Below the pieces are notes generated by a model. That model did no database searches. It worked only from the letters and a program-made list of their open reading frames with translations, and was not told the DNA's origin. The position numbers and the translations under genes were made by a program. From the NCBI GenBank assembly GCA_945861875.1, contig CAMAWC010000002.1, positions 25,766 to 89,765 on the forward strand: a stretch of DNA of 64,000 nt, given 5' to 3'. The DNA is from Bordetella parapertussis. Lineage in GTDB: Bacteria > Pseudomonadota > Gammaproteobacteria > Burkholderiales > SG8-39. This document shows, in pieces, positions 1 through 64,000 of this stretch; positions within the stretch are counted from its first letter, which is position 1; each line of letters begins with the position of its first letter.

Positions 1-979
1 GTCCGGCATCGCGCGGATGGCGTTGCTGCCAGCGCTCGGCCTGTTGCAGCTGGTCGCGTGCATCAGTGCCAAGGCATTCACCGTATAGCAACACGGCATC
101 TTCATTCCATTCGCGCTCCAGTACATCGCGCAAAATGTCGTGCGCCACTTTTCCCCCGCCCAGGCGCATGAACAGGCGCGCGGCGGCACCGGCCACGCGA
201 TGGTCAAGGCGCTCCGCCTCCTCGATGCCGCGCCAGTGACGGGTCAGGCTGGCGGCGTCAAGACCCTTGGCATGCAGGCTTTCGACCGTGGCATTGAGGC
301 GCAACTGTCGCAGCCATTCACGCGGGGCGGCGTCGCGCTTTTCAAGCACCTTGACCAGCCGCACCACCTCTTCCCAGTTTCCCGCGCCCTGCTCCGCGCG
401 CAACAGCATCAGCTGGCTTGAAATGCCGCGATGTCCGCCGTCATGCAATTGCCGCAACACGGCCCGTGCATCTTCGTAACGCCGCGCATCGAGCAATAAT
501 TCGGCTTCGGTGGAAAGGCGGGCCTGGCGCAAGTCGGCGTCTTCTTCGGCCCTGGACAACCAGACAGCGCACTCGTTGGCATCGCGCATCTTGTGCGCAG
601 CCCTTGCAGCCACCAGTGCAGCGAGCGTCGGATCACTTTGCAGGTTATGGGCTTTTGCGGCGAACTTGCGGGCGCGGCCCCAACGACCCTCGAACAAGGC
701 CTGCACCGCAGCGGCAAAAGCGGCGCGGCCGCCGGATTCACGCCGGCGTGCGCGAAACACCTTTACATGCGCCGGCAGGCGCAGCGTGTGCGAAACCAGC
801 CGCACCGCCCAATAACCGAGGATAAAGGCGCCCAGCAAGGACAGGAACACCAGCACCAGTGACGCCTCCACACGCCATGGCGGCGCGACGATGAGGACAT
901 AGCCGTCGCCAAAACGGGTCACCAGCGAAAGTCCGACAGCCAGCGAGAACACCGCCAGCAACCAGAACAAACCCCTCAT
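1..979 (-). CDS. hemY: HemY-like heme biosynthesis-associated TPR membrane protein (3' end outside window)
   Basis: Reverse-strand reading from ATG at 979 gives MRGLFWLLAVFSLAVGLSLVTRFGDGYVLIVAPPWRVEASLVLVFLSLL...; ATGA overlap with hemX stop (976-978); position after hemCDX. Not listed as such in the ORF track because it runs off the window edge. Confidence 0.85.
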   Translation of the reverse strand, partial: MRGLFWLLAVFSLAVGLSLVTRFGDGYVLIVAPPWRVEASLVLVFLSLLGAFILGYWAVRLVSHTLRLPAHVKVFRARRRESGGRAAFAAAVQALFEGRWGRARKFAAKAHNLQSDPTLAALVAARAAHKMRDANECAVWLSRAEEDADLRQARLSTEAELLLDARRYEDARAVLRQLHDGGHRGISSQLMLLRAEQGAGNWEEVVRLVKVLEKRDAAPREWLRQLRLNATVESLHAKGLDAASLTRHWRGIEEAERLDHRVAGAAARLFMRLGGGKVAHDILRDVLEREWNEDAVLLYGECLGTDARDQLQQAERWQQRHPRDAG

Positions 980-2046
980 CGCGGCGCTTTGTCGCGCGAA
1001 ATCTCGCGCGAAGTCTTGAAGTTGCGAACTGCGGCGAGGCTTTCGGCAAGTGTCGGCGGCTCGACGCTGACACCGGCGGCGGCCAACTGCTTCAGCGTGG
1101 ACATGGCGTTTGCGACGGGTTTGGCGCGGGTGTCAAAATGTCGGCCGATCCAGTCAGTCGCGGCGCGGATATCCTGGCGATAACCGCTCTGGTCACGCTG
1201 CAACAGCGCCAACCGGGCGTTGAGCAGGCGCAGTTTTACGTTCTCGCGCAGGAAAAACGCCTGGTCCGGCGCAAGCAGCACGGCTTCGGGCCGGTCGCTG
1301 TTTTGCACCCGCACCAGCTGGCGGATCTCCGCCCATATCTGGCTGCCGAGCGTGCTCCAGAATCCATCTCCGGCCGCCGCAGCCGTGCGTTTTTCATCGT
1401 GCGGTCGCCCCTCAAAAGCGAGCGGCCAGCCATCAACGGCACCAATCAGCTGCTCTATTTTCAGCGACAAACCGGTCAGGTCAAGATTGGGTGCCGACTT
1501 GAGGCTGTCGATATCACGGGCGAGGACCTTGCGCAGGGAAATGAACTGCGGACGATCGGAGCGCGCAAGCCGTGAGTCGGCGCTCTGCAGCGCCACAAGC
1601 GCGACCGAAACGTTGCCCGCCAGTTGCAATTGCTGGGAAGCGATGGCAAGGATTTGTTCAATTTCCGCAAGCACCCAGTCATCACGGCCGCGGGACAGTT
1701 CCTGGTACAAGGCCTCGAGCGCGACCTGCTGGTTCTGCGATTCCTGCAGCCGCGCCTCCATGAGGTTGAGCTTGGCCTCGGCTTCACGCACCGCTTCCTG
1801 CGCCTGCTTCGCGACAAGCCGGCTTTCCTGGCTGCCCGCGTCGCTGTCGCGCAGGCGCTTTGCCAACTCCTGTGACAGGGTGTCTATTTTCTGGCGCGTA
1901 TCCCACCACTGCCAGGCAAAAAAACACAGCGCCACAAGGACAAGCATTCCCAGCGGGGTGGCCAGATTGGCGGCACGCAAACGCGCGCCCAGGCCCCGCG
2001 GCCGGACCCCGTGTTGGGGAGCTGTCGTATCGTCCATATCAGTCAT
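976..2046 (-). CDS. hemX: HemX-like uroporphyrinogen-III C-methyltransferase-family membrane protein
   Basis: ORF 976..2169 -; likely start MTDMDDTTAPQHG at 2046; one TM helix then coiled coil, in hemCDXY order. Confidence 0.85.
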   Translation of the reverse strand: MTDMDDTTAPQHGVRPRGLGARLRAANLATPLGMLVLVALCFFAWQWWDTRQKIDTLSQELAKRLRDSDAGSQESRLVAKQAQEAVREAEAKLNLMEARLQESQNQQVALEALYQELSRGRDDWVLAEIEQILAIASQQLQLAGNVSVALVALQSADSRLARSDRPQFISLRKVLARDIDSLKSAPNLDLTGLSLKIEQLIGAVDGWPLAFEGRPHDEKRTAAAAGDGFWSTLGSQIWAEIRQLVRVQNSDRPEAVLLAPDQAFFLRENVKLRLLNARLALLQRDQSGYRQDIRAATDWIGRHFDTRAKPVANAMSTLKQLAAAGVSVEPPTLAESLAAVRNFKTSREISRDKAPR

Positions 2047-2066
2047 TGCACCATCGAAATGCGGGC

Positions 2067-2852
2067 TTATTTTGCCAGTCTGGCCGCTTTGGCAAAATAA
2101 CTTTGCATGCCATCGACAATACCCTTGTCCCCGGCGGCCGTGAGCTGCGCCTTGAGCGCACCGCGCCACTGCGCGCGTTCGATAATGCGCGGATGCGGGG
2201 CGAACACCGGCGTCACAGCGAGCAGTTCGCGCCCCGGTTCGCCGAGCATTTCAACCAGATTATCCATCGCCTCGCTGCTGGTAACGGTGATCGCGTCCAG
2301 CCGGCCCTCACGCCACATCGCAACAATCGGTGCGCCATCGGTCGCCGGCTTGCTCCGCTCGTAGCACTCGGCCAGCGTGACTTCGGCGCCGCGCCGCTTC
2401 AGTTCGGTGGCGAGCAACTCGCGCCCACCGCCGCCGCGAAAAATGATCACGTTGCGGTAAGTCAGGTAGGTCAGCTTGGCCATTTTGTCGAGCAGGCCCT
2501 CGCTGTCAAAGCGCGACGCGGGCACGATGACATTATGAATTCCCGCGGCGGCCAGGGCCGTCGCACCGCCGGGACCCACTGCGGCAACCTTCAACTCCTT
2601 GGGCCACGGGCCGGCGGCGGTCGCAAATCGCAGTCCGTACTCAACCGCGGTCGGACTGATAAAAATCGCCAGGTCAAAGCGGGCGAGGTCGCGCATCGTC
2701 GCTTCAAGCGTTTCAGGTTGCGCCGGCGCGCGGATCTCCAGCGCCGGGAACAATACCGGCTCGCCGCCACCGTCGCGCAGCAGCCGCATCAGCATGCCGG
2801 CCTGCTCGCGCGGTCGCGTAACCAGGACACGGCGGCCGTTAAGGGTTCTCAT
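2067..2852 (-). CDS. hemD: Uroporphyrinogen-III synthase
   Basis: 261 aa, [21 protein letters not shown]..., overlaps hemC stop by 4 nt. Confidence 0.92.
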
Positions 2853-3802
2853 GACAGGGCCGCCAGGATGCGATCCGCACCGCGGCCAACCAGCATTTGC
2901 GCGAGCGCCTCGCCCAGGCTCTCCGGATCGGTCATGGCACCCTCAAGTTCGGCGCGCACCACCTGGCTTGCGTCCGGCGCGGCAACAAGGCCGCGCAAGG
3001 TCAAGCGGCCGCCGGCGCACTCGGCGTAAGCGGCCAGGGGCAACTGGCAACTGCCGCCCAGCGCCCGGCTGACGGCGCGCTCGGCGCGTACACACGCGGC
3101 GGTTTCGAGGTGATTGAGCGGCGCAAGCCAGCCCAGCCATTCGGGCCGGTCGGCACGATACTCAATGGCAAGCGCGCCTTGGCCCGCCGCCGGCAGGCTG
3201 TCCTTGGTATCGATGATGCTGCGAATGCGCGCAGACAGGCCCAAGCGCGTCAGTCCGGCTGCGGCCAGCACGGCCGCCTGCACTTCGCCGCGGTCGATCT
3301 TGGCCAGCCGCGTGTCGAGATTGCCGCGCAAGGGTTTGATTTCCAATTGTGGAAAACGCTCGCGCAACTGTGCCTCGCGGCGCAGGCTGGAGGTGCCCAG
3401 CACCGCTCCGGCCGGCAGGTCAGCCGGCGTGCCGTAGTCGTTGGAAACAAAACAGTCGCGCGCATCTTCGCGCTCGGCGATCGCCGCCAGCGCAAACCCC
3501 GCGGGCAGTTCCATCGGCACGTCCTTGGCCGAATGCACGGCGATATCGGCGCGGCCGTCCGCGAGGGCGGTCTCGAGCTCCTTGACGAACAAACCCTTGC
3601 CGCCGACCTTGGACAGCGACCGGTCGAGGATTTCATCGCCGCGCGTGCTCATGGCAAAAATAGTGACCTCGCATTGAGGGTATAATTTTTGCAGGCGTTC
3701 CTGTACGTGTTCGGACTGCCACAGGGCAAGCCGGCTTTGGCGCGAGGCGATGACAATGCGTTCGGGATCACCGCCGGCATGACTAGTGCGACTGGAGTTC
3801 AA
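2849..3802 (-). CDS. hemC: Hydroxymethylbilane synthase (porphobilinogen deaminase)
   Basis: 317 aa with [42 protein letters not shown] motifs. Confidence 0.96.
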
Positions 3803-3818
3803 GGTTCAAAGGTAGATT

Positions 3819-4361
3819 GTGTTGATACGCTTCACTACCCTCATTCTAGCACTCGCCCTGACAGCCCCCCCCACAATCTGGGCCGCTCCGGGGGCCGCGG
3901 CGCAGGGGGCCACCACCCTGCCCCTGGCCCGCAACCTCGCCGCCGACGGGCGCGACGTGGCGGCAAGCAAACGGCCGCTGCTGGTCTTGTTCAGTGAAAC
4001 CGGCTGCCCGTGGTGCGAGCGCGCGCGGCGCGAATTCCTGCTGCCCATGCAAGGGAACCCGGATTACCAGGCCAAGGTCGTTTTCCGGCAAATCGACATC
4101 GACCAGAAAACCCCCCTGACCGCTTTTGACGGTGCCGCCACCTCGCACCAGGCCTTCGCCCGAGCCATGAAAATAAAGCGTTTCCCGACAGTGCTGCTGC
4201 TCGGCCCGGAGGGCGAAGTCCTCGCCGAACCACTGGTCGGGTTCGGCATCGCCGACTATTACGGCGCCTACCTGGATGAGCGCATCGACGGCGCCGCGGC
4301 AAAACTCGCCCGGGCGCCCGCAGCAAAACAGCCCCCCGAGAACAATCCGCGTGGCCGTTAG
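3819..4361 (+). CDS. Exported thioredoxin-like protein (SoxW/thioredoxin-fold)
   Basis: Signal peptide then LLVLFSETGCPWCERARREFL (CPWC active site). Confidence 0.75.
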   Translation: MLIRFTTLILALALTAPPTIWAAPGAAAQGATTLPLARNLAADGRDVAASKRPLLVLFSETGCPWCERARREFLLPMQGNPDYQAKVVFRQIDIDQKTPLTAFDGAATSHQAFARAMKIKRFPTVLLLGPEGEVLAEPLVGFGIADYYGAYLDERIDGAAAKLARAPAAKQPPENNPRGR

Positions 4362-7107
4362 CCGCGACAAGGACCTGCCGCTCAAGGAGGACATCCGCCT
4401 GCTCGGGCGCATGCTCGGCGACACCCTGCGCGCGCAGGAGGGCGAAAAAATGTACCAGGTGGTCGAGACCATCCGCCAGCACGCGGTGCGCTTCCGGCGC
4501 GACCGCGACGAGTCGGTGCGCAAGCAACTCGAGACCATGCTCAACCGCCTGGGGCGCGAACCGACCATTTCGGTGGTGCGTGCCTTCAGTTATTTTTCCC
4601 ACCTCGCCAACATCGCCGAAGACCTGCACCACAACCGCCGCCGGCGTGCGCATCGCATGGCCGGTTCCGCGCCCCAGGAGGGCAGCCTCGCCCTCGCCTT
4701 TTCGCGGTTCAAGAAAGCCCATGTCAGCGCCGCCAGGCTGACCGAAACGCTGGCCAGGGCGCTGATCAGCCCGGTACTGACCGCCCACCCCACCGAAGTA
4801 CAGCGCAAGAGCATCCTGGACTGCGAACTCGAGATCGCCCGGTTGCTGGGACAACGCGACCGATCGCCCACGCCCGAGGAGCAGCTGGAAAACGAGGCGG
4901 CCCTGCGCCGCCTGGTGCTCACGCTGTGGCAGACGCGCATGCTGCGCCTGGTAAAGCTCTCGGTCAGGGACGAGGTCGACAACGCCCTCGCCTATTACCG
5001 CCATACCTTTCTTGGCGAAGTGCCGCGCCTGTACGCGGACATAGAGGATCTTCTCGAACGCGAGTTCCCGCAAAAGCAGGCACCCACCCTGCCGGCTTTT
5101 TTCAGGATCGGCAGTTGGATAGGCGGCGATCGCGACGGCAATCCCTTTGTCGACCACCAGGTGCTTGCCTACGCCGTGCGCGCGCAATCGACGGTCGCGT
5201 TGGAGCACTACCTCACCGAGGTCCACGCCCTGGGTGCCGAATTACCCTTGTCCCTGGGCATGGTCAAGGTAAGCGATGCCCTCGCCGCGCTGGCCACGGC
5301 GGCGCATGACGATTCGCCGTTTCGCACCGATGAGCCCTACCGGCGTGCGCTGGTGGGCATCTACGCGCGGCTTGCGGCAACAACGCTCGCCCTGAACAAG
5401 GTCGAGGCGCAGCGCAATCCGGCCGCCGCGGCCATACCTTACGCCGGGGCCGGCGAGTTTATTGCCGACCTGGACACCATCACCGCCTCGCTCTCGGCCA
5501 ACGGATCGGCCGCGCTGGCACGCGGACGGCTGCGGCGGCTGCGTCACGCCGCCCAGTCATTCGGCTTTAACCTCGCCCCGCTTGACCTGCGCCAGAATTC
5601 GGACGTGCATGAACGCGTGGTCGCCGAGTTGTTCCAGCGCGGCGCCGGGTTCGATGGCTACGCCGCGCTCGACGAGCCGGCACGCCAGCAACGCCTGCTG
5701 GCGGAGCTTGCCACCGCCCGCCCGCTGATGTCGCCTTACATCGACTATTCGACGGAGACGCAGGGTGAGCTGGCAATACTGCGTACCGCGCACGATATCC
5801 AGGCGCGTTATGGCCGGGGGGCCCTGCCCACGACCATCATCTCCAAGGCAACAGCGCCAAGCGACATCCTCGAAGTGGCAGTACTGCTCAAGGAGGCGGG
5901 CTTGCTGCGCGCCGGCCCCGCGCCGATGGCAGCGATGCATATCGTGCCGCTGTTCGAGACCATAGACGACCTGCGCAACTGCCACCTCACCATGGAGCAG
6001 CTGTTCGCCCTGCCGGGGATGATGCGCCTGATACACGACAGCTGGGGCGGCGTGCAGGAAGTGATGCTGGGCTACTCCGACAGCAACAAGGACGGCGGTT
6101 TTCTCACTTCCAGCTGGGAACTGTACAACGCCGAGGTGAAACTGCAGCGCCTGTTCGCCAGGCATGGCATCGGCCTGCGCCTGTTTCACGGCCGCGGCGG
6201 CTCGGTCGGCCGTGGCGGCGGTCCCAGTTACGAGGCCATCCTCGCCCAGCCGCCGGGCAGCGTGAACGGGCAGATCCGCATCACCGAGCAGGGCGAGGTC
6301 ATCGCCAGCAAATATGCCAACCCGGAAATCGGCCGGCGCAATCTTGAAACCATCGTCGCCGCCACCCTTGAAGCCACGCTGCTCGACACCGAAAGCGAGG
6401 GTGAAACCGGGGCTTTCCGCGACATCATGGATGCGCTGTCGGGCGACGCCTATGCCGCCTATCGGGGCCTCGTCTACGAAACACCCGGATTCGCCACTTA
6501 TTTCCGCCAGGCCACGCCGATCAGCGAGATTTCCGAACTGAAAATTGGCAGCCGTCCCGCGGCACGCAAGAAAACCGACCGCATCGAGGACTTGCGCGCG
6601 ATTCCCTGGGTGTTCAGCTGGGCGCAATGCCGCCTGCTGTTGCCCGGCTGGTACGGCGTCGGCAGTGCGGTGGCGGCCTATCTGGCGAAGGAACCGAAAC
6701 AAGGCCTGGCGCGCTTGCGCCGCATGTACCGCCGCTGGCCGCTGTTCCGTTCCCTGCTGTCGAACATTGAAATGGTGCTGGCCAAGACAGACCTTGGCAT
6801 CGCCTCGCGCTATGCCGCGATGGTCGAGGACGAAACCTTGCGGGAAAACATATTCAAGCGCATCCGCGCCGAATGGGATCTCACCTACGGCGCGCTGCTG
6901 GCGATCACCAACCAAAAGCAATTGCTCGAGTCAAACCCGCCGCTCGCCCGTTCGATAAAAAACCGCATTCCCTATCTTGACCCGCTCAATCACCTGCAGG
7001 TAGAACTGCTGCGCCGCCACCGTTCCGGCTCAAGCGATGAGCGCGTGCTGCGCGGCATCCACATGGCCATTAACGGCATTGCCGCCGGCTTGCGCAACAG
7101 CGGTTAG
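4351..7107 (+). CDS. ppc: Phosphoenolpyruvate carboxylase
   Basis: VLTAHPTEVQRKS, FHGRGGSVGRGGGP and C-terminal RNSG motifs. ORF track starts at 4276; a GTG at 4351 (VAVSRDKDLPLKEDIRLLG) fits homology better. Confidence 0.95.
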   Translation: MAVSRDKDLPLKEDIRLLGRMLGDTLRAQEGEKMYQVVETIRQHAVRFRRDRDESVRKQLETMLNRLGREPTISVVRAFSYFSHLANIAEDLHHNRRRRAHRMAGSAPQEGSLALAFSRFKKAHVSAARLTETLARALISPVLTAHPTEVQRKSILDCELEIARLLGQRDRSPTPEEQLENEAALRRLVLTLWQTRMLRLVKLSVRDEVDNALAYYRHTFLGEVPRLYADIEDLLEREFPQKQAPTLPAFFRIGSWIGGDRDGNPFVDHQVLAYAVRAQSTVALEHYLTEVHALGAELPLSLGMVKVSDALAALATAAHDDSPFRTDEPYRRALVGIYARLAATTLALNKVEAQRNPAAAAIPYAGAGEFIADLDTITASLSANGSAALARGRLRRLRHAAQSFGFNLAPLDLRQNSDVHERVVAELFQRGAGFDGYAALDEPARQQRLLAELATARPLMSPYIDYSTETQGELAILRTAHDIQARYGRGALPTTIISKATAPSDILEVAVLLKEAGLLRAGPAPMAAMHIVPLFETIDDLRNCHLTMEQLFALPGMMRLIHDSWGGVQEVMLGYSDSNKDGGFLTSSWELYNAEVKLQRLFARHGIGLRLFHGRGGSVGRGGGPSYEAILAQPPGSVNGQIRITEQGEVIASKYANPEIGRRNLETIVAATLEATLLDTESEGETGAFRDIMDALSGDAYAAYRGLVYETPGFATYFRQATPISEISELKIGSRPAARKKTDRIEDLRAIPWVFSWAQCRLLLPGWYGVGSAVAAYLAKEPKQGLARLRRMYRRWPLFRSLLSNIEMVLAKTDLGIASRYAAMVEDETLRENIFKRIRAEWDLTYGALLAITNQKQLLESNPPLARSIKNRIPYLDPLNHLQVELLRRHRSGSSDERVLRGIHMAINGIAAGLRNSG

Positions 7108-7114
7108 CGTGACA

Positions 7115-7155
7115 AATGGCTGGAAAGCCACGCCCAGAGCGGCTTTCCAGCCATT
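7115..7155. terminator. Perfect 15-bp inverted repeat between convergent ppc and LytTR regulator (probable bidirectional terminator)
   Basis: AATGGCTGGAAAGCC (7115-7129) / GGCTTTCCAGCCATT (7141-7155), 11-nt loop. Confidence 0.6.
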
Positions 7156-7170
7156 ACCATGGTAACGAAA

Positions 7171-7947
7171 TCATTTCGCCAGCCCCTTGACCAGCGGCCA
7201 CTGGCGGCGGCTGATGGGCAGTTTTTCATCACTGCCGGCGAGCAGCACCGCCCATCCGGCCTCGCCCTCCTCCTCGGCGACGCGCTCGAATCCCCGTATG
7301 GCCGCCTTGGCCACCAGGCAGTTGCGATGAATGCGCACAAACTGCCCGGCAAATTCCTGCTCCAGGTGTGCCAGCGACTCTTCGAGAAGATACTCGTGCT
7401 GTGCCGTCTTCACCGTGACGTACTTGAGCTCGGCCTTGAGGTAAAGGACGTCGGTGAGCGGCAGCAACAGGATGCGCCCGCGTTCAACAATCGACAAATG
7501 CCGGCGCGGATGCGGATCAATGCTTGCCAGCAGCTCGCGGCTTGGCCGGTTATCGGCGCTCGCCGTTGACGCCTTGTGCAGAGCGGCGGCAAGGCGCGTG
7601 GCGCGCACCGGCTTGAGCAGGTAGTCGATGGCGTTGACCTCAAAGGCCTCGACCGCATACTGGTCGTGGGCGGTGACGAACACCACCGCCGGCGGCAGCG
7701 GCAGCTTGAGGGCGTGGCGCGCGAACTCGACGCCACTCATCTGTGGCATGTGAATGTCCACCAGCACCAGGTCCGCGGCCTCGTGCGAAAGCGCCTCAAG
7801 CGCGTCATAGCCGTTGGCGCATTCGCCGACGATGCTGTTCGGGCAGTCGGCGGCGGCGGCGTTGGCAAGATCGGCGAGCAACTCGCGCATGCGCTCGCGC
7901 GCCGGCGCCTCATCATCGACAATCAGGATGCGCAGCGGCGCGTTCAT
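7171..7947 (-). CDS. LytTR-family response regulator (AlgR-like)
   Basis: REC domain ILIVDDEAPARERMRELL...LVDIHMPQMSGVEFA plus LytTR ...RIHRNCLVAKAAIRGFER. Confidence 0.92.
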   Translation of the reverse strand: MNAPLRILIVDDEAPARERMRELLADLANAAAADCPNSIVGECANGYDALEALSHEAADLVLVDIHMPQMSGVEFARHALKLPLPPAVVFVTAHDQYAVEAFEVNAIDYLLKPVRATRLAAALHKASTASADNRPSRELLASIDPHPRRHLSIVERGRILLLPLTDVLYLKAELKYVTVKTAQHEYLLEESLAHLEQEFAGQFVRIHRNCLVAKAAIRGFERVAEEEGEAGWAVLLAGSDEKLPISRRQWPLVKGLAK

Positions 7948-7965
7948 TTGCGGCTCATTTGCGGC

Positions 7966-8991
7966 TCATTTGCGATAAGGCATGGTGATGCGAATTTCGA
8001 ACTGGTCGCCGGCCGGGTGGGCCTCGAGCCTTGCCTCGACGTCAAACTGCAGCAACAGGCGCTCGCGAATATTGGCCAGCGCCATGCGATTACCGGCACG
8101 GTGCTGGTGCTCGGGATGGTAGGGGTTGGACAACAGGAAGTTCAGACTCCCCCCTTCGCGCGTGATGGCAATATGCACCACACCCGGCGCGACACCGGGC
8201 TCGATGCCGTGATAAACCGCGTTCTCGACCAGCGGTTGCAACATCATCGGCGGAATGAGGGCGTCCTCGGGCATGCCTTCGAGCCGCCAATCCACCTGCA
8301 GGCGCTCGCCCAGGCGCAGTTGTTCGAGTGACAAATAGCGCCGTGTCAGCTCGATCTCGTCGGTCAATTTGGTCATGGTGCGATTGTCGGCCATCAACAC
8401 GCGATACAAGTCGGCCAGGTCCTCGAGGGCGGCCTCGGCACGCCTGGCGTCCTTGCGGATGAGCGAGAGCACGGCGTTCAGGCTGTTAAACAAAAAATGC
8501 GGGCGTATGCGCGCCTGCAAGGCCTGCAATCGCGCCTCGGCCAGGGCCGGCGAAAAAGCCCGCGAGCGCAGCTGGAAATAAGCACGCAAGAACAGCATCA
8601 TTGCCACGCTGTACGCCCAGGAACGGACGAGGACGTAGGCATTGCCCTCCTCGCCCAGCAGCACGGCAATTTCGAACATCAGCAGGTTAAGGGCAAACAA
8701 GACCACGAGAATCGTGGCAAGCGCCGCAAGCGGGCGAATTCCTGCCAGCAGCGCTTGCCCCAGGTACAGCAGCACCAGCGTGGCGATGAGCACCGGCTCA
8801 ACGTAGGCGGCGCTTTCGACGAGCAGCGCAAACAGGCGGCCGGCACTGTCGGCCCGGACGCAGGCGGTGGCGAGCATCGCCGCATTGACCCAAAGCAGGA
8901 TGCGCGTGATCACGCCCAGATTGCGGAAATCCGGAAATGCCTCGGGCAGCGGTTCGCGCGCAACCGCGATCCGGGATTCCTGCCCGGCCAA
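7966..8991 (-). CDS. Membrane sensor histidine kinase, His_kinase (PF06580)/AlgZ-FimS type
   Basis: QARIRPHFLFNSLNAVLSLIR and PPMMLQPLVENAVYHGIEP motifs; paired with LytTR regulator. Confidence 0.9.
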   Translation of the reverse strand: MAGQESRIAVAREPLPEAFPDFRNLGVITRILLWVNAAMLATACVRADSAGRLFALLVESAAYVEPVLIATLVLLYLGQALLAGIRPLAALATILVVLFALNLLMFEIAVLLGEEGNAYVLVRSWAYSVAMMLFLRAYFQLRSRAFSPALAEARLQALQARIRPHFLFNSLNAVLSLIRKDARRAEAALEDLADLYRVLMADNRTMTKLTDEIELTRRYLSLEQLRLGERLQVDWRLEGMPEDALIPPMMLQPLVENAVYHGIEPGVAPGVVHIAITREGGSLNFLLSNPYHPEHQHRAGNRMALANIRERLLLQFDVEARLEAHPAGDQFEIRITMPYRK

Positions 8992-9173
8992 CTCAGCCCC
9001 TCCCCGGAGGCAAACGGGCGGGCGCGGCCACGCTCCGGGATACGCTATTGATGGGAGAATCCTTTATACTTGCCATGCCGTTTTTGCAGTCAAATATCCT
9101 GATAATTCTGAGCTTTGCGCAATCATTCTACTGACTTTTGCATGCCGCATCCCACCTACCCTCCTATTTGAAC

Positions 9174-10598
9174 ATGGCCGCCCCATCAAAAAAATCCGGC
9201 AGCAAACAAACGCCCACCGGTAAAGCCGGCACCTGGTCGGGGCGGTTCGCCGAGCCGGTGTCCGAGCGCGTAAAGCGCTACACCGCGTCGGTGACATTCG
9301 ACCAGCGCCTTGCCGAGTTCGACATCCAGGGTTCGCTGGCGCATGCGCGCATGCTGCAGGCGGCCAAAATCATCTCCGCCCCGGATCTGCGCGCGATCGA
9401 GGCGGGTATGAAGAAGATTCTCGGGGAAATCCGCGCCGGCGGCTTCGCCTGGTCGCTCGATGCCGAGGACGTGCACCTGAACATCGAAAAACGCCTCACC
9501 GCCATCGCCGGCGATGCCGGCAAGCGCCTGCACACCGGCCGCTCGCGCAATGACCAGGTCGCGACCGACGTCAGGCTGTGGCTGCGCGCGCAAATCGACA
9601 CCCTGCAGGGCCTGCTCAAGGACGTGCAGGGCGCGCTGGTCGAGCAGGCGGGACGCCATGCCGCGACCATCATGCCGGGCTTTACCCACCTGCAAGTGGC
9701 GCAGCCGGTGACTTTCGGCCATCACCTGATGGCCTATTACGAAATGCTGGCGCGCGATCGCGCGCGCCTTGCCGACTGCAGGGGCCGCGTAAACCAGCTG
9801 CCGCTCGGCGCGGCAGCCCTCGCCGGCACCTCTTTTCCGATCGACCGGGCGCGCGTCGCAAAAGAACTCGGCTTTGCCGGTATTTGCGCCAATTCCCTCG
9901 ATGCCGTGTCGGACCGCGACTTTGCCATCGAGTTTTGCGCCTGCGCATCGCTCATCATGCTGCACCTGTCGCGCCTGTGCGAGGAACTGATCCTGTGGGT
10001 GAGCCCGCGTTACGGCTTTATCCGTTTGCCGGACCGCTTTTGCACCGGCTCGTCGATCATGCCGCAGAAAAAAAATCCGGACGTACCCGAACTGGCGCGC
10101 GGCAAGACCGCACGCGTTGTCGGCCACCTCGTAGCCCTCATCACGCTGATGAAGGGCCAGCCCCTCGCCTACAACAAGGACAACCAGGAAGACAAGGAAC
10201 CGCTGTTCGACACCGTGGACACGCTTACCGACACGCTGGCGATTTTTGCCGAACTCATCGCCGGCATTGAGGCGGTGCCCGGGGCGATGCGCCGCGCCGC
10301 CCTTGAAGGCCATGCCACGGCGACCGACCTTGCCGACTACCTCGTCAAGAAGGGGCTGCCGTTCCGCGATGCGCACGAGGTCGTGGCACGGGCGGTCCGC
10401 GCCGCCGAACAACTCGGCTGCGACCTTGCCGCGCTGCCCCTGGCAAAACTCAAGTCATTTTCACCGCTGGTGGCCAACGATGTCTATGGCGTGCTGTCGC
10501 TGGAAGGCTCGGTGGCCAGCCGCAAGCACGCCGGCGGCACCGCCCCCGCGCAGGTGCGGGCCGCAGTGAAACGCGCACGGCGCGACCTTGCCGGGTAA
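9174..10598 (+). CDS. argH: Argininosuccinate lyase
   Basis: [46 protein letters not shown]. Confidence 0.97.
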
Positions 10599-11876
10599 AT
10601 GGACAGGATAGGCAAGTACCCGGTTGTAAGAAAGCTCGGGGACGGCGCCACCAGCGAGGTTTTCCTCTGCTACGACCCGTTCGCCGACCGCGAGGTCGCG
10701 GTCAAGCTGGTGTCCGAAAAAGACCTCGCCGACAGCGGCGACCAGGGCCGGCTGACCAAAAAGCTGTTCATCACCGAAGCCTCCCTCGCGGGCAAGCTGC
10801 AGCACCCGCACATCGCGCAGATCTACGACGCGGTAAGCGACGCGCACATGAGTTACATCGTCATGGAGTATGTCGCCGGCGGCACGCTAGAGCGCTTTTG
10901 CGACAAGGACAGGTTGCTGCCGACCAACAAGGTGGTGGAGATCATCTTCAAGTGTTCGCGCGCGCTCTCCTTCGCCCACAAGCTGGGCGTCATCCACCGT
11001 GACATCAAACCGGCCAACATCCTGCTCTCGGGCGAGACCGACATAAAGATTTCCGATTTCGGCGCTGCGCTGATGGCCTCGGGCGAACATACGCAGGTGT
11101 CGGGCATAGGTTCGCCGGCCTACATGTCGCCGCAGCAGATCAAGGACCACACGCTGAACCAGCAGACCGACATTTATTCGCTGGGGGTGGTGATGTACCA
11201 GCTGCTCACCGGCACCCTGCCCTTCCAGGCCTCGAATAATTTTTCCATGATGTACCAGATCACCAACGTCGAACCTCCGTTGCCCTCATCCCTGCGCAAG
11301 GAAATACCGCTGGTCCTGGACAAGATCGTCAGGACGGCGATGCAAAAAGACCTCGAACGGCGCTACCAGGACTGGGAGGAATTCTCGCGCGACCTGGCAG
11401 AGGCGTTTCGCAACGAAACCCTGTCCGGCCGCAGCCAGGAATTCGCCGACAGCGAAAAGTTCAACGCCTTGCGCGCCATGGCGTTTTTCAACGGCTTCAG
11501 TGACGCCGAACTGTGGGAGGTGCTGCGCATCAGCACCTGGGAGAATGCGCCGCCGGGCAAGCTGCTGATGCAGGACGGCGACAGCGGCGATTTTTTCTGC
11601 ATCCTCGTCGCCGGCGAGGTCAAGGTGACCAAGCGCAAGAAACTGCTCAACATCCTCGCCCCCGGCGAGTGCTTCGGCGAGATGGCCTATCTTTCCAAGG
11701 AAGGCAATGAGCGCTCGGCCGACGTGGCAACCATGGGTGATTCGCGCATCATCACCATCCGCACCGAAGAGCTCGAGCACGCCTCCGACGCCTGCCGCCA
11801 CCGCTTTGACCGCGCCTTCATGTCAAACCTGGTGGAACGCCTGACCCTCGCCAACACGCGGCTTACCGCGATCTGA
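10599..11876 (+). CDS. Ser/Thr protein kinase with C-terminal cyclic-nucleotide-binding domain
   Basis: VIHRDIKPANILLS, ISDFGAAL, then GKLLMQDGDSGDFFCILVAGEVKVTKR...LAPGECFGEMAYL. Confidence 0.92.
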   Translation: MDRIGKYPVVRKLGDGATSEVFLCYDPFADREVAVKLVSEKDLADSGDQGRLTKKLFITEASLAGKLQHPHIAQIYDAVSDAHMSYIVMEYVAGGTLERFCDKDRLLPTNKVVEIIFKCSRALSFAHKLGVIHRDIKPANILLSGETDIKISDFGAALMASGEHTQVSGIGSPAYMSPQQIKDHTLNQQTDIYSLGVVMYQLLTGTLPFQASNNFSMMYQITNVEPPLPSSLRKEIPLVLDKIVRTAMQKDLERRYQDWEEFSRDLAEAFRNETLSGRSQEFADSEKFNALRAMAFFNGFSDAELWEVLRISTWENAPPGKLLMQDGDSGDFFCILVAGEVKVTKRKKLLNILAPGECFGEMAYLSKEGNERSADVATMGDSRIITIRTEELEHASDACRHRFDRAFMSNLVERLTLANTRLTAI

Positions 11877-11931
11877 CACTGCGCGCGCCCGCCGCCGGGA
11901 ATACCGGCGGGCCGGTCAATAGCCAATACCT

Positions 11932-12240
11932 TTAGGCCTGCAGCAGTTTTTGCAGCTCGCCCGACTGGTACATTTCCTTGAGGATGTCCGAACCGCCGAC
12001 AAACTCGCCCTTGATGTACAGCTGGGGAATCGTCGGCCAGTTGGCGTACTCCTTGATGCCCTGGCGGATATCCGGATCCTCGAGCACGTTGACCGTGAAC
12101 AGCTCTTGCACGCCGCTCGCCTTGAGAATCTGGATGGCGTTGGCGGAAAAACCGCACTGTGGAAACTGCGGCGTGCCCTTCATGTACAGCACGACGGGGT
12201 GACCGGTAACCTGCTCTTTGATCGTTTGTTGCGCATCCAT
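11932..12240 (-). CDS. grxD: Monothiol glutaredoxin, Grx4 family
   Basis: [24 protein letters not shown]...[20 protein letters not shown]. Confidence 0.95.
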
Positions 12241-12280
12241 AATGTGCTCCTGCTATACCTGAGTAAAGTTGTCGGGAATT

Positions 12281-13132
12281 TTACCGTTCTACCTGCCCTG
12301 CGTCAATCTGCGCATCCAACCGCCCGCCGGTGACCCGCGGCAATCCGGCAAGATCGCGCCAGGTTCGTATCTCGGCAAAACCCGCCTGCTCGAACAAAGC
12401 CCGGCACGCTGATGCCTGGTCGAAGCCGTGTTCGAGCAACAGCCAGCCCCCGGGCGCAAGATGCGAGCCGGCCTGGGCGACAATGCGGCGAATGGCTTCC
12501 AATCCGTCGGGTCCGGCGGCCAGGGCTTGCGCCGGTTCATGCGGCAAATCACCCTGCGCAAGATGCGGGTCGGCGGCGGCGATATAAGGCGGGTTGCCCA
12601 GAATCAGGTCAAAGCGCATGCCCGTGCGGCCGGCGAGGGCCGCAAACCAATCGCCCTGCGCAAACGCGATGCGCACACCATGATGCGCGGCGTTGGCGCG
12701 CGCCACGGTCAGCGCATCGGCGCAAACATCAACAGCAGTGAGTTCAATGTCCGGGCGCTCATGCGCTACCGCAACGGCCACTGCGCCGCTGCCGGTGCCA
12801 AGATCCAGCACCCGCGCCGCCGCATGCGGCGGCAGGCGCTCGAGCGCGAGCTCCACCAATAGTTCGGTCTCCGGCCGCGGAATGAGCACCGCCGGATTGA
12901 CCTTGAACGCGAGACCCCAGAATTCGCGTTCACCGAGCATGTAGGCGAGGGGTTCGCCCGCGCGCCTGCGCGCGAACAATGCCTGCGCCAGCGCCATCTG
13001 CTGCGCCGACAAAACGCGTTCGGGGTGGGTGACCTGGGCGACGCGGTCCAGGCCCGCCGCCAGTTCAAGCAGGCTTTGCGCCTCATGCCGCGGCAGCGCG
13101 CTGGCCGCGAGCAGACTGCCGACGCTGGCCAT
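12281..13132 (-). CDS. prmC: Release factor glutamine methyltransferase
   Basis: VLDLGTGSGAVAVAVAHERP and DLILGNPPYIAAADPHL; start MASVGSLLAAS at 13132, adjacent to prfA. Confidence 0.94.
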   Translation of the reverse strand: MASVGSLLAASALPRHEAQSLLELAAGLDRVAQVTHPERVLSAQQMALAQALFARRRAGEPLAYMLGEREFWGLAFKVNPAVLIPRPETELLVELALERLPPHAAARVLDLGTGSGAVAVAVAHERPDIELTAVDVCADALTVARANAAHHGVRIAFAQGDWFAALAGRTGMRFDLILGNPPYIAAADPHLAQGDLPHEPAQALAAGPDGLEAIRRIVAQAGSHLAPGGWLLLEHGFDQASACRALFEQAGFAEIRTWRDLAGLPRVTGGRLDAQIDAGQVER

Positions 13133-13133
13133 C

Positions 13134-14216
13134 TCAGCCGCCCTGCGACAACACCGCGAGCTGTTCTGCCTGGTGCTCGGAGGCAAGCGCGCCGGTAAGT
13201 TCGGCAAGATCGCCGTCCATGATGCTGTCTATCTTGTAGAGGGTCAGGTTGATGCGGTGGTCGGTCACCCGTCCCTGCGGAAAATTGTAGGTGCGGATGC
13301 GCTCCGAGCGGTCGCCCGAGCCGACCAGCGACTTGCGCGTCGCCGCCTCCTTGCTCTGCTGCTCGCGCGTCTGCGCATCCTTGATCCTTGCCGCCAGGAC
13401 CGCCATCGCGCGCGCCTTGTTCTTGTGCTGCGAGCGGTCGTCCTGGCACTCCACCACGATGCCGGTGGGCAGGTGGGTGATGCGCACCGCGCTGTCGGTC
13501 TTGTTGATGTGCTGGCCGCCCGCCCCCGAGGCGCGATAGGTGTCGATCTTGAGCTCGGAGGGATTGATCACCACCTCGCCGATTTCATCGGCCTCGGGCA
13601 TCACCGCCACGGTGCAGGCAGAAGTGTGGATGCGACCCTGCGTTTCTGTCTCCGGAACGCGCTGCACGCGATGGCCGCCGGATTCGAATTTGAGCCTGGA
13701 ATAGGCGCCGCGCCCGATGATGCGTGCAATCACCTCCTTGTAGCCGCCGATCTCGGAGTGACTCTCCGACATGATCTCGACCTGCCAGCGATTGCGTTCG
13801 GCAAAACGCATGTACATGCGGAACAGCTCCCCGGCAAACAGCGCCGACTCGTCCCCGCCCGTACCGGCGCGAATTTCGAGGAAGGTGTTGCGTTCGTCGT
13901 TGGGGTCCTTGGGCAGCAGGGCCTGCTCGATTTCCAGCTCGATGCCGGCCATGCGCGCCTGCGCCGCCTTCATCTCATCCTCGCCGAAGGCTTTCATTTC
14001 CGGATCACGCAGCATGTCCTCGGCCACCTGCGCATCGCGGCCGGCATCGTTGAAGCGGCGGTACAGTTCGACCACCGGCGTGATTTCGGCGTGTTCCTGG
14101 TTGAGCTTGCGGTAAAGGTCGAGGTCGCGCGTCGCATCCTCTGAGGAGAGCAGCCGGTCAAGCTCGGCCAGGCGCTGGGTCAGGCGATCCAGCTTTACCG
14201 CGATGCTCTGCTTCAT
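13134..14216 (-). CDS. prfA: Peptide chain release factor 1
   Basis: GGQ motif [41 protein letters not shown]. Confidence 0.97.
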
Positions 14217-15461
14217 TTAGCGGATCTGGAAAATCTTGGCGATGAACTGCTGCAGCTGCGAGCGGTCGCCGCCGCCGGCATCATGCAACGCCTGGGTCGG
14301 GCCGTGCAGCAGCTTGTTGGTCAGGCCTTGCGAAAGCGACTCGAGAATAGCGCGCGGGTCTTCGCCGCGTCCCAGCGCACGAAACGCCCGGTCCAGCTCC
14401 TGGCGGCGCGCGCCCTCGCCTTTTTCGCGCAAGGCGCGGATCACCGGCACGGACTCGCGCGCGTCCATCCAGTGCAGGAAGGAACCCACCTGGGATTCGA
14501 TGATCGCCTCGGCCTGCGCCACCGCGCTGCTCCTCGCATCTATGCCGTCCCGGACAATCGCGGCGAGGTCATCGACGGTGTACAAGAAGACGTCGTCAAG
14601 GTCGGCCACCTCCGGCTCGATATCACGCGGCACCGCCAGGTCGACCATGAACACCGGGCGGTAGCGGCGCGCCTTGATGACCCGTTCCATCAGGCCCTTG
14701 CCCAGGATGGGCAGTGAACTGGCGGTGCAGGAGACGACGATGTCGTATTCGGGCAGGTGCTCGGGCAGGTCGCGCAACAGGATCGCCTGGCCGTTAAAAC
14801 GATGTGCCAGCTGCTGCGCGCGATCGAGCGTCCGATTGGCCACGGTAATGGCGCGCGGCGTCTGGGCGGCAAAATGCGTGGCGCAGAGCTCTATCATCTC
14901 GCCGGCGCCTATGAACAGGACTTTCTGCTCGGCGACGCTGGGGAAAATCCGCCCGGCCAGCTTGACCGCCGCCGCCGCCATCGACACCACATTGGCACCG
15001 ATGCCGGTGTTGGTGCGCACCTCCTTGGCCACGGCAAAGGAGCGCTGGAACAGACGGTGCAGCAGTGTTCCGAGCGTGCCGGCCTGGGCCGCCGTTTGCA
15101 CCGCGTCCTTCATCTGGCCGAGAATCTGCGGTTCGCCCACCACCATGGAATCGAGTCCCGAGGCGACACGAAACGCGTGGCGCACGGCATCGCGCTCGGG
15201 CAGCGAGTAGACATAGGGCTTGAGCTCTTGCGCCGGCATGCCGTGGTAGCCGGCCAGCCAGTCCAGGGCCTGCAAGGGCTCGCCCGAAACACAGTACAAC
15301 TCGGTGCGGTTGCAGGTGGAGAGTATCGCCGCCTCGCTGACCGGGCCGCCGCGAACCAGTTCGGACAAGGCGGGGTGCAGGTTTTCCGCCGCGAACACCA
15401 CCTTCTCGCGCACGGCGAGCGGGGCGGTGGTGTGGTTCAGTCCGAGGGCAAACAGCTGCAT
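14217..15461 (-). CDS. hemA: Glutamyl-tRNA reductase
   Basis: [42 protein letters not shown]. Confidence 0.97.
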
Positions 15462-15761
15462 GGCAACCGTGGATTATAGCCGAAGGGGTGACTCCCCCCG
15501 CCAAAATGCCGCGCCATACTTTTAACTGTTGGCCAGGGTACTACCTTCGTTGATTCGCCCAAGCAAGGCGAAAGTCCACCCCTGTCCGGTTCTAATACCC
15601 TGGCTGACGTTGATTGCTAATCAGGATTTGAAATGAAGGGGAAGCGGCCGGATTTGCACGAATCTTACCGGTGGGCCAGGGAGGTCTGAAATCTCGCAGG
15701 CGGTGGCCGGCACATCCCTGCCGCTCGGCTGCCCTCGCCGCCGGCAACATGCTGCCCGGCC

Positions 15762-17084
15762 TCATTTGCCCATCAGCAACCGCGGCAGCCAGGTAGTGAT
15801 CGGCGGGAAGAAATAAATCGCCGCAAGCAGCAGCAAGCTGAAGATCACGTACGGCATCACCGCCCTGAAGATATCGCCCATGGTAATGTGTTTCGGCGCG
15901 ACGCTCTTCATCGTGTAAAGCAGCAGCCCGTGCGGTGGCAGCAACAGGCCGATTTGCATGCAGACCAGGAACAACACGCCGAACCAGACGTCGTCGATGT
16001 GCAGTCGCTGGACGACAGGCATGAAAAACGGCAGCGTCAGCAGCATGGTGCTGACCTGGTCGACGAACAGGCCGAGGAAAATCAGCACTGCCATCATGAT
16101 CAGCACCGCGCTGGCGGCGGAGATTCCGGACCCACTCATCAGATCGACGACTCCCGAGGTGGCGCCGGAAAAGCTGAGCACCTGGGAAAACGTGGTCGCC
16201 CCGACGATGATGAACAGGATCATCCCGGACACCACCACCGCGCCGGTCAGCGATTTCCACAACTTGGCGAAGGTCAGCACGCGATATCCCATCGCCAGCA
16301 GGACCGTCGCCATGGCGCCGAGCGCCGCGCTTTCGGTGGGCGTCGCCACGCCCTTGGACATCAGGCCGACCACCGCGATGAAGATCGACGAGAGCGGCAA
16401 GACGTACTGGATTATGGGCCGCCAGCGCTCCCATCCGGAATAGGTCTTGACCTCCTCGCTGGCGGGCGCGAGCGACGGGTTCAGGGAGACCGAGATCATG
16501 ATGTAGCCGATGAAGACGGCGCTCAGTATCAGGCCGGGCACCACGCCGGCTAGCAGCAGTTTCGAAATCGAGATGCCCGACAGACTGCCCAGCAGGACCG
16601 TGAGCGCCGACGGCGGGATCAGCATGTCCACCCCGCCGATCGCCATGATCGGGCCCATGCCGAGCGACGGGTGGTAGCCGCGCGCGAGCATCATCGGCAG
16701 CATGAGGCTGCCCAGCATCGCCGTGGTAGCGATCGTCGAACCCGAGATCGCCGAAAAAATCGTGCCGGCGACAACCGTGATGATGGCGAGGCGTCCCGGC
16801 ATCCTCGGAATGACGCGCTCGACGGCGTCGATGGCCTTGTGCGCGAGCTCGGTGTGAAACAGTATCTCCCCCATCAGCAGGAACAGCGGGATGGGCGTCA
16901 GCGAGAAATAGGTCACCGAAACAACGCCGTTTCTCGTCAGCTGCAGCAGGCCGGCCTCGCCGCCGAAAAACAGGATGGCGCCGATGATGTTGATACCGAA
17001 AAAAGAATAAGCGACGGGCAGCCCCATGAACAGCAGCAGCGTGGTCCCGCCGAGCAGCAACAGTAGCGATTCCTGCCAGGCCAT
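15762..17084 (-). CDS. TRAP transporter large permease (DctM family)
   Basis: Start MAWQESLLLLLGGTTLLLFMGLPVAYSFFG (ATG at 17084) inside ORF 15762..17600; multi-TM DctM pattern PPSALTVLLGSLSGISISKLLLAGVVPG. Confidence 0.9.
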   Translation of the reverse strand: MAWQESLLLLLGGTTLLLFMGLPVAYSFFGINIIGAILFFGGEAGLLQLTRNGVVSVTYFSLTPIPLFLLMGEILFHTELAHKAIDAVERVIPRMPGRLAIITVVAGTIFSAISGSTIATTAMLGSLMLPMMLARGYHPSLGMGPIMAIGGVDMLIPPSALTVLLGSLSGISISKLLLAGVVPGLILSAVFIGYIMISVSLNPSLAPASEEVKTYSGWERWRPIIQYVLPLSSIFIAVVGLMSKGVATPTESAALGAMATVLLAMGYRVLTFAKLWKSLTGAVVVSGMILFIIVGATTFSQVLSFSGATSGVVDLMSGSGISAASAVLIMMAVLIFLGLFVDQVSTMLLTLPFFMPVVQRLHIDDVWFGVLFLVCMQIGLLLPPHGLLLYTMKSVAPKHITMGDIFRAVMPYVIFSLLLLAAIYFFPPITTWLPRLLMGK

Positions 17085-17095
17085 GCGGGCCGCCC

Positions 17096-17653
17096 TCAGC
17101 CGGTGGAGGTTGCTTCGTCGCGCATGCCGATCTCTCCGGCAGCCAGCCGTTGCATGCGAAACAGGAACTCCACGCACAACAGCAGCGAGGAGAAGGGAAC
17201 GAGCAGGAGTATCCACCACTCCGGAAAAACGAGTTCCTTGAGCACCATCGCCCCGGATCCGAAGCTGTCCACGAGCATGTGCGTTGCATAGACCAGGGAA
17301 ACGGCGCTGATCGCGATGCCGGCCGCGTCCACCACCCACTCGGCCAGCCAGGCGGCGCGCGGCGGCAGCAGGTTCAGGACGATGTCGACGCGCACGTGCT
17401 GTCCGCGGCGCAACAGCCAGGGCGCGGCGAGGAACGTGATGCCGTAGATCACATATTCCGACACCTGGTTGGCCCAGCGCAGCTGCAACCCGAGCCACGG
17501 CATGTTCCTGAATACCACGTCGGCGCAGATGATGATCATCATTGCGAAAAGAAACGCGTTGGCGATCCAGAGCAGCCCCGTCAGCAGCGCGCCGTACCAC
17601 GCGGAAATCCGCTCAATCAAGGCAGCTCCCCCGTTGAACGCCGGTTTGCGCAA
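17096..17653 (-). CDS. TRAP transporter small permease (DctQ family)
   Basis: 185 aa, 4 TM, VVFRNMPWLGLQLRWANQVSEYVIYGITFLAAPWLLRRGQHVRVDI. Confidence 0.88.
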   Translation of the reverse strand: MRKPAFNGGAALIERISAWYGALLTGLLWIANAFLFAMMIIICADVVFRNMPWLGLQLRWANQVSEYVIYGITFLAAPWLLRRGQHVRVDIVLNLLPPRAAWLAEWVVDAAGIAISAVSLVYATHMLVDSFGSGAMVLKELVFPEWWILLLVPFSSLLLCVEFLFRMQRLAAGEIGMRDEATSTG

Positions 17654-17692
17654 TCCATCGTGCGGACATGCGCGCGGGGAGGGCTGGCAGGA

Positions 17693-18847
17693 TCAACCTT
17701 TCCCATGGCCTCGGGACAAGGGGCCTTTGGCGATTTCGCGGATGACATCCATCTTCGGGGAGAACCCCAGTCCCGGCGTCTGCGGAAGATCCATCCAGCC
17801 GTCGCGCGGCGCGGGCAGCCCTTCGAACAGCTGCTCGCAGACAAGCATGGCCACATAGTGGTATTCGACCAGTCCGCCGTTGGCGAGTCCTGCATGCAGG
17901 TGCATGTTCCAGGGCGACCAGGCGCCGCCGTTGTCGACCGGAATATTGAAGGCGGCGGCCATCCCCGCGATGCGCACGCACTGCGTGTAGCCTCCCGAGA
18001 TCACCACATTGGGCTGAAGCACGTCCGCCGCGTTCGCCAGCAGCATGTCGCGAAAGCGGAAAGCGAGCCCCTCGTTCTGCCCCGCGGCGAGCGGGATCGC
18101 GGTGCGCCGGCGCATCTCGGCCATGCGCGGGATGTCGTTTTGCGTGATCGGTTCCTCGAAGAACGAAATATTGCAGTCCTCTATGCGGCGCGCCAGTTCG
18201 GTCGCGTGATACGCGTCCAGGCTGCAGTTGGCGTCGATGTACAGCCCGACATCCGGCCCGACCGCCTCGCGCACCGCGCGCACCCGGGCCTCGTCTTCGG
18301 CAATCACTTCGCCCAGCGGGCGCGGCTCGTCGCGGCGCGCCAGGGCGTGGTGCCCGACCACCATCTTAAGCCGTCGGAATCCCTGCGCCAGCCAGAGTTT
18401 CGCCGCCGCGGCGAGCTGTTCGCGATCGAAAAGGGCAAAACCAAAGGTCGCGTACAGCGGGACGCGCGCGCGCGCGCCGCCGAGCAGCCGCCACACCGGC
18501 ATCCCGAGGATCTTGCCCTTCAGGTCCCACAGCGCAAGGTCGATTGCCGCGATCGCGTGCAGCGCATAGCCCGTCTGCCCGCGCGGGCTGAGCAGCCAGT
18601 AGAGGCGCTCCCAGAGGCGCTCCGTATTCAGCGGGTCCTCGCCGATGAGCGCGGGTCCGGCGACGAGATTCACAATCGCGCCTACCGCTTCCTCCTCGGT
18701 GATGCCGGTAATGCCGTGCCCGACGAGGCCGCCCTCGCATTCGATCTCGACCACGCACACCGACAGGGAACTGGTCTTGTCTAGGCCGAGCAGTTCGACC
18801 CGCACCGGGACGTTCAGGGGGATGGCGGTGACGCGTATGATTTTCAT
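17693..18847 (-). CDS. Enolase-superfamily (mandelate racemase / muconate-lactonizing enzyme) protein
   Basis: LALWDLKGKILGMPVWRLLGG, RRLKMVVGHHAL, YIDANCSLDAYHATELARRIED, FFEEPITQNDIPRMAEMRRRTAIPLAAGQNE. Confidence 0.9.
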   Translation of the reverse strand: MKIIRVTAIPLNVPVRVELLGLDKTSSLSVCVVEIECEGGLVGHGITGITEEEAVGAIVNLVAGPALIGEDPLNTERLWERLYWLLSPRGQTGYALHAIAAIDLALWDLKGKILGMPVWRLLGGARARVPLYATFGFALFDREQLAAAAKLWLAQGFRRLKMVVGHHALARRDEPRPLGEVIAEDEARVRAVREAVGPDVGLYIDANCSLDAYHATELARRIEDCNISFFEEPITQNDIPRMAEMRRRTAIPLAAGQNEGLAFRFRDMLLANAADVLQPNVVISGGYTQCVRIAGMAAAFNIPVDNGGAWSPWNMHLHAGLANGGLVEYHYVAMLVCEQLFEGLPAPRDGWMDLPQTPGLGFSPKMDVIREIAKGPLSRGHGKG

Positions 18848-18905
18848 CGATGTCTTTTTGGCAGGTGCGGCGGCACCGGCATCCCTTCAGTCCTCGCCGC
18901 TTTGC

Positions 18906-19874
18906 CTATTTTTCCAGCAGCGGCCGCAGCGTCTTGATGGCATCGGGCGCGCGCTTTGACAGCTCTGCCCAGTAGGCGTTGTATGCCTGGCTGCGATAGG
19001 CGGGCCCGAGGTTGATCGCGTTGATGCCGGCGTCCCTCTGGCGCATGTTTTCGATGGCCGATTTCTCCTTGACCCAGGCCATGTTCTCCTCATCCACCCA
19101 CTGTCCCATGCGCGAGAGGAACGCACGTTGGTCTTCGCGCAAGGACTTCCACTTGTTCAGATTCACCAGGATGTTGACGACGACGTCGTAGAATCCCGGC
19201 TCGACCCGGTATTTCGTGTACTGTCCCCAGCCAAGATCGAAGATCCCCAGCAGCGGCCAGCCGTAGCCGTCGACGACGCCGCGCTCCAGCGCGGCCTGGA
19301 CCTCGCCCGGCGGCAGGGTCGCTAGGGTTGCGCCCAGCGTGGTGAAGAACGGCGTGTAGTTGGGAACAGTGCGCAGTTTCAGGGATTTGACGTCGCCGAT
19401 GGTGGCCACCGGCTTGTTCGTGTAGATATGAAACGACACGCCCTGGCCGTAGGTCGCCAGCAGCCACGAGCCCATTTTCTGATTGTGGATGCGGTTGAGC
19501 TCGTCCCAGGCGCCGGACTTGCGTTGCTGCGGGACCGACTGGTTGGAAAGTATCGCCGCATCCGCTTCGGGCGCTATGCCGGCATAAAAGGACGGCGGAA
19601 TCGACGCCATGTCGAGCACCCCGCCGCGCACCGCGTTTCCCTGTTCGAACGACGGCACCGCCTCGGGCCCGCCGACCAGGCGGATCTGAACCAGGCCCTT
19701 CCCTTCCTTGTTGACCTTTTCGATGAATCGCCCGAACACCTCGCCGTAGGCACTGGTAATGGGGACGAACACCGCCGCGCGCAGCGTCGTCTCCTGCGCG
19801 CCCGCGCCGCCGCCTGCTAAAACAAGTGCCGTGCCCGCCAACCACATGCCGATGCATCGCGTGAATTGCTTCAT
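18906..19874 (-). CDS. TRAP transporter substrate-binding protein (DctP family)
   Basis: Signal peptide MKQFTRCIGMWLAGTALVLAGGGAGAQ; GGPEAVPSFEQGNAVRGGVLDMA, KSLKLRTVPNYTPFFTTLGATLATLPPGEVQAALERGVVDGYGWP. Confidence 0.9.
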   Translation of the reverse strand: MKQFTRCIGMWLAGTALVLAGGGAGAQETTLRAAVFVPITSAYGEVFGRFIEKVNKEGKGLVQIRLVGGPEAVPSFEQGNAVRGGVLDMASIPPSFYAGIAPEADAAILSNQSVPQQRKSGAWDELNRIHNQKMGSWLLATYGQGVSFHIYTNKPVATIGDVKSLKLRTVPNYTPFFTTLGATLATLPPGEVQAALERGVVDGYGWPLLGIFDLGWGQYTKYRVEPGFYDVVVNILVNLNKWKSLREDQRAFLSRMGQWVDEENMAWVKEKSAIENMRQRDAGINAINLGPAYRSQAYNAYWAELSKRAPDAIKTLRPLLEK

Positions 19875-19940
19875 GATTCCTCCTTGTTGAGCGTCCTTGT
19901 CGAGTGCGCTGCCGAAGAGGCACAGCACGCCGATGTTACT

Positions 19941-20015
19941 TTGAATCAGGATACTTTGGAACAGGCTACGTTGAATCAGGCTACGTTGGATCAGGTTGCG
20001 TTGAATCTGCTTGCG
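19941..20015. repeat. 15-bp tandem repeat, 5 units (TTGAATCAGGCTACG-type)
   Basis: Units ttgaatcaggatact / ttggaacaggctacg / ttgaatcaggctacg / ttggatcaggttgcg / ttgaatctgcttgcg. Confidence 0.92.
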
Positions 20016-20018
20016 TTC

Positions 20019-20528
20019 TCAGATCGGCATGGAGATGTGGCTCTCGACGGTGAACGTATCCACGACCACGAGGCGCTCGCGCAAGCGCAGCACGCCCCCC
20101 TCGTCGACGATCCGGTCGCGGTACTCGCCCACGCTGAATATCCTGCTGTGGCCTTCGTTGTCGGTGTTCATCATCATGTAGTTAGCGCGCGCGAGCCAGC
20201 AATCCCCGTCGCGCCCCGTCACCATCACGTTGCTGACGAAGCGCCGCTCGTAGTGGATGTGATAGATGTTGACTTCCAGCAGCGAGACGACACGGTCACG
20301 CAGCATGCGCTTGTTCTCGAAGTAAAGCCAATACCCTTCGAGCCCCTGATCGAGGTTTTCGCGGGAATGAAGCAGGTAGCGGCACTCGTCGCTGAAGAAA
20401 TCCGGCCACTCGGAGAGGCGGGCTTCGTCCAGACAGCGTGCATAACGGAAGTTGAGGTCCACCACGCGCCGTTCGAGTTCGGCGGAAACCAGGCTTGTTG
20501 CGGCGGCAGTGTTCGATGCTGTGTTCAT
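20019..20528 (-). CDS. Aromatic ring-hydroxylating dioxygenase, beta (small) subunit
   Basis: VVDLNFRYARCLDEARLSEWPDFFSDECRYLLHSRENL...; overlaps operonically with alpha subunit. Confidence 0.88.
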   Translation of the reverse strand: MNTASNTAAATSLVSAELERRVVDLNFRYARCLDEARLSEWPDFFSDECRYLLHSRENLDQGLEGYWLYFENKRMLRDRVVSLLEVNIYHIHYERRFVSNVMVTGRDGDCWLARANYMMMNTDNEGHSRIFSVGEYRDRIVDEGGVLRLRERLVVVDTFTVESHISMPI

Positions 20529-20548
20529 GTTGTCTCCCGGGTCAGATT

Positions 20549-21814
20549 TCAGGCGGCCGCGACCGCGAAGCCCATCAGGTCGCAATAGCCCTTCCAGAAC
20601 GCGCGTATCGGCACCTCCGTGACCAGATGCTCCTGGTCGCCGCAGTCGCCGCGCCCGCCCATTTCGACGAATGCGTGCCCGCGGCCGTGGTCGCCCTGTA
20701 TCGCCGCATGCGCAATCTCCAGCGCCTCCGCGTCCTCCATGGAAAGGTATCCGCCCGGCCCCAGCAGGTTGCCCTGCACGCGGCGCGACTGGCTATGTTC
20801 CGCGGATTCGTCCGCGTATTCGAAATTGATCCAGACCAGTTCGAACTCGTCCACGCTTTTCGGAATGATGTGCCGGAAGCCCAGGTGGTTCGAGATCTGC
20901 GCCAGGACGAAGGTGGGGAACATCGACAGCACCGTCGAGACCATGCCGTCGGCATGCTCCTCGAAGAACGCGACCACCTCCGGCGCTTCCAGCTGGAACT
21001 GCGGCTTGAAGGTGTCAATCTTTGCGTAGGTGTTGCCGACCTTCTCGTCCTTCGTTCCGTAGGTCGTCAGCACGCAGTGCAGGCCGTTTTGCGCCATCAC
21101 GGTCGAGCCGCGCTGCGAAGTGCGGAACATGCCGAACTTGGAGTTGAAGCCGTGCAGCAGGGCGCCGTGATAGCAATCCTTGAGATTCTCCACGTACAGC
21201 TTCCAGTTGCCCTTGATCAGCTGCCGCTGGTAGCCGACCACCTTGATCGGCCGGCTGCACAGCGCATCGAACCGCTGCCGCACCGGCTCGCCCATGTAGT
21301 CGGTGAGCGGCTCCATGTCGTGCGCGAAGGTGGCGAACACGACCCCCCGGTACGACTCCACCCGCAGTTTTTCCAGGCTGTGCTCCTCGGGCCTGAAGTC
21401 CTTCGGATAGCCGCCGTTGCCGTTGATGCCGCGCCGGTAGGGAACGCCCAGCAGGTTGCCCGCCACGTCGTAACTCCACTGGTGGTAGATGCATGTGTGC
21501 GTGTCGGCGTGGCCGCGCTTGCGGCGCACCACCGCGGCGCCGCGGTGGGCGCAGCGATTGACGAACACATGCAGTGCGCCGTCCTCGCCCCGGCTGAGCA
21601 CCACCGAGGTCGCCCCGATGTAGTTGGTGACGAAATCCCCGGGGTTCGGTATCTCCGCCTCCAGGCCAACGTAGTTCCAGGTGCGGCCGCGGAATATCCG
21701 GTCCTGTTCGAGATCGAAGAGGCCCGGGTCGACGTGCACCGCGAACGGAACCTGGGTGAAGTCGGCGCGCGGCCAGACCAGCTCGGGGATTCCGGATTTC
21801 AATACTGCGCTCAT
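20549..21814 (-). CDS. Aromatic ring-hydroxylating (Rieske) oxygenase, alpha subunit
   Basis: Rieske motif FVNRCAHRGAAVV...HTCIYHQWSYDVAGNL and mononuclear iron region NWKLYVENLKDCYHGALLH; start MSAVLKSGIPELVW. Confidence 0.94.
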   Translation of the reverse strand: MSAVLKSGIPELVWPRADFTQVPFAVHVDPGLFDLEQDRIFRGRTWNYVGLEAEIPNPGDFVTNYIGATSVVLSRGEDGALHVFVNRCAHRGAAVVRRKRGHADTHTCIYHQWSYDVAGNLLGVPYRRGINGNGGYPKDFRPEEHSLEKLRVESYRGVVFATFAHDMEPLTDYMGEPVRQRFDALCSRPIKVVGYQRQLIKGNWKLYVENLKDCYHGALLHGFNSKFGMFRTSQRGSTVMAQNGLHCVLTTYGTKDEKVGNTYAKIDTFKPQFQLEAPEVVAFFEEHADGMVSTVLSMFPTFVLAQISNHLGFRHIIPKSVDEFELVWINFEYADESAEHSQSRRVQGNLLGPGGYLSMEDAEALEIAHAAIQGDHGRGHAFVEMGGRGDCGDQEHLVTEVPIRAFWKGYCDLMGFAVAAA

Positions 21815-21911
21815 GAGAGACTCCTTGGGACGAGGGATGACAGATGACGGGTGGGCGGGTTTGCGCTCCCGCGGCGTTGCGGATTGGAAGCCATCAGTTG
21901 ACCATGCTGCG

Positions 21912-22331
21912 TCAAAGACGGATGTCGACCGGTACTGTTTCATAGGCGGCGGGCATGGTCACCTCCAGCACCTCCAGGTCCGGCGTGTAGTCGATCACAT
22001 CGTGCGCCCCGCGCGGCGGCTGGTAGAGACAGCCTCCGGCTTCGACCACGATGTCGTCGCCGGAGCCCTCCCAGCGGTAGGTGACCCGCCCCTTGAGTAT
22101 GTAGACCATGTGGAAGTCGAGTTTGTGCCAGTGGACGCCCTGCGGACCCTTGCACGGTCCGAGCGCGCGCATGTGGAAGGCGCCGACCGTTCCCGCGCTC
22201 GCCGCGGCCATGCCCAGATCGCGCACCTCGAAAGCCGACCAGGCGTCGCGCGGCTTGAATGCCCCGGGGCTGAGGGGCGCGATGCACAGCTTGCTGAATG
22301 CATCGGTCAGGCGATCGATCTCGGTCTTCAT
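21912..22331 (-). CDS. Small cupin-domain protein
   Basis: GVHWHKLDFHMVYILKGRVTYRWEGSGDDIVVEAGGCLYQPPRGAHDVIDY. Confidence 0.85.
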   Translation of the reverse strand: MKTEIDRLTDAFSKLCIAPLSPGAFKPRDAWSAFEVRDLGMAAASAGTVGAFHMRALGPCKGPQGVHWHKLDFHMVYILKGRVTYRWEGSGDDIVVEAGGCLYQPPRGAHDVIDYTPDLEVLEVTMPAAYETVPVDIRL

Positions 22332-22490
22332 TGTGGCCTCCTTGTGCAACACGCTGCGACCGGTGTTCCGTACCCGACCGCTTTCAGCAGCCCGCCAGGG
22401 CTGCGCCGGTTGCGGGTGTGCAATCCTGACCCGGACAACGTCAAGCTATCGTCAAAGCGCGGCCGGGGGCTAGGGTGTAAAATTTCGCGC

Positions 22491-23702
22491 ATGCGCGATC
22501 GGAATACGACACGAAACCCGAAACGAATCCACGCACCGTTGCTGGAATTGCGGCTGCTGGGCTGTTTTTCGGCCCTGGCATGCGGCAAGCCCGTGGTCCT
22601 GCGCGCGCGCAAGGATCGCGCCCTGCTGGCGTACCTCGCGCTTTCCTCCGGACGCGGCTGCAGTCGCGAGCGGCTCGCCGATATCCTTTGGGGCGAGGTC
22701 GAGGGCGACGCGCGCCACAGCCTGCGCCAGAGCCTGTCGGCGATTTCCCGCGCCATTGCCGGCGCGCACCCGGCGTCTGCGCGCGCGCTGCAGGTCGATC
22801 GTGACAAAGTGAGCCTGGAACCGGATTGCGTCGTGGTCGATGCGCTGCGCGTGCGCACCCTGCTACAGAGCAAATCCGCGTTGGAGCTGGAGGCAGGCGG
22901 GCAACTGCATGCGGGCCGCCTGCTGGAGGATCTCGGCCGCGTCTCGCCGCACTTCGACGACTGGCTGGTGGCGGAGCGCGAACAGCTTGCGGTCGAGGCA
23001 ATCAACGCCAATCGCCTGCTGCTCGATCTGCACGCGGCGGCAGGCACGCCGGAAAAAGCCATCGCGGCGGCCTCGCGGCTGGTCGCTACCGATCCTTTCC
23101 GGGAAGAGGCTCGCCTCGAGCTGATTTTCCTGTACGCCGAATGCGGCCACACGCGGGCGGCGATCGCGCAGTACGAAGCGTATGCCACGCTGTTGCGCGA
23201 GGAACTCGGCGCGCAGCCAGGCGAAGCGGCCACGCAGGTGCATCGATTGCTGCTGGAGGGCGAGACGCCGGCGCGGCGCGGCCGGCGCGCGAACATGCCC
23301 GCGCGCATGCCCCCGGTCCCGGGCGCGAAAGATGAACCGCTGCGGCACGCGGTCCTCGTGCTCGAACAGATGCCCGATTGCATCGTCATTACGGATCTTG
23401 ACGGGTGCATCGTCGGCTGGAACGAATGGGCGACGCGCAACTTCGGTTACGACAAGTGCGAGGTGCTCGGGCGCAAGCCCATTTTCCTGTACGGGCCCGG
23501 CGCGGACGGCCGCCTGACGGACGAACTCATCGCCAAGGCGCTGCGCCATGGACGCTGGTCCTGCGTGCTGCGCCTGTTCAACAAGAACGGATCTTCCCGC
23601 CTGCACCAGCGCACCATGCTGCCGCTGCGGGACGAGAACGCTCGCGTCGTCGGTGTATTCGGCGTGACGCGGCCGCTGACGCGGCCCATCCCGGGGCTGT
23701 AG
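22491..23702 (+). CDS. SARP/BTAD-type transcriptional regulator with C-terminal PAS domain
   Basis: Start MRDRNTTRNPKRIHAPLLELRLLGCFSALACGKPVVLRARKDRALLAYLAL (winged HTH), BTAD region ARLELIFLYAECGHTRAAIAQYEAYATLLREELGAQPG, PAS LEQMPDCIVITDLDGCIVGWNEWATRNFGYDKCEVLGRKPIFLYGP. The ORF-track extension upstream to 21681 is probably spurious. Confidence 0.85.
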   Translation: MRDRNTTRNPKRIHAPLLELRLLGCFSALACGKPVVLRARKDRALLAYLALSSGRGCSRERLADILWGEVEGDARHSLRQSLSAISRAIAGAHPASARALQVDRDKVSLEPDCVVVDALRVRTLLQSKSALELEAGGQLHAGRLLEDLGRVSPHFDDWLVAEREQLAVEAINANRLLLDLHAAAGTPEKAIAAASRLVATDPFREEARLELIFLYAECGHTRAAIAQYEAYATLLREELGAQPGEAATQVHRLLLEGETPARRGRRANMPARMPPVPGAKDEPLRHAVLVLEQMPDCIVITDLDGCIVGWNEWATRNFGYDKCEVLGRKPIFLYGPGADGRLTDELIAKALRHGRWSCVLRLFNKNGSSRLHQRTMLPLRDENARVVGVFGVTRPLTRPIPGL

Positions 23703-23750
23703 TTTTTCCGCGGGTTTGAGGAGAAGACACGATTCGCGCTTTTAATCACG

Positions 23751-23960
23751 CTAAGCGGCGGCGGCGGACTCCTGCACACGGTTCCGTAGCGGCCGGAATT
23801 GCTTCGGGCCGAGTATTGGGCACAACGCCCGCGTGTTTTTCTCGTCCCGGACGGCAACTGTGCGCAGGCTCAGCACCTTCTGACCGGCACGCAGCCCCAG
23901 CGCGATGCGATACGTGCACGAGGCCGCCTGCAATGATGCCAACGGATTAGCCGCATCCAT
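23751..23960 (-). pseudogene. Possible remnant of an IS91-family-like transposase
   Basis: CTYRIALGLRAGQKVLSLRTVAVRDEKN resembles an internal segment of IS91-like transposases from memory; truncated both sides. Confidence 0.4.
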
Positions 23961-24106
23961 GTTGGCCAGGCAGGTCATGCCCTGCTCTTTGACCACAGCA
24001 ATCCGGTGATCAGCATGGTTACGGCTTTTGTTTGTATCGATACGGTTTTATTGAGCAAGCTTCGAACCATGCAGGCGTGGCACTACCTTGAGCATTTGAA
24101 GGGCTG

Positions 24107-24311
24107 ATTCCCCTCCTCCTCAAGGAGGAGGGGTCCGCCGCAGGCGGGGGTGGTAGTAGGGTTCGTGCTCAATGCGCAGCCCTATTCCCTTGCAGGGTGC
24201 GTTCTGACCGGTAGGCCAGAACCGCTCAGCCGGCGCGGCGCATGCTCCGCGAAATCCCGGCTTCGCCCCCTTCGCTTCGCGCCACCCCTCCTCTTCAAGG
24301 AGGGGAATAAC
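24107..24311. repeat. Intergenic inverted-repeat element (CCCCTCCTCCTCAAGGAGGAGGGG ... CCCCTCCTCTTCAAGGAGGGG ends)
   Basis: Two palindromic ends around about 160 bp noncoding centre. Confidence 0.6.
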
Positions 24312-24472
24312 TCAGTGTTCACCCTAAAGCAGCGCCTTGGACATGCGGTGTTCTGAGGCGCTCCCCTCTGCACCCTCACTGCATCGCCCTTAATTGCGGC
24401 GGGGGCGCATGATGCTGGTGCGGCCGGCTTGGGGGCTGTTCACCGGGGCGGGAGTGCTTTAGGCTAGCCGCC

Positions 24473-25918
24473 ATGATCGATCTTGCGATTACCGGGCTTT
24501 CCGCCGTCGAACTGTCGCGCCGCGTGCGCGCGCGCGAATTGTCCGCGGTCGAGGTGCTGAACGCGCATCTTGCCGCGATAGAACGCCACAATCCGGCGCT
24601 CAATGCCATTTGCACCCTGGCGGCGGAGCAGGCGTTGGCGGCGGCGCAAGACACCGATGCGCGCATCGGCCGCGGGGAGGCCGCCGGTGCGCTCGCCGGC
24701 GTGCCGGTGGGCATCAAGGACGTGACGCCGACGGCGGGCATTCGCACCACCTACGGCTCGACGCTGTTTGCCGACAACGTGCCGACCGAGGATGCCGAGG
24801 CGGTGACGCGTCTCAAGGCTGCGGGCGCCATTGTCATCGGCAAGACCAACACCCCGGAATTTGCCACCGGCGGCAACACCTTCAACGCGGTGTTCGGCGC
24901 GACGCGCAACCCCTGGGATACGCGCCTGTCGGCAAGCGGCTCCACCGGCGGCGGTGCGGCGGCGCTGGCGGCGCGCATGATCGCGCTGGCAGAGGGCACC
25001 GACCACGGCGGCTCGATGCGCACGCCGGCGGCGTTTTGCGGCGTAGTGGGACTGCGCACCACGCCCGGCCTGATTCCGAAGAATCCGGGCGAGCTGCCCT
25101 GGCACGACCAGAGCGTGGCCGGGCCGATGGCGCGTGACGCCCTCGATTGCGCGCTGATGCTCGACGCCATGACCGGCTTGTCTCGGCGCTCGCCGCTGTC
25201 CTGTGTCGCGCCGTGGGCGAGCGCTTACGCGCTGGTATCGACAGCGCGCGACCTCACCGGCCTGCGTGTCGCCTATGCGCCGGAGCTCGGCCGTGTCGGC
25301 ATGGACAGCGAAGTCGAGGCGCTGTGCCGCAAGGCGGCGCGCGATCTTGCCGCCCGCGGTGCGACGGTCGATGAGATCGAGGTCGATTTTTCCGATGCGC
25401 GCGACGCCTTCATGGTGTTGCGCGGCGAAACCATGGTCGGCAACCACCTCGAGCGCCTCGGCCGGCTGGATGAGATCGGCATCAATACCGCCAATAACAT
25501 CCGCGCCGGTTTGCAAGTGACGGTGACGGACATCGCGGCAGCCGAAAAAAAACGCGCCGAGGTCTGGCTGCGTTTCGCCGCGCTGTTCGAGCGCTACGAT
25601 GTGCTGCTGACACCGACCGCAACCGTGCCGCCCTTTCCGGTGGAACAAAACTATCCCGAGTCCATCAACGGCCGAAAGCTTGACAACTACATCGACTGGG
25701 CATCGCAGACTTTCCTGATTTCGCTGCCGGCGCTGCCGGCGGCGAGTGTGCCGGCCGGCCTCACGGCGGGCGGCCTGCCGGTCGGTCTGCAGATTGTCGG
25801 GCCGCGCTTTGCCGAACCGGTCATCCTTACGGTGGCAAAAATGGTGCAGCAGGCGCATCCTGTGGGCTTGCCTGGGCTTGTCGCCGTGGCGACAGGCCGA
25901 GCGCAGGGCCGCAGGTAA
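24473..25918 (+). CDS. Amidase-signature family protein
   Basis: GVPVGIKDVTPTAGIRTTYGS, ASGSTGGGAAALAARMIALAEGTDHGGSMRTPAAFCGVVGLRTTPG (Ser-Ser-Lys signature). Confidence 0.92.
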   Translation: MIDLAITGLSAVELSRRVRARELSAVEVLNAHLAAIERHNPALNAICTLAAEQALAAAQDTDARIGRGEAAGALAGVPVGIKDVTPTAGIRTTYGSTLFADNVPTEDAEAVTRLKAAGAIVIGKTNTPEFATGGNTFNAVFGATRNPWDTRLSASGSTGGGAAALAARMIALAEGTDHGGSMRTPAAFCGVVGLRTTPGLIPKNPGELPWHDQSVAGPMARDALDCALMLDAMTGLSRRSPLSCVAPWASAYALVSTARDLTGLRVAYAPELGRVGMDSEVEALCRKAARDLAARGATVDEIEVDFSDARDAFMVLRGETMVGNHLERLGRLDEIGINTANNIRAGLQVTVTDIAAAEKKRAEVWLRFAALFERYDVLLTPTATVPPFPVEQNYPESINGRKLDNYIDWASQTFLISLPALPAASVPAGLTAGGLPVGLQIVGPRFAEPVILTVAKMVQQAHPVGLPGLVAVATGRAQGRR

Positions 25919-26020
25919 AAGTGTATAGGAAATTCAAACCACCTTTTTCTCCATGCACTGACTGTACCAGCCTGAAAAATTACACTGACCCTATTTACGA
26001 ATAATACATTCGAGATCCCT

Positions 26021-26059
26021 TAAAAATCGGGGTGCCGGGGCGGGCTTGTTTACCCCGGC
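26021..26059 (-). terminator. Rho-independent terminator of the multicopper oxidase gene
   Basis: On - strand GCCGGGGTAAACAAGCCCGCCCCGGC then ACCCCGATTTTTAAG. Confidence 0.7.
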
Positions 26060-26069
26060 GCCCGCTGGC

Positions 26070-28124
26070 TCAGACGATCTTCCACATAGCCATCATGCCG
26101 TGGTCTTCGTGCACCACGTTATGGCAGTGCATGGGGTAGATGCCCTTGTAATCGCGAAAGCGCATCGCCGTGGTGATGGTCGCGCTCGGGTCGATGCGGT
26201 ACACATCGAAGCGCCCGTTCTCCAGCGCGCGGGTTGGGTCGGGCTGCGCCGCGCCGTTGTAGTCGAGGATGCGGCCCTCTTCATAGTGCACGTGCAGCGG
26301 ATGCGACCAGGAGCCGCCGCCGTTCTTGTGCGTCCATATCTCGGCCGAGCCCTCGGTCACTTCGTAGGGTGCGGCAAAACGGTCGAACACTGCGCCGTTG
26401 GCCACCCAGGTGCCGCTGCCGCGGCCCCACACCCATTCCTTTTTCTTGAGCACGGGCAGGTTGGGCAGATCGGGCAGCGGGCGCAGCGCCATGCCGGCGA
26501 CGATTTTGGTGCTGTTGTCGGTGAGGCCGGTGCGCTTGGCCTCGACCACGAACTTGATCGCCGCCTGGCTCAGCGCCGGGTCGAGCAGTTTGCCCGACGG
26601 GCCGCGACCGTTGGTCTGCTCGGCGCGGTTGACGAAGTAAAACTCGGTGCCCGGCTTCATGTTGGTGAAATCGAGGATGACGTCAAAGCGTTGCGCCACA
26701 CCGTGCTTGAAACTGGTCGTGGTGACCGCTCTGGGCATCAGGTTGCCGTCGTTGCCGATCACCGTTATCGGCACAAAGTTCGCGCCCGTGCCCTGGCGCA
26801 GCCACCACCAGTAGAAACGGCTCGGGCCGCCGTTGTACATGCGGATGCGATAGCGCCGCGGCTGTACGTTCATGAACGGCTGGATGGTGCCGTTCACCGT
26901 CAGCTTGTCGCCGATGGCGCCATCCAGGCAGGCGAGCGGGTAGAAGTCCACGCCCTGCGGATCGAACTGGCGGTCATGGAACATCATCGGCACGTCAAAC
27001 TCGTAGGGGAAGCTGCCCACGTCCTGCGAGTGGGTCGGGAAGCGGATGCCGGTGGTGCCGACCACGGTCTCGTCGCCGGTGTCGCACTCGTCATAGATCG
27101 GCGCCGCGCCGAACAGGCCGGCGTAGACGTTCTGCGCAGTGAAGTCGTGCTTGTGGTCGTGGAACCAGAGCGAGCCGAGGGCCTCGCGCCAGTCCCCGCG
27201 CACGCCCGCCTTGTTGGCGGGGATCTTGTGCTTGCTGTTCGGATCTTGCGATTCGAGAATGCCGGCGTACAGGTTGGGGTAATGGTGATCCCAGAACTTG
27301 CCCGGGTAGTTGTAATAAAGCGGGCCCCCGTCGCTCTCGGAGGGGGTGTGGAAGTTGTGCATGTGGGTCGCTATGACCGAGGTGCCAAAGCCCAGGGCAG
27401 AGGTGGCATCCACGGCGCTGTCAGGCAGCTCGTTGTAAATGCGAATCAGCGGCGAGCGGCCGTACTTGGTGCGAAACACCGGGCCGGGCACGCCGGTGCA
27501 GCGGTTCGTAGCCGCCAGGCCAGTGGTGCCGGCTTTCTCGTCGAATTCGCGGTCGACAAACCCCCACGCCGGCTGGCCTTGCAAGCCCGCCGGCATGTCG
27601 GTGTGCCAGACGTGCTGGTGCTGAACGGCGCGCATCTCGTAGAAGTCCTTGGGCGGGGCGAGCAGGCCGGTGTCCTTGTCGGTGCCGTCCCAGGCCTGGT
27701 GGCGAAGATTGGCGTAGGGCGTGGCAGAGGACATCTCCGGGTGCTCCTCGAGCAGGCGCAGCTTGGAGTCCAGTGGGTTGCTGGGGGCGCTGGTCGGCTT
27801 GCCACCGCGCAGGAACATGGTGTCCTGCAGTTCCGACACGCTGCTCTTGACGCTGTAGGTGGGGTTCATCTCTTCAAGGCGGTTGAATGCGTCCTTGAAC
27901 GGGGTGGTGCGCGGGCTGATCAGATCGACGCCCGGAATCGGACAAACCGGGGTGGAGGCGCCATAGGCCGCGCGCATGCTCAGGCCCTGAATGGGCAGCA
28001 GCATGCCGGTGCTGGCGCTCAGCACACCAAGCTTCAGAAGATTGCGACGATCAAGGCCCGAGCGCGTGAGTTCACGCTGGGTGTCCATGGTGCGTTGAAT
28101 CAATTGCTGCTGTTTTCTGTTCAT
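26070..28124 (-). CDS. Tat-exported multicopper oxidase
   Basis: Tat-like signal GLDRRNLLKLGVLSAS; copper motifs HMHNFHTP, WFHDHKHDFTAQNVYAGLFG, HPLHVHYEEGR, MHCHNVVHEDHGMMAMWK; start MNRKQQQL. Confidence 0.9.
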   Translation of the reverse strand: MNRKQQQLIQRTMDTQRELTRSGLDRRNLLKLGVLSASTGMLLPIQGLSMRAAYGASTPVCPIPGVDLISPRTTPFKDAFNRLEEMNPTYSVKSSVSELQDTMFLRGGKPTSAPSNPLDSKLRLLEEHPEMSSATPYANLRHQAWDGTDKDTGLLAPPKDFYEMRAVQHQHVWHTDMPAGLQGQPAWGFVDREFDEKAGTTGLAATNRCTGVPGPVFRTKYGRSPLIRIYNELPDSAVDATSALGFGTSVIATHMHNFHTPSESDGGPLYYNYPGKFWDHHYPNLYAGILESQDPNSKHKIPANKAGVRGDWREALGSLWFHDHKHDFTAQNVYAGLFGAAPIYDECDTGDETVVGTTGIRFPTHSQDVGSFPYEFDVPMMFHDRQFDPQGVDFYPLACLDGAIGDKLTVNGTIQPFMNVQPRRYRIRMYNGGPSRFYWWWLRQGTGANFVPITVIGNDGNLMPRAVTTTSFKHGVAQRFDVILDFTNMKPGTEFYFVNRAEQTNGRGPSGKLLDPALSQAAIKFVVEAKRTGLTDNSTKIVAGMALRPLPDLPNLPVLKKKEWVWGRGSGTWVANGAVFDRFAAPYEVTEGSAEIWTHKNGGGSWSHPLHVHYEEGRILDYNGAAQPDPTRALENGRFDVYRIDPSATITTAMRFRDYKGIYPMHCHNVVHEDHGMMAMWKIV

Positions 28125-28483
28125 TTGAGATTTCCTCCGTGGTTTATTAATTGTCAAGCGATGGTTGTACTTGCTGAGTAATCCATTTATTTCAATAAAT
28201 GACATTTATTTCAATAATTTCTAAGTGGATCGGAGCATTGTTTGTGCCAGACAGAACGCTTATCTTTTTTTTCTATAACTATATGTTTTTAATATAAATT
28301 AAAAAAATAGATTTTAAGTTCCCGGCGAAGCAATTGGGTCACTTGATCCAAAACCCCCAATTTTTTTGGGTTAACACCCATTCCCCCCCCCCAGAATTCA
28401 CCTCAGGCGGCAACCTTGCTTGTTGTCGTATTGTTTGAAATATATGCAAACATGCTGAAAATTTTCTTTGCGCCAAAACGGCA

Positions 28484-28690
28484 CAGAACGCGGTGTTCAT
28501 CGGCGGCCCCGGTACGGACAAGACGCGTTTGGCCACCGCCATCGCAGTGTCCGGCATCGCTTTGCAGGGCAAACGGGTGCGCTTCTACTCCACGGTCGAT
28601 CTGGTCAGTGTCCTGGCGCGGGAGAAGCACGACGGCAAGGCCGGGCGGATTGCGCGGTCGCTGATGCGCATGGACCTGGTGGGGGCTGTG
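28484..28690 (+). pseudogene. Degenerate fragment of IS21-family IstB helper ATPase
   Basis: NAVFIGGPGTDKTRLATAIAVSGIALQGKRVRFYSTVDLVSVLAREKHDGKAGRIARSLMRMDLV; Walker A altered (GxGKT to TDKT), then loss of homology. Confidence 0.75.
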
Positions 28691-28973
28691 TTGCAGGATT
28701 TACCGACTCGTTCGTGCAAAAGCCAGCGCAGAGGTCGCGACGGGACTCCTGAACACACAGCGGGGGGGTGGCCCGGGGGTGGTGGGGTCGGACTTGCAGG
28801 GTTTGGCTTGGGGCGGCCTATGCGTGCTTGACGAACGGGGCTGGAGTACTAAGGAGTTTCGGGCAAGCCTCACCCCGTCAGCACCATCTAACTGAATTGC
28901 CTACATCACGCCTACACGAAATAGGTTGGCCAGCTTGTTTGAGACAAGAAATTTAGTAACTATTTGTTTTTAT

Positions 28974-29049
28974 TGGTGGCCAGGGACGGAATTGAACCGC
29001 CGACACGCGGATTTTCAATCCGCTGCTCTACCAACTGAGCTACCTGGCC
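28974..29049 (-). tRNA. tRNA-Phe (GAA), CCA encoded
   Basis: Reverse strand GGCCAGGTAGCTCAGTTGGTAGAGCAGCGGATTGAAAATCCGCGTGTCGGCGGTTCAATTCCGTCCCTGGCCACCA; full cloverleaf with GAA anticodon. Confidence 0.97.
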
Positions 29050-29175
29050 GTCTTTGAGATTGGTCGACCCGGACGGGTGCAACGCACAAGCGAGCACAAA
29101 TTATACGGGGATTCGGCAGTCGCGCCAAGAACGCCTTGGCGGGCAAGGGAAAAGCCTGCTGGCCGGCCCCCTTGG

Positions 29176-29880
29176 CTAGCGCCGCTGGTTGGCCAGCAGG
29201 CGCTGGGAGGCCGCGGCCTCGACAAGATCAGCAGGGCTGCGCAGCCCTTGCAGCATGGCCCGATGTTGCAGCACCTGAAACAGCTGGCCTGTCGCCAGGG
29301 CATCGGCAAACGCATGGTGGCGGCTGATATTTACAATGCCAAAGACGCTCATCCAGTCATCCAGACTTCTGGCCTTTCTGGCGCGGTCCTGTTCAATCGC
29401 CGGCGCGAGCCATGCAAGATCAAGCCAGGAACGCTTGAACGCTGTGCCAAGGTAGCGGCGCATTGCCTTGCTGATCATGATCTCGTCGAATTGCGAGTGA
29501 AAACCCGCCAGCGGGGCTTTACCCACGTAGTCGATGAAGTCCAACAGCACTTCACACGGATCGTCCCCGGCAATTTGCTCTGTTCCGCCAATGCCGTGCA
29601 CCAAAATATTGGCATCGCTGCTCGTCTTGTCCTGGCGCAGCACCGAATAAAAGCCATCTGCATAGTCTATTCGGGCATCGACAATGGCAATCGCTCCAAT
29701 GGCGATAAGTCGGTCCCCGAACACGTCCAATCCGCTCGATTCCACGTCCACCATGACGTAGCGCGGAAGCCGGCCCGCGCCCAGGTCGGGCTCGTCAAGG
29801 GCGCGCCATGCATCAAGCCGCCGCCTTTGTTCGGGCGACAGCCGCACCCGGCTGCCAAGCAGCCATCCGAACAGGCTCAT
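29176..29880 (-). CDS. 3'-5' exonuclease, DnaQ/epsilon family
   Basis: YVMVDVESSGLDVFGDRLIAIGAIAI (ExoI), HSQFDEIMISKAMRRYL, SRHHAFADALATGQLF (ExoIII). Confidence 0.88.
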   Translation of the reverse strand: MSLFGWLLGSRVRLSPEQRRRLDAWRALDEPDLGAGRLPRYVMVDVESSGLDVFGDRLIAIGAIAIVDARIDYADGFYSVLRQDKTSSDANILVHGIGGTEQIAGDDPCEVLLDFIDYVGKAPLAGFHSQFDEIMISKAMRRYLGTAFKRSWLDLAWLAPAIEQDRARKARSLDDWMSVFGIVNISRHHAFADALATGQLFQVLQHRAMLQGLRSPADLVEAAASQRLLANQRR

Positions 29881-31769
29881 AGCTGGTAATCGAGTGCCAG
29901 CCTGGCCTGCAGCTTGCGCGCCTGCAGGAAGGCCTCCTTGAGGATGCGCCGGTCCAGATCATTCAGCGCATCCGGTGCAATGCGGTTGGCGTGCGCGTCG
30001 TTTTGCGGACGCGCGTGCTGGTGGCGCAGGCGCAGCAACAAAATAAAATGGTAGGCGTCCACGATCGCGTCAATCTCCGCCTTGGGGATATGTGAAGCCT
30101 CCCCGGACAATCGAAGCCGCATTGCGGTATTGGTCTGGTCCTGACCGCCGGCGAGGGCGTAAATTCTTGCCGCATCGACAAACAGGCGCGCTCCCTGCGC
30201 CTTGAGGTCAATGGTGTCGGGCTCCCCCTCGCCGCCGGAAGTGACAAAACCGGTGAAAAATCCGAGTGGGGGACGCGACTCCAGAGCGTTCTGTGCCATC
30301 GCCCGCAAAAAGCGCTGATCACCCTTGACCTTGGCGTTCAACCAGGCACGCAGGCCGTTGGCCAGGGTCTCGTCGCCCCACAGTGCGCGAAAATCATAAA
30401 AGATGGACGAGTGGAGTAAGGCCTGCGGCAGCGGATTGCGTATCCACTCGCCGAATTTCCCCTGCCACTCTTCCATGCTGAGGCACCATTGCGGATTGCC
30501 CGCCATGATGCCGCCCTTGCACAATGGAAAGCCGCATTGATCAAGCGCCTGGTTGACCGCCCGCGCAAAGGGCAGCAGGCGTTCGCGTATTTGTTCGGGC
30601 GGCCCTTTGGCGGAGAAGATGATGCCGTTGTCCTGATCGGTGGCCAGCGTCTGTTCCAGACGCCCCTCGCTGCCCAGGGCTATCCAGCAAAAATTCAGCC
30701 CACTCAGGTCGTGCTTGTGCGCCTCGAGCTCAAGAACGCGGCACCCGAGTTTGTCGTTGAGCGTGGCGATGATGCGCGCAAGATGCTCCGCGCCCATTCC
30801 CTGGGCGATCATGTTGTGCGCCATGGCGCGGATGTCGGCGGCGGCACGCACCAAGTCGGGCAGGTCTGCCGCCGCCCTGGTTGAATGAATGATGTCGCGT
30901 ATGCTGGTGCGCTGCAGGGCGAACAGCGCGCGCTCGGACACCACACCGAGCAACCTGCCGCCCTCCTCCACCAGCACATGCCGTATTCCCATTTCAGCCA
31001 TGAGCACCGCCGCCTCTGCGGCGCTCGCCGACGCAGGCAGGCTCTTGGGCGCGGGCGTCATATAGGTTTCGATGGCGCGCTCCAGGTCCAGGCTCCCCGC
31101 CACGGTGTGTCTGAATAAATCCCGTTCGGTAAAAATACCCACGGGCGAACCGCTGCCGTCCACCACCACGATGGAACCGACATTGCCCTTCCACATGCCC
31201 TGCAGGGCATTACGCAGGCTTTCCCCCGGCCGGCAAACCAGCGGCGTCCCGCGCACCAATTCGCGCAGAAAAGCATTCATCGGCTGACGCCCGGCCGATT
31301 GCTCGGCGTAAAAGGCCTGCAGTTGCGCATAAGACTGCTGCAGCAGCGTGCTTACACGACTGTTGCAAAAGGCCTGAAACGACGGGCTGCGGCGCGCCAG
31401 CTCCTCGATCGTGCCGGCGTCTGCCTCGTAGCAAAAACTGTCTTCGAACGCCGTGTAGACGTGCCGGGCCGGACGTCTGCCGATCACCGCAGCAAGCGGA
31501 AAGCATTCGCCGCTCGAGTACTCGACGGTATTTCCGCCCGGCGGTTCGCCATCGACCTCGGAACTGCATACCAGGCCGCGCTGAACGACATAGAGCGCGG
31601 TCGCGATGCCATGCTCCGGTGCGGCGACCCGCCTGCCTTTGGCAAAATAGGCCAGCTTGAGCCGACCCGCCAGAAACACCAGGGACTCCCGGTCCATCCG
31701 GTCGAATGGCGCATGTCGACGCAGTAGTTCAACGGTTGCGTCCAACACCACCTGCGGCGCTCCAGTCAT
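29877..31769 (-). CDS. cNMP-binding / tandem CBS / DUF294 nucleotidyltransferase-type signalling protein
   Basis: ATG at 31769 (MTGAPQVVLDATVELL); CBS pair, then WIALGSEGRLEQTLATDQDNGIIF and CKGGIMAGNPQWCLSMEEW. Confidence 0.88.
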   Translation of the reverse strand: MTGAPQVVLDATVELLRRHAPFDRMDRESLVFLAGRLKLAYFAKGRRVAAPEHGIATALYVVQRGLVCSSEVDGEPPGGNTVEYSSGECFPLAAVIGRRPARHVYTAFEDSFCYEADAGTIEELARRSPSFQAFCNSRVSTLLQQSYAQLQAFYAEQSAGRQPMNAFLRELVRGTPLVCRPGESLRNALQGMWKGNVGSIVVVDGSGSPVGIFTERDLFRHTVAGSLDLERAIETYMTPAPKSLPASASAAEAAVLMAEMGIRHVLVEEGGRLLGVVSERALFALQRTSIRDIIHSTRAAADLPDLVRAAADIRAMAHNMIAQGMGAEHLARIIATLNDKLGCRVLELEAHKHDLSGLNFCWIALGSEGRLEQTLATDQDNGIIFSAKGPPEQIRERLLPFARAVNQALDQCGFPLCKGGIMAGNPQWCLSMEEWQGKFGEWIRNPLPQALLHSSIFYDFRALWGDETLANGLRAWLNAKVKGDQRFLRAMAQNALESRPPLGFFTGFVTSGGEGEPDTIDLKAQGARLFVDAARIYALAGGQDQTNTAMRLRLSGEASHIPKAEIDAIVDAYHFILLLRLRHQHARPQNDAHANRIAPDALNDLDRRILKEAFLQARKLQARLALDYQL

Positions 31770-31914
31770 GCCTGTCCTCCCTCTCCGCCAATTACCGCCT
31801 GGGGGCTGCATTGCCGATAGCGCAGCCGCCTTCCAGTATAAGGTCGATGGGGCGCGAGCTTGCGTTACCACCCCAATCTTGAGGTTTGCGGCCAACTCGC
31901 GCATTATCGGCCGG

Positions 31915-32283
31915 ATGGAACCCGCCGACAGCATCCGCCGTCTGGGCTTCGCTCGCTGGTACGAGCGCCGCCTGATCGAGGCGCACGTCTGGCTCATTAC
32001 CGCGCTTTTTTGCGTGATCGCAATCGCAGCCTGCATGGAAGAGCTGAACTTTCGCGGATCCATCGCGCGACTGCTTATCTATGTCACCGTTGTCCTCGCC
32101 TCGGCGGCGCTCGGCATCCACTCCCTGATGCGTTACAAGCATATTCTGGTCGAGGCCGAATGGCTCGGCGAGCACGCCACCTGCCGCGGCTGCGGCGCCT
32201 ACGCCCGCTTCAGGCTGATCTCAGCCTCACAGGTCCGTTGCCGCAAATGTGCCAACGAATGGTGCCTGATCGACTCCGGCTGA
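31915..32283 (+). CDS. Small membrane protein with C-terminal CxxC...CxxC zinc-ribbon-like segment
   Basis: MEPADSIRRLGFARWYERRLIEAHVWLITALFCVIAIAAC...CRGCGAYARFRLISASQVRCRKCANEWCLID. Confidence 0.65.
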   Translation: MEPADSIRRLGFARWYERRLIEAHVWLITALFCVIAIAACMEELNFRGSIARLLIYVTVVLASAALGIHSLMRYKHILVEAEWLGEHATCRGCGAYARFRLISASQVRCRKCANEWCLIDSG

Positions 32284-32339
32284 CCAACCCCTCTTGTCTT
32301 CCCGGGCGCCGATCTCGTCCTTGCTTCGCACCCGGGGCG

Positions 32340-32633
32340 TCACGATGCCGGTGGCGTATTCTCGAGGACCATCTTGATCTTCATCGCCGTCAGCCCGATC
32401 CAGAGCACAATCAGGTAAAAAAACGCGACCAGCCCAAGGTGCCGGTCAAGAACAATGCGCGGGGTGATCCAGCGTGCCGCCTTCATAACGGGCAAGCTCA
32501 GCGTCTTGAAGATGCCGTAGACCGCATTCTGGTCCCGCTTGGCGCCGGAAATTACGTAAAGCACCCCCTGCCCGAACATGGCGACGCCCGCCACCTCGGT
32601 CAGCGCCTTGAGAATCACTATAATCTCGTACAT
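32340..32633 (-). CDS. Small integral membrane protein, unknown function
   Basis: MYEIIVILKALTEVAGVAMFGQGVLYVISGAKRDQNAVYGIFKTL...; divergent to TPR gene. Confidence 0.65.
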   Translation of the reverse strand: MYEIIVILKALTEVAGVAMFGQGVLYVISGAKRDQNAVYGIFKTLSLPVMKAARWITPRIVLDRHLGLVAFFYLIVLWIGLTAMKIKMVLENTPPAS

Positions 32634-32656
32634 TGAATTCACCCGGGAATAACGCA

Positions 32657-33241
32657 ATGGAACACTGGTTATTTTACCTCCGCGCCCGCCTACTGGAAGC
32701 ATTCGGGCGTGCTGACGGTTCGATCAACACATATCAGGCGGCGCTCCGCCTAAAGCCGGACTTTCACCGTTGCTCGAACCGGATCGCTTACATCCTTTCA
32801 GGCATCGGGCGCTACGCGGAGGCGGAACCCTATTTTCTTGCCGTGCTTGGCGCCGAACCTGGCAATGCCTCGGCACATTTCAACCTGGGCTATACCTACG
32901 ACAAACGCGGCGAGTTTGAAAAAGCGATCGGCGCTTTCAGCGAAGCGACACGGCTTAACCCAAAAATCGACCGCGCCTGGTACGGCCTGGGGCTGTCCCA
33001 TGCCGCCCTGGGACAGCACGAGAAGGCGGCAACAGCGCTGCACGAGGCCGCGACGCTGCAGCCGATGAACCCCCACGCATGGTACCAGCTCGGCATGGCC
33101 TATCACACGCTGCAAAACCGGCGGAAAATGGACGAAGTGGTCAAGCACCTGCTGCGCTTCGACCAGAAAATGACGCGAAGACTGATTCATGATTCGAAGC
33201 GCAGCGATCTTGAACACCTGGTAAAACATCTCGTCGTCTGA
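32657..33241 (+). CDS. TPR-repeat protein
   Basis: SAHFNLGYTYDKRGEFEKAIGAFSEATRLNPKIDRAWYGLGLSHAALGQHEKA repeats. Confidence 0.88.
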   Translation: MEHWLFYLRARLLEAFGRADGSINTYQAALRLKPDFHRCSNRIAYILSGIGRYAEAEPYFLAVLGAEPGNASAHFNLGYTYDKRGEFEKAIGAFSEATRLNPKIDRAWYGLGLSHAALGQHEKAATALHEAATLQPMNPHAWYQLGMAYHTLQNRRKMDEVVKHLLRFDQKMTRRLIHDSKRSDLEHLVKHLVV

Positions 33242-33321
33242 CACCCTCCTGAGCAAGCGATGTAGCCAGTAATATCAACTTGGCCACCATTTCCCGCCCC
33301 CTTCCGAGGATAGGGTTCCCG

Positions 33322-33350
33322 CAAAAACAATGCCCGCCGAAGCGGGCTTT
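33322..33350 (-). terminator. Rho-independent terminator after the symporter gene
   Basis: - strand GCCCGCTTCGGCGGGC (UUCG loop) followed by ATTGTTTTTGC. Confidence 0.8.
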
Positions 33351-33371
33351 GTTCAATTCAACATTGCGGAA

Positions 33372-35444
33372 CTATGCGGCTTCGGTCTTTACGTTATCGC
33401 CCAACAGGTTGGGGTAGCGTACGTGCTCTACCAATTCCTGCACTTCCTTGGACGGCGGAGCGGTCAGCAGACTGACGATGAAAATGGTCACGATCCCAAC
33501 CGGCAGGCCGAACATGCCCGCCGAGATCGGGTTCATGCTGAACCAAAGGTCCATCTTCGGCACACCCATGTTGATGAAGAACGGATACGTACGCGCCATG
33601 TAGTAGCTGCATACGCCCAGGCCGGCAAGCATTCCGATGATCGCACCCCACTTGTTGGCACGCTTCCAGAACACGCCCATCACCAACGGCGGAAAGAATG
33701 CCGATGCCGCCAACGAGAACGCCGCACCGACCAGGAACAGTATGTCCCCCGGCTTGAGCGAGGTTACGTAGGCGGCAATGAGCGCCACCACCACCAGCAG
33801 CGCCTTGGAGAGTGTCACGCGCTTGGCGGTCGAGGAGTTCGGGTCGATCATTTTGTAGTACAGGTCGTGCGACAAGGCGTTCGCGATGGTCAGCAACAGA
33901 CCGTCCGCGGTCGAGAGCGCCGCCGCCAGACCACCCGCCGCAACCAGCCCCGACACCACGTACGGCAATCCCGCGATTTCCGGGGTCGCCAGCACGATAA
34001 GGTCGCCGCCGATCACCACCTCGGCCCACTGCACAATACCGTCACCGTTGATGTCGGTAATATTCAGCAGCGTCGGATCCACCTTCGCCCACGCCGCCGC
34101 CCAGGCCGGCAGCGTCGCGAACGAACTGCCCACCAGGTTGGAGAACATGTCGTACTTCGCCAGCACCGCCAGACAGGGCGCCGTAAAGTACAGCAGGAAG
34201 ATGAAGAACAGCGACCAGAACACCGAGACGCGCGCCTCCTGCACGCTTGGCGTGGTGTAGTAGCGCATCAGGATGTGGGGCAGCGCCGCAGTACCGAACA
34301 TCATGCAGAACACGATGCCGATAAAATTCCAGCGCGCCACGTTCTGCGCCGCCTCGTCCTTGCCCGGGAAGGGCTGGGCGTGCGGACGCACCGGCGCAGC
34401 CCTCGCCCCCAGGCCCGATTCGCGCGTCCAGAACGTTTTCGCGGCAGCGACGTCTTTGGGGTAGCCTGCCAGCGCTTTTTCTGACGCGGCTATTTTCGCG
34501 CCGTCGCCCGCCGCCTTCGCAGCGGTAACGCCCTCCTCAAGCTTGGCCTTGCCCGCAACGTATGACTTTTCAGGATCGGCAAGAGCAGCTTTGCCTGCGG
34601 CCGCGCGGTCGGTGAAGATCTTGCGCACCTCAAGCTCCTTCGGGTCGGCGTTGATCTTTTTCTCCAGATCGCCAACTTTCTGCAAGGTCAGGCCATAGGC
34701 GATCTGCGGGATCGGAACGCCGGTATGTTTCATTCCCAGCCAGACCACGGGCGTCAGGTAGGCGACGATAAGAATGATGTACTGGGCCACTTGCGTCCAG
34801 GTCACCGCCTTCATGCCACCCAGCATCGAGCAGACCAGAATACCGCCCAGGCCGACGAACACACCGACACCGAACTCCAGGCCGGTGAAGCGGCTGGTTA
34901 TCAGGCCGACGCCGTAAATCTGCGCCACCACGTATACAAACGAGCAGGTAATCGCAGAAACAACACCAATTGTGCGGACGATATTGCCGCCGTAGCGCTC
35001 GGCCAAAAAGTCGGGAATCGTGAACTGGCCGAACTTGCGCAGGTAGGGCGCAAGAAACAAGGCAACCAGGCAATAGCCGCCGGTCCAGCCCATCACGAAT
35101 GCGAGGCCGTCAAAGCCGGCAAGGAACAAGGTCCCGGCCATACCAATGAACGAGGCCGCACTCATCCAATCGGCGCCTGTCGCCATGCCGTTGAAGAGCG
35201 CCGGAACACGTCGCCCCGCAACATAGTATTCCGATACGTCGGATGTGCGGCTCATGATGCCAATGCCCGCGTACAGGCCGACCGTCGCGAACAGGAACCA
35301 GTAGCCTATCCACGTGCGGGACATGCCCATCTGCTCTGCGATCGCGAGGAAAAGCAGGAATCCGAGGAAACCGCCGGTGTACCAGGTGTAATACTTGGTC
35401 AGCTGGCTCTTGAACGCCGAGTGCGAAACTGTTTGGCCGCTCAT
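33372..35444 (-). CDS. Sodium:solute symporter (SLC5/SSS, VC_2705-like subfamily)
   Basis: 690 aa SSS fold (GYWFLFATVGLYAGIGIMSRTSDVSEYYVAGRRVPALFNGMATGADWMSAASFIGMAG) with long Ala/Lys-rich insertion; adjacent small subunit. Confidence 0.9.
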   Translation of the reverse strand: MSGQTVSHSAFKSQLTKYYTWYTGGFLGFLLFLAIAEQMGMSRTWIGYWFLFATVGLYAGIGIMSRTSDVSEYYVAGRRVPALFNGMATGADWMSAASFIGMAGTLFLAGFDGLAFVMGWTGGYCLVALFLAPYLRKFGQFTIPDFLAERYGGNIVRTIGVVSAITCSFVYVVAQIYGVGLITSRFTGLEFGVGVFVGLGGILVCSMLGGMKAVTWTQVAQYIILIVAYLTPVVWLGMKHTGVPIPQIAYGLTLQKVGDLEKKINADPKELEVRKIFTDRAAAGKAALADPEKSYVAGKAKLEEGVTAAKAAGDGAKIAASEKALAGYPKDVAAAKTFWTRESGLGARAAPVRPHAQPFPGKDEAAQNVARWNFIGIVFCMMFGTAALPHILMRYYTTPSVQEARVSVFWSLFFIFLLYFTAPCLAVLAKYDMFSNLVGSSFATLPAWAAAWAKVDPTLLNITDINGDGIVQWAEVVIGGDLIVLATPEIAGLPYVVSGLVAAGGLAAALSTADGLLLTIANALSHDLYYKMIDPNSSTAKRVTLSKALLVVVALIAAYVTSLKPGDILFLVGAAFSLAASAFFPPLVMGVFWKRANKWGAIIGMLAGLGVCSYYMARTYPFFINMGVPKMDLWFSMNPISAGMFGLPVGIVTIFIVSLLTAPPSKEVQELVEHVRYPNLLGDNVKTEAA

Positions 35445-35707
35445 TCGAGATCTCCCTCATTGACGTTGTATTCTTTATCGAGCTTGCCCATATACCAGGC
35501 GTAGTACGCGATGATTGCCACGTAAATGGCGAGGGATCCCTGCGCCGACATGTAGAACCCCAGCGGAAATCCTAAAAACGTCACGCTGTTCAGTTCGCGC
35601 GCGAACCATATCTCAACAAAGGTGACTACGAACCAGATGGCCAGCAGTACCCCTGTCACCAGCAGGTTCCTGCGCCAGTACTCCTTATGCTTCTCGGTTA
35701 GTTCCAT
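35441..35707 (-). CDS. DUF4212-type symporter small subunit
   Basis: 88 aa, YWRRNLLVTGVLLAIWFVVTFVEIWFARELN...GFPLGFYMSAQGSLAIYVAIIAYYAWYMGKLDKEY; overlaps symporter start. Confidence 0.9.
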   Translation of the reverse strand: MELTEKHKEYWRRNLLVTGVLLAIWFVVTFVEIWFARELNSVTFLGFPLGFYMSAQGSLAIYVAIIAYYAWYMGKLDKEYNVNEGDLE

Positions 35708-36073
35708 GAATTCCCCCTAGGAAGATGAACCACACTTGTATTTGCACTGCCTTTGTCGTGTGTGCGTTTGCCTTGTTTCTCTTCAACCAAAAATACTGGT
35801 AGACACATTAACACGCATTTTTGGAAAACCGCACGGCCCATCAATGCGGCACTGCAATAGCACAAGGGCCAGCCAAGCCCAATATCGCAGTCGAAACTTA
35901 CACGCAACTTACGGCCGCGATTCTAATTTTTTCTTCCTGCCGATGCTGCGACGCAACAAGATACAGGGTGGCCGCAGACTCCTCCCTGCGTGAGCGCAGC
36001 GACGATGTTCGGCTGGTCATCGGCAATACGGATTTTCTTGCGCATGCCCGGGTCTGCTTCGGCGCCCACCGGG

Positions 36074-38833
<2,760 letters not shown>

Positions 38834-38840
38834 CGGTGTT

Positions 38841-39035
38841 CTAGCCGTCGGATTCGGCGACGAACGCCAGCAACGCAATCAATGTCGCCCAGGCAATGAA
38901 CAAATATGCGTACAACACCGGAACACCAAACACTGCGCCCGAAACATTGAACAGCGCGAGAACCGGATAGTTGAACAGCAACGCGCCGACCATGCACAGC
39001 GCGATAAATCGCTGGCCTTTTTTTTCACCCTCCAT
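38841..39035 (-). CDS. Small two-TM membrane protein between the fused kinase and its regulator
   Basis: MEGEKKGQRFIALCMVGALLFNYPVLALFNVSGAVFGVPVLYAYLFIAWATLIALLAF; operonic position. Confidence 0.7.
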   Translation of the reverse strand: MEGEKKGQRFIALCMVGALLFNYPVLALFNVSGAVFGVPVLYAYLFIAWATLIALLAFVAESDG

Positions 39036-39104
39036 CAAGCCCCCTTGCGCGCGCCGTCGCCACGAACAGTGTACTTGTCAAGGTGCGGGCACGGGGCAGG
39101 GCGC

Positions 39105-39779
39105 TCAAACGGGGGCGGATTTTTCGATGCAATAGCCAAGCCCGCGTACCGTGACGATCTTCACGCCGCCATAGTCGAGTTTCCGGCGCAGTCGGTGCAC
39201 ATAGACCTCGATTGCATTCGCGCTGACTTCCTCGCCCCATCCGCACAAATGGTCGACCAGGTGTTCCTTGCTGACCATGCGCCCGGCGCGTTGCAGCAGG
39301 ATTTCCAGCAGCGCCAGTTCGCGCGCCGAAAGATCCAGAATCTGCTCTCCCACCTTCGCCACCTTGCCCACCTGGTCATAAGTGAGCATACCGTTCTTGA
39401 GAAACGCCGAGCCACCCGCATGGCCGCGCCTGGTGAGCGCGCGCGCGCGCGCGCTGAGTTCCTCCAGCGCGAACGGCTTGGCGAGATAGTCATCGGCACC
39501 CAGGTCAAGGCCCTTCACCCGGTCGGCAACCCCTTCCCTGGCGGTGAGTATTAAAACCGGCAGCTTGGAGCCGCGCGCGCGCAGGCGGCGCAACACCTCC
39601 AACCCGGTCAGCTTGGGCAGCCCAAGGTCGAGAATCAGCAAATCGAATTGCCCGGCCATAAGGGCGCTATCCGCCTCGACACCGTCCTCAACGCGGTCCA
39701 CGGCGTAGCCCGCCTGGCGCATTGAATGCATCAGGCCTTCTGCCAGACTCGCATCGTCCTCAGCGATGAGAAGGCGCAT
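39105..39779 (-). CDS. OmpR/PhoB-family response regulator
   Basis: MRLLIAEDDASLAEGLMHSMRQAGYAVDRVEDG...LILDLGLPKLTGLEVL...VDHLCGWGEEVSANAIEVYVHRLRRKLDYGGVKIVTVRGLGYCIE. Confidence 0.95.
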   Translation of the reverse strand: MRLLIAEDDASLAEGLMHSMRQAGYAVDRVEDGVEADSALMAGQFDLLILDLGLPKLTGLEVLRRLRARGSKLPVLILTAREGVADRVKGLDLGADDYLAKPFALEELSARARALTRRGHAGGSAFLKNGMLTYDQVGKVAKVGEQILDLSARELALLEILLQRAGRMVSKEHLVDHLCGWGEEVSANAIEVYVHRLRRKLDYGGVKIVTVRGLGYCIEKSAPV

Positions 39780-39890
39780 GAATTTCCCCCTTGCCGGCCG
39801 CGGTATCCAGACACGGTACCGGTCTGCTTATTTTGGCCGCGAACCGGCTCTCCCAGTGGCGCAGTGTAGCAAGAGTGGAGGCACAAAAGA

Positions 39891-39916
39891 AAAAACCCGG
39901 CCGAAGCCGGGTTTTT
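39891..39916. terminator. Bidirectional Rho-independent terminator (end of groEL)
   Basis: AAAAACCCGGCCGAAGCCGGGTTTTTC. Confidence 0.85.
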
Positions 39917-39950
39917 CTGAGCTTGGCCCGATTGCAGGCCAGAGCAGGAC

Positions 39951-41624
<1,674 letters not shown>

Positions 41625-41670
41625 TCACTCCTGATTCTGTGGGGGATTACTGGGTTTAGCCAAAAGGCTG

Positions 41671-41985
41671 TTAGGCGGCTTTCTTGGCCGCGGTCGCGCC
41701 TTCGAGAACACCCATGATGTCTTCTTCGCGCATCACCAGGAGCTCGTCGCCGTCAACTTTGACGGTCTGGCCGGCATACTTGCCGAACAGGACACGGTCG
41801 CCGACTTTGAGATCAACGGCGTGCTGCTTGCCGGCGTCATCACGCTTGCCCGGGCCTACGGCCAGGACTTCGCCTTGATCGGGCTTCTCGCCAGCGCTGT
41901 CGGGAATGACGATGCCGCCAGCAGTTTTACGCTCTTCTTCGAGACGCTTTACAATGACCCGGTCGTGCAAGGGACGGATTTTCAT
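41671..41985 (-). CDS. groS: 10-kDa co-chaperonin GroES
   Basis: [50 protein letters not shown]. Confidence 0.98.
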
Positions 41986-42065
41986 GAGAATTCTCTCCTC
42001 TATCCAAATTAAGTTAGTGGTCGCCAACGGTCTGTTTGCGATCCGGAAGCCTGGGTGACACTGAT

Positions 42066-42092
42066 TTAGCACTCACCTCATGCGAGTGCTAA
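42066..42092. promoter_or_regulatory. CIRCE element (HrcA operator) upstream of groESL
   Basis: TTAGCACTC-ACCTCATGC-GAGTGCTAA, exact match to the consensus inverted repeat with N9 spacer. Confidence 0.97.
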
Positions 42093-42273
42093 TTATAGGG
42101 GCGATCAGCTTGGATTTCAATAGTCACCCGGCGAAAGGGCGCAAAGTCCCGCCACCCCCGAAACCCCGGTCCCGGGGGCGGGCGCGCCGGTTCATTCCGG
42201 GAGCCGTGCGGCATTTGGCCGGTCGCCGGGCTGGCATACTGCGGCCTGACCCCATAAGCACAAGTCCAGCCAT

Positions 42274-43731
42274 TTGAAGCCGCTTTCCTCGCCCCTGCCG
42301 CGCAAGTTCGCCGGCGCCCTGTTCGCCAGCACCTTGCTGCTTGCAAGTCTTTCCGCCGCTGCGGCTGATGCCCTGCCGCGGCCGGTGCAACAGGCCTTGC
42401 TCGCCGCCAACATCCCGGTCGGCAGCGTCGCCATAGTCGTGCAGGAACTGGGCCGTCCGCGTCCCGCGCTGGCGCATAACGCCGATGCCGCGATGAACCC
42501 GGCCTCGACGATGAAGCTCCTCACCAGCTTTGCCGCGCTGGAACTGCTCGGCCCTGCCTATGCGTGGAAAACCGAATTCCTTGCCGGCGGCCCGTTGCGC
42601 AACGGCGTGCTCGAGGGCGACCTCATCATCAAGGGTTACGGCGACCCGAAAATGACAGTGGAGAATTTCTGGCTGGCGCTGCGCAAGCTGCGCGCCCTGG
42701 GCGTGCGCGACATCCGCGGCGACCTGGTGCTCGATCGCAGCTGGTTCGAGGCGGTGGATACCGACCCCACGCGTTTCGACAACGAGCCGCTGCGCCCCTA
42801 CAACGTGGTGCCCGACGCGCTGCTGGTCAACCTCAAGGCGGTGCGCTTCACCTTCGTGCCCAATGCCGTGAACCGCACGGTAAGCATCGCCCACGAACCG
42901 CTGATGGCGCAACTCGAGGTCGCGCCCCAGCTGCGCCTCACCGAGGGCGACTGCGGCGACTGGCGCGCCGGCCTCAAGGCCGATTTCCGCGCCGACAACG
43001 GCGGCGTGCGCGCGAGCTTTGCCGGCACCTACCCGGCCAGCTGCGGCGAGCGCACCTGGAACGTCAGCCTGTTCAGCCACCCCCACTATGTATACGGTGT
43101 GTTCAAGCAAATGTGGCTACAGGCCGGCGGCGGCATCGCCGGCGGCGTGCGCGATGGCACGGTGCCCGCCACGGCGCAACTGCTGTTCTCGGTCGAGTCA
43201 CCGGCGCTCGCAGAAGTGGTGCGAGACATCAACAAGTTCAGCAACAACGTCATGGCGCGCCAGTTGTTCCTCACGCTGTCGGCCGAAACCCTGAAACAAC
43301 CCGCTCGCAATGACCGTTCCAACGAGGTGGTGCAAGGCTGGCTCGCCCAGCGCGGATTGGCACTGCCCGGCCTGGTGATGGAAAACGGCTCCGGCCTGTC
43401 ACGCGTGGAGCGCATCAGCGCCGGCGGCATGGCGCGCCTGCTCGATGCGGCATTCCAGAGCGCGGTCATGCCCGAATTCATCGCCTCGTTGCCGCTGGTG
43501 GCCCTCGATGGCACCATGCGGCGGCGCCTCAAATTTGACAGCATCGCCGGCAAGGCGCACATCAAAACCGGTTCGCTCGCCGATGCGCGCACCATTGCCG
43601 GCTACGTCCTTGACCAGAACGGCCGCCGCCATGTGGTGGTGTTCTTTATCAACCACGCCAACGCCCGCCAAGGCCAGGCGGCGCAGGACGCGCTGTTACA
43701 GTGGGTGTACGAGAGCGGCTCGCAAAAATGA
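42274..43731 (+). CDS. dacB: D-alanyl-D-alanine carboxypeptidase/endopeptidase (PBP4 family)
   Basis: NPASTMKLLTSFAALELLGP (SxxK), SNNVMARQLFLTL (SxN), HIKTGSLADARTIAGY (KTG); TTG start. Confidence 0.93.
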   Translation: MKPLSSPLPRKFAGALFASTLLLASLSAAAADALPRPVQQALLAANIPVGSVAIVVQELGRPRPALAHNADAAMNPASTMKLLTSFAALELLGPAYAWKTEFLAGGPLRNGVLEGDLIIKGYGDPKMTVENFWLALRKLRALGVRDIRGDLVLDRSWFEAVDTDPTRFDNEPLRPYNVVPDALLVNLKAVRFTFVPNAVNRTVSIAHEPLMAQLEVAPQLRLTEGDCGDWRAGLKADFRADNGGVRASFAGTYPASCGERTWNVSLFSHPHYVYGVFKQMWLQAGGGIAGGVRDGTVPATAQLLFSVESPALAEVVRDINKFSNNVMARQLFLTLSAETLKQPARNDRSNEVVQGWLAQRGLALPGLVMENGSGLSRVERISAGGMARLLDAAFQSAVMPEFIASLPLVALDGTMRRRLKFDSIAGKAHIKTGSLADARTIAGYVLDQNGRRHVVVFFINHANARQGQAAQDALLQWVYESGSQK

Positions 43732-43780
43732 CGCTGTGGCTGAGTTTGGAAACGCAAAACCGCTCACACACGGGACGCCC

Positions 43781-43974
43781 CCTCCCCCTTGACGGGGGAG
43801 GGTTGGGGGCGAGACGGGGGTTTCGCGGAGCCTGCTCCGCGCCCGTCGAGCGGCTTCCCGGTGCAACGGAAAGCGCGCCCTGCAAGGGAGGGTGAAACGG
43901 CGCAGGTTTGACCCTGCGTAAGTTTGCGAACAGCCCCCTCTCCCTGTCCCTCCCCCGCAAGGGGGGGAGGGAAC
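43781..43974. repeat. Intergenic inverted-repeat element (CCTCCCCCTTGACGGGGGAGG ... CCCTCCCCCGCAAGGGGGGGAGG)
   Basis: Palindromic G/C-rich ends; resembles the element at 24.1-24.3 kb in layout. Confidence 0.6.
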
Positions 43975-43984
43975 CTGCTAATCC

Positions 43985-44416
43985 CTAACCACCGGAAACG
44001 ATGGGCTTGCGCTTTTGCAGCGTCAGCCAGCCGCGCAGCACGCGGTAAAGCACCCAGACGCCCACGACAAAACTCATGATGATGGCGATGGGAATGCCCA
44101 GCAGGGTCAGCCAGAACAACAGGATGATGCCCAGCCACATCAGCGTGAACCAGAAGGTGCGTATCTGCCAGCGAAAGTGCGATTCAAGGAAAGTACCGCG
44201 CGCGTCATCGCGCTTGATGTAGTTGAGGATCACCGCAATGATCGACGGCCAGCCGGTGGCAAAGGCGCTGACGATGGTCACCGGCGTGAGCATGCCGCTT
44301 AGCACCGACACCGCGTGCAGGCCGTAGATCACATGGGTCCAGGCGACGAGCCCCTCTTCACTGCCGGGGACCTGCGGTGCGCCGGCGTTCTGTTCTTCCA
44401 TTTTTTGTTCTTCCAT
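43985..44416 (-). CDS. DUF4870-like small membrane protein
   Basis: WTHVIYGLHAVSVLSGMLTPVTIVSAFATGWPSIIAVILNYIKRDDARGTFLESHFRWQIRTFWFTL. Confidence 0.8.
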   Translation of the reverse strand: MEEQKMEEQNAGAPQVPGSEEGLVAWTHVIYGLHAVSVLSGMLTPVTIVSAFATGWPSIIAVILNYIKRDDARGTFLESHFRWQIRTFWFTLMWLGIILLFWLTLLGIPIAIIMSFVVGVWVLYRVLRGWLTLQKRKPIVSGG

Positions 44417-45898
44417 TTAGAACCCCAATTCCCGCCACATGGTGTCGACGCGTTTTTTCACCGCGTCGTCCATCGCGATCGGCTTGCCCCAGGCGCGCGC
44501 GGTTTCGCCCGGCCACTTGTTGGTGGCATCCAGGCCCATTTTCGAACCCAGCCCGGCCACCGGGCTGGCGAAATCCAGGTAATCGATGGGCGTATTTTCA
44601 GCAATCAGCGTGTCGCGCGCGGCATCGACGCGCGTGGTCAGCGCCCACACCACTTCCTTCCAGTCGCGGATGTTCACGTCGTCATCGGTGACGATGATGA
44701 ACTTGGTGTACATGAACTGGCGCAAAAAACTCCAGATGCCGAACATCACGCGCTTGGCATGGCCCGGGTACTGCTTTTTGATGCTCACCACCGCCATGCG
44801 GTAGGAACAGCCCTCGGGTGGCAGGTAAAAGTCGGTGATCTCGGGAAACTGCTTTTGCAGGATGGGCACAAACACTTCGTTGAGCGCCACGCCCAGCACC
44901 GCCGGTTCGTCCGGCGGCTTTCCGGTATAGGTCGAGTGGTAAATCGGCTCACGCCGCATGGTGATGCGATCAATGGTGAACACCGGAAAGTGTTCCTGCT
45001 CGTTGTAATAGCCGGTGTGATCGCCAAACGGACCTTCGAGCGCCGTCTCGCCCGGCTGGATATGCCCTTCGAGCACGATTTCCGCGCGCGCCGGCACCTG
45101 CAAGTCATTGCCGATGCACTTGATGAGTTCGGTCTTGGCGCCGCGCAACAGCCCGGCGAACTGGTACTCGGACAAGGCGTCGGGCACCGGCGTCACCGCG
45201 CCCAGTATGGTGGCCGGGTCGGCGCCCAGCGCCACCGCCATGGGGAAGGGTTTGCCCGGAAACGCCAGGCAGTGATCGCGGTAATCGAGCGCGCCGCCGC
45301 GGTGCGCCAGCCAACGCATGATCACCTTGTTTGGCGCGATCACCTGCTGGCGGTAAATGCCCAGGTTCTGCCGGGTCTTTGAAGTCGGCAGGCCTTGCGG
45401 GCCGCGCGTGACGGTCAGCCCCCAGGTAATCAGCGGCCCGGCGTCGCCCGGCCAGCAGGTCTGGATGGGCAGGCGCGACAAGTCCACATCCTTGCCCTCC
45501 CACACCAGCTCCTGGCAGGGCGCCGACGAAACCACCTTGGGCGCCATGTGCATCACCTGCCGGCCGATCGGAATCCAGCGCTCTATGGCATCGCGAAAAC
45601 CCTTGGGCGGTTCGGGCTCTTTCAGGAAGGCCAGCAACTTGCCGATGTCGCGCAGCGACTCGACCGAATCGGCACCCATGCCCATGGCCACGCGTTTGGG
45701 TGTGCCGAACAAATTGCCCAGCACCGGCATGCTGTGCCCGGCGACGTTCTCGAACAGGATGGCCGGCCCGCCGGCCTTCAACACGCGGTCGCAAATCTCG
45801 GTCATTTCCAGTTGCGGGGAAACCGCAACCGCCACGCGTTTTAATTCGCCTTGGGCTTGCAGTTGTGCAATGAAATCGCGCAGGTCGTGATAGGTCAC
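44417..45898 (-). CDS. ubiD: 4-hydroxy-3-polyprenylbenzoate decarboxylase (UbiD)
   Basis: [22 protein letters not shown]..., [22 protein letters not shown]; full-length UbiD. Confidence 0.96.
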
Positions 45899-46020
45899 GT
45901 TACAGGTTCCGGGTCAGGGCACACATGGTAGCACCGGCTCAAGCCCACCACTGCGACGCTGCCCGCACGCACGCACCCTGCTAAATCTGGCGCGAATGAC
46001 GCTTACTCAAGAAAATTCCC

Positions 46021-46143
46021 GTCATTCCGGGGCCGCGTAGCGGAACCCGGAACCCATGGGGTTCGTCGCTTCAGCACAAACCCAACCCCATGGATTCCCG
46101 CTCCCCGATTAAGGCATTCGAGGACAAGCTTCGCGGGAATGAC
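46021..46143. repeat. GTCATTCC...GGAATGAC palindromic intergenic element with long hairpin loop
   Basis: Terminal inverted GTCATTCC/GGGAATGAC; internal ATTCCCGC (46094-46101) and GCGGGAAT (46133-46140) around a 31-nt loop. Confidence 0.75.
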
Positions 46144-46167
46144 GGGGGTGGCGTGCATCCACCCCGG

Positions 46168-46956
46168 TCACACCACCATCGGGTGGACGCCGCCGTCCAT
46201 GGTGAGGATCACGCCGGTGACGTAACTGGCGCGCTCCGAGGCGAGGAACAGGGTGACATCGGCCACCTCTTCCGGCCGGGCGTAACGTCCCAGCGGGATG
46301 CGCGCCTCGCTGTCGCGCAGCAGGTCGGCGGTCGGCCGGCCGGTCATTTTGGACTGCGCCTCGAGCGCACCCTGCACGCGGCCGGTAAAGGTCGAGCCCG
46401 GGTTGATGGCGTTGACGCGGATGCCACGGCTGCCCCAGGTGGTGGCCAGCCCGGCCGACAGGTTCATCAGCGAGGCATTGGCCGCACTGCCCGGAAGGTG
46501 GATAGGGTTGGGCACCTTGCCGCCGGTACCGGCGATATTGACGATGACGCCGTGCCCGCGCGCCAGCATGCCCTCGAGCACCGCCTGCATGGCATGCACG
46601 TAGGTAAAGTACTTGGAGTCCATGGCCGCATGAAAGGCCGCGGCGGTCAGTTCCTGCGGCGCGGTGCGCACCGCCGCCCCGGCCGAATTAACCAGGATAT
46701 CGACCGGCCCGAGCGCGGCTTCGACCGCGGCCACCATGGCCGGCGCGGCAGCCGGGTCCGCGAGGTCGGCCGCATGCGTCAGCACGGTGTGGCCCTCTGC
46801 GGCAAGTTCGGCGGCGGCAGCGGCGAGCGTCGCGGCGTTGCGCCCGACAATGGCCACGCGCGCACCCTCGGCCGCAAAACCGCGCGCGCAGGCCAGGCCG
46901 ATGCCCTTGCTGCCGCCGGTAATCAACACCACCTTGCCCTTGAGTTTCAGATCCAT
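46168..46956 (-). CDS. SDR-family oxidoreductase
   Basis: GKVVLITGGSKGIGLACARGFAAEGARVAIVGRN...NSAGAAV...; start MDLKLKGK. Confidence 0.9.
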   Translation of the reverse strand: MDLKLKGKVVLITGGSKGIGLACARGFAAEGARVAIVGRNAATLAAAAAELAAEGHTVLTHAADLADPAAAPAMVAAVEAALGPVDILVNSAGAAVRTAPQELTAAAFHAAMDSKYFTYVHAMQAVLEGMLARGHGVIVNIAGTGGKVPNPIHLPGSAANASLMNLSAGLATTWGSRGIRVNAINPGSTFTGRVQGALEAQSKMTGRPTADLLRDSEARIPLGRYARPEEVADVTLFLASERASYVTGVILTMDGGVHPMVV

Positions 46957-47002
46957 TTTCTGCTTTCGTAGTTCTTCAGATTTGAGGGAACCTCTAAAAA
47001 TT

Positions 47003-47081
47003 GTCATTCCGAGGCCGCAGGCCGAGGAATCTGCTTCGTGCTCCCCCTGAAAAGCAGATTCCTCGTTTCACTCGGAATGAC
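47003..47081. repeat. 79-bp palindromic element, copy A (right of SDR, 3' side of ubiA)
   Basis: GTCATTCCGAGGCCGCAGGCCGAGGAATCTGCTT...AAGCAGATTCCTCG...CGGAATGAC. Confidence 0.85.
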
Positions 47082-47106
47082 AAAATTCGGATTGTTAGCG
47101 ATGCCT

Positions 47107-47985
47107 TTAAATCCATTTCCTGCTTTCGTAGTTAAGAACAATGCCGGCGAATATCGCGGCACCCAGCCAGTTGTTGTGCACGAACGCCCTGAAGCAACCG
47201 TCACGGTCACGGCCGCGAATGAGCGTGTAGTGGTACAAGGCCATGCCGGCGGCCACCGCAAGGCCGGCGTAATAAAACAGGTTAAAGCGCAGCCGCCAGC
47301 CCACCCAGGTCATGACGGCGAACATCGCGGCGTAACTCAGCATCACCGCCACCACGTCCCAGCGGCCGAAGGTGATCGCCGAGGTGCGGATGCCGATTCT
47401 CAGGTCATCATCACGATCGACCATGGCGTATTCCGTGTCGTAGGCAATCGCCCAGAGGATGTTGGCGCCAAGCAGCACCCACGCAAACCAGTGCACCGCA
47501 CCGTTATTCGCGGCGAACGCCATCGGGATGCCAAAGCCGAAGGCGATGCCCAGGTAGGCCTGCGGCATGGCGAAAAAACGCTTCGCATAGGGATACGTCA
47601 TGGCGACGAACAGCGCGCCGAACGACCAGGCGATGGTCTGCCAGTTAAGAAGCAACACCAGCGAAAACGCCAGCAGCGCAAGGAACAAGGCCAGCAGCCG
47701 CGCCTCCTTGCGCGTCACCGTGCCCGCCGGCAGCGGCCGGTTGCGCGTGCGCTTCACATGGCGGTCGAACTCGACATCGACGCTGTCGTTCCAGACACAG
47801 CCGGCCGAGCGCATCAACAGGGTACCGAGGCAAAAAATGACCACCACCGCCCAATCAGGCCGGCCCCTCGCGCTGATCCACACCGCCCACAGCGTCGGCC
47901 ACAGCAGCAGCAGCGTGCCGATGGGCTTGTCGAGTCGCATCAGGCGCTCGTACTCGGTCAGGCGTTGCTTGATATCCATTTCCAA
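47107..47985 (-). CDS. ubiA: 4-hydroxybenzoate octaprenyltransferase
   Basis: [79 protein letters not shown]. Confidence 0.96.
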
Positions 47986-47998
47986 TAACCCCTAATCT

Positions 47999-48077
47999 GT
48001 CATTCCGGGCAAAGCGAGGAATCTGCTTTTCAGTGGCCGTAAAAAGCAGGTTCTTCGGCCTACGGCCTCAGAATGAC
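47999..48077. repeat. 79-bp palindromic element, copy B (5' side of ubiA), inverted relative to copy A
   Basis: Reverse complement aligns gaplessly to 47003-47081 with 14 mismatches out of 79 by eye. Confidence 0.85.
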
Positions 48078-48097
48078 AATGCTGGGAGGCCTTATTT

Positions 48098-48232
48098 AAG
48101 GAAGCTCTGATTAAGTCCATAAATCGTCATTCCCGCGAAAGCGGGAATCCATTTTGACTCAATGAATCCACGCTTTAGGTCAAGGTGGATTCCCGCTTTC
48201 GCGGGAATGACGGACTTAATCAGAGCTTCCTT
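48098..48232. repeat. About 135-bp imperfect palindrome with two ATTCCCGC-tetraloop-GCGGGAAT hairpins
   Basis: Outer arms AAGGAAGCTCTGATTAAGTCC / GGACTTAATCAGAGCTTCCTT; inner hairpins 48129-48148 (GAAA loop) and 48189-48208 (TTTC loop). Confidence 0.9.
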
Positions 48233-48280
48233 AATTCCGAAACGCAGTGGATTTTAGCCTGATACAGGCTCAGGCCCGCT

Positions 48281-50413
48281 TCAGGCTTTAAGGTAGTCGT
48301 GCCGTCCGCCGAGCCAGCGCTCGAGGTGCCGCGCCGCCTGCTGCGGATGATTTTGCAGCAGGCGGTCCGCCGCCTCGCGCGCGTCCACGAGCAAATCAGC
48401 GTCGGTCGCGAGGTCGGCAAAACGCAGCAGGGGCGCGCCGCTCTGGCGCAAGCCAAGCATCTCGCCAGGCCCGCGCAACTCCAGGTCGCGCTGGGCGATG
48501 ACAAAGCCGTCGCTGCTTTCAAAAATAATCTTCAGCCTTGCCCGCGCGCCCTCGGACAAGGGGTTCTGGTAGAGCAGGATGCAGGCGCTGTCATGGGCGC
48601 CGCGCCCGACGCGGCCGCGCAACTGATGCAGTTGCGACAGGCCGAAGCGCTCGGCGTGCTCGATCACCATCAACGAGGCGTTGGGCACGTCGACGCCGAC
48701 CTCGATCACCGTGGTGGCAACCAGCAGGTTCACTTCGCCGGCGACAAACGCGCGCATCACCGCCGCCTTTTCCGCCGGCGGCAGGCGGCCGTGCACCAGC
48801 CCCACATGCAGGCCGGGCAGGTCGGCGGTGAGCTTGAAGTGCGTGTCAATCGCCGTCTGCAATTGCAAGGTTTCCGATTCCTCGATCAGGGGGCATACCC
48901 AATAGACCTGGCGACCGCCCTCGCAGGCCTCGCGCACGCGCGCGAGCACCTCGTCACGGCGCGCCTCGCCGATGAGCTTGGTGATCACCGGCCGGCGCCC
49001 CGGCGGCAACTCGTCGACCACCGAGACATCAAGGTCGGCGTAATAGCTCATCGACAGCGTGCGCGGGATGGGTGTGGCGCTCATCATCAACTGGTGCGGC
49101 CACAGGCCGGCGAGCGAATTACGGCCTTTTTTTCGCAACGCGAGGCGCTGGCCAACCCCGAAACGGTGCTGCTCGTCGATGATGGCGAGGCCCAGCCGGT
49201 CAAACTCGACATGGTCCTGAAAGAGGGCGTGGGTGCCCACGGCAACCGCCGCCCCGCCGCTCGCAATCGCCGCCGTCGCCGCATCGCGCTCGCGCTTTTT
49301 CAGGCTGCCGGTGAGCCAGGTCACCGCCACACCCAGCGGCGCCAGCCACTCGGAAAACTTGCGAAAATTCTGCTCGGCGAGAATCTCCGTCGGCGCCATC
49401 ACCGCCGCCTGCCAGCCCGATTCGACCGCACGCAACACCGCCAGCGCCGCCACCACCGTCTTGCCGCTGCCCACGTCTCCCTGCAACAGGCGGTTCATCG
49501 GGTGCGGTTCGGCCAGATCATGCTCGATTTCGCCCCAGCAGCGCAGCTGCGCCGCGGTCAGCTTGAAGGGCAGTCCTTGTTGCAAGCCGCCGGTGAGCGC
49601 GCCCGGCTGCGCCAGGCGCGGCGCGTTGCGCGCGCGGCGCTCGCGATAGTGCAGGCGCATCGACAACTGCTGCGCCAGCAATTCATCGAACTTCATGCGC
49701 CGCCAGGCGCGATGGTTGCGCGCCGACAAGCCCTCGGGCGCCATGCCCGGCTGCGGGTGATGCAGCAGGGCCAGCGCCGCGGCGAACGAGGGCAGGTCGA
49801 GCGGCGCGGTCACCTCTTCGGGCAGCGTATCCGATAAGTCGCTGCGTTCGAGCTCATGGACAATCAACTTGCGCAAGGTGTACTGGCCGAGGCCGGCGGT
49901 GGTCGGGTAGACCGGCGTCAGCGCATCGGACAGCGCGGCACCGGCGCGCACCACGGTAAAACGCGGATGAATCATTTCGCCGCCAAAAAAACCCGCGCGC
50001 GCTTCACCGAATACGCGTACCCGCGCCCCGGGTGCGAGCACTTTTTGCTGGCTGGGATAAAAATTCATGAAGCGCAGCCACATCTCGCCGCTAGCGTCGG
50101 CGATTTTCACCACCAGTTGCCGGCGCGGCCGGTAGGCGACGGTGCAATCGACGACATTGCCCTCGATCTGTACGGGAACACCGTCGAGCACCTCGGAAAT
50201 CGGCGTCAGGCGGGTCTCGTCCTCGTAGCGCAAGGGCAGGTGCAGCGCGAGGTCGTGGCTGCGCGTGAGGCCCAGCTTGAGCAGTTTTTGCACCATCACC
50301 GGGCTGAAGCCGGGAAAGCGCGCGGCAAGCGCGGCTTTGTTCGCCTGCGCGGCCTCGCCCGTGGCGACCCGGGCGGGCTTTGCCGCCGGCTTTGCGCGTT
50401 TTTTGGGCGTCAC
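48281..50413 (-). CDS. recG: ATP-dependent DNA helicase RecG
   Basis: LLQGDVGSGKTVVAALAVL, AIIDEQHRFGVGQR, QLRGRVGRGAHDSACILLY. Confidence 0.97.
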   Translation of the reverse strand: MTPKKRAKPAAKPARVATGEAAQANKAALAARFPGFSPVMVQKLLKLGLTRSHDLALHLPLRYEDETRLTPISEVLDGVPVQIEGNVVDCTVAYRPRRQLVVKIADASGEMWLRFMNFYPSQQKVLAPGARVRVFGEARAGFFGGEMIHPRFTVVRAGAALSDALTPVYPTTAGLGQYTLRKLIVHELERSDLSDTLPEEVTAPLDLPSFAAALALLHHPQPGMAPEGLSARNHRAWRRMKFDELLAQQLSMRLHYRERRARNAPRLAQPGALTGGLQQGLPFKLTAAQLRCWGEIEHDLAEPHPMNRLLQGDVGSGKTVVAALAVLRAVESGWQAAVMAPTEILAEQNFRKFSEWLAPLGVAVTWLTGSLKKRERDAATAAIASGGAAVAVGTHALFQDHVEFDRLGLAIIDEQHRFGVGQRLALRKKGRNSLAGLWPHQLMMSATPIPRTLSMSYYADLDVSVVDELPPGRRPVITKLIGEARRDEVLARVREACEGGRQVYWVCPLIEESETLQLQTAIDTHFKLTADLPGLHVGLVHGRLPPAEKAAVMRAFVAGEVNLLVATTVIEVGVDVPNASLMVIEHAERFGLSQLHQLRGRVGRGAHDSACILLYQNPLSEGARARLKIIFESSDGFVIAQRDLELRGPGEMLGLRQSGAPLLRFADLATDADLLVDAREAADRLLQNHPQQAARHLERWLGGRHDYLKA

Positions 50414-50469
50414 TGTAGGGGTATCACTGGGTTGATGTCACGATCTTGACGTCACGATATCGACGTCAA

Positions 50470-50853
50470 TCAGGAGGCAAACACCAGCACCGCATCCGCC
50501 TCGACCAGCGCGCCGCGCGGCAGCGCCGCCACCCCCACCGCGGCGCGCGCCGGATAAGGCTGCGCCACATACTGCGCCATGATTTCGTTGACCTTGGCGA
50601 AATGCGCGAGATCGGTAAGGTATACGGTCAGCTTGACCGCATCGGCGAGCGAACCACCGGAGGCTGCGGCCACCGCGGCCAGGTTACGAAACACCTGGTG
50701 GATTTGCGCCTCGACACCGTCGACCAACTGCATGGTTTTCGGATCGAGCGCGATCTGGCCGGACAGGTAGACCGTGGTGCCGCAGCGTATCGCCTGCGAA
50801 TAGGTGCCGATGGCGGCAGGGGCGTCAGGCGTGTTGATGGCTTGCTTGGACAT
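50470..50853 (-). CDS. RidA family enamine/imine deaminase
   Basis: [34 protein letters not shown]...[26 protein letters not shown]. Confidence 0.94.
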
Positions 50854-50976
50854 GCGGGCATCCCTTTTGCGGTGGCAGTTGTCGTTGGCTTGTCGTTGGC
50901 TTCGGGTGGGCGCGCGCCCTGCCCTGGACTATAATTGCGCCCAGAGCGCTTCAGTCGCAATTCGCGCCTATCTTAA

Positions 50977-51321
50977 ATGACCTCCCCCGCCCCCGCCATA
51001 CTGGCAAGCTTTATCAAGCTCATCGGCACCCCCAGGGACGGTTCCCTGCTGCGCTTTTCGCTCGGCAACGAATACCTCAAGGCGGGCGACGCGGCGCAGG
51101 CCGTGGTGCATCTGCGCGAGGCGGTGGCCAAAGACCCGGACTACTCGGCCGCCTGGAAACTGCTTGGCAAGGCCCTTGCTGACAGCGGCGATGCGCCCGG
51201 CGCGCTCGCCGCCTACCGCAGCGGCATTACCGCCGCAGAAAAAAAGGGCGACAAACAGGCGGCAAGGGAAATGACCGTGTTCGCACGGCGCCTGGCCGCA
51301 CAACTTGGCGGGGTCGACTGA
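50977..51321 (+). CDS. Small TPR-like protein
   Basis: LLRFSLGNEYLKAGDAAQAVVHLREAVAKDPDYSAAWKLLGKAL. Confidence 0.85.
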   Translation: MTSPAPAILASFIKLIGTPRDGSLLRFSLGNEYLKAGDAAQAVVHLREAVAKDPDYSAAWKLLGKALADSGDAPGALAAYRSGITAAEKKGDKQAAREMTVFARRLAAQLGGVD

Positions 51322-51323
51322 GC

Positions 51324-53285
51324 ATGGCCCGCGGCACGCTACACGACAAGCTTTTCGGTGCGCCGCTTGACCCGATGAACAAAAAAACGCGCCACGGCAT
51401 CGCCCTGGTGGCCTTTATTGCGTGGGTGGGCCTTGGCGCGGACGGCATTTCGTCTTCCTGTTACGGCCCCGAGGAGGCATTCCGCGCCCTTGGCGAACAC
51501 ACCCACCTCGGGCTGTATCTCGCACTGGCGACGGCGGTGACGGTATTCATCATCGCCCTCGCCTACAACCAGGTGATCGAGTTGTTTCCCACCGGCGGCG
51601 GCGGTTACCGCGTTGCGACCAAGCTGCTCGGGCCCTACGCCGGCGTCATCTCCGGCGCGGCGCTGATCCTCGATTACGTGCTGACCATTTCCATTTCCAT
51701 CGCCAGCGGCGTCGATGCCATGTTCAGCCTGCTGCCGCTTGGCTTCCAGGCCTACAAACTCGGCACGGAGATCATGCTGATCGTCGTGCTGACCGCACTC
51801 AACCTGCGCGGCATGAAGGAAGTCATCACCATCCTGCTGCCGATTTTTCTCGGCTTTGTCATCACCCATGCGCTGCTCATCGTCTACGGCACGCTCGCCC
51901 ACGTCGACATGATTCCGGCCCTTATCCCGGCAACGCTGGCCGAAACGTCAAGGTTGTCGAGCGAACTGGGCTGGGCGCATGTGGCCGCGCTGATGCTGCT
52001 CGCCTACTCGCAGGGCGGCGGCACCTACACCGGCCTTGAGGCGGTTTCGAACAACGTCAACGTTCTCGCCGAACCGCGGGTGCAGACCGGCAAGGCCACC
52101 ATGCTCTACATGGCGTTGTCCCTCGCCTTTACCGCCGGCGGCATCATCCTGCTGTACCTGTTGTGGGACGCGAAACCGGTCGAGGGACAGACGCTCAATG
52201 CCGTGGTGTTCGGATCCATCATCCGCAGCCTCGGCTGGGAGAGCGAACTGATGATCCAGGGCGCGATCATCCTGGTGCTGGCGCTCGAAGCCGGGCTGCT
52301 GTTTGTCGCCGCCAACACCGGTTTTCTGGGCGGACCGGCGGTGCTCTCGAACATGGCCGCCGACTCCTGGGTGCCGCACAAGTTCCGCTACCTGTCGACG
52401 CGCCTGGTGACCGAAAACGGCATCCTGGTGATGGGCCTCGCCGGCCTTGCCATCCTGCTGGTGACCGGCGGCAGCGTGTCGCTGCTGGTGATCCTCTACA
52501 GCGTCAGCGTGTTCCTCACCTTCGCCATTTCGCTGTTCGGCCTGTGCGCCTACTGGTGGCGCAGCCGCGCCAAACAAAAGAAATGGCTCGGGCGCCTGCT
52601 GCTCTCGGCCTCGGGCTTTGTCGTGTGCGCCGGCATCCTCGCCATGCTGCTGTCGGAAAAATTCTTCGACGGCGGCTGGATCGCCGCCCTGATCATCGCC
52701 GCCATCGTCGCGCTGTGCATCGCCATTCGCGGTCATTACTTCAAGACCAAGCAGCAACTGCGCGCGCTGGATGCCACCTTCGAAGCGGTCGCCTTCGGCA
52801 GCGTGACCAACCCGCCGGCGCCCGACCCGGCCAAGCCCACCGCGGTATTCCTGGTCGGCTCCAGCCGCGGCGGCGGGCTGCACGCCCTGCTCTGGGTGCA
52901 GCGCATGTTCCCCGGACATTTTTTCAATTTCATATTCATCAACGCGCGCACCGTCGACTCACAGGCCTACGGCGGCGGCGAGGAAATGGACGTGATGAAG
53001 GTCGAGGCCAATTCCTCGCTGCGCTATTTCGACAACTTCTGCAACAGCAAGGGCTGGGCGGCCAAGTCCTACCTCGCCTTTGGCACCGACCCGATCGACG
53101 ACTTCTCCAGTCTGTGCGAAAAAGTCCACGCAGACTTCCCCAACAGCATCTTTTTCACCAGCAAGCTGATTTTCGCGCGCGACAACTGGTTCACCCGCCA
53201 GTTGCATAACGAGGCGGCGCTGGTATTGCAACGACGCCTGCACCTGCACGGCCTGCAAATGATCATCCTGCCGATGAAACTGTGA
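51324..53285 (+). CDS. APC-superfamily permease (KimA-like, with C-terminal cytosolic domain)
   Basis: WVGLGADGISSSCYGPEEAFRALGEH...LFPTGGGGYRVATKLLGPYAGVISGAALILDYVLTISISIASGVDA. Confidence 0.85.
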   Translation: MARGTLHDKLFGAPLDPMNKKTRHGIALVAFIAWVGLGADGISSSCYGPEEAFRALGEHTHLGLYLALATAVTVFIIALAYNQVIELFPTGGGGYRVATKLLGPYAGVISGAALILDYVLTISISIASGVDAMFSLLPLGFQAYKLGTEIMLIVVLTALNLRGMKEVITILLPIFLGFVITHALLIVYGTLAHVDMIPALIPATLAETSRLSSELGWAHVAALMLLAYSQGGGTYTGLEAVSNNVNVLAEPRVQTGKATMLYMALSLAFTAGGIILLYLLWDAKPVEGQTLNAVVFGSIIRSLGWESELMIQGAIILVLALEAGLLFVAANTGFLGGPAVLSNMAADSWVPHKFRYLSTRLVTENGILVMGLAGLAILLVTGGSVSLLVILYSVSVFLTFAISLFGLCAYWWRSRAKQKKWLGRLLLSASGFVVCAGILAMLLSEKFFDGGWIAALIIAAIVALCIAIRGHYFKTKQQLRALDATFEAVAFGSVTNPPAPDPAKPTAVFLVGSSRGGGLHALLWVQRMFPGHFFNFIFINARTVDSQAYGGGEEMDVMKVEANSSLRYFDNFCNSKGWAAKSYLAFGTDPIDDFSSLCEKVHADFPNSIFFTSKLIFARDNWFTRQLHNEAALVLQRRLHLHGLQMIILPMKL

Positions 53286-53337
53286 CCGGAACGACGGCCG
53301 GCGCCGCGCTATAGCCAGGGTCAAAATGAATTCCCGC

Positions 53338-53421
53338 TTGGCCGTTCCTCGAAACTTCTTCTCGCTGCGCGAGACTCGTTTGGCCGTTCCTCGAAACTTC
53401 GTCTCGCTGCGCGAGACTCGT
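53338..53421 (-). repeat. Two tandem 42-bp units (hairpin-tip cassette), locus 1
   Basis: 53338-53379 and 53380-53421; one substitution between units (CTTCTTCTCG vs CTTCGTCTCG); flanked by ATTCCCGC (53330-53337) and TTTC-ACGGGGAT (53422-53433). Confidence 0.97.
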
Positions 53422-53622
53422 TTTCACGGGGATGACGACGCTGCGGTGCATGGGTGTTGCGTTGGGGCACGGGCTTTGCAGCGCCATCGCGGCCGAGTCG
53501 TGGGTTGGCAATCGGGTTGGAAATCGCCGGATGGGTGGCCGGATTCGTGATAAAAGAGCGGGTGTTCGCGTTGCTTTGGCTGAGGCGTGCCACAGCGCAC
53601 CCCGGCATGCCGGCTCAAGCCA

Positions 53623-53713
53623 TGCGCATCGCGCATCGGCGCATCGGCGCATCGGCGCATCGGCGCACCGGCGCACCGGCACACTGGCACACTGGCGCAC
53701 CGGCACACCGGCC
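53623..53713. repeat. 9-bp-period tandem repeat (CGGCGCATC/CGGCACACC), about 10 degenerate units
   Basis: catgcgcatcgcgcatcggcgcatcggcgcatcggcgcatcggcgcaccggcgcaccggcacactggcacactggcgcaccggcacaccgg. Confidence 0.92.
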
Positions 53714-53788
53714 TGCCGTGGCTTTGCCGGTTCGGCCGGGCGTGGTGCGCAGGCTGAGGCGGGGGCACCGATATGATGAAAAATGGGT

Positions 53789-53794
53789 TATAAT
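53789..53794 (+). promoter_or_regulatory. Candidate -10 element (TATAAT) upstream of signalling operon
   Basis: Exact TATAAT in a short AT-rich island 28 nt before the predicted start; no convincing -35. Confidence 0.35.
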
Positions 53795-53821
53795 GCGAAA
53801 AATGATTAATAAATAAGGAAT

Positions 53822-54472
53822 GTGGCTTTCCCTCACTCAAATATGGCTGGCAATCCGATTCAAAAGTCTTTTTGTACCACGCGAGAAGCGGCGCGGATGC
53901 TTGGCATCTCGCTCAGTACGGCCCAGCTATGGGTGGATTCGGGCTTGCTACAGGGATGGAAGACCGATGGGGGGCATCGCCGCATTGAGCGCGCCTCCAT
54001 AGAACGACTGCTGGCCGGTTCGCCTGCCGCGACCCCATCGGCCGCCAGGGCGGACAGGCATGCATCCGTTGCGACGGGTCGGCGCCCTTTCCGTATTCTG
54101 GTGGTCGATGACCAGGAGGACTTGCTCAAGCTTTATCGTATCAACCTGGGCAAGTGGCCGCTGCAACCCAGGGTCATCACCGCCTCGAGCGCCTTCGAGG
54201 CGATGATTAAGATCGTCAGCGAAAAGCCGGATATGATGATTGCAGACCTGTTCATGCCCGATGTTGACGGAATCCAGATGTTAAGAACCATCCGCGCCGA
54301 ACCGCAACACAAAGACTTGCCGATCGTGGTGGCCACCGGCTTGTCGCCTTTTGATATCGCAGCGCATGGCGATCTGCCTGCGGGCATACCGATATTCCAG
54401 AAACCGGTTCCATTCGAGAAACTGCGGCAACTGGCCGGCGAATTGGCCTTGCGCAAGTGGCGGGAACTTTAA
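53822..54472 (+). CDS. Inverted-architecture response regulator: N-terminal MerR/excisionase-type HTH, C-terminal REC
   Basis: FCTTREAARMLGISLSTAQLWVDSGLLQGWKTDGGHRRIERASIERLL then ILVVDDQEDLLKLYRINLG...MMIADLFMPDVDGIQML...FQKPVPFEKL. Confidence 0.92.
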   Translation: MAFPHSNMAGNPIQKSFCTTREAARMLGISLSTAQLWVDSGLLQGWKTDGGHRRIERASIERLLAGSPAATPSAARADRHASVATGRRPFRILVVDDQEDLLKLYRINLGKWPLQPRVITASSAFEAMIKIVSEKPDMMIADLFMPDVDGIQMLRTIRAEPQHKDLPIVVATGLSPFDIAAHGDLPAGIPIFQKPVPFEKLRQLAGELALRKWREL

Positions 54473-54487
54473 TAAAAATTCGAATCC

Positions 54488-54850
54488 ATGAAAAAAATCC
54501 TTATCGTCGACGATCATTCCGACATTCGCAAACTGATCCGCATCACGATCGGCAGCGCCTATGAGGTTCTTGAGGCTGAAGACGGCGTGACGGCCCTGAA
54601 CATCGTCCGCAGTCAGCAGCCGAACCTGGTCGTGCTCGATATCATGATGCCCGGCGACCTGGATGGCTTGCAAGTGCTCGACGCAATCCGCGCCGATCCG
54701 GCCCTGAGGCACATCAAGGTGATCATCGTTTCGGCCCGGGGGCAGGCGCAGGATTACAAAACGGGCATTGAGCGGGGCGCAAACGGCTATCTCATCAAGC
54801 CCTTCAGTCCGATTGATCTTGTCAACAGCATCGAAGAATTCCTCAAGTGA
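54488..54850 (+). CDS. Single-domain CheY-like response regulator
   Basis: MKKILIVDDHSDIRKLIRITIGSAYEVLEAEDGVTAL...VVLDIMMPGDLDGLQVL...GYLIKPFSPIDL. Confidence 0.95.
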   Translation: MKKILIVDDHSDIRKLIRITIGSAYEVLEAEDGVTALNIVRSQQPNLVVLDIMMPGDLDGLQVLDAIRADPALRHIKVIIVSARGQAQDYKTGIERGANGYLIKPFSPIDLVNSIEEFLK

Positions 54851-56304
54851 TTCCCGAAAATAGGGCAAGGCGCGCATACGAAGGTGAAGCGCGCCTGCCC
54901 GGGGCCTCGCGGGACGCGGCTCTGCATGACCAGCTATTCCGCTACGCCGAAGATATTCAGGTTCTGCTCGACAGTAACAACGAGCTCACCCGGCGCCATC
55001 GCGCACTTCGCGAATCCGGTGAAAGCGCAATGCAAGGTCAGGCCGCGCTGGAAGGGCTGATTCAGTCGACCAAAGACATATACCTGCTGACCGACGGCGC
55101 CGGCATCATTTTACAGTGCAACGCGGCGGCAACCACGTTCGCGCCGGCGCTGAAAATTTTGGGCAGTTCCCTCGCCGAGCTGGTCGCAGCGTCCCATTTG
55201 GCCGCGTATGCGCGCTTGCTCGATGAACTCGGACGGGGCGCCGAAGCATCCCCGCGGGGGCTGGAACTTTGCCTGAAAAAAAGCGCTCTGCCGGAGGGCG
55301 GCGATGTGCGCATCGTTGAGGTCAATGCAATCCCGGTCAGGGCGGAGGGCGACTTGCGCGCCATTCACTGGCTGATTCGCGATGTGACCCACATACGCGA
55401 AGTCGAATACGATTCGAAAATTTTCTCCCTGGTGCTGGGCAGCTCCGTCGAAGGCGTCTTGATCACCGACTGCGCCGGTGATATCCTTGCCGTAAACGCG
55501 GCATTTACGCGAATCACCGGCTATAGCGCCGACGAAGTGATCGGGCGCAACCCGCGCCTTCTGTCATCCGGGCTCCATGACCGCAGTTTCTATGAAAAAA
55601 TGTGGGGCTCGATGCGCGCCGAGGGGATGTGGCAGGGCCAAATCATCGACCGCAGGAAAAACGGCGAGCTCTACACCGCATGGTTCACAATGACCGCAGT
55701 GCCGGACAGTGAGGGCAAGTTTCTCAGCTACATCGCTGTTTTCGCCGATCTTACGCGCCTGCTGGAAGCCGAAAACCTCCTGTCCCACATGACCCACCAC
55801 GATGCGCTGACCCGGCTCCCCAACCGCCAATTGCTGCAGGAGCGCTTGCAGCAAATGATCAAGCTCGCCAGGCACCGCGGCGAGGCTTTCGCGCTGCTGT
55901 TGGTCGATCTTGACCGCCTCAGGCAGGCCTACGCCAGCTTCGGTCACGCCGCGGGTGATTTGTTGATGCAGGAAGTCGCCGGTCGCCTGTCCGCATCGAT
56001 TGGCGAGGTCGATACCCTCGCCCGCTTCCCTGGCGACAGGTTTGTGATTCTTGCGCCGGGTTCGAGCTCTGACGCGGACATCAGTCTTGTCGCAGAAAAG
56101 CTCCTTGCCGCAATTGCGCGGCCGCTGCTGATCGAGGGACACTCCCCTGGCATCGGCGCCAACATCGGCTGTGTGCGTTACCCGGAACATGGCGAGGATG
56201 TGGAGGCGTTGCTCGAGCACGCGGATGTCGCGTTGTACCAGGCCAAGCAGCGCGGCGCCAATACGCGCGCGATTTACCGCACCGACGGCCAAAGTCCCGC
56301 ATGA
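54847..56304 (+). CDS. PAS-PAS-GGDEF-domain protein with degenerate active site
   Basis: [55 protein letters not shown] fold [18 protein letters not shown]...but [15 protein letters not shown] in place of GGDEF; GTGA overlap with upstream gene. Confidence 0.9.
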
Positions 56305-56332
56305 GGCGCAATACCCCCCTGTCTGCGTTCGG

Positions 56333-59300
56333 ATGAAAAAACCCGGCAGTGCCGATGCCGCCGGGCAGATGGACCCCGGGCTTGCAGGCGATTCCCGGGG
56401 AGGCTTCCGCTTCAGCCTGAGCCAATGGGTCGAGCATTGGGCATCGAAACGGCTGCTCGGGATACTGGCCGTCACCTTGCTTGCGTTCACTGGCATAGGC
56501 TGGCTCGCCTATGGCTATATCTCGAACCACGTCATCGAGCGCGAGATGGTCGGCTTGCATGCGATCTCAGAGGTCAGGACGAACATTGTGGCGCGATGGA
56601 TGAAGGAACGCAGCGGCGATCTGGAAATCCTGCTCCGTTCGCCCGTGATGCAACACCTTGTGCGCGACATGCAACGAAACGCCGCAGGCCAGGCGAGCAC
56701 CGAGTTGCGCGGGTGGCTGGTTGAGATGCGAAAAATCCACGGCTACCACAGCGTCGAGCTCCGGACACTGGACGGACAGCGCCTGATGATGGTCGGTACG
56801 GAGGGTATGAACGGCGCGGATGTGCTGCAAAAACTCAAACTGCAGAACTTCGACGGCAAAGCCCATTTTTTTGAAAGCACCGTCGCATCATCGGAGGAGA
56901 ATTATTTCTTCGGTTATGCCGGACTGGTGAAGCCGCTCGATGGCGCCGATACGGGCCCAAGCCTCGCGATCATCATGTCGAGCAGCATTTACCAAAATGA
57001 ATTTTTCACCGAACAGGTGACGTGGCCGGGCGAAGCAAGTTCAGGGAAAATCATTTTTGTGCGGACCGCGCCGGAAGGCTTGAAGACTGTCATAAGGATG
57101 ACGCTATCAGCCAGCGAACAGATTTCTTCCTTTGGCGGCATCGCGCCCGAGCTTATACGCCTGGGACAAGTGAAAATCGACGGTTCGAATTTTCAAGGCC
57201 CGGACGGGCAGGGGAGAGAGGTCGTGGGAGCGGTTCATACCGTCCCGCCGTTTCCCTGGGCTGTTGTCGCCCAGGTCGAAAGGCGTGAGATCCTTGAAAA
57301 AGTCGGCGAGATTGCGCTTGCATCGCTACTGGCCACCCTCGCGGGTGCGCTCATTTGCGCATTCTTGCTGTCCCTTATGTTCAACCACGTAAGGCATAGC
57401 GAGCGGCTGCTTAAAAAGAACAACCTCAAACTGACCGAACTCAGGGATGAGGCAGAAACCGCATCGCGCGCCACCAACGAATTCGTCGCCAATACCAGCC
57501 ACGAGATTCGCACACCGATCAACGCCATCGTCGGCCTTTCCTACCTCATGTTGCAGCGGCCGGAGCAGGACGCGTGGAACCGGGAAAAACTCTCGCATAT
57601 CCAGGACGCGTCGCAACACCTGCTGTCCATCATTAACAACATCCTGGACATCGCACGCATCAGATCGGGGAAATTCAGGATTGAAGAGGTCGATTTTCTG
57701 CTTGAGGAGGTGCTGCTCCACAAGGTCTTCAACCTGGTCTCGGACGAGGTAAAACACAAGGATTTGGAAATCATCTCAGATATCGACGCCCGCCTTACCG
57801 GCCCCCTGCGCGGCGACCCGTTGCGGCTGGCGCAGTTAATCCTTAATTTTGTCGGCAATGCGGTGAAGTTCACCCAGATCGGCCACATTATCGTTCGCGC
57901 GCGCCTGGTCGAGGACATACCGTCCGGCCTGCTGGTCCGTTTCGAGGTCAACGATACCGGCATCGGGCTCACGCCGGAGGAGGCGCAACGGGTGTTCGAG
58001 CCCTTTGAACAGGGCGACGGATCCACCACACGCAAATACGGCGGTTCGGGCCTGGGCCTTGCCATTAACCGCCACATCGCAGCGCTCATGGGCGGGGAGG
58101 TCGGTGTGGCGAGCATCCCGGGCGTGGGCAGCAGTTTCTGGGCCACCCTGCGCCTGCAAAAAGGCGCGGCCGGCCTGCCCGGCCGGCCACAAGGCAGACC
58201 GAACTTGCAAGGTTGCCGCGCCCTGGTGGTCGATGACAAGCCCGAAGCGCGCCTGGTCCTGGCGACAATGCTCGGGAGCCTCGGTTTGCGCACCGAAGAG
58301 GCCGACTCGGGCGAAGCCGCGCTTGAGAAGATCGAAAAAGCCAGCCGCGACATGGACCCGTTTGGCGTCCTGCTGCTCGATTGGCGCATGCCGGGGCTCA
58401 GCGGGATACAGACCGCCCAGCGCCTTGGCCAAATGAAACTCGCGCAGCACCCGATCACCCTGATTGTTACCGCCTATGACGATCCAGCCCTGCCGCAACA
58501 GGCCAAACTCGAAGGCATCCGGGAGGTGCTGTCCAAGCCGGTCACAATGTCCACCCTGCACGATGCGCTCGTGCGCCTGACGAACAACGACGCCGCCGCC
58601 GTAGTGCCGCCCGGACAGGCGTCGCTGGCGAAGCTGACCCTGCGTTCGAGCCACCGCGGGGCAAGCGTACTGCTGGTGGAAGACAACCCGGTCAACAGCG
58701 AGATCATGCTCGAATTGCTGTCGGACTTCGATTTCAACATCGAGGTCGCGGGCAACGGCCAATTGGCGCTCGACATGGCCATGCGCAAAACCTATGACCT
58801 GGTCTTGATGGACATGCAAATGCCCGTAATGGACGGCCTTGAGGCGACACGCCGGATCAGGGCGTTGCCGGCATGGAAAACCATTCCCATACTCGCCATG
58901 ACGGCAAACGCGTTTGCCGAGGACCGCCAAGCGTGCATCAGCGCGGGTATGGACGAACACCTGGCCAAGCCGGTGGAGCCCGAAGTCCTTTACAGCGCTT
59001 TGCTGAAGTGGCTCCCGGCCACGGCGGTTGACGCGCATTTTCCGGTTGCCGGCGCGCCCATGCAGGCCGCGGGGTCGCCGGGCGCGCTTGCGCAGGAGGG
59101 GGAATATCTTGACCTCGATACGCTGGCGAACAGCACCAATCACAAATCCGCGGTGATGGTGCGCGTTTTGCAGCAGATGGTGGAACACCACGCGGACGAC
59201 TCCGCGCGCCTGGCAACCCTGATCGACGCACAAGACTACACCGGCGCGTTTCGTATCGCGCATACGCTCAAGGGCATGGGCGGACAGGTCGGCGCCGTAA

Positions 59301-59698
59301 AGCTGCAGCAGGCGGCCCATGACGCCGAACAGTTCTGGCGGCGGCACGAGCCCTGCCCGCAGGAAATGTCCGGGCAGCTGGATTTTTTTCTTCTCGCGAC
59401 ACTCGCTGCGGCACGCCGTCATCTTGAGGTCCTGGCAGGGGTCAGTCCGGCCGCACCCGGGCGGGGCGGGGTCAATCCTTACGCGCTGGCCCGGCTGCTT
59501 TATTCCCAGCTGGAAGAGGCGGATGGCGCGGCGATACAAACGACCGAAGAACTCAGGGCGGCACTGCCAGACCAATTTCCCGCGGCGCGGCGCGCGGATG
59601 TGGACCAGATGAGCGCCTGCGTGGCGCGTTTCGATTTTGACGCGGCAATGGAAAAACTTCGGCCTGTGATGGCAGAACTGGAAGAGACACACCTATGA
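56333..59698 (+). CDS. Hybrid sensor histidine kinase: sensor-HisKA-HATPase-REC-REC-Hpt
   Basis: [49 protein letters not shown], two REC domains, Hpt [19 protein letters not shown] at 56333. Confidence 0.94.
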
Positions 59699-60852
59699 GC
59701 TACTTGTTGATCGCCGACAAACCCGACGTGCTGATCCTCGATGACCAGCCCGAGAACCTGCACATCCTCACCGACCTGCTGGCAAACGATTTCCGGGTGC
59801 ACCCGTTTTCGGATGACTCGAAATTTCTCGCCTACATCGCGTCGGGCAAACCCGCTGACCTGATCCTGCTCGATGTGATCATGCCGAACCGTGATGGTTA
59901 TGAGATCTGCGCCATCTTGCGAAAAAACCGCGATTTGGAACATGTGCCCATCGTTTTTCTTACCTCGCTGACCAGCGCTGAAGACGAGCGCAAGGGGCTC
60001 GACCTGGGTGCCAACGACTACATCGGCAAACCTTTTTCACCCGGGCTCGTCCTCGCCCGCGCCAAGCATCATGTCGAACTTGGCCGCACATTGCGCATCA
60101 TCGCCGATCAGAACGCCAACCTGGATCACAAGGTGCGCGAGCGCACGGCGGAGCTGGAGCAGGCAAATGCCGACTTGAAACGCAAATCGGAGGAGTTGGA
60201 GAGAGCGCAGGACGCCACCATCATCGCATTCTCCAGGCTCGCCGAATCCCGTGACAACGAGACGGGAATGCACCTGCGTCGCACGCAAAATTACGTGCGG
60301 GAGCTCGCCAGCGCCCTGAGCAGGAGCCATCCGCGTTTCAGGCAGCAGCTCGATGATGAGACCATAGAGCTGCTGTACAAGTCGGCTCCGCTTCACGACA
60401 TCGGCAAGGTCGCCATCCCCGATCACATCCTGCTCAAACCGGGCAAGCTCACGGTGGAGGAATTCGAGATCATGAAGACGCACGCGACTTGCGGCAGGGA
60501 CGCCATCGTCGCCGCCGAAAAGGGCGTGGGCGGGAGCAGCTCCTTCCTGCGCTGCGCACACGAGATCGCCTACGGTCACCACGAAAAATGGAATGGCAGC
60601 GGCTACCCGCAGGGCCTCTGCGGTGAGTCCATCCCGCTGTCGGCGCGCATCATGGCGGTGGCGGACGTTTACGACGCCCTGATCTCGACCCGCGTTTACA
60701 AGGCCGGCATGCCGCATGAAAAGGCGGTGGCCATCATCCGCGAGGGCCGGGGCAGCCATTTTGATCCGGATATTTGCGACCAGTTCCTGCTTATCCAGGA
60801 CGAGTTTGCCCGCATTGCGGAGCAATTTAGCGACGAAGCGGTGCTGCCCTGA
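59695..60852 (+). CDS. REC-HD-GYP response regulator (RpfG-like c-di-GMP phosphodiesterase family)
   Basis: [18 protein letters not shown]...; [35 protein letters not shown]. Confidence 0.95.
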
Positions 60853-62879
60853 AACATACGACGCCCCGGATCAAGTCGCAGCTGGTTCTGCTGGCGCTCT
60901 TGTGCCTTGCCATTATCTGGATGGCCACCGGGTATGAGCTTTATCGCAGCCACGCCGACTACACGCACGAAGCGGAGTTGCGAACCTCCGCCCAGGCCCA
61001 GGTGTTCGCGGAGTATTCGCGCTCCACGCTAAAGCGCATCAATGAGTTCATGCTTGACGTGCGCGACCATTGGGACGGTGATTGGCAGAAATTCTCGACG
61101 CTGGTCTTGAAAACAAAGGCGAACATCGACGATCTTACCTTTCAGGTTGCGGTGATCGACAAGGACGGAATCCTTGCGTTCTCCAACCTCGCGCCGACGA
61201 CTGATCGCACGAATTTGAGCGAGCGCGAGCACTTCAAGGTTCATCAGCAAGGCGGCAATGCGGACAACCTGTTCGTCAGCAGGCCGCTCCTGGGCAAGGT
61301 TTCCGGGAAGTGGTCGATCCAGCTCACCAGGCCGATCTTCCAGAACGGCCGGTTCAACGGGGTGATGGTGGTGTCGGTAAGTCCGGACCAGTTCGCCGGA
61401 TTTGCAAAAAAATTGCTTAGCGGCAAAGATTCGGTTGCCACGGTGATCCGCAATACGGGGGAGGTGATGGCGCGCTATCCGGCCCTCCAATCGGACCTGG
61501 GCCTGCTGATCCCCAGAGACCGGCCTTTCCTGATGGAGAACGGACCAGAGGCGGGCAGTTTTCGACGGATCGGGGCTGTCGATGGCCAGGACCGGATTTA
61601 CGGTTACTACACGCTGCGCGAATACGGCATGACTTTTGCGTTGGGGGAGGCGCTGAGCGATGTGCTCGCCCCATACCAGGCCCGCCAAAACAATGTTTTG
61701 GGGGCGGCGGCGGCGATGAGCATTCTGCTGGCATGCCTGTTCCTCATACTCTTTCGCGCGCTTGCGGCGCGCGAGACGGCGAGTGCGCAACTGAACGCGA
61801 TCTTTGAACTCAGCCCGGACGGTTTTGTCTCCTTCGACGGCCGCCGGTGCGTGATCTATGCGAGTCCGGCTTTCCTGCGCCTGACCGGCCTGGCGTGGCC
61901 GCAGATCGCAGGTTTGGATGACGCCGCGTTCTCAGCCAAACTGGCGCTCGTTTGCAGCGCGCAGGGGCGTTTTCCTGGGCTGAGTGCGCTGCGTGAGGCG
62001 CAGGTCGTCCCGGCTGCCGGTGGCGCAGGCCCGCGGCGGCATCTGATCGAAATCGCCGGCGACACCAAATGCGTGCTCCAATGCGCTTTGCGCATTGCCG
62101 ATTCGACGGCAGCGTCGCAGATCCTCTATGTTCGCGATGTCACGCGCGAAACCGAAGTCGATCGCCTCAAGAGCGAATTTGTCTCCTTCGCCGCGCACGA
62201 ATTGCGCACCCCGATGACCACCATCTATGGCTTCGCCGAACTTCTGCTCACTCGCGAGTTTAACGAGGCGGACCGGCGTGATTTTTTGACCACGATCGTA
62301 AGGCAATCCAGGCAGACGGTGTCCATCGTCAATGAGCTGCTCGATCTGGTGCGCATTGATGAGCAGCGCGGCAAAGACTTCATCATTGAAGACCTGGACC
62401 TGCACGCCCTGCTCGCCGAAATACTCAAAGAGTTTCCGGTGCCCGAAGGATACAGTCCGCCCGCACAAGCGGCTGCCACCGGCCCGTTTGGGATTCGCGC
62501 CGACCGCAAGAAACTCGTCCAGGCCTTCAGCAACGTGCTGTCCAACGCCTATAAATACTCCCCCCCGGGCCGCGGCGTGGAGGTCAATCTGGCGCTGCTT
62601 CCGGGCGACGGCGACCTCCCGGTGCGCGCCTGCGTCAGCATCACCGACCACGGCATCGGCATGACGACGCAACAACTTGCGCGCGTCGGCGAGCGGTTTT
62701 ACCGGGTGGATACTTCCGGCAAGGTTCCGGGCACGGGTTTGGGCATAAGCATCGTGAAGGAAATCCTCCATCTACACGGCGGAACAATGCAGATCGAAAG
62801 CCGGATCGGGGTCGGAACCACCGTGGTGCTGTGCATTCCCTGCGCGCCTGCCGCCGCTTCAGGCGGGAGCGGCGGCTAG
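60849..62879 (+). CDS. Cache-PAS sensor histidine kinase
   Basis: Extracytoplasmic Cache-like region, PAS, FVSFAAHELRTPMTTIYGFAELL, GTGLGISIVKEILHLHGGTMQIES. ORF track starts at TTG 60900; in-frame CTG at 60849 (CTGA overlap with previous stop) gives a complete N-terminal TM helix; start uncertain. Confidence 0.88.
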   Translation: MKHTTPRIKSQLVLLALLCLAIIWMATGYELYRSHADYTHEAELRTSAQAQVFAEYSRSTLKRINEFMLDVRDHWDGDWQKFSTLVLKTKANIDDLTFQVAVIDKDGILAFSNLAPTTDRTNLSEREHFKVHQQGGNADNLFVSRPLLGKVSGKWSIQLTRPIFQNGRFNGVMVVSVSPDQFAGFAKKLLSGKDSVATVIRNTGEVMARYPALQSDLGLLIPRDRPFLMENGPEAGSFRRIGAVDGQDRIYGYYTLREYGMTFALGEALSDVLAPYQARQNNVLGAAAAMSILLACLFLILFRALAARETASAQLNAIFELSPDGFVSFDGRRCVIYASPAFLRLTGLAWPQIAGLDDAAFSAKLALVCSAQGRFPGLSALREAQVVPAAGGAGPRRHLIEIAGDTKCVLQCALRIADSTAASQILYVRDVTRETEVDRLKSEFVSFAAHELRTPMTTIYGFAELLLTREFNEADRRDFLTTIVRQSRQTVSIVNELLDLVRIDEQRGKDFIIEDLDLHALLAEILKEFPVPEGYSPPAQAAATGPFGIRADRKKLVQAFSNVLSNAYKYSPPGRGVEVNLALLPGDGDLPVRACVSITDHGIGMTTQQLARVGERFYRVDTSGKVPGTGLGISIVKEILHLHGGTMQIESRIGVGTTVVLCIPCAPAAASGGSGG

Positions 62880-63007
62880 GAACCGCTTGAAAGCGAATGT
62901 TGCAAGCGGCCCGGTTCGGGCTGGCACGGGGAAACCTCAGGCGGACATACCCCTTTGACCGTTTGGCCAGACTGTCGGTGGGGGGGGTATACTCAGCCGG
63001 CAACCCG

Positions 63008-63043
63008 TCAGGACTTCAATCAGGACCTCAATCAGGACTTCAC
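63008..63043. repeat. 12-bp x3 tandem repeat directly upstream of the Csp-like gene
   Basis: tcaggacttcaa / tcaggacctcaa / tcaggacttcac. Confidence 0.9.
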
Positions 63044-63059
63044 CTTGAAAGGAACACAC

Positions 63060-63539
63060 ATGGAACGCAGGGAATGGCTGGGCGGTATCGGCGCACTGGC
63101 GGCGTTGGCGCTGGCCGGCGGCAACGCCAACGCACAAGCTGACAAAGCCGCGGCAAAGGGCAAAGCCCCCGCTGCTGCAGGCGCTCATCAGCACCACGGC
63201 GCATCGGCCGAGGGCGAAGTGTTCATCGATTCGCTGAGCGATTGCATCAACAAGGGTGAGGCCTGCCTGGCGCACTGCCTGATTCTTTTGGGCGACGGCG
63301 ACAAATCGCTTGCCGGATGCGCGCGCAGCGTGAGCGAAACCCTGGCGCTGTGCGAAGGCACGCGCAAACTCGTCGCGCAAGGCTCCAAACGCGCCAAGGA
63401 AATGGCGCGCATCGCCAAGGCCGCCTGCCTCGATTGCGAAAAGGAATGCCGCAAGCACGAGAAAAAACACCTCGAGTGCCGCAACTGCGCCGAGGCCTGC
63501 GCCAGCTGCGCCAAGGAATGCGAGAAATTCGCCGCCTGA
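63060..63539 (+). CDS. Csp-like four-helix-bundle copper storage protein with Tat-like leader
   Basis: MERREWLGGIGALAALALAGGNANAQ leader; 13 Cys in CxxxC-type helices (CLDCEKECRKHEKKHLECRNCAEACASCAKECEKF). Confidence 0.88.
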   Translation: MERREWLGGIGALAALALAGGNANAQADKAAAKGKAPAAAGAHQHHGASAEGEVFIDSLSDCINKGEACLAHCLILLGDGDKSLAGCARSVSETLALCEGTRKLVAQGSKRAKEMARIAKAACLDCEKECRKHEKKHLECRNCAEACASCAKECEKFAA

Positions 63540-63811
63540 CACCGCGACCGCAACATCCGACGCGGCCAATGCCCGGCCTGGCCACCGGCGGCCACGTTGG
63601 CCACAGCACCACCATCAGCAGCACGGCAAACCGGCTGCAAACCCGCGCCAGACGGGCCTTTCCAGCCATCAGCCTAAAAAATGGCGAGGGTCCGAAGGCC
63701 GCGGGGCGTTGCGCTGGCTGCCGGCTGCGAGCCCAGGCAGCCAGCGCGTGCGCCCGCCTTTTACGCAGACGCCCTGCTTCGAGCTAACCCTCACCCGGGT
63801 GGGAATTCCCA

Positions 63812-64000
63812 GGGAAGCTCGGATTAAGTCCAGAAATCGTCATTCCCGCGAAAACGAGTCTCGCGCAGCGAGACGAAGTTTCGAGGAACGGCCAAACGAG
63901 TCTCGCGCAGCGAGACGAAGTTTCGAGGAACGGCCAAGCGGGAATCCATTTTGACTCAATGAATCCACGCTTTAGGTCAAGGTGGATTCCCGCTCCCCGA
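63812..64000. repeat. Palindromic element related to 48098-48232, carrying the 42-bp doublet in its left hairpin (runs to window end)
   Basis: GGGAAGCTCGGATTAAGTCC...ATTCCCGCGAAA-[42]x2-GCGGGAATCCATTTTGACTCAATGAATCCACGCTTTAGGTCAAGGTGGATTCCCGCTCCCCGA. Confidence 0.92.
63854..63937 (+). repeat. Two identical tandem 42-bp units (hairpin-tip cassette), locus 2
   Basis: ACGAGTCTCGCGCAGCGAGACGAAGTTTCGAGGAACGGCCAA twice (63854-63895, 63896-63937). Confidence 0.98.

What the first reader, a model, noticed from the sequence alone, without database searches (positions are those of the whole stretch)
63842..63945. 42-bp doublet inserted at the loop edge of a conserved ATTCCCGC-GAAA-GCGGGAAT hairpin
At 48129-48148 the element reads ATTCCCGC-GAAA-GCGGGAAT. 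At 63.8 kb the flanking sequence is nearly the same, and on the right side it is identical for more than 40 nt (GCGGGAATCCATTTTGACTCAATGAATCCACGCTTTAGGTCAAGGTGGATTCCCGC). There, exactly two 42-bp units sit between GAAA and GCGGG. This gives an empty-site versus filled-site comparison within one window. It suggests the hairpin tip is an insertion target or expansion point for a small cassette. I do not recognise this as a described mobile or repeat class; it could be known under a name I cannot recall.
Basis: partly seen in the sequence, partly recalled or inferred. Interest (0 to 1): 0.85.

Follow-up and report, generated by a model that had tools for sequence, protein, structure and literature searches.

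The report
Interchangeable hairpin-tip modules in bacterial repeats
The 42-letter unit is one of three kinds of small self-folding module that occupy the tip of a common repeated DNA hairpin in this bacterium and some relatives; this is an undescribed variant of a known repeat class and not, on present evidence, an independent jumping element.

Summary
At 63842-63945 two identical 42-bp units sit between GAAA and GCGGGAAT of an ATTCCCGC-GAAA-GCGGGAAT hairpin, and the empty version lies at 48129-48148. The hairpin is a CGTC-tagged REP (CGTC-1; called dRS3 in Neisseria). The genome holds 30 units (22 single, 4 doublets). All lie in one orientation inside this hairpin, none elsewhere. An unbiased search for any 14-44-nt loop insert gave 74 hits. 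All but one belong to three unrelated module classes, A (42 nt), B (27) and C (17-18), each a nested stem-loop at the same point, GAA^A. Modules A and B recur in other genera with conserved ends and changed inner hairpins that still pair; B also occurs in a second family. Loop class assorts with stem type and spacer type. Identical flanks carry empty or filled loops, so tips do change in place. Yet the modules never occur outside the hairpin, and no Y1 or IS110 transposase was found in this genome. Best reading: old tip modules that travel with REP copies and are sometimes swapped or gained at the tip. Published CGTC REPs have 4-5-nt loops, so this is a new variant of a known kind.

The parts
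63842..63849 (+). left stem arm ATTCCCGC of the filled CGTC REP hairpin (tag CGTC immediately before it)
63850..63853 (+). GAAA, the original tetraloop; in the filled form it can pair with TTTC/GTTT of the module
63854..63895 (+). module A, unit 1 (42 nt)
63896..63937 (+). module A, unit 2 (42 nt, identical to unit 1)
63938..63945 (+). right stem arm GCGGGAAT, followed by the CCA tail
63986..64000 (-). start of the partner arm of the head-to-head dimer; its loop begins as module B (TCCCCGA...) and is cut by the end of the contig
   Evidence: contig C94 carries the same sequence further
53330..53433 (-). second filled hairpin of the window: ATCCCCGT-GAAA-[two A units, 53338-53421]-GCGGGAAT; one unit carries AGAAG instead of ACGAAG
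48096..48234 (+). empty reference element: head-to-head CGTC REP dimer, both loops GAAA/TTTC (hairpins 48129-48148 and 48189-48208), outer inverted repeats
46094..46140 (-). CGTC REP hairpin with module B (GCTTGTCCTCGAATGCCTTAATCGGGG) in its loop
   Evidence: (G000:C2:71856-71902)

Best explanation
The 42-mer is a loop module of a CGTC-tagged REP (CGTC-1/dRS3 type), which here is organised mostly as head-to-head hairpin dimers with a spacer that is usually 40 nt. The 4-nt GAAA tip can be extended at one point, GAA^A, by one of three unrelated nested stem-loops: A (42 nt, once or twice), B (27 nt) or C (17-18 nt). The modules are old and are kept as structures: inner stem letters change while pairing holds, and junction letters are conserved. 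They multiply mainly because whole REP elements are copied. They also change in place, by swapping or gain of the tip between REP copies; I infer hairpin-provoked template switching at replication, using the 12-15 nt shared by all hairpins on each side. Doublets arise by tandem duplication inside the loop. Shown here: position, orientation, confinement, three classes, nested pairing, in-place differences, assortment with stem and spacer, spread across genera. Inferred: the exchange mechanism and any function. The likeliest function is that the extended tip makes a long-hairpin REP variant with a different substrate shape for whatever copies or cuts these hairpins; an RNA role is possible.
For: All 30 A units lie in the hairpin, one orientation. 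The generic insert search gives 74 hits: about 18 A, 42 B, 13 C, and 1 that is two juxtaposed REPs. Of 65 A/B/C loops, 62 begin GAA and end A (a few of these are from relatives). Loop class occurs with both stem types (ATTCCC, ATCCCC) and with at least four spacer types. Stem letters change in concert: 1 mismatch at the variable T-A/C-G pair in 147 hairpins. Arrays with near-identical flanks hold empty and filled loops. Module A recurs with different inner stems in G032, G034 and G093, and B in G034, G044, G047, G050, G087 and another family, G511 and G556. Pairing counts: A 94.8% of cells paired against 20-42% when slid, 17 double-changed cells against 4.9 in shuffles; B 97.4% paired. Folds are more stable than shuffles, z about -1.8 to -3.1.
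Against: No orthologous locus could be compared between close strains, so gain, loss and swap cannot be told apart, and the time scale is unknown. Shuffle controls ignore relatedness, and several A copies have an A-G or G-G mismatch in the inner stem (8 of 17 rows at pair 22-36). Template switching is not observed directly. The genome is a draft (93% complete, 208 contigs, contigs often ending in these repeats), so copy counts are approximate and a transposase could be missing.
Confidence: 0.55

Rival explanations
1. Pure REP subfamilies: the loop arose once per class, and each long-loop REP has since moved only as a whole hairpin or whole dimer. The loop was never exchanged; stem and spacer diversity arose by mutation and by insertion of hairpins next to different spacers.
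For: Fixed position and orientation of every copy; modules are old. The A/B dimer occurs at several genomic places with different outside sequence (contigs C2, C7, C61), so whole elements do move. Concerted stem changes could come from palindrome correction.
Against: Empty and filled loops occur with the same outer flank and the same spacer (window 48 kb against 63.8 kb; arrays on C80 and C21). Each loop class is spread over four spacer types.
Confidence: 0.27
2. Site-specific mini-cassette: 17-42-nt hairpin modules are inserted into the tip of extruded CGTC hairpins by a trans-acting enzyme that cuts single-stranded hairpin tips, without target duplication.
For: Three non-homologous modules at the same nucleotide, with no loss of loop letters. 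Precise empty and filled sites. The related dRS3 repeat is the integration site of the filamentous phage Nf with its own transposase (PMC4471427).
Against: No module A outside the hairpin (30/30). No Y1_Tnp and no IS110-type Transposase_20 in this genome. Y1 genes in relatives show no CGTC hairpin beside the gene, and Y1 presence does not follow module presence. No IS was seen in the sampled hairpins.
Confidence: 0.13
3. A functional RNA motif: the filled hairpins are transcribed at 3' ends of genes and bind a protein or tune mRNA decay or termination; selection on RNA structure keeps the inner stem paired.
For: Inner stems vary with pairing kept, conserved junction letters; the window copies are intergenic, downstream of genes. 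Published CGTC REPs are mostly downstream of genes (PMC3733652).
Against: No Rfam family matches convincingly. The same features serve a DNA hairpin equally well. No expression data.
Confidence: 0.05

Closest known systems
CGTC-1 REP family (Di Nocera et al. 2013, PMC3733652), including Neisseria dRS3
   Same: CGTC tag, 8-bp stem starting with AT, CCA tail, GAAA-type tetraloop in empty copies, head-to-head dimers predominant, no dedicated transposase
   Different: Published CGTC loops are 4-5 nt (their Table 1), with unusual loops set aside in pruning; here 21-46-nt (88 in doublets) nested stem-loops of three classes occupy the tip
GTAG REPs with long, self-complementary loops (GTAG-3, GTAG-14; PMC3733652) and 'long hairpin' REPs of TnpA-Y1/RAYT classes (PMC6006769)
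   Same: Short and long self-complementary loops coexist on one stem family
   Different: Those are GTAG-tagged and many are linked to RAYT genes; here the tag is CGTC, no Y1 transposase is found in the genome, and three unrelated loops share one insertion point
dRS3 as integration site of the filamentous phage Nf in Neisseria (summarised in PMC4471427)
   Same: A hairpin of this family serves as target for incoming DNA
   Different: Nf is a phage genome with its own transposase and a CT duplication; here the insert is 17-42 nt, non-coding, and no IS110-type transposase is found in the genome

Membership tests
CGTC-1 REP | unpaired CGTC (or TGTC) tag next to the stem | tested here: met
   CGTC or TGTC precedes the stem
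CGTC-1 REP | 8-bp stem beginning with AT, unpaired CCA tail | tested here: met
   ATTCCCGC/ATCCCCGC stems, CCA tail in nearly all
CGTC-1 REP | 4-nt loop | tested here: not met
   met by empty copies (GAAA 80 of 92) but not by A, B and C copies (21-88 nt); hence a variant of the family, not a plain member
CGTC-1 REP | head-to-head dimers predominate | tested here: met
   61 head-to-head pairs found in the fetched stretches, gap mostly 40 nt; other arrangements were not counted
RAYT-mobilised REP | Y1_Tnp gene in the genome, flanked by the REP | tested here: not met
   none in this genome; no CGTC hairpin next to the Y1 genes inspected in relatives (nearest about 1.3 kb away, plus one sequence match that is not a hairpin)
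IS110/Piv-driven insertion | IS110-type transposase present | tested here: not met
   no PF02371 match in this genome (PF01548 not searched)
autonomous or MITE-like mobile cassette (42-mer) | copies at sites other than the host hairpin, or target duplication | tested here: not met
   30 of 30 in the hairpin; no duplication beyond ambiguous A letters

The most novel reading that the evidence does not exclude
The tip of CGTC hairpins is a true site-specific insertion point for a class of 17-42-nt hairpin cassettes, moved in trans by an unidentified hairpin-tip nuclease/ligase; these would be among the smallest mobile DNA units known.
Probability: 0.12. Interest if true: 0.8.

Novelty: new variant of a known kind. 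Interest (0 to 1): 0.45.

Why it matters
CGTC REPs are widespread and have no known transposase. A lineage whose hairpin tips carry interchangeable, structurally conserved modules, in arrays where empty and filled copies sit side by side, gives a direct handle on how these repeats spread and what enzyme reads their tip. It also warns that surveys which discard REPs with unusual loops miss a real structured subset.

Tried and rejected
Rfam scan of the window and of the locus: no convincing family (weak microRNA-model matches are palindrome noise). Y1 transposase and IS110-type transposase in the own genome: none. Y1 genes of 30 loci from relatives: no adjacent CGTC hairpins. Viral contigs, phages and plasmids for module A: nothing; the generic pattern in viral contigs gave one B-like hairpin (L302), the rest unrelated. 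Module A tail in 386 other genomes of the class: none (exact-type pattern with 2 mismatches, so divergent versions could be missed). Protein coding: the unit is 14 codons without stops in one frame and small ORFs run through it, but the copies are intergenic and no gene is shared between them; rejected. Dimer asymmetry (never two copies of the same long loop in 61 dimers): about 2 homotypic pairs expected by chance (my arithmetic), so not significant. Left-half multiplications seen in other phyla look like ordinary slippage and are not the same thing.

Full report
Observation. The filled hairpin at 63842-63945 and the empty one at 48129-48148 differ by two 42-bp units placed between GAAA and GCGGGAAT. 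The 59 nt to the right are identical and 44 nt to the left are 93% identical. The window also holds a second doublet on the other strand at 53338-53421.

Genome-wide. The window is part of a 4.07-Mb draft genome in 208 contigs. Searching with the 42-mer gives 23 copies, and with its 22-nt core 30 copies, against no matches of the reversed control. I read the context of every copy. All lie between CCCGCGAAA (or a one- or two-letter variant) and the right arm (GCGGGAAT, GCGGGGAT or a near variant) of the same hairpin, always in the same direction. One copy is at a contig end and shows only the right side. There are four doublets and 22 singles, and none with three or more.

Three modules, one point. 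A pattern that allows any 14-44 nt between the arms gave 74 hits in this genome and none for the reversed pattern. Apart from one juxtaposition of two REPs they fall into three classes. A is the 42-mer (about 18 single-unit hits by this exact pattern). B is GCTTGTCCTCGAATGCCTTAATCGGGG (about 42 hits, many at contig ends, so possibly over-counted). C is TCCCACTCCGGGGACCAG or TACCCTCCGGGTACTAG (13). All fit an insertion at GAA^A with no loss of loop letters: 62 of 65 such loops begin GAA and end A (a few of those rows are from relatives). All three fold as nested stem-loops. In A the GAAA of the old loop can pair with TTTC of the module.

What the host hairpin is. The tag CGTC, the 8-bp stem beginning with AT, the CCA tail and head-to-head dimers define CGTC-1 REPs (PMC3733652). 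Neisseria dRS3 belongs to the same family. That survey gives CGTC loops as 4-5 nt, says unusual loops were discarded, and reports no linked transposase. In this genome 61 head-to-head dimers were parsed, mostly with a 40-nt gap whatever the loop. The partner arm is often a second hairpin with stem ATTCCGGG, whose loop is again a nested, co-varying hairpin and has its own long-tip variant.

Relatives. In 99 other genomes of the same family the generic pattern finds A in G032, G034 and G093, B in G034, G044, G047, G050 and G087, and a C-like loop in G037. B also occurs in another family of the order (G511, G556). Ends and junction letters are conserved while the inner hairpin differs: GTCTCGC-GCA-GCGAGAC here, GCCTTGC-GAA-GCAAGGC in G032, GGCC-GCA-GGCC in G034. 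Pair counts support the nested structures (A: 94.8% of cells paired, 17 double-changed cells against 4.9 in shuffles; B: 97.4%). The shuffle control does not account for relatedness, and one inner pair of A is often mismatched. In two B copies (G050 and viral-collection contig L302) the inner hairpin is almost the REP hairpin itself after a GTC, which hints that B began as a REP inside a REP (hypothesis).

How it changes. Every loop class occurs with both stem types and with several spacer types. The two arms of the stem change together: one mismatch at the variable pair in 147 hairpins. The tandem arrays on C80 and C21 hold units with the same left flank and similar right flank, some empty, some with one A, one with two. 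So the tip changes without disturbing its surroundings. Whether by insertion, loss or exchange cannot be decided without close strains. I favour exchange by template switching, because the shared sequence on each side is short (about 15 and 12 nt), hairpins stall replication, and module A was never found elsewhere. These are inferences from general knowledge, not results.

Machinery. No Y1_Tnp and no Transposase_20 match in this genome, with positive controls in reference genomes. Y1 genes are common in the family (65 of 100 genomes) but absent from this, the richest genome, and from G032, G034 and G044. Their loci carry no adjacent CGTC hairpin. The draft state of the genome limits these negatives.

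Verdict. A real, non-random and apparently undescribed variant of CGTC REPs: three interchangeable nested-hairpin modules at one tip position.

Noticed in passing
window 46991-47103 and 47977-48089: An inverted pair of another repeat family (GTCATTCTGAGGCC...GAAGAATCTGCTTTT type, 76% complementary over 113 nt).
   Followed up: no
window 53631-53712: Tandem array of the 8-mer GCGCACCG, about 10 copies, between the amino-acid permease gene and a response-regulator gene, close to the second doublet.
   Followed up: no
L174, L176, L177 and other own loci: Partner arm with stem ATTCCGGG carries loops such as GCCGCGCAGCGGAA and a long-tip variant GGCCGCTACGCGTCCCCCTCGGGGGACTTGCTTCGGCCGGAA: tip extension in a second REP type.
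   Followed up: partly
L082, L101, L117, L127, L130 (genome contigs): In other bacteria the left half of the CGTC hairpin plus some flank is multiplied in tandem, with the unit ending exactly at the loop's last A; looks like slippage on AAAGCG-type microhomology.
   Followed up: partly
L302 and G050:C189:129-170: Module B copies whose inner hairpin is nearly the REP hairpin itself (TCCTCGC-GAAA-GCGGGGA; TCCCCGC-GAA-CGCGGGGA), preceded by GTC: possible REP-in-REP origin.
   Followed up: no
G000 contig ends (for example C2, C20, C24, C27, C41, C88, C94): Many contigs of this draft end inside the B-bearing 135-bp dimer, so this element is a main cause of assembly breaks and its copy number is uncertain.
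   Followed up: no

Follow-up and report, generated by a model that had tools for sequence, protein, structure and literature searches.

Does a 42-bp sequence that is free of stop codons in all six frames serve to enter genes, or is it something else that happens to be open? Small bacterial repeats are mostly known as intergenic palindromes only, and their route of movement is often unclear. The window, by which we mean the whole 64,000-nucleotide stretch of DNA analysed here, carries such a unit at 63854-63895, for which a first-pass annotation had proposed insertion into or at the ends of genes, adding 14-residue repeats. The unit reads ACGAGTCTCGCGCAGCGAGACGAAGTTTCGAGGAACGGCCAA and is followed directly on its 3' side by an identical second unit (period 42, 100% match). 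As that annotation had stated, all six frames lack stops, the junction included, with translations that agree with ours, and the unit contains the 7-bp hairpin GTCTCGC-GCA-GCGAGAC. With the boundaries derived below, the first hairpin module unit (AACGAG...GGCCA, 42 bp) spans 63853-63894 and the second, with the same letters, 63895-63936, both on the plus strand; directly 5' of them on that strand lies a GAA (63850-63852), the presumed target judging from a comparison of module sites. The array sits at the very end of the window, which is also the end of its contig (C2:89765). Positions 63060-63539 encode a Cys/His-rich protein with a Tat-like signal that by eye resembles a four-helix copper-storage protein and has no Pfam match.

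Simulation of tandemised 42-mers upheld the earlier caveat that the openness could be due to chance. When tandemised, 20% of the window's own 42-mers are open, as are 12% of GC-matched sequences, 5.6% of mononucleotide shuffles and 49% of dinucleotide shuffles; elsewhere in the window, stretches open in all six frames are longer than the unit and reach 324 bp. Since the unit contains only 5 T, few stop triplets are possible, and a palindrome that is stop-free on one strand is stop-free on the other. Stop triplets occur in 4 of 25 distinct variant units (16%), compared to 18% of random single substitutions. The palindromic repeat that carries the unit, described below, holds a TGA in one frame, so that unit and carrier together are open in five frames, not six. 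Although the length of 42 bp is a multiple of three, forms of 32, 33, 36, 42, 44 and 45 bp exist, and outside genes some variants contain stops or have a length that is not a multiple of three. The lack of stops is thus ordinary for DNA of such composition, a by-product of few T and palindromy that lets copies inside genes survive; because the module is not enriched in genes, openness looks permissive rather than purposeful. In contrast, the tandem duplication of the unit is far beyond chance.

Both arrays in the window are embedded in other repeats. The terminal array occupies the loop of a dRS3-like REP hairpin, ATTCCCGC...GCGGGAAT, at 63842-63945 (plus strand; sequence and fold), which lies in the left part of a MITE (63813-64000, plus strand) with the terminal inverted repeat GGAAGCTCGGATTAAGTCC at 63813-63831, truncated by the contig end. 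Comparison with other copies gave a plain form of 131 bp for this MITE, exemplified at 48099-48229 on the plus strand, where two REP hairpins (48129-48148 and 48189-48208) have no insert; the first of these, the 20-bp ATTCCCGCGAAAGCGGGAAT, fits the dRS3 pattern ATTCCC-N8-GGGAAT exactly. The identity of the 131-bp element as a MITE is supported by the terminal inverted repeat GGAAGCTCTGATTAAGTCC, with 27 matches per strand (54 in the genome), and by short target duplications among the flanks (CTAG/CTAG, CTTAG/CTTAG, TTAA/TTAA). No transposase with ends like those of the 131-bp MITE was identified. Many assembly contigs end about 125-145 bp from the MITE inverted repeat. The second two-unit array lies at 53339-53422 on the minus strand, in a REP hairpin at 53330-53433 (5' arm ATCCCCGT, 3' arm GCGGGAAT); its first unit after GAA is at 53381-53422 and the second, at 53339-53380, differs by one substitution. 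Adjoining this array, GCGCACCG is present in ten tandem copies at 53631-53712.

The position in a REP loop holds throughout the 4.07-Mb genome, in which we counted 30 units at 26 loci, with two units at four loci. At all 26 the module interrupts the loop of the same palindrome, ATYCCCGCGAA^AGCGGGRAT (the caret marks the insertion point), while 258 REPs matching ATYCCCGC-N(2-6)-GCGGGRAT have no insert. The plain loop is four bases long in 50 of 50 distinct sites among the matches listed. The loop reads GAA in 26 of 27 insert-bearing REPs but in only 29 of these 50 plain ones (Fisher p=0.0004, indicative only, as the copies are related and not independent). Each of the two main module subtypes is combined with each of the two REP stem types, which gives four combinations, and several REP tails are represented; module and carrier are therefore not one inherited block. 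A different 27-bp insert, GCTTGTCCTCGAATGCCTTAATCGGGG, follows GCGAA at the same REP loop position in the other MITE arm at three loci (L141 and L147, which are 158-bp MITE copies, and L011).

Searches of other genomes placed the module in further contexts. In G030-G032, G091 and three named MAGs, every copy lies in the same REP loop as in the window's genome. Within the window's own family the exact core is present in 3 of 98 genomes and a relative in 5 of 98; a class-wide scan of 369 genomes detected the module only in the window's own genome. A two-mismatch search of family f24 returned 26 sites in 14 of 120 genomes, and a reversed control pattern gave no sites in the same 120. The module spans at least two families. 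Some of its f24 copies sit at the 3' shoulder of REPs (GGGAA^TCCAG) with the normal short loop still intact; a different REP has the module in its loop (CCAGCGAA^AGCTGG), and other repeats carry it as well (GTGAA, GAGGGAA). Three f24 genomes share a conserved copy upstream of argB, where 44-bp forms contain a TGA. As several of these contexts are themselves repeats, independent f24 insertions are fewer than sites. In G899 and G516 (L163, L166, L180, L182) the module lies at the shoulder of a larger palindrome, CCCGCCCCCGA...CGGCGGGAA, and copies in G492 (L173, L179, L183, L184) have common flanks such as GAGTAGAGTGAGGGAA...ACGGYCAGGGCGCAGACG, which together with the module form a larger composite repeat.

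The boundaries are precise. Rejoining the flanks restores the exact REP consensus at both positions (GCGAA^AGCGGG and GGGAA^TCCAG), with nothing added or lost and no target duplication, and the module uses both of the only two GAA sites on that strand of the 27-bp REP. GAA also stands 5' of the module in GTGAA, GAGGGAA, GGCGAA, CCTGAA and AGGAAA contexts, with a few copies following other bases (GGCAA, GCGCA, CTATA); outside REPs, where the empty site is unproven, GAA could belong to the module itself. These observations suggest that the unit is probably a copy of a discrete hairpin module, 32-45 bp long and non-autonomous, which enters precisely 3' of GAA and is mostly nested in other repeats. 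Alternatively, the module might be no more than an extended REP loop, inherited from a longer ancestral form and duplicated along with the REP; the empty REPs would then be deletions between AA microhomologies at the two module ends. A precise AA...AA deletion would indeed leave the plain loop, and the use of one REP loop by every copy in the window's genome, G030-G032, G091 and the three named MAGs is compatible with such an origin. We nevertheless consider it unlikely, given f24 modules at the REP shoulder beside a short loop and at non-REP sites, and the free assortment of module subtype with REP stem and tail.

The consensus of the module consists of AACRAG, a variable stem-loop and CGAAGTTTCGAGGAACGGCCA, for a total of 32-45 bp; in relatives the apical stem changes with compensation and in length, while the 3' part, CGAAGTTTCGAGGAACGGCCA, is nearly invariant. 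In the REP loop the fold comprises the outer REP stem, a middle GAAA:TTTC helix, the apical hairpin and a 3' bulge. Over 22 distinct copies, 96.7% of cells are paired, compared to at most 50% in slid control alignments; compensatory cells number 27 versus 6.9 in shuffles, and the covariation score is above that of 500 of 500 shuffles. Both the outer and the apical stems covary across relatives. The GAAA:TTTC helix is 100% paired yet almost invariant, so covariation says neither yes nor no on its pairing, and for short forms outside the REP loop the best single-strand structure is not always the REP-loop fold. A search of positions 48000-64000 against Rfam gave sub-threshold chance matches only. 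A stable, covarying fold, many intergenic copies and a copy conserved 5' of argB across three f24 genomes would also be expected of a regulatory hairpin, either an RNA or a protein-binding site, for example a transcript-stabilising or attenuating stem-loop near gene ends. Such a role appears improbable, as the copies have no common gene neighbourhood and no Rfam match, are nested in MITEs and REPs, and are as patchy as the counts of 3/98 and 5/98 family genomes indicate.

We read the module as a very small, putatively mobile or once-mobile, non-autonomous hairpin repeat. It would enter DNA precisely 3' of GAA in one orientation, with target bases neither doubled nor lost. Most copies are nested in other dispersed palindromes, in the loop or at the 3' shoulder of dRS3-like REPs that in some cases belong to a MITE themselves, and the module would spread partly together with these carriers. 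It may move as single-stranded hairpin DNA, with the enzyme supplied in trans and GAA selected as the target because it pairs with a TTTC inside the module. Arrays could reflect either several successive entries behind one GAA or slippage. A search for the Y1 domain (PF01797) of RAYT and tnpA transposases gave 0 matches in the window's genome (G000, 93% complete), whereas control genomes were positive. In its fullest form, this proposal would rank the module among the smallest known discrete mobile DNA elements, a hairpin that would find GAA by TTTC pairing, move as single-stranded DNA in trans, prey mainly on repeats and sometimes enter genes such as lolD and zipA; entry into such important genes would be harmless because the short forms contain no stops and have lengths divisible by three. 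We hold this fuller version only tentatively and rate it as doubtful. Hairpin-guided insertion can be tested directly here, since the module's ends are precise, two positions in a known type of repeat have exact empty counterparts, the same three bases recur on the module's 5' side and its fold covaries.

Elements that transpose as single strands in the manner of IS200/IS605 insert exactly 3' of a fixed short sequence, produce no duplication and have a hairpin. The module is similar in its short fixed target 5' of the insert, the absence of target duplication (observed in REPs), its hairpin and a possible internal guide, TTTC to GAA; in IS608, base pairing serves to recognise a target of four nucleotides (PMC5934647). 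It differs in being only 32-45 bp long, in having a single hairpin with the putative guide 3' of it, and in that no tnpA was found in the window's genome. The module may work in the manner of this family without being one of its members.

The carrier REP resembles dRS3 and the neisserial intergenic mosaic elements, which have the pattern ATTCCC-N8-GGGAAT (PMC2911385, PMC3898611), in its 20-bp pattern, high copy number, intergenic dispersal and use as an insertion site by other elements (in Neisseria, the Nf1 phage). Unlike dRS3, it receives a 32-45 bp hairpin in its loop or 3' shoulder, belongs to Burkholderiales, outside Neisseria, and in many carriers has ATC...GAT stems. RAYT-mobilised REPs have a GT(A/G)G head before the palindrome (PMC2817692); this head is absent from the carrier REPs, which read CGTCATYCCC. 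A short GC-rich hairpin, high copy number and presumed spread in trans are shared with the REP/RAYT system, while the missing GT(A/G)G head, the absence of Y1 matches in the window's genome and precise entry 3' of GAA are not. A RAYT-type REP was rejected on the grounds of the lacking GTRG head and of RAYT not being found in the window's genome, and an integron attC site was rejected by eye, its core sites being unsuitable. Pneumococcal BOX elements vary in boxB number (PMC3049150), and the Correia element has 107- and 155-bp forms (PMC2229807). Like these, the repeat described here is a composite whose internal module can be present or absent (in BOX it occurs in tandem); unlike them, its module also occurs outside the carrier.

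The module was not found described in the literature searched, which covered the unit's DNA and peptides, REP-derived peptides and the REP sequence; six-frame openness itself is ordinary. Plasmid and phage collections had no match to the REP-borne array. With the 36-bp form as query, plasmids gave only chance-level matches in Rhizobium and Halobaculum (E 0.02-0.8), and plasmid tblastn with the unit's peptide gave none. In IMG/VR a 22-mer had no match and an 18-mer one partial match.

The proposal of insertion into genes stood in part. The unit acts as a discrete insert, and relatives have in-frame copies within or at the start of genes, but the 26 loci of the window's own genome all fall outside credible genes. 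Enrichment of in-gene copies was not seen, and the two window ORFs that show the tandem 14-residue repeat (63709-63954 and 53321-53608) are without coding support. ORFs spanning copies in the window's genome have no domain, or have one downstream of the likely start. TctC (L023) is the only long spanning ORF with a domain, and there the element precedes the domain, upstream of the likely start, as it likewise does before an amidase in a relative (L069). The element lies outside each of the 19 flanking ORFs with Pfam matches in the window's genome, one of these matches being below the cut-off.

Three in-frame gene copies were found, all in f24: in lolD (G370), zipA (G908) and a gene for an RNB-family exoribonuclease (G486). 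Each is 36 bp long, a length divisible by three, and free of stops; between them the three copies are read in two different frames. In ZipA, GERENEAEGRSFEERPMQF lies in the linker between the N-terminal membrane segment (identified by eye) and ZipA_C; in the RNB-family protein, VKTRPKAEVSRDGQSN follows the RNB domain. These copies could suggest that the unit is selected as a translatable peptide cassette adding 12-14 residue repeats to proteins, as the first-pass annotation had implied and as Rickettsia palindromic elements and enterobacterial RU elements do, but this is very improbable with 0 of 26 own-genome loci in a credible gene, openness common by chance, stops in 16% of variant types against 18% of random substitutions, TGA-containing 44-bp forms upstream of argB and two different frames in genes. 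Rickettsia palindromic elements and the enterobacterial RU/ERIC repeats are palindromic, have open frames and occur in frame in genes (PMC2229807, PMC2759123). The module shares in-frame gene copies with the Rickettsia elements (in three f24 genomes, with none in the window's genome), but at 32-45 bp it is about a third of the size of their 105-146 bp palindrome, and its gene copies are rare and so far only in f24. With two frames in use, and with other copies having such lengths as 32 or 44 bp that would shift a frame, the gene copies are more easily explained by harmless insertions having survived than by a coding role. Each of the three is a natural experiment on the tolerance of an important protein for a very small repeat insertion.

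The G370 LolD begins MEIENRK-NEAEGRSFEERP-TGNVISCR, in which the module separates the start codon from the conserved VISCR. This start codon shares bases with the lolC stop, as it does in relatives; an internal GTG start may be used instead. At the module position, lolD of relatives has other short sequences. More generally, the f24 LolD N-terminus from ATG to VISCR (L091-L119) is hypervariable and contains short repeats such as CAGGATTCAGGA, as if it were a tolerant landing place for small repeats.
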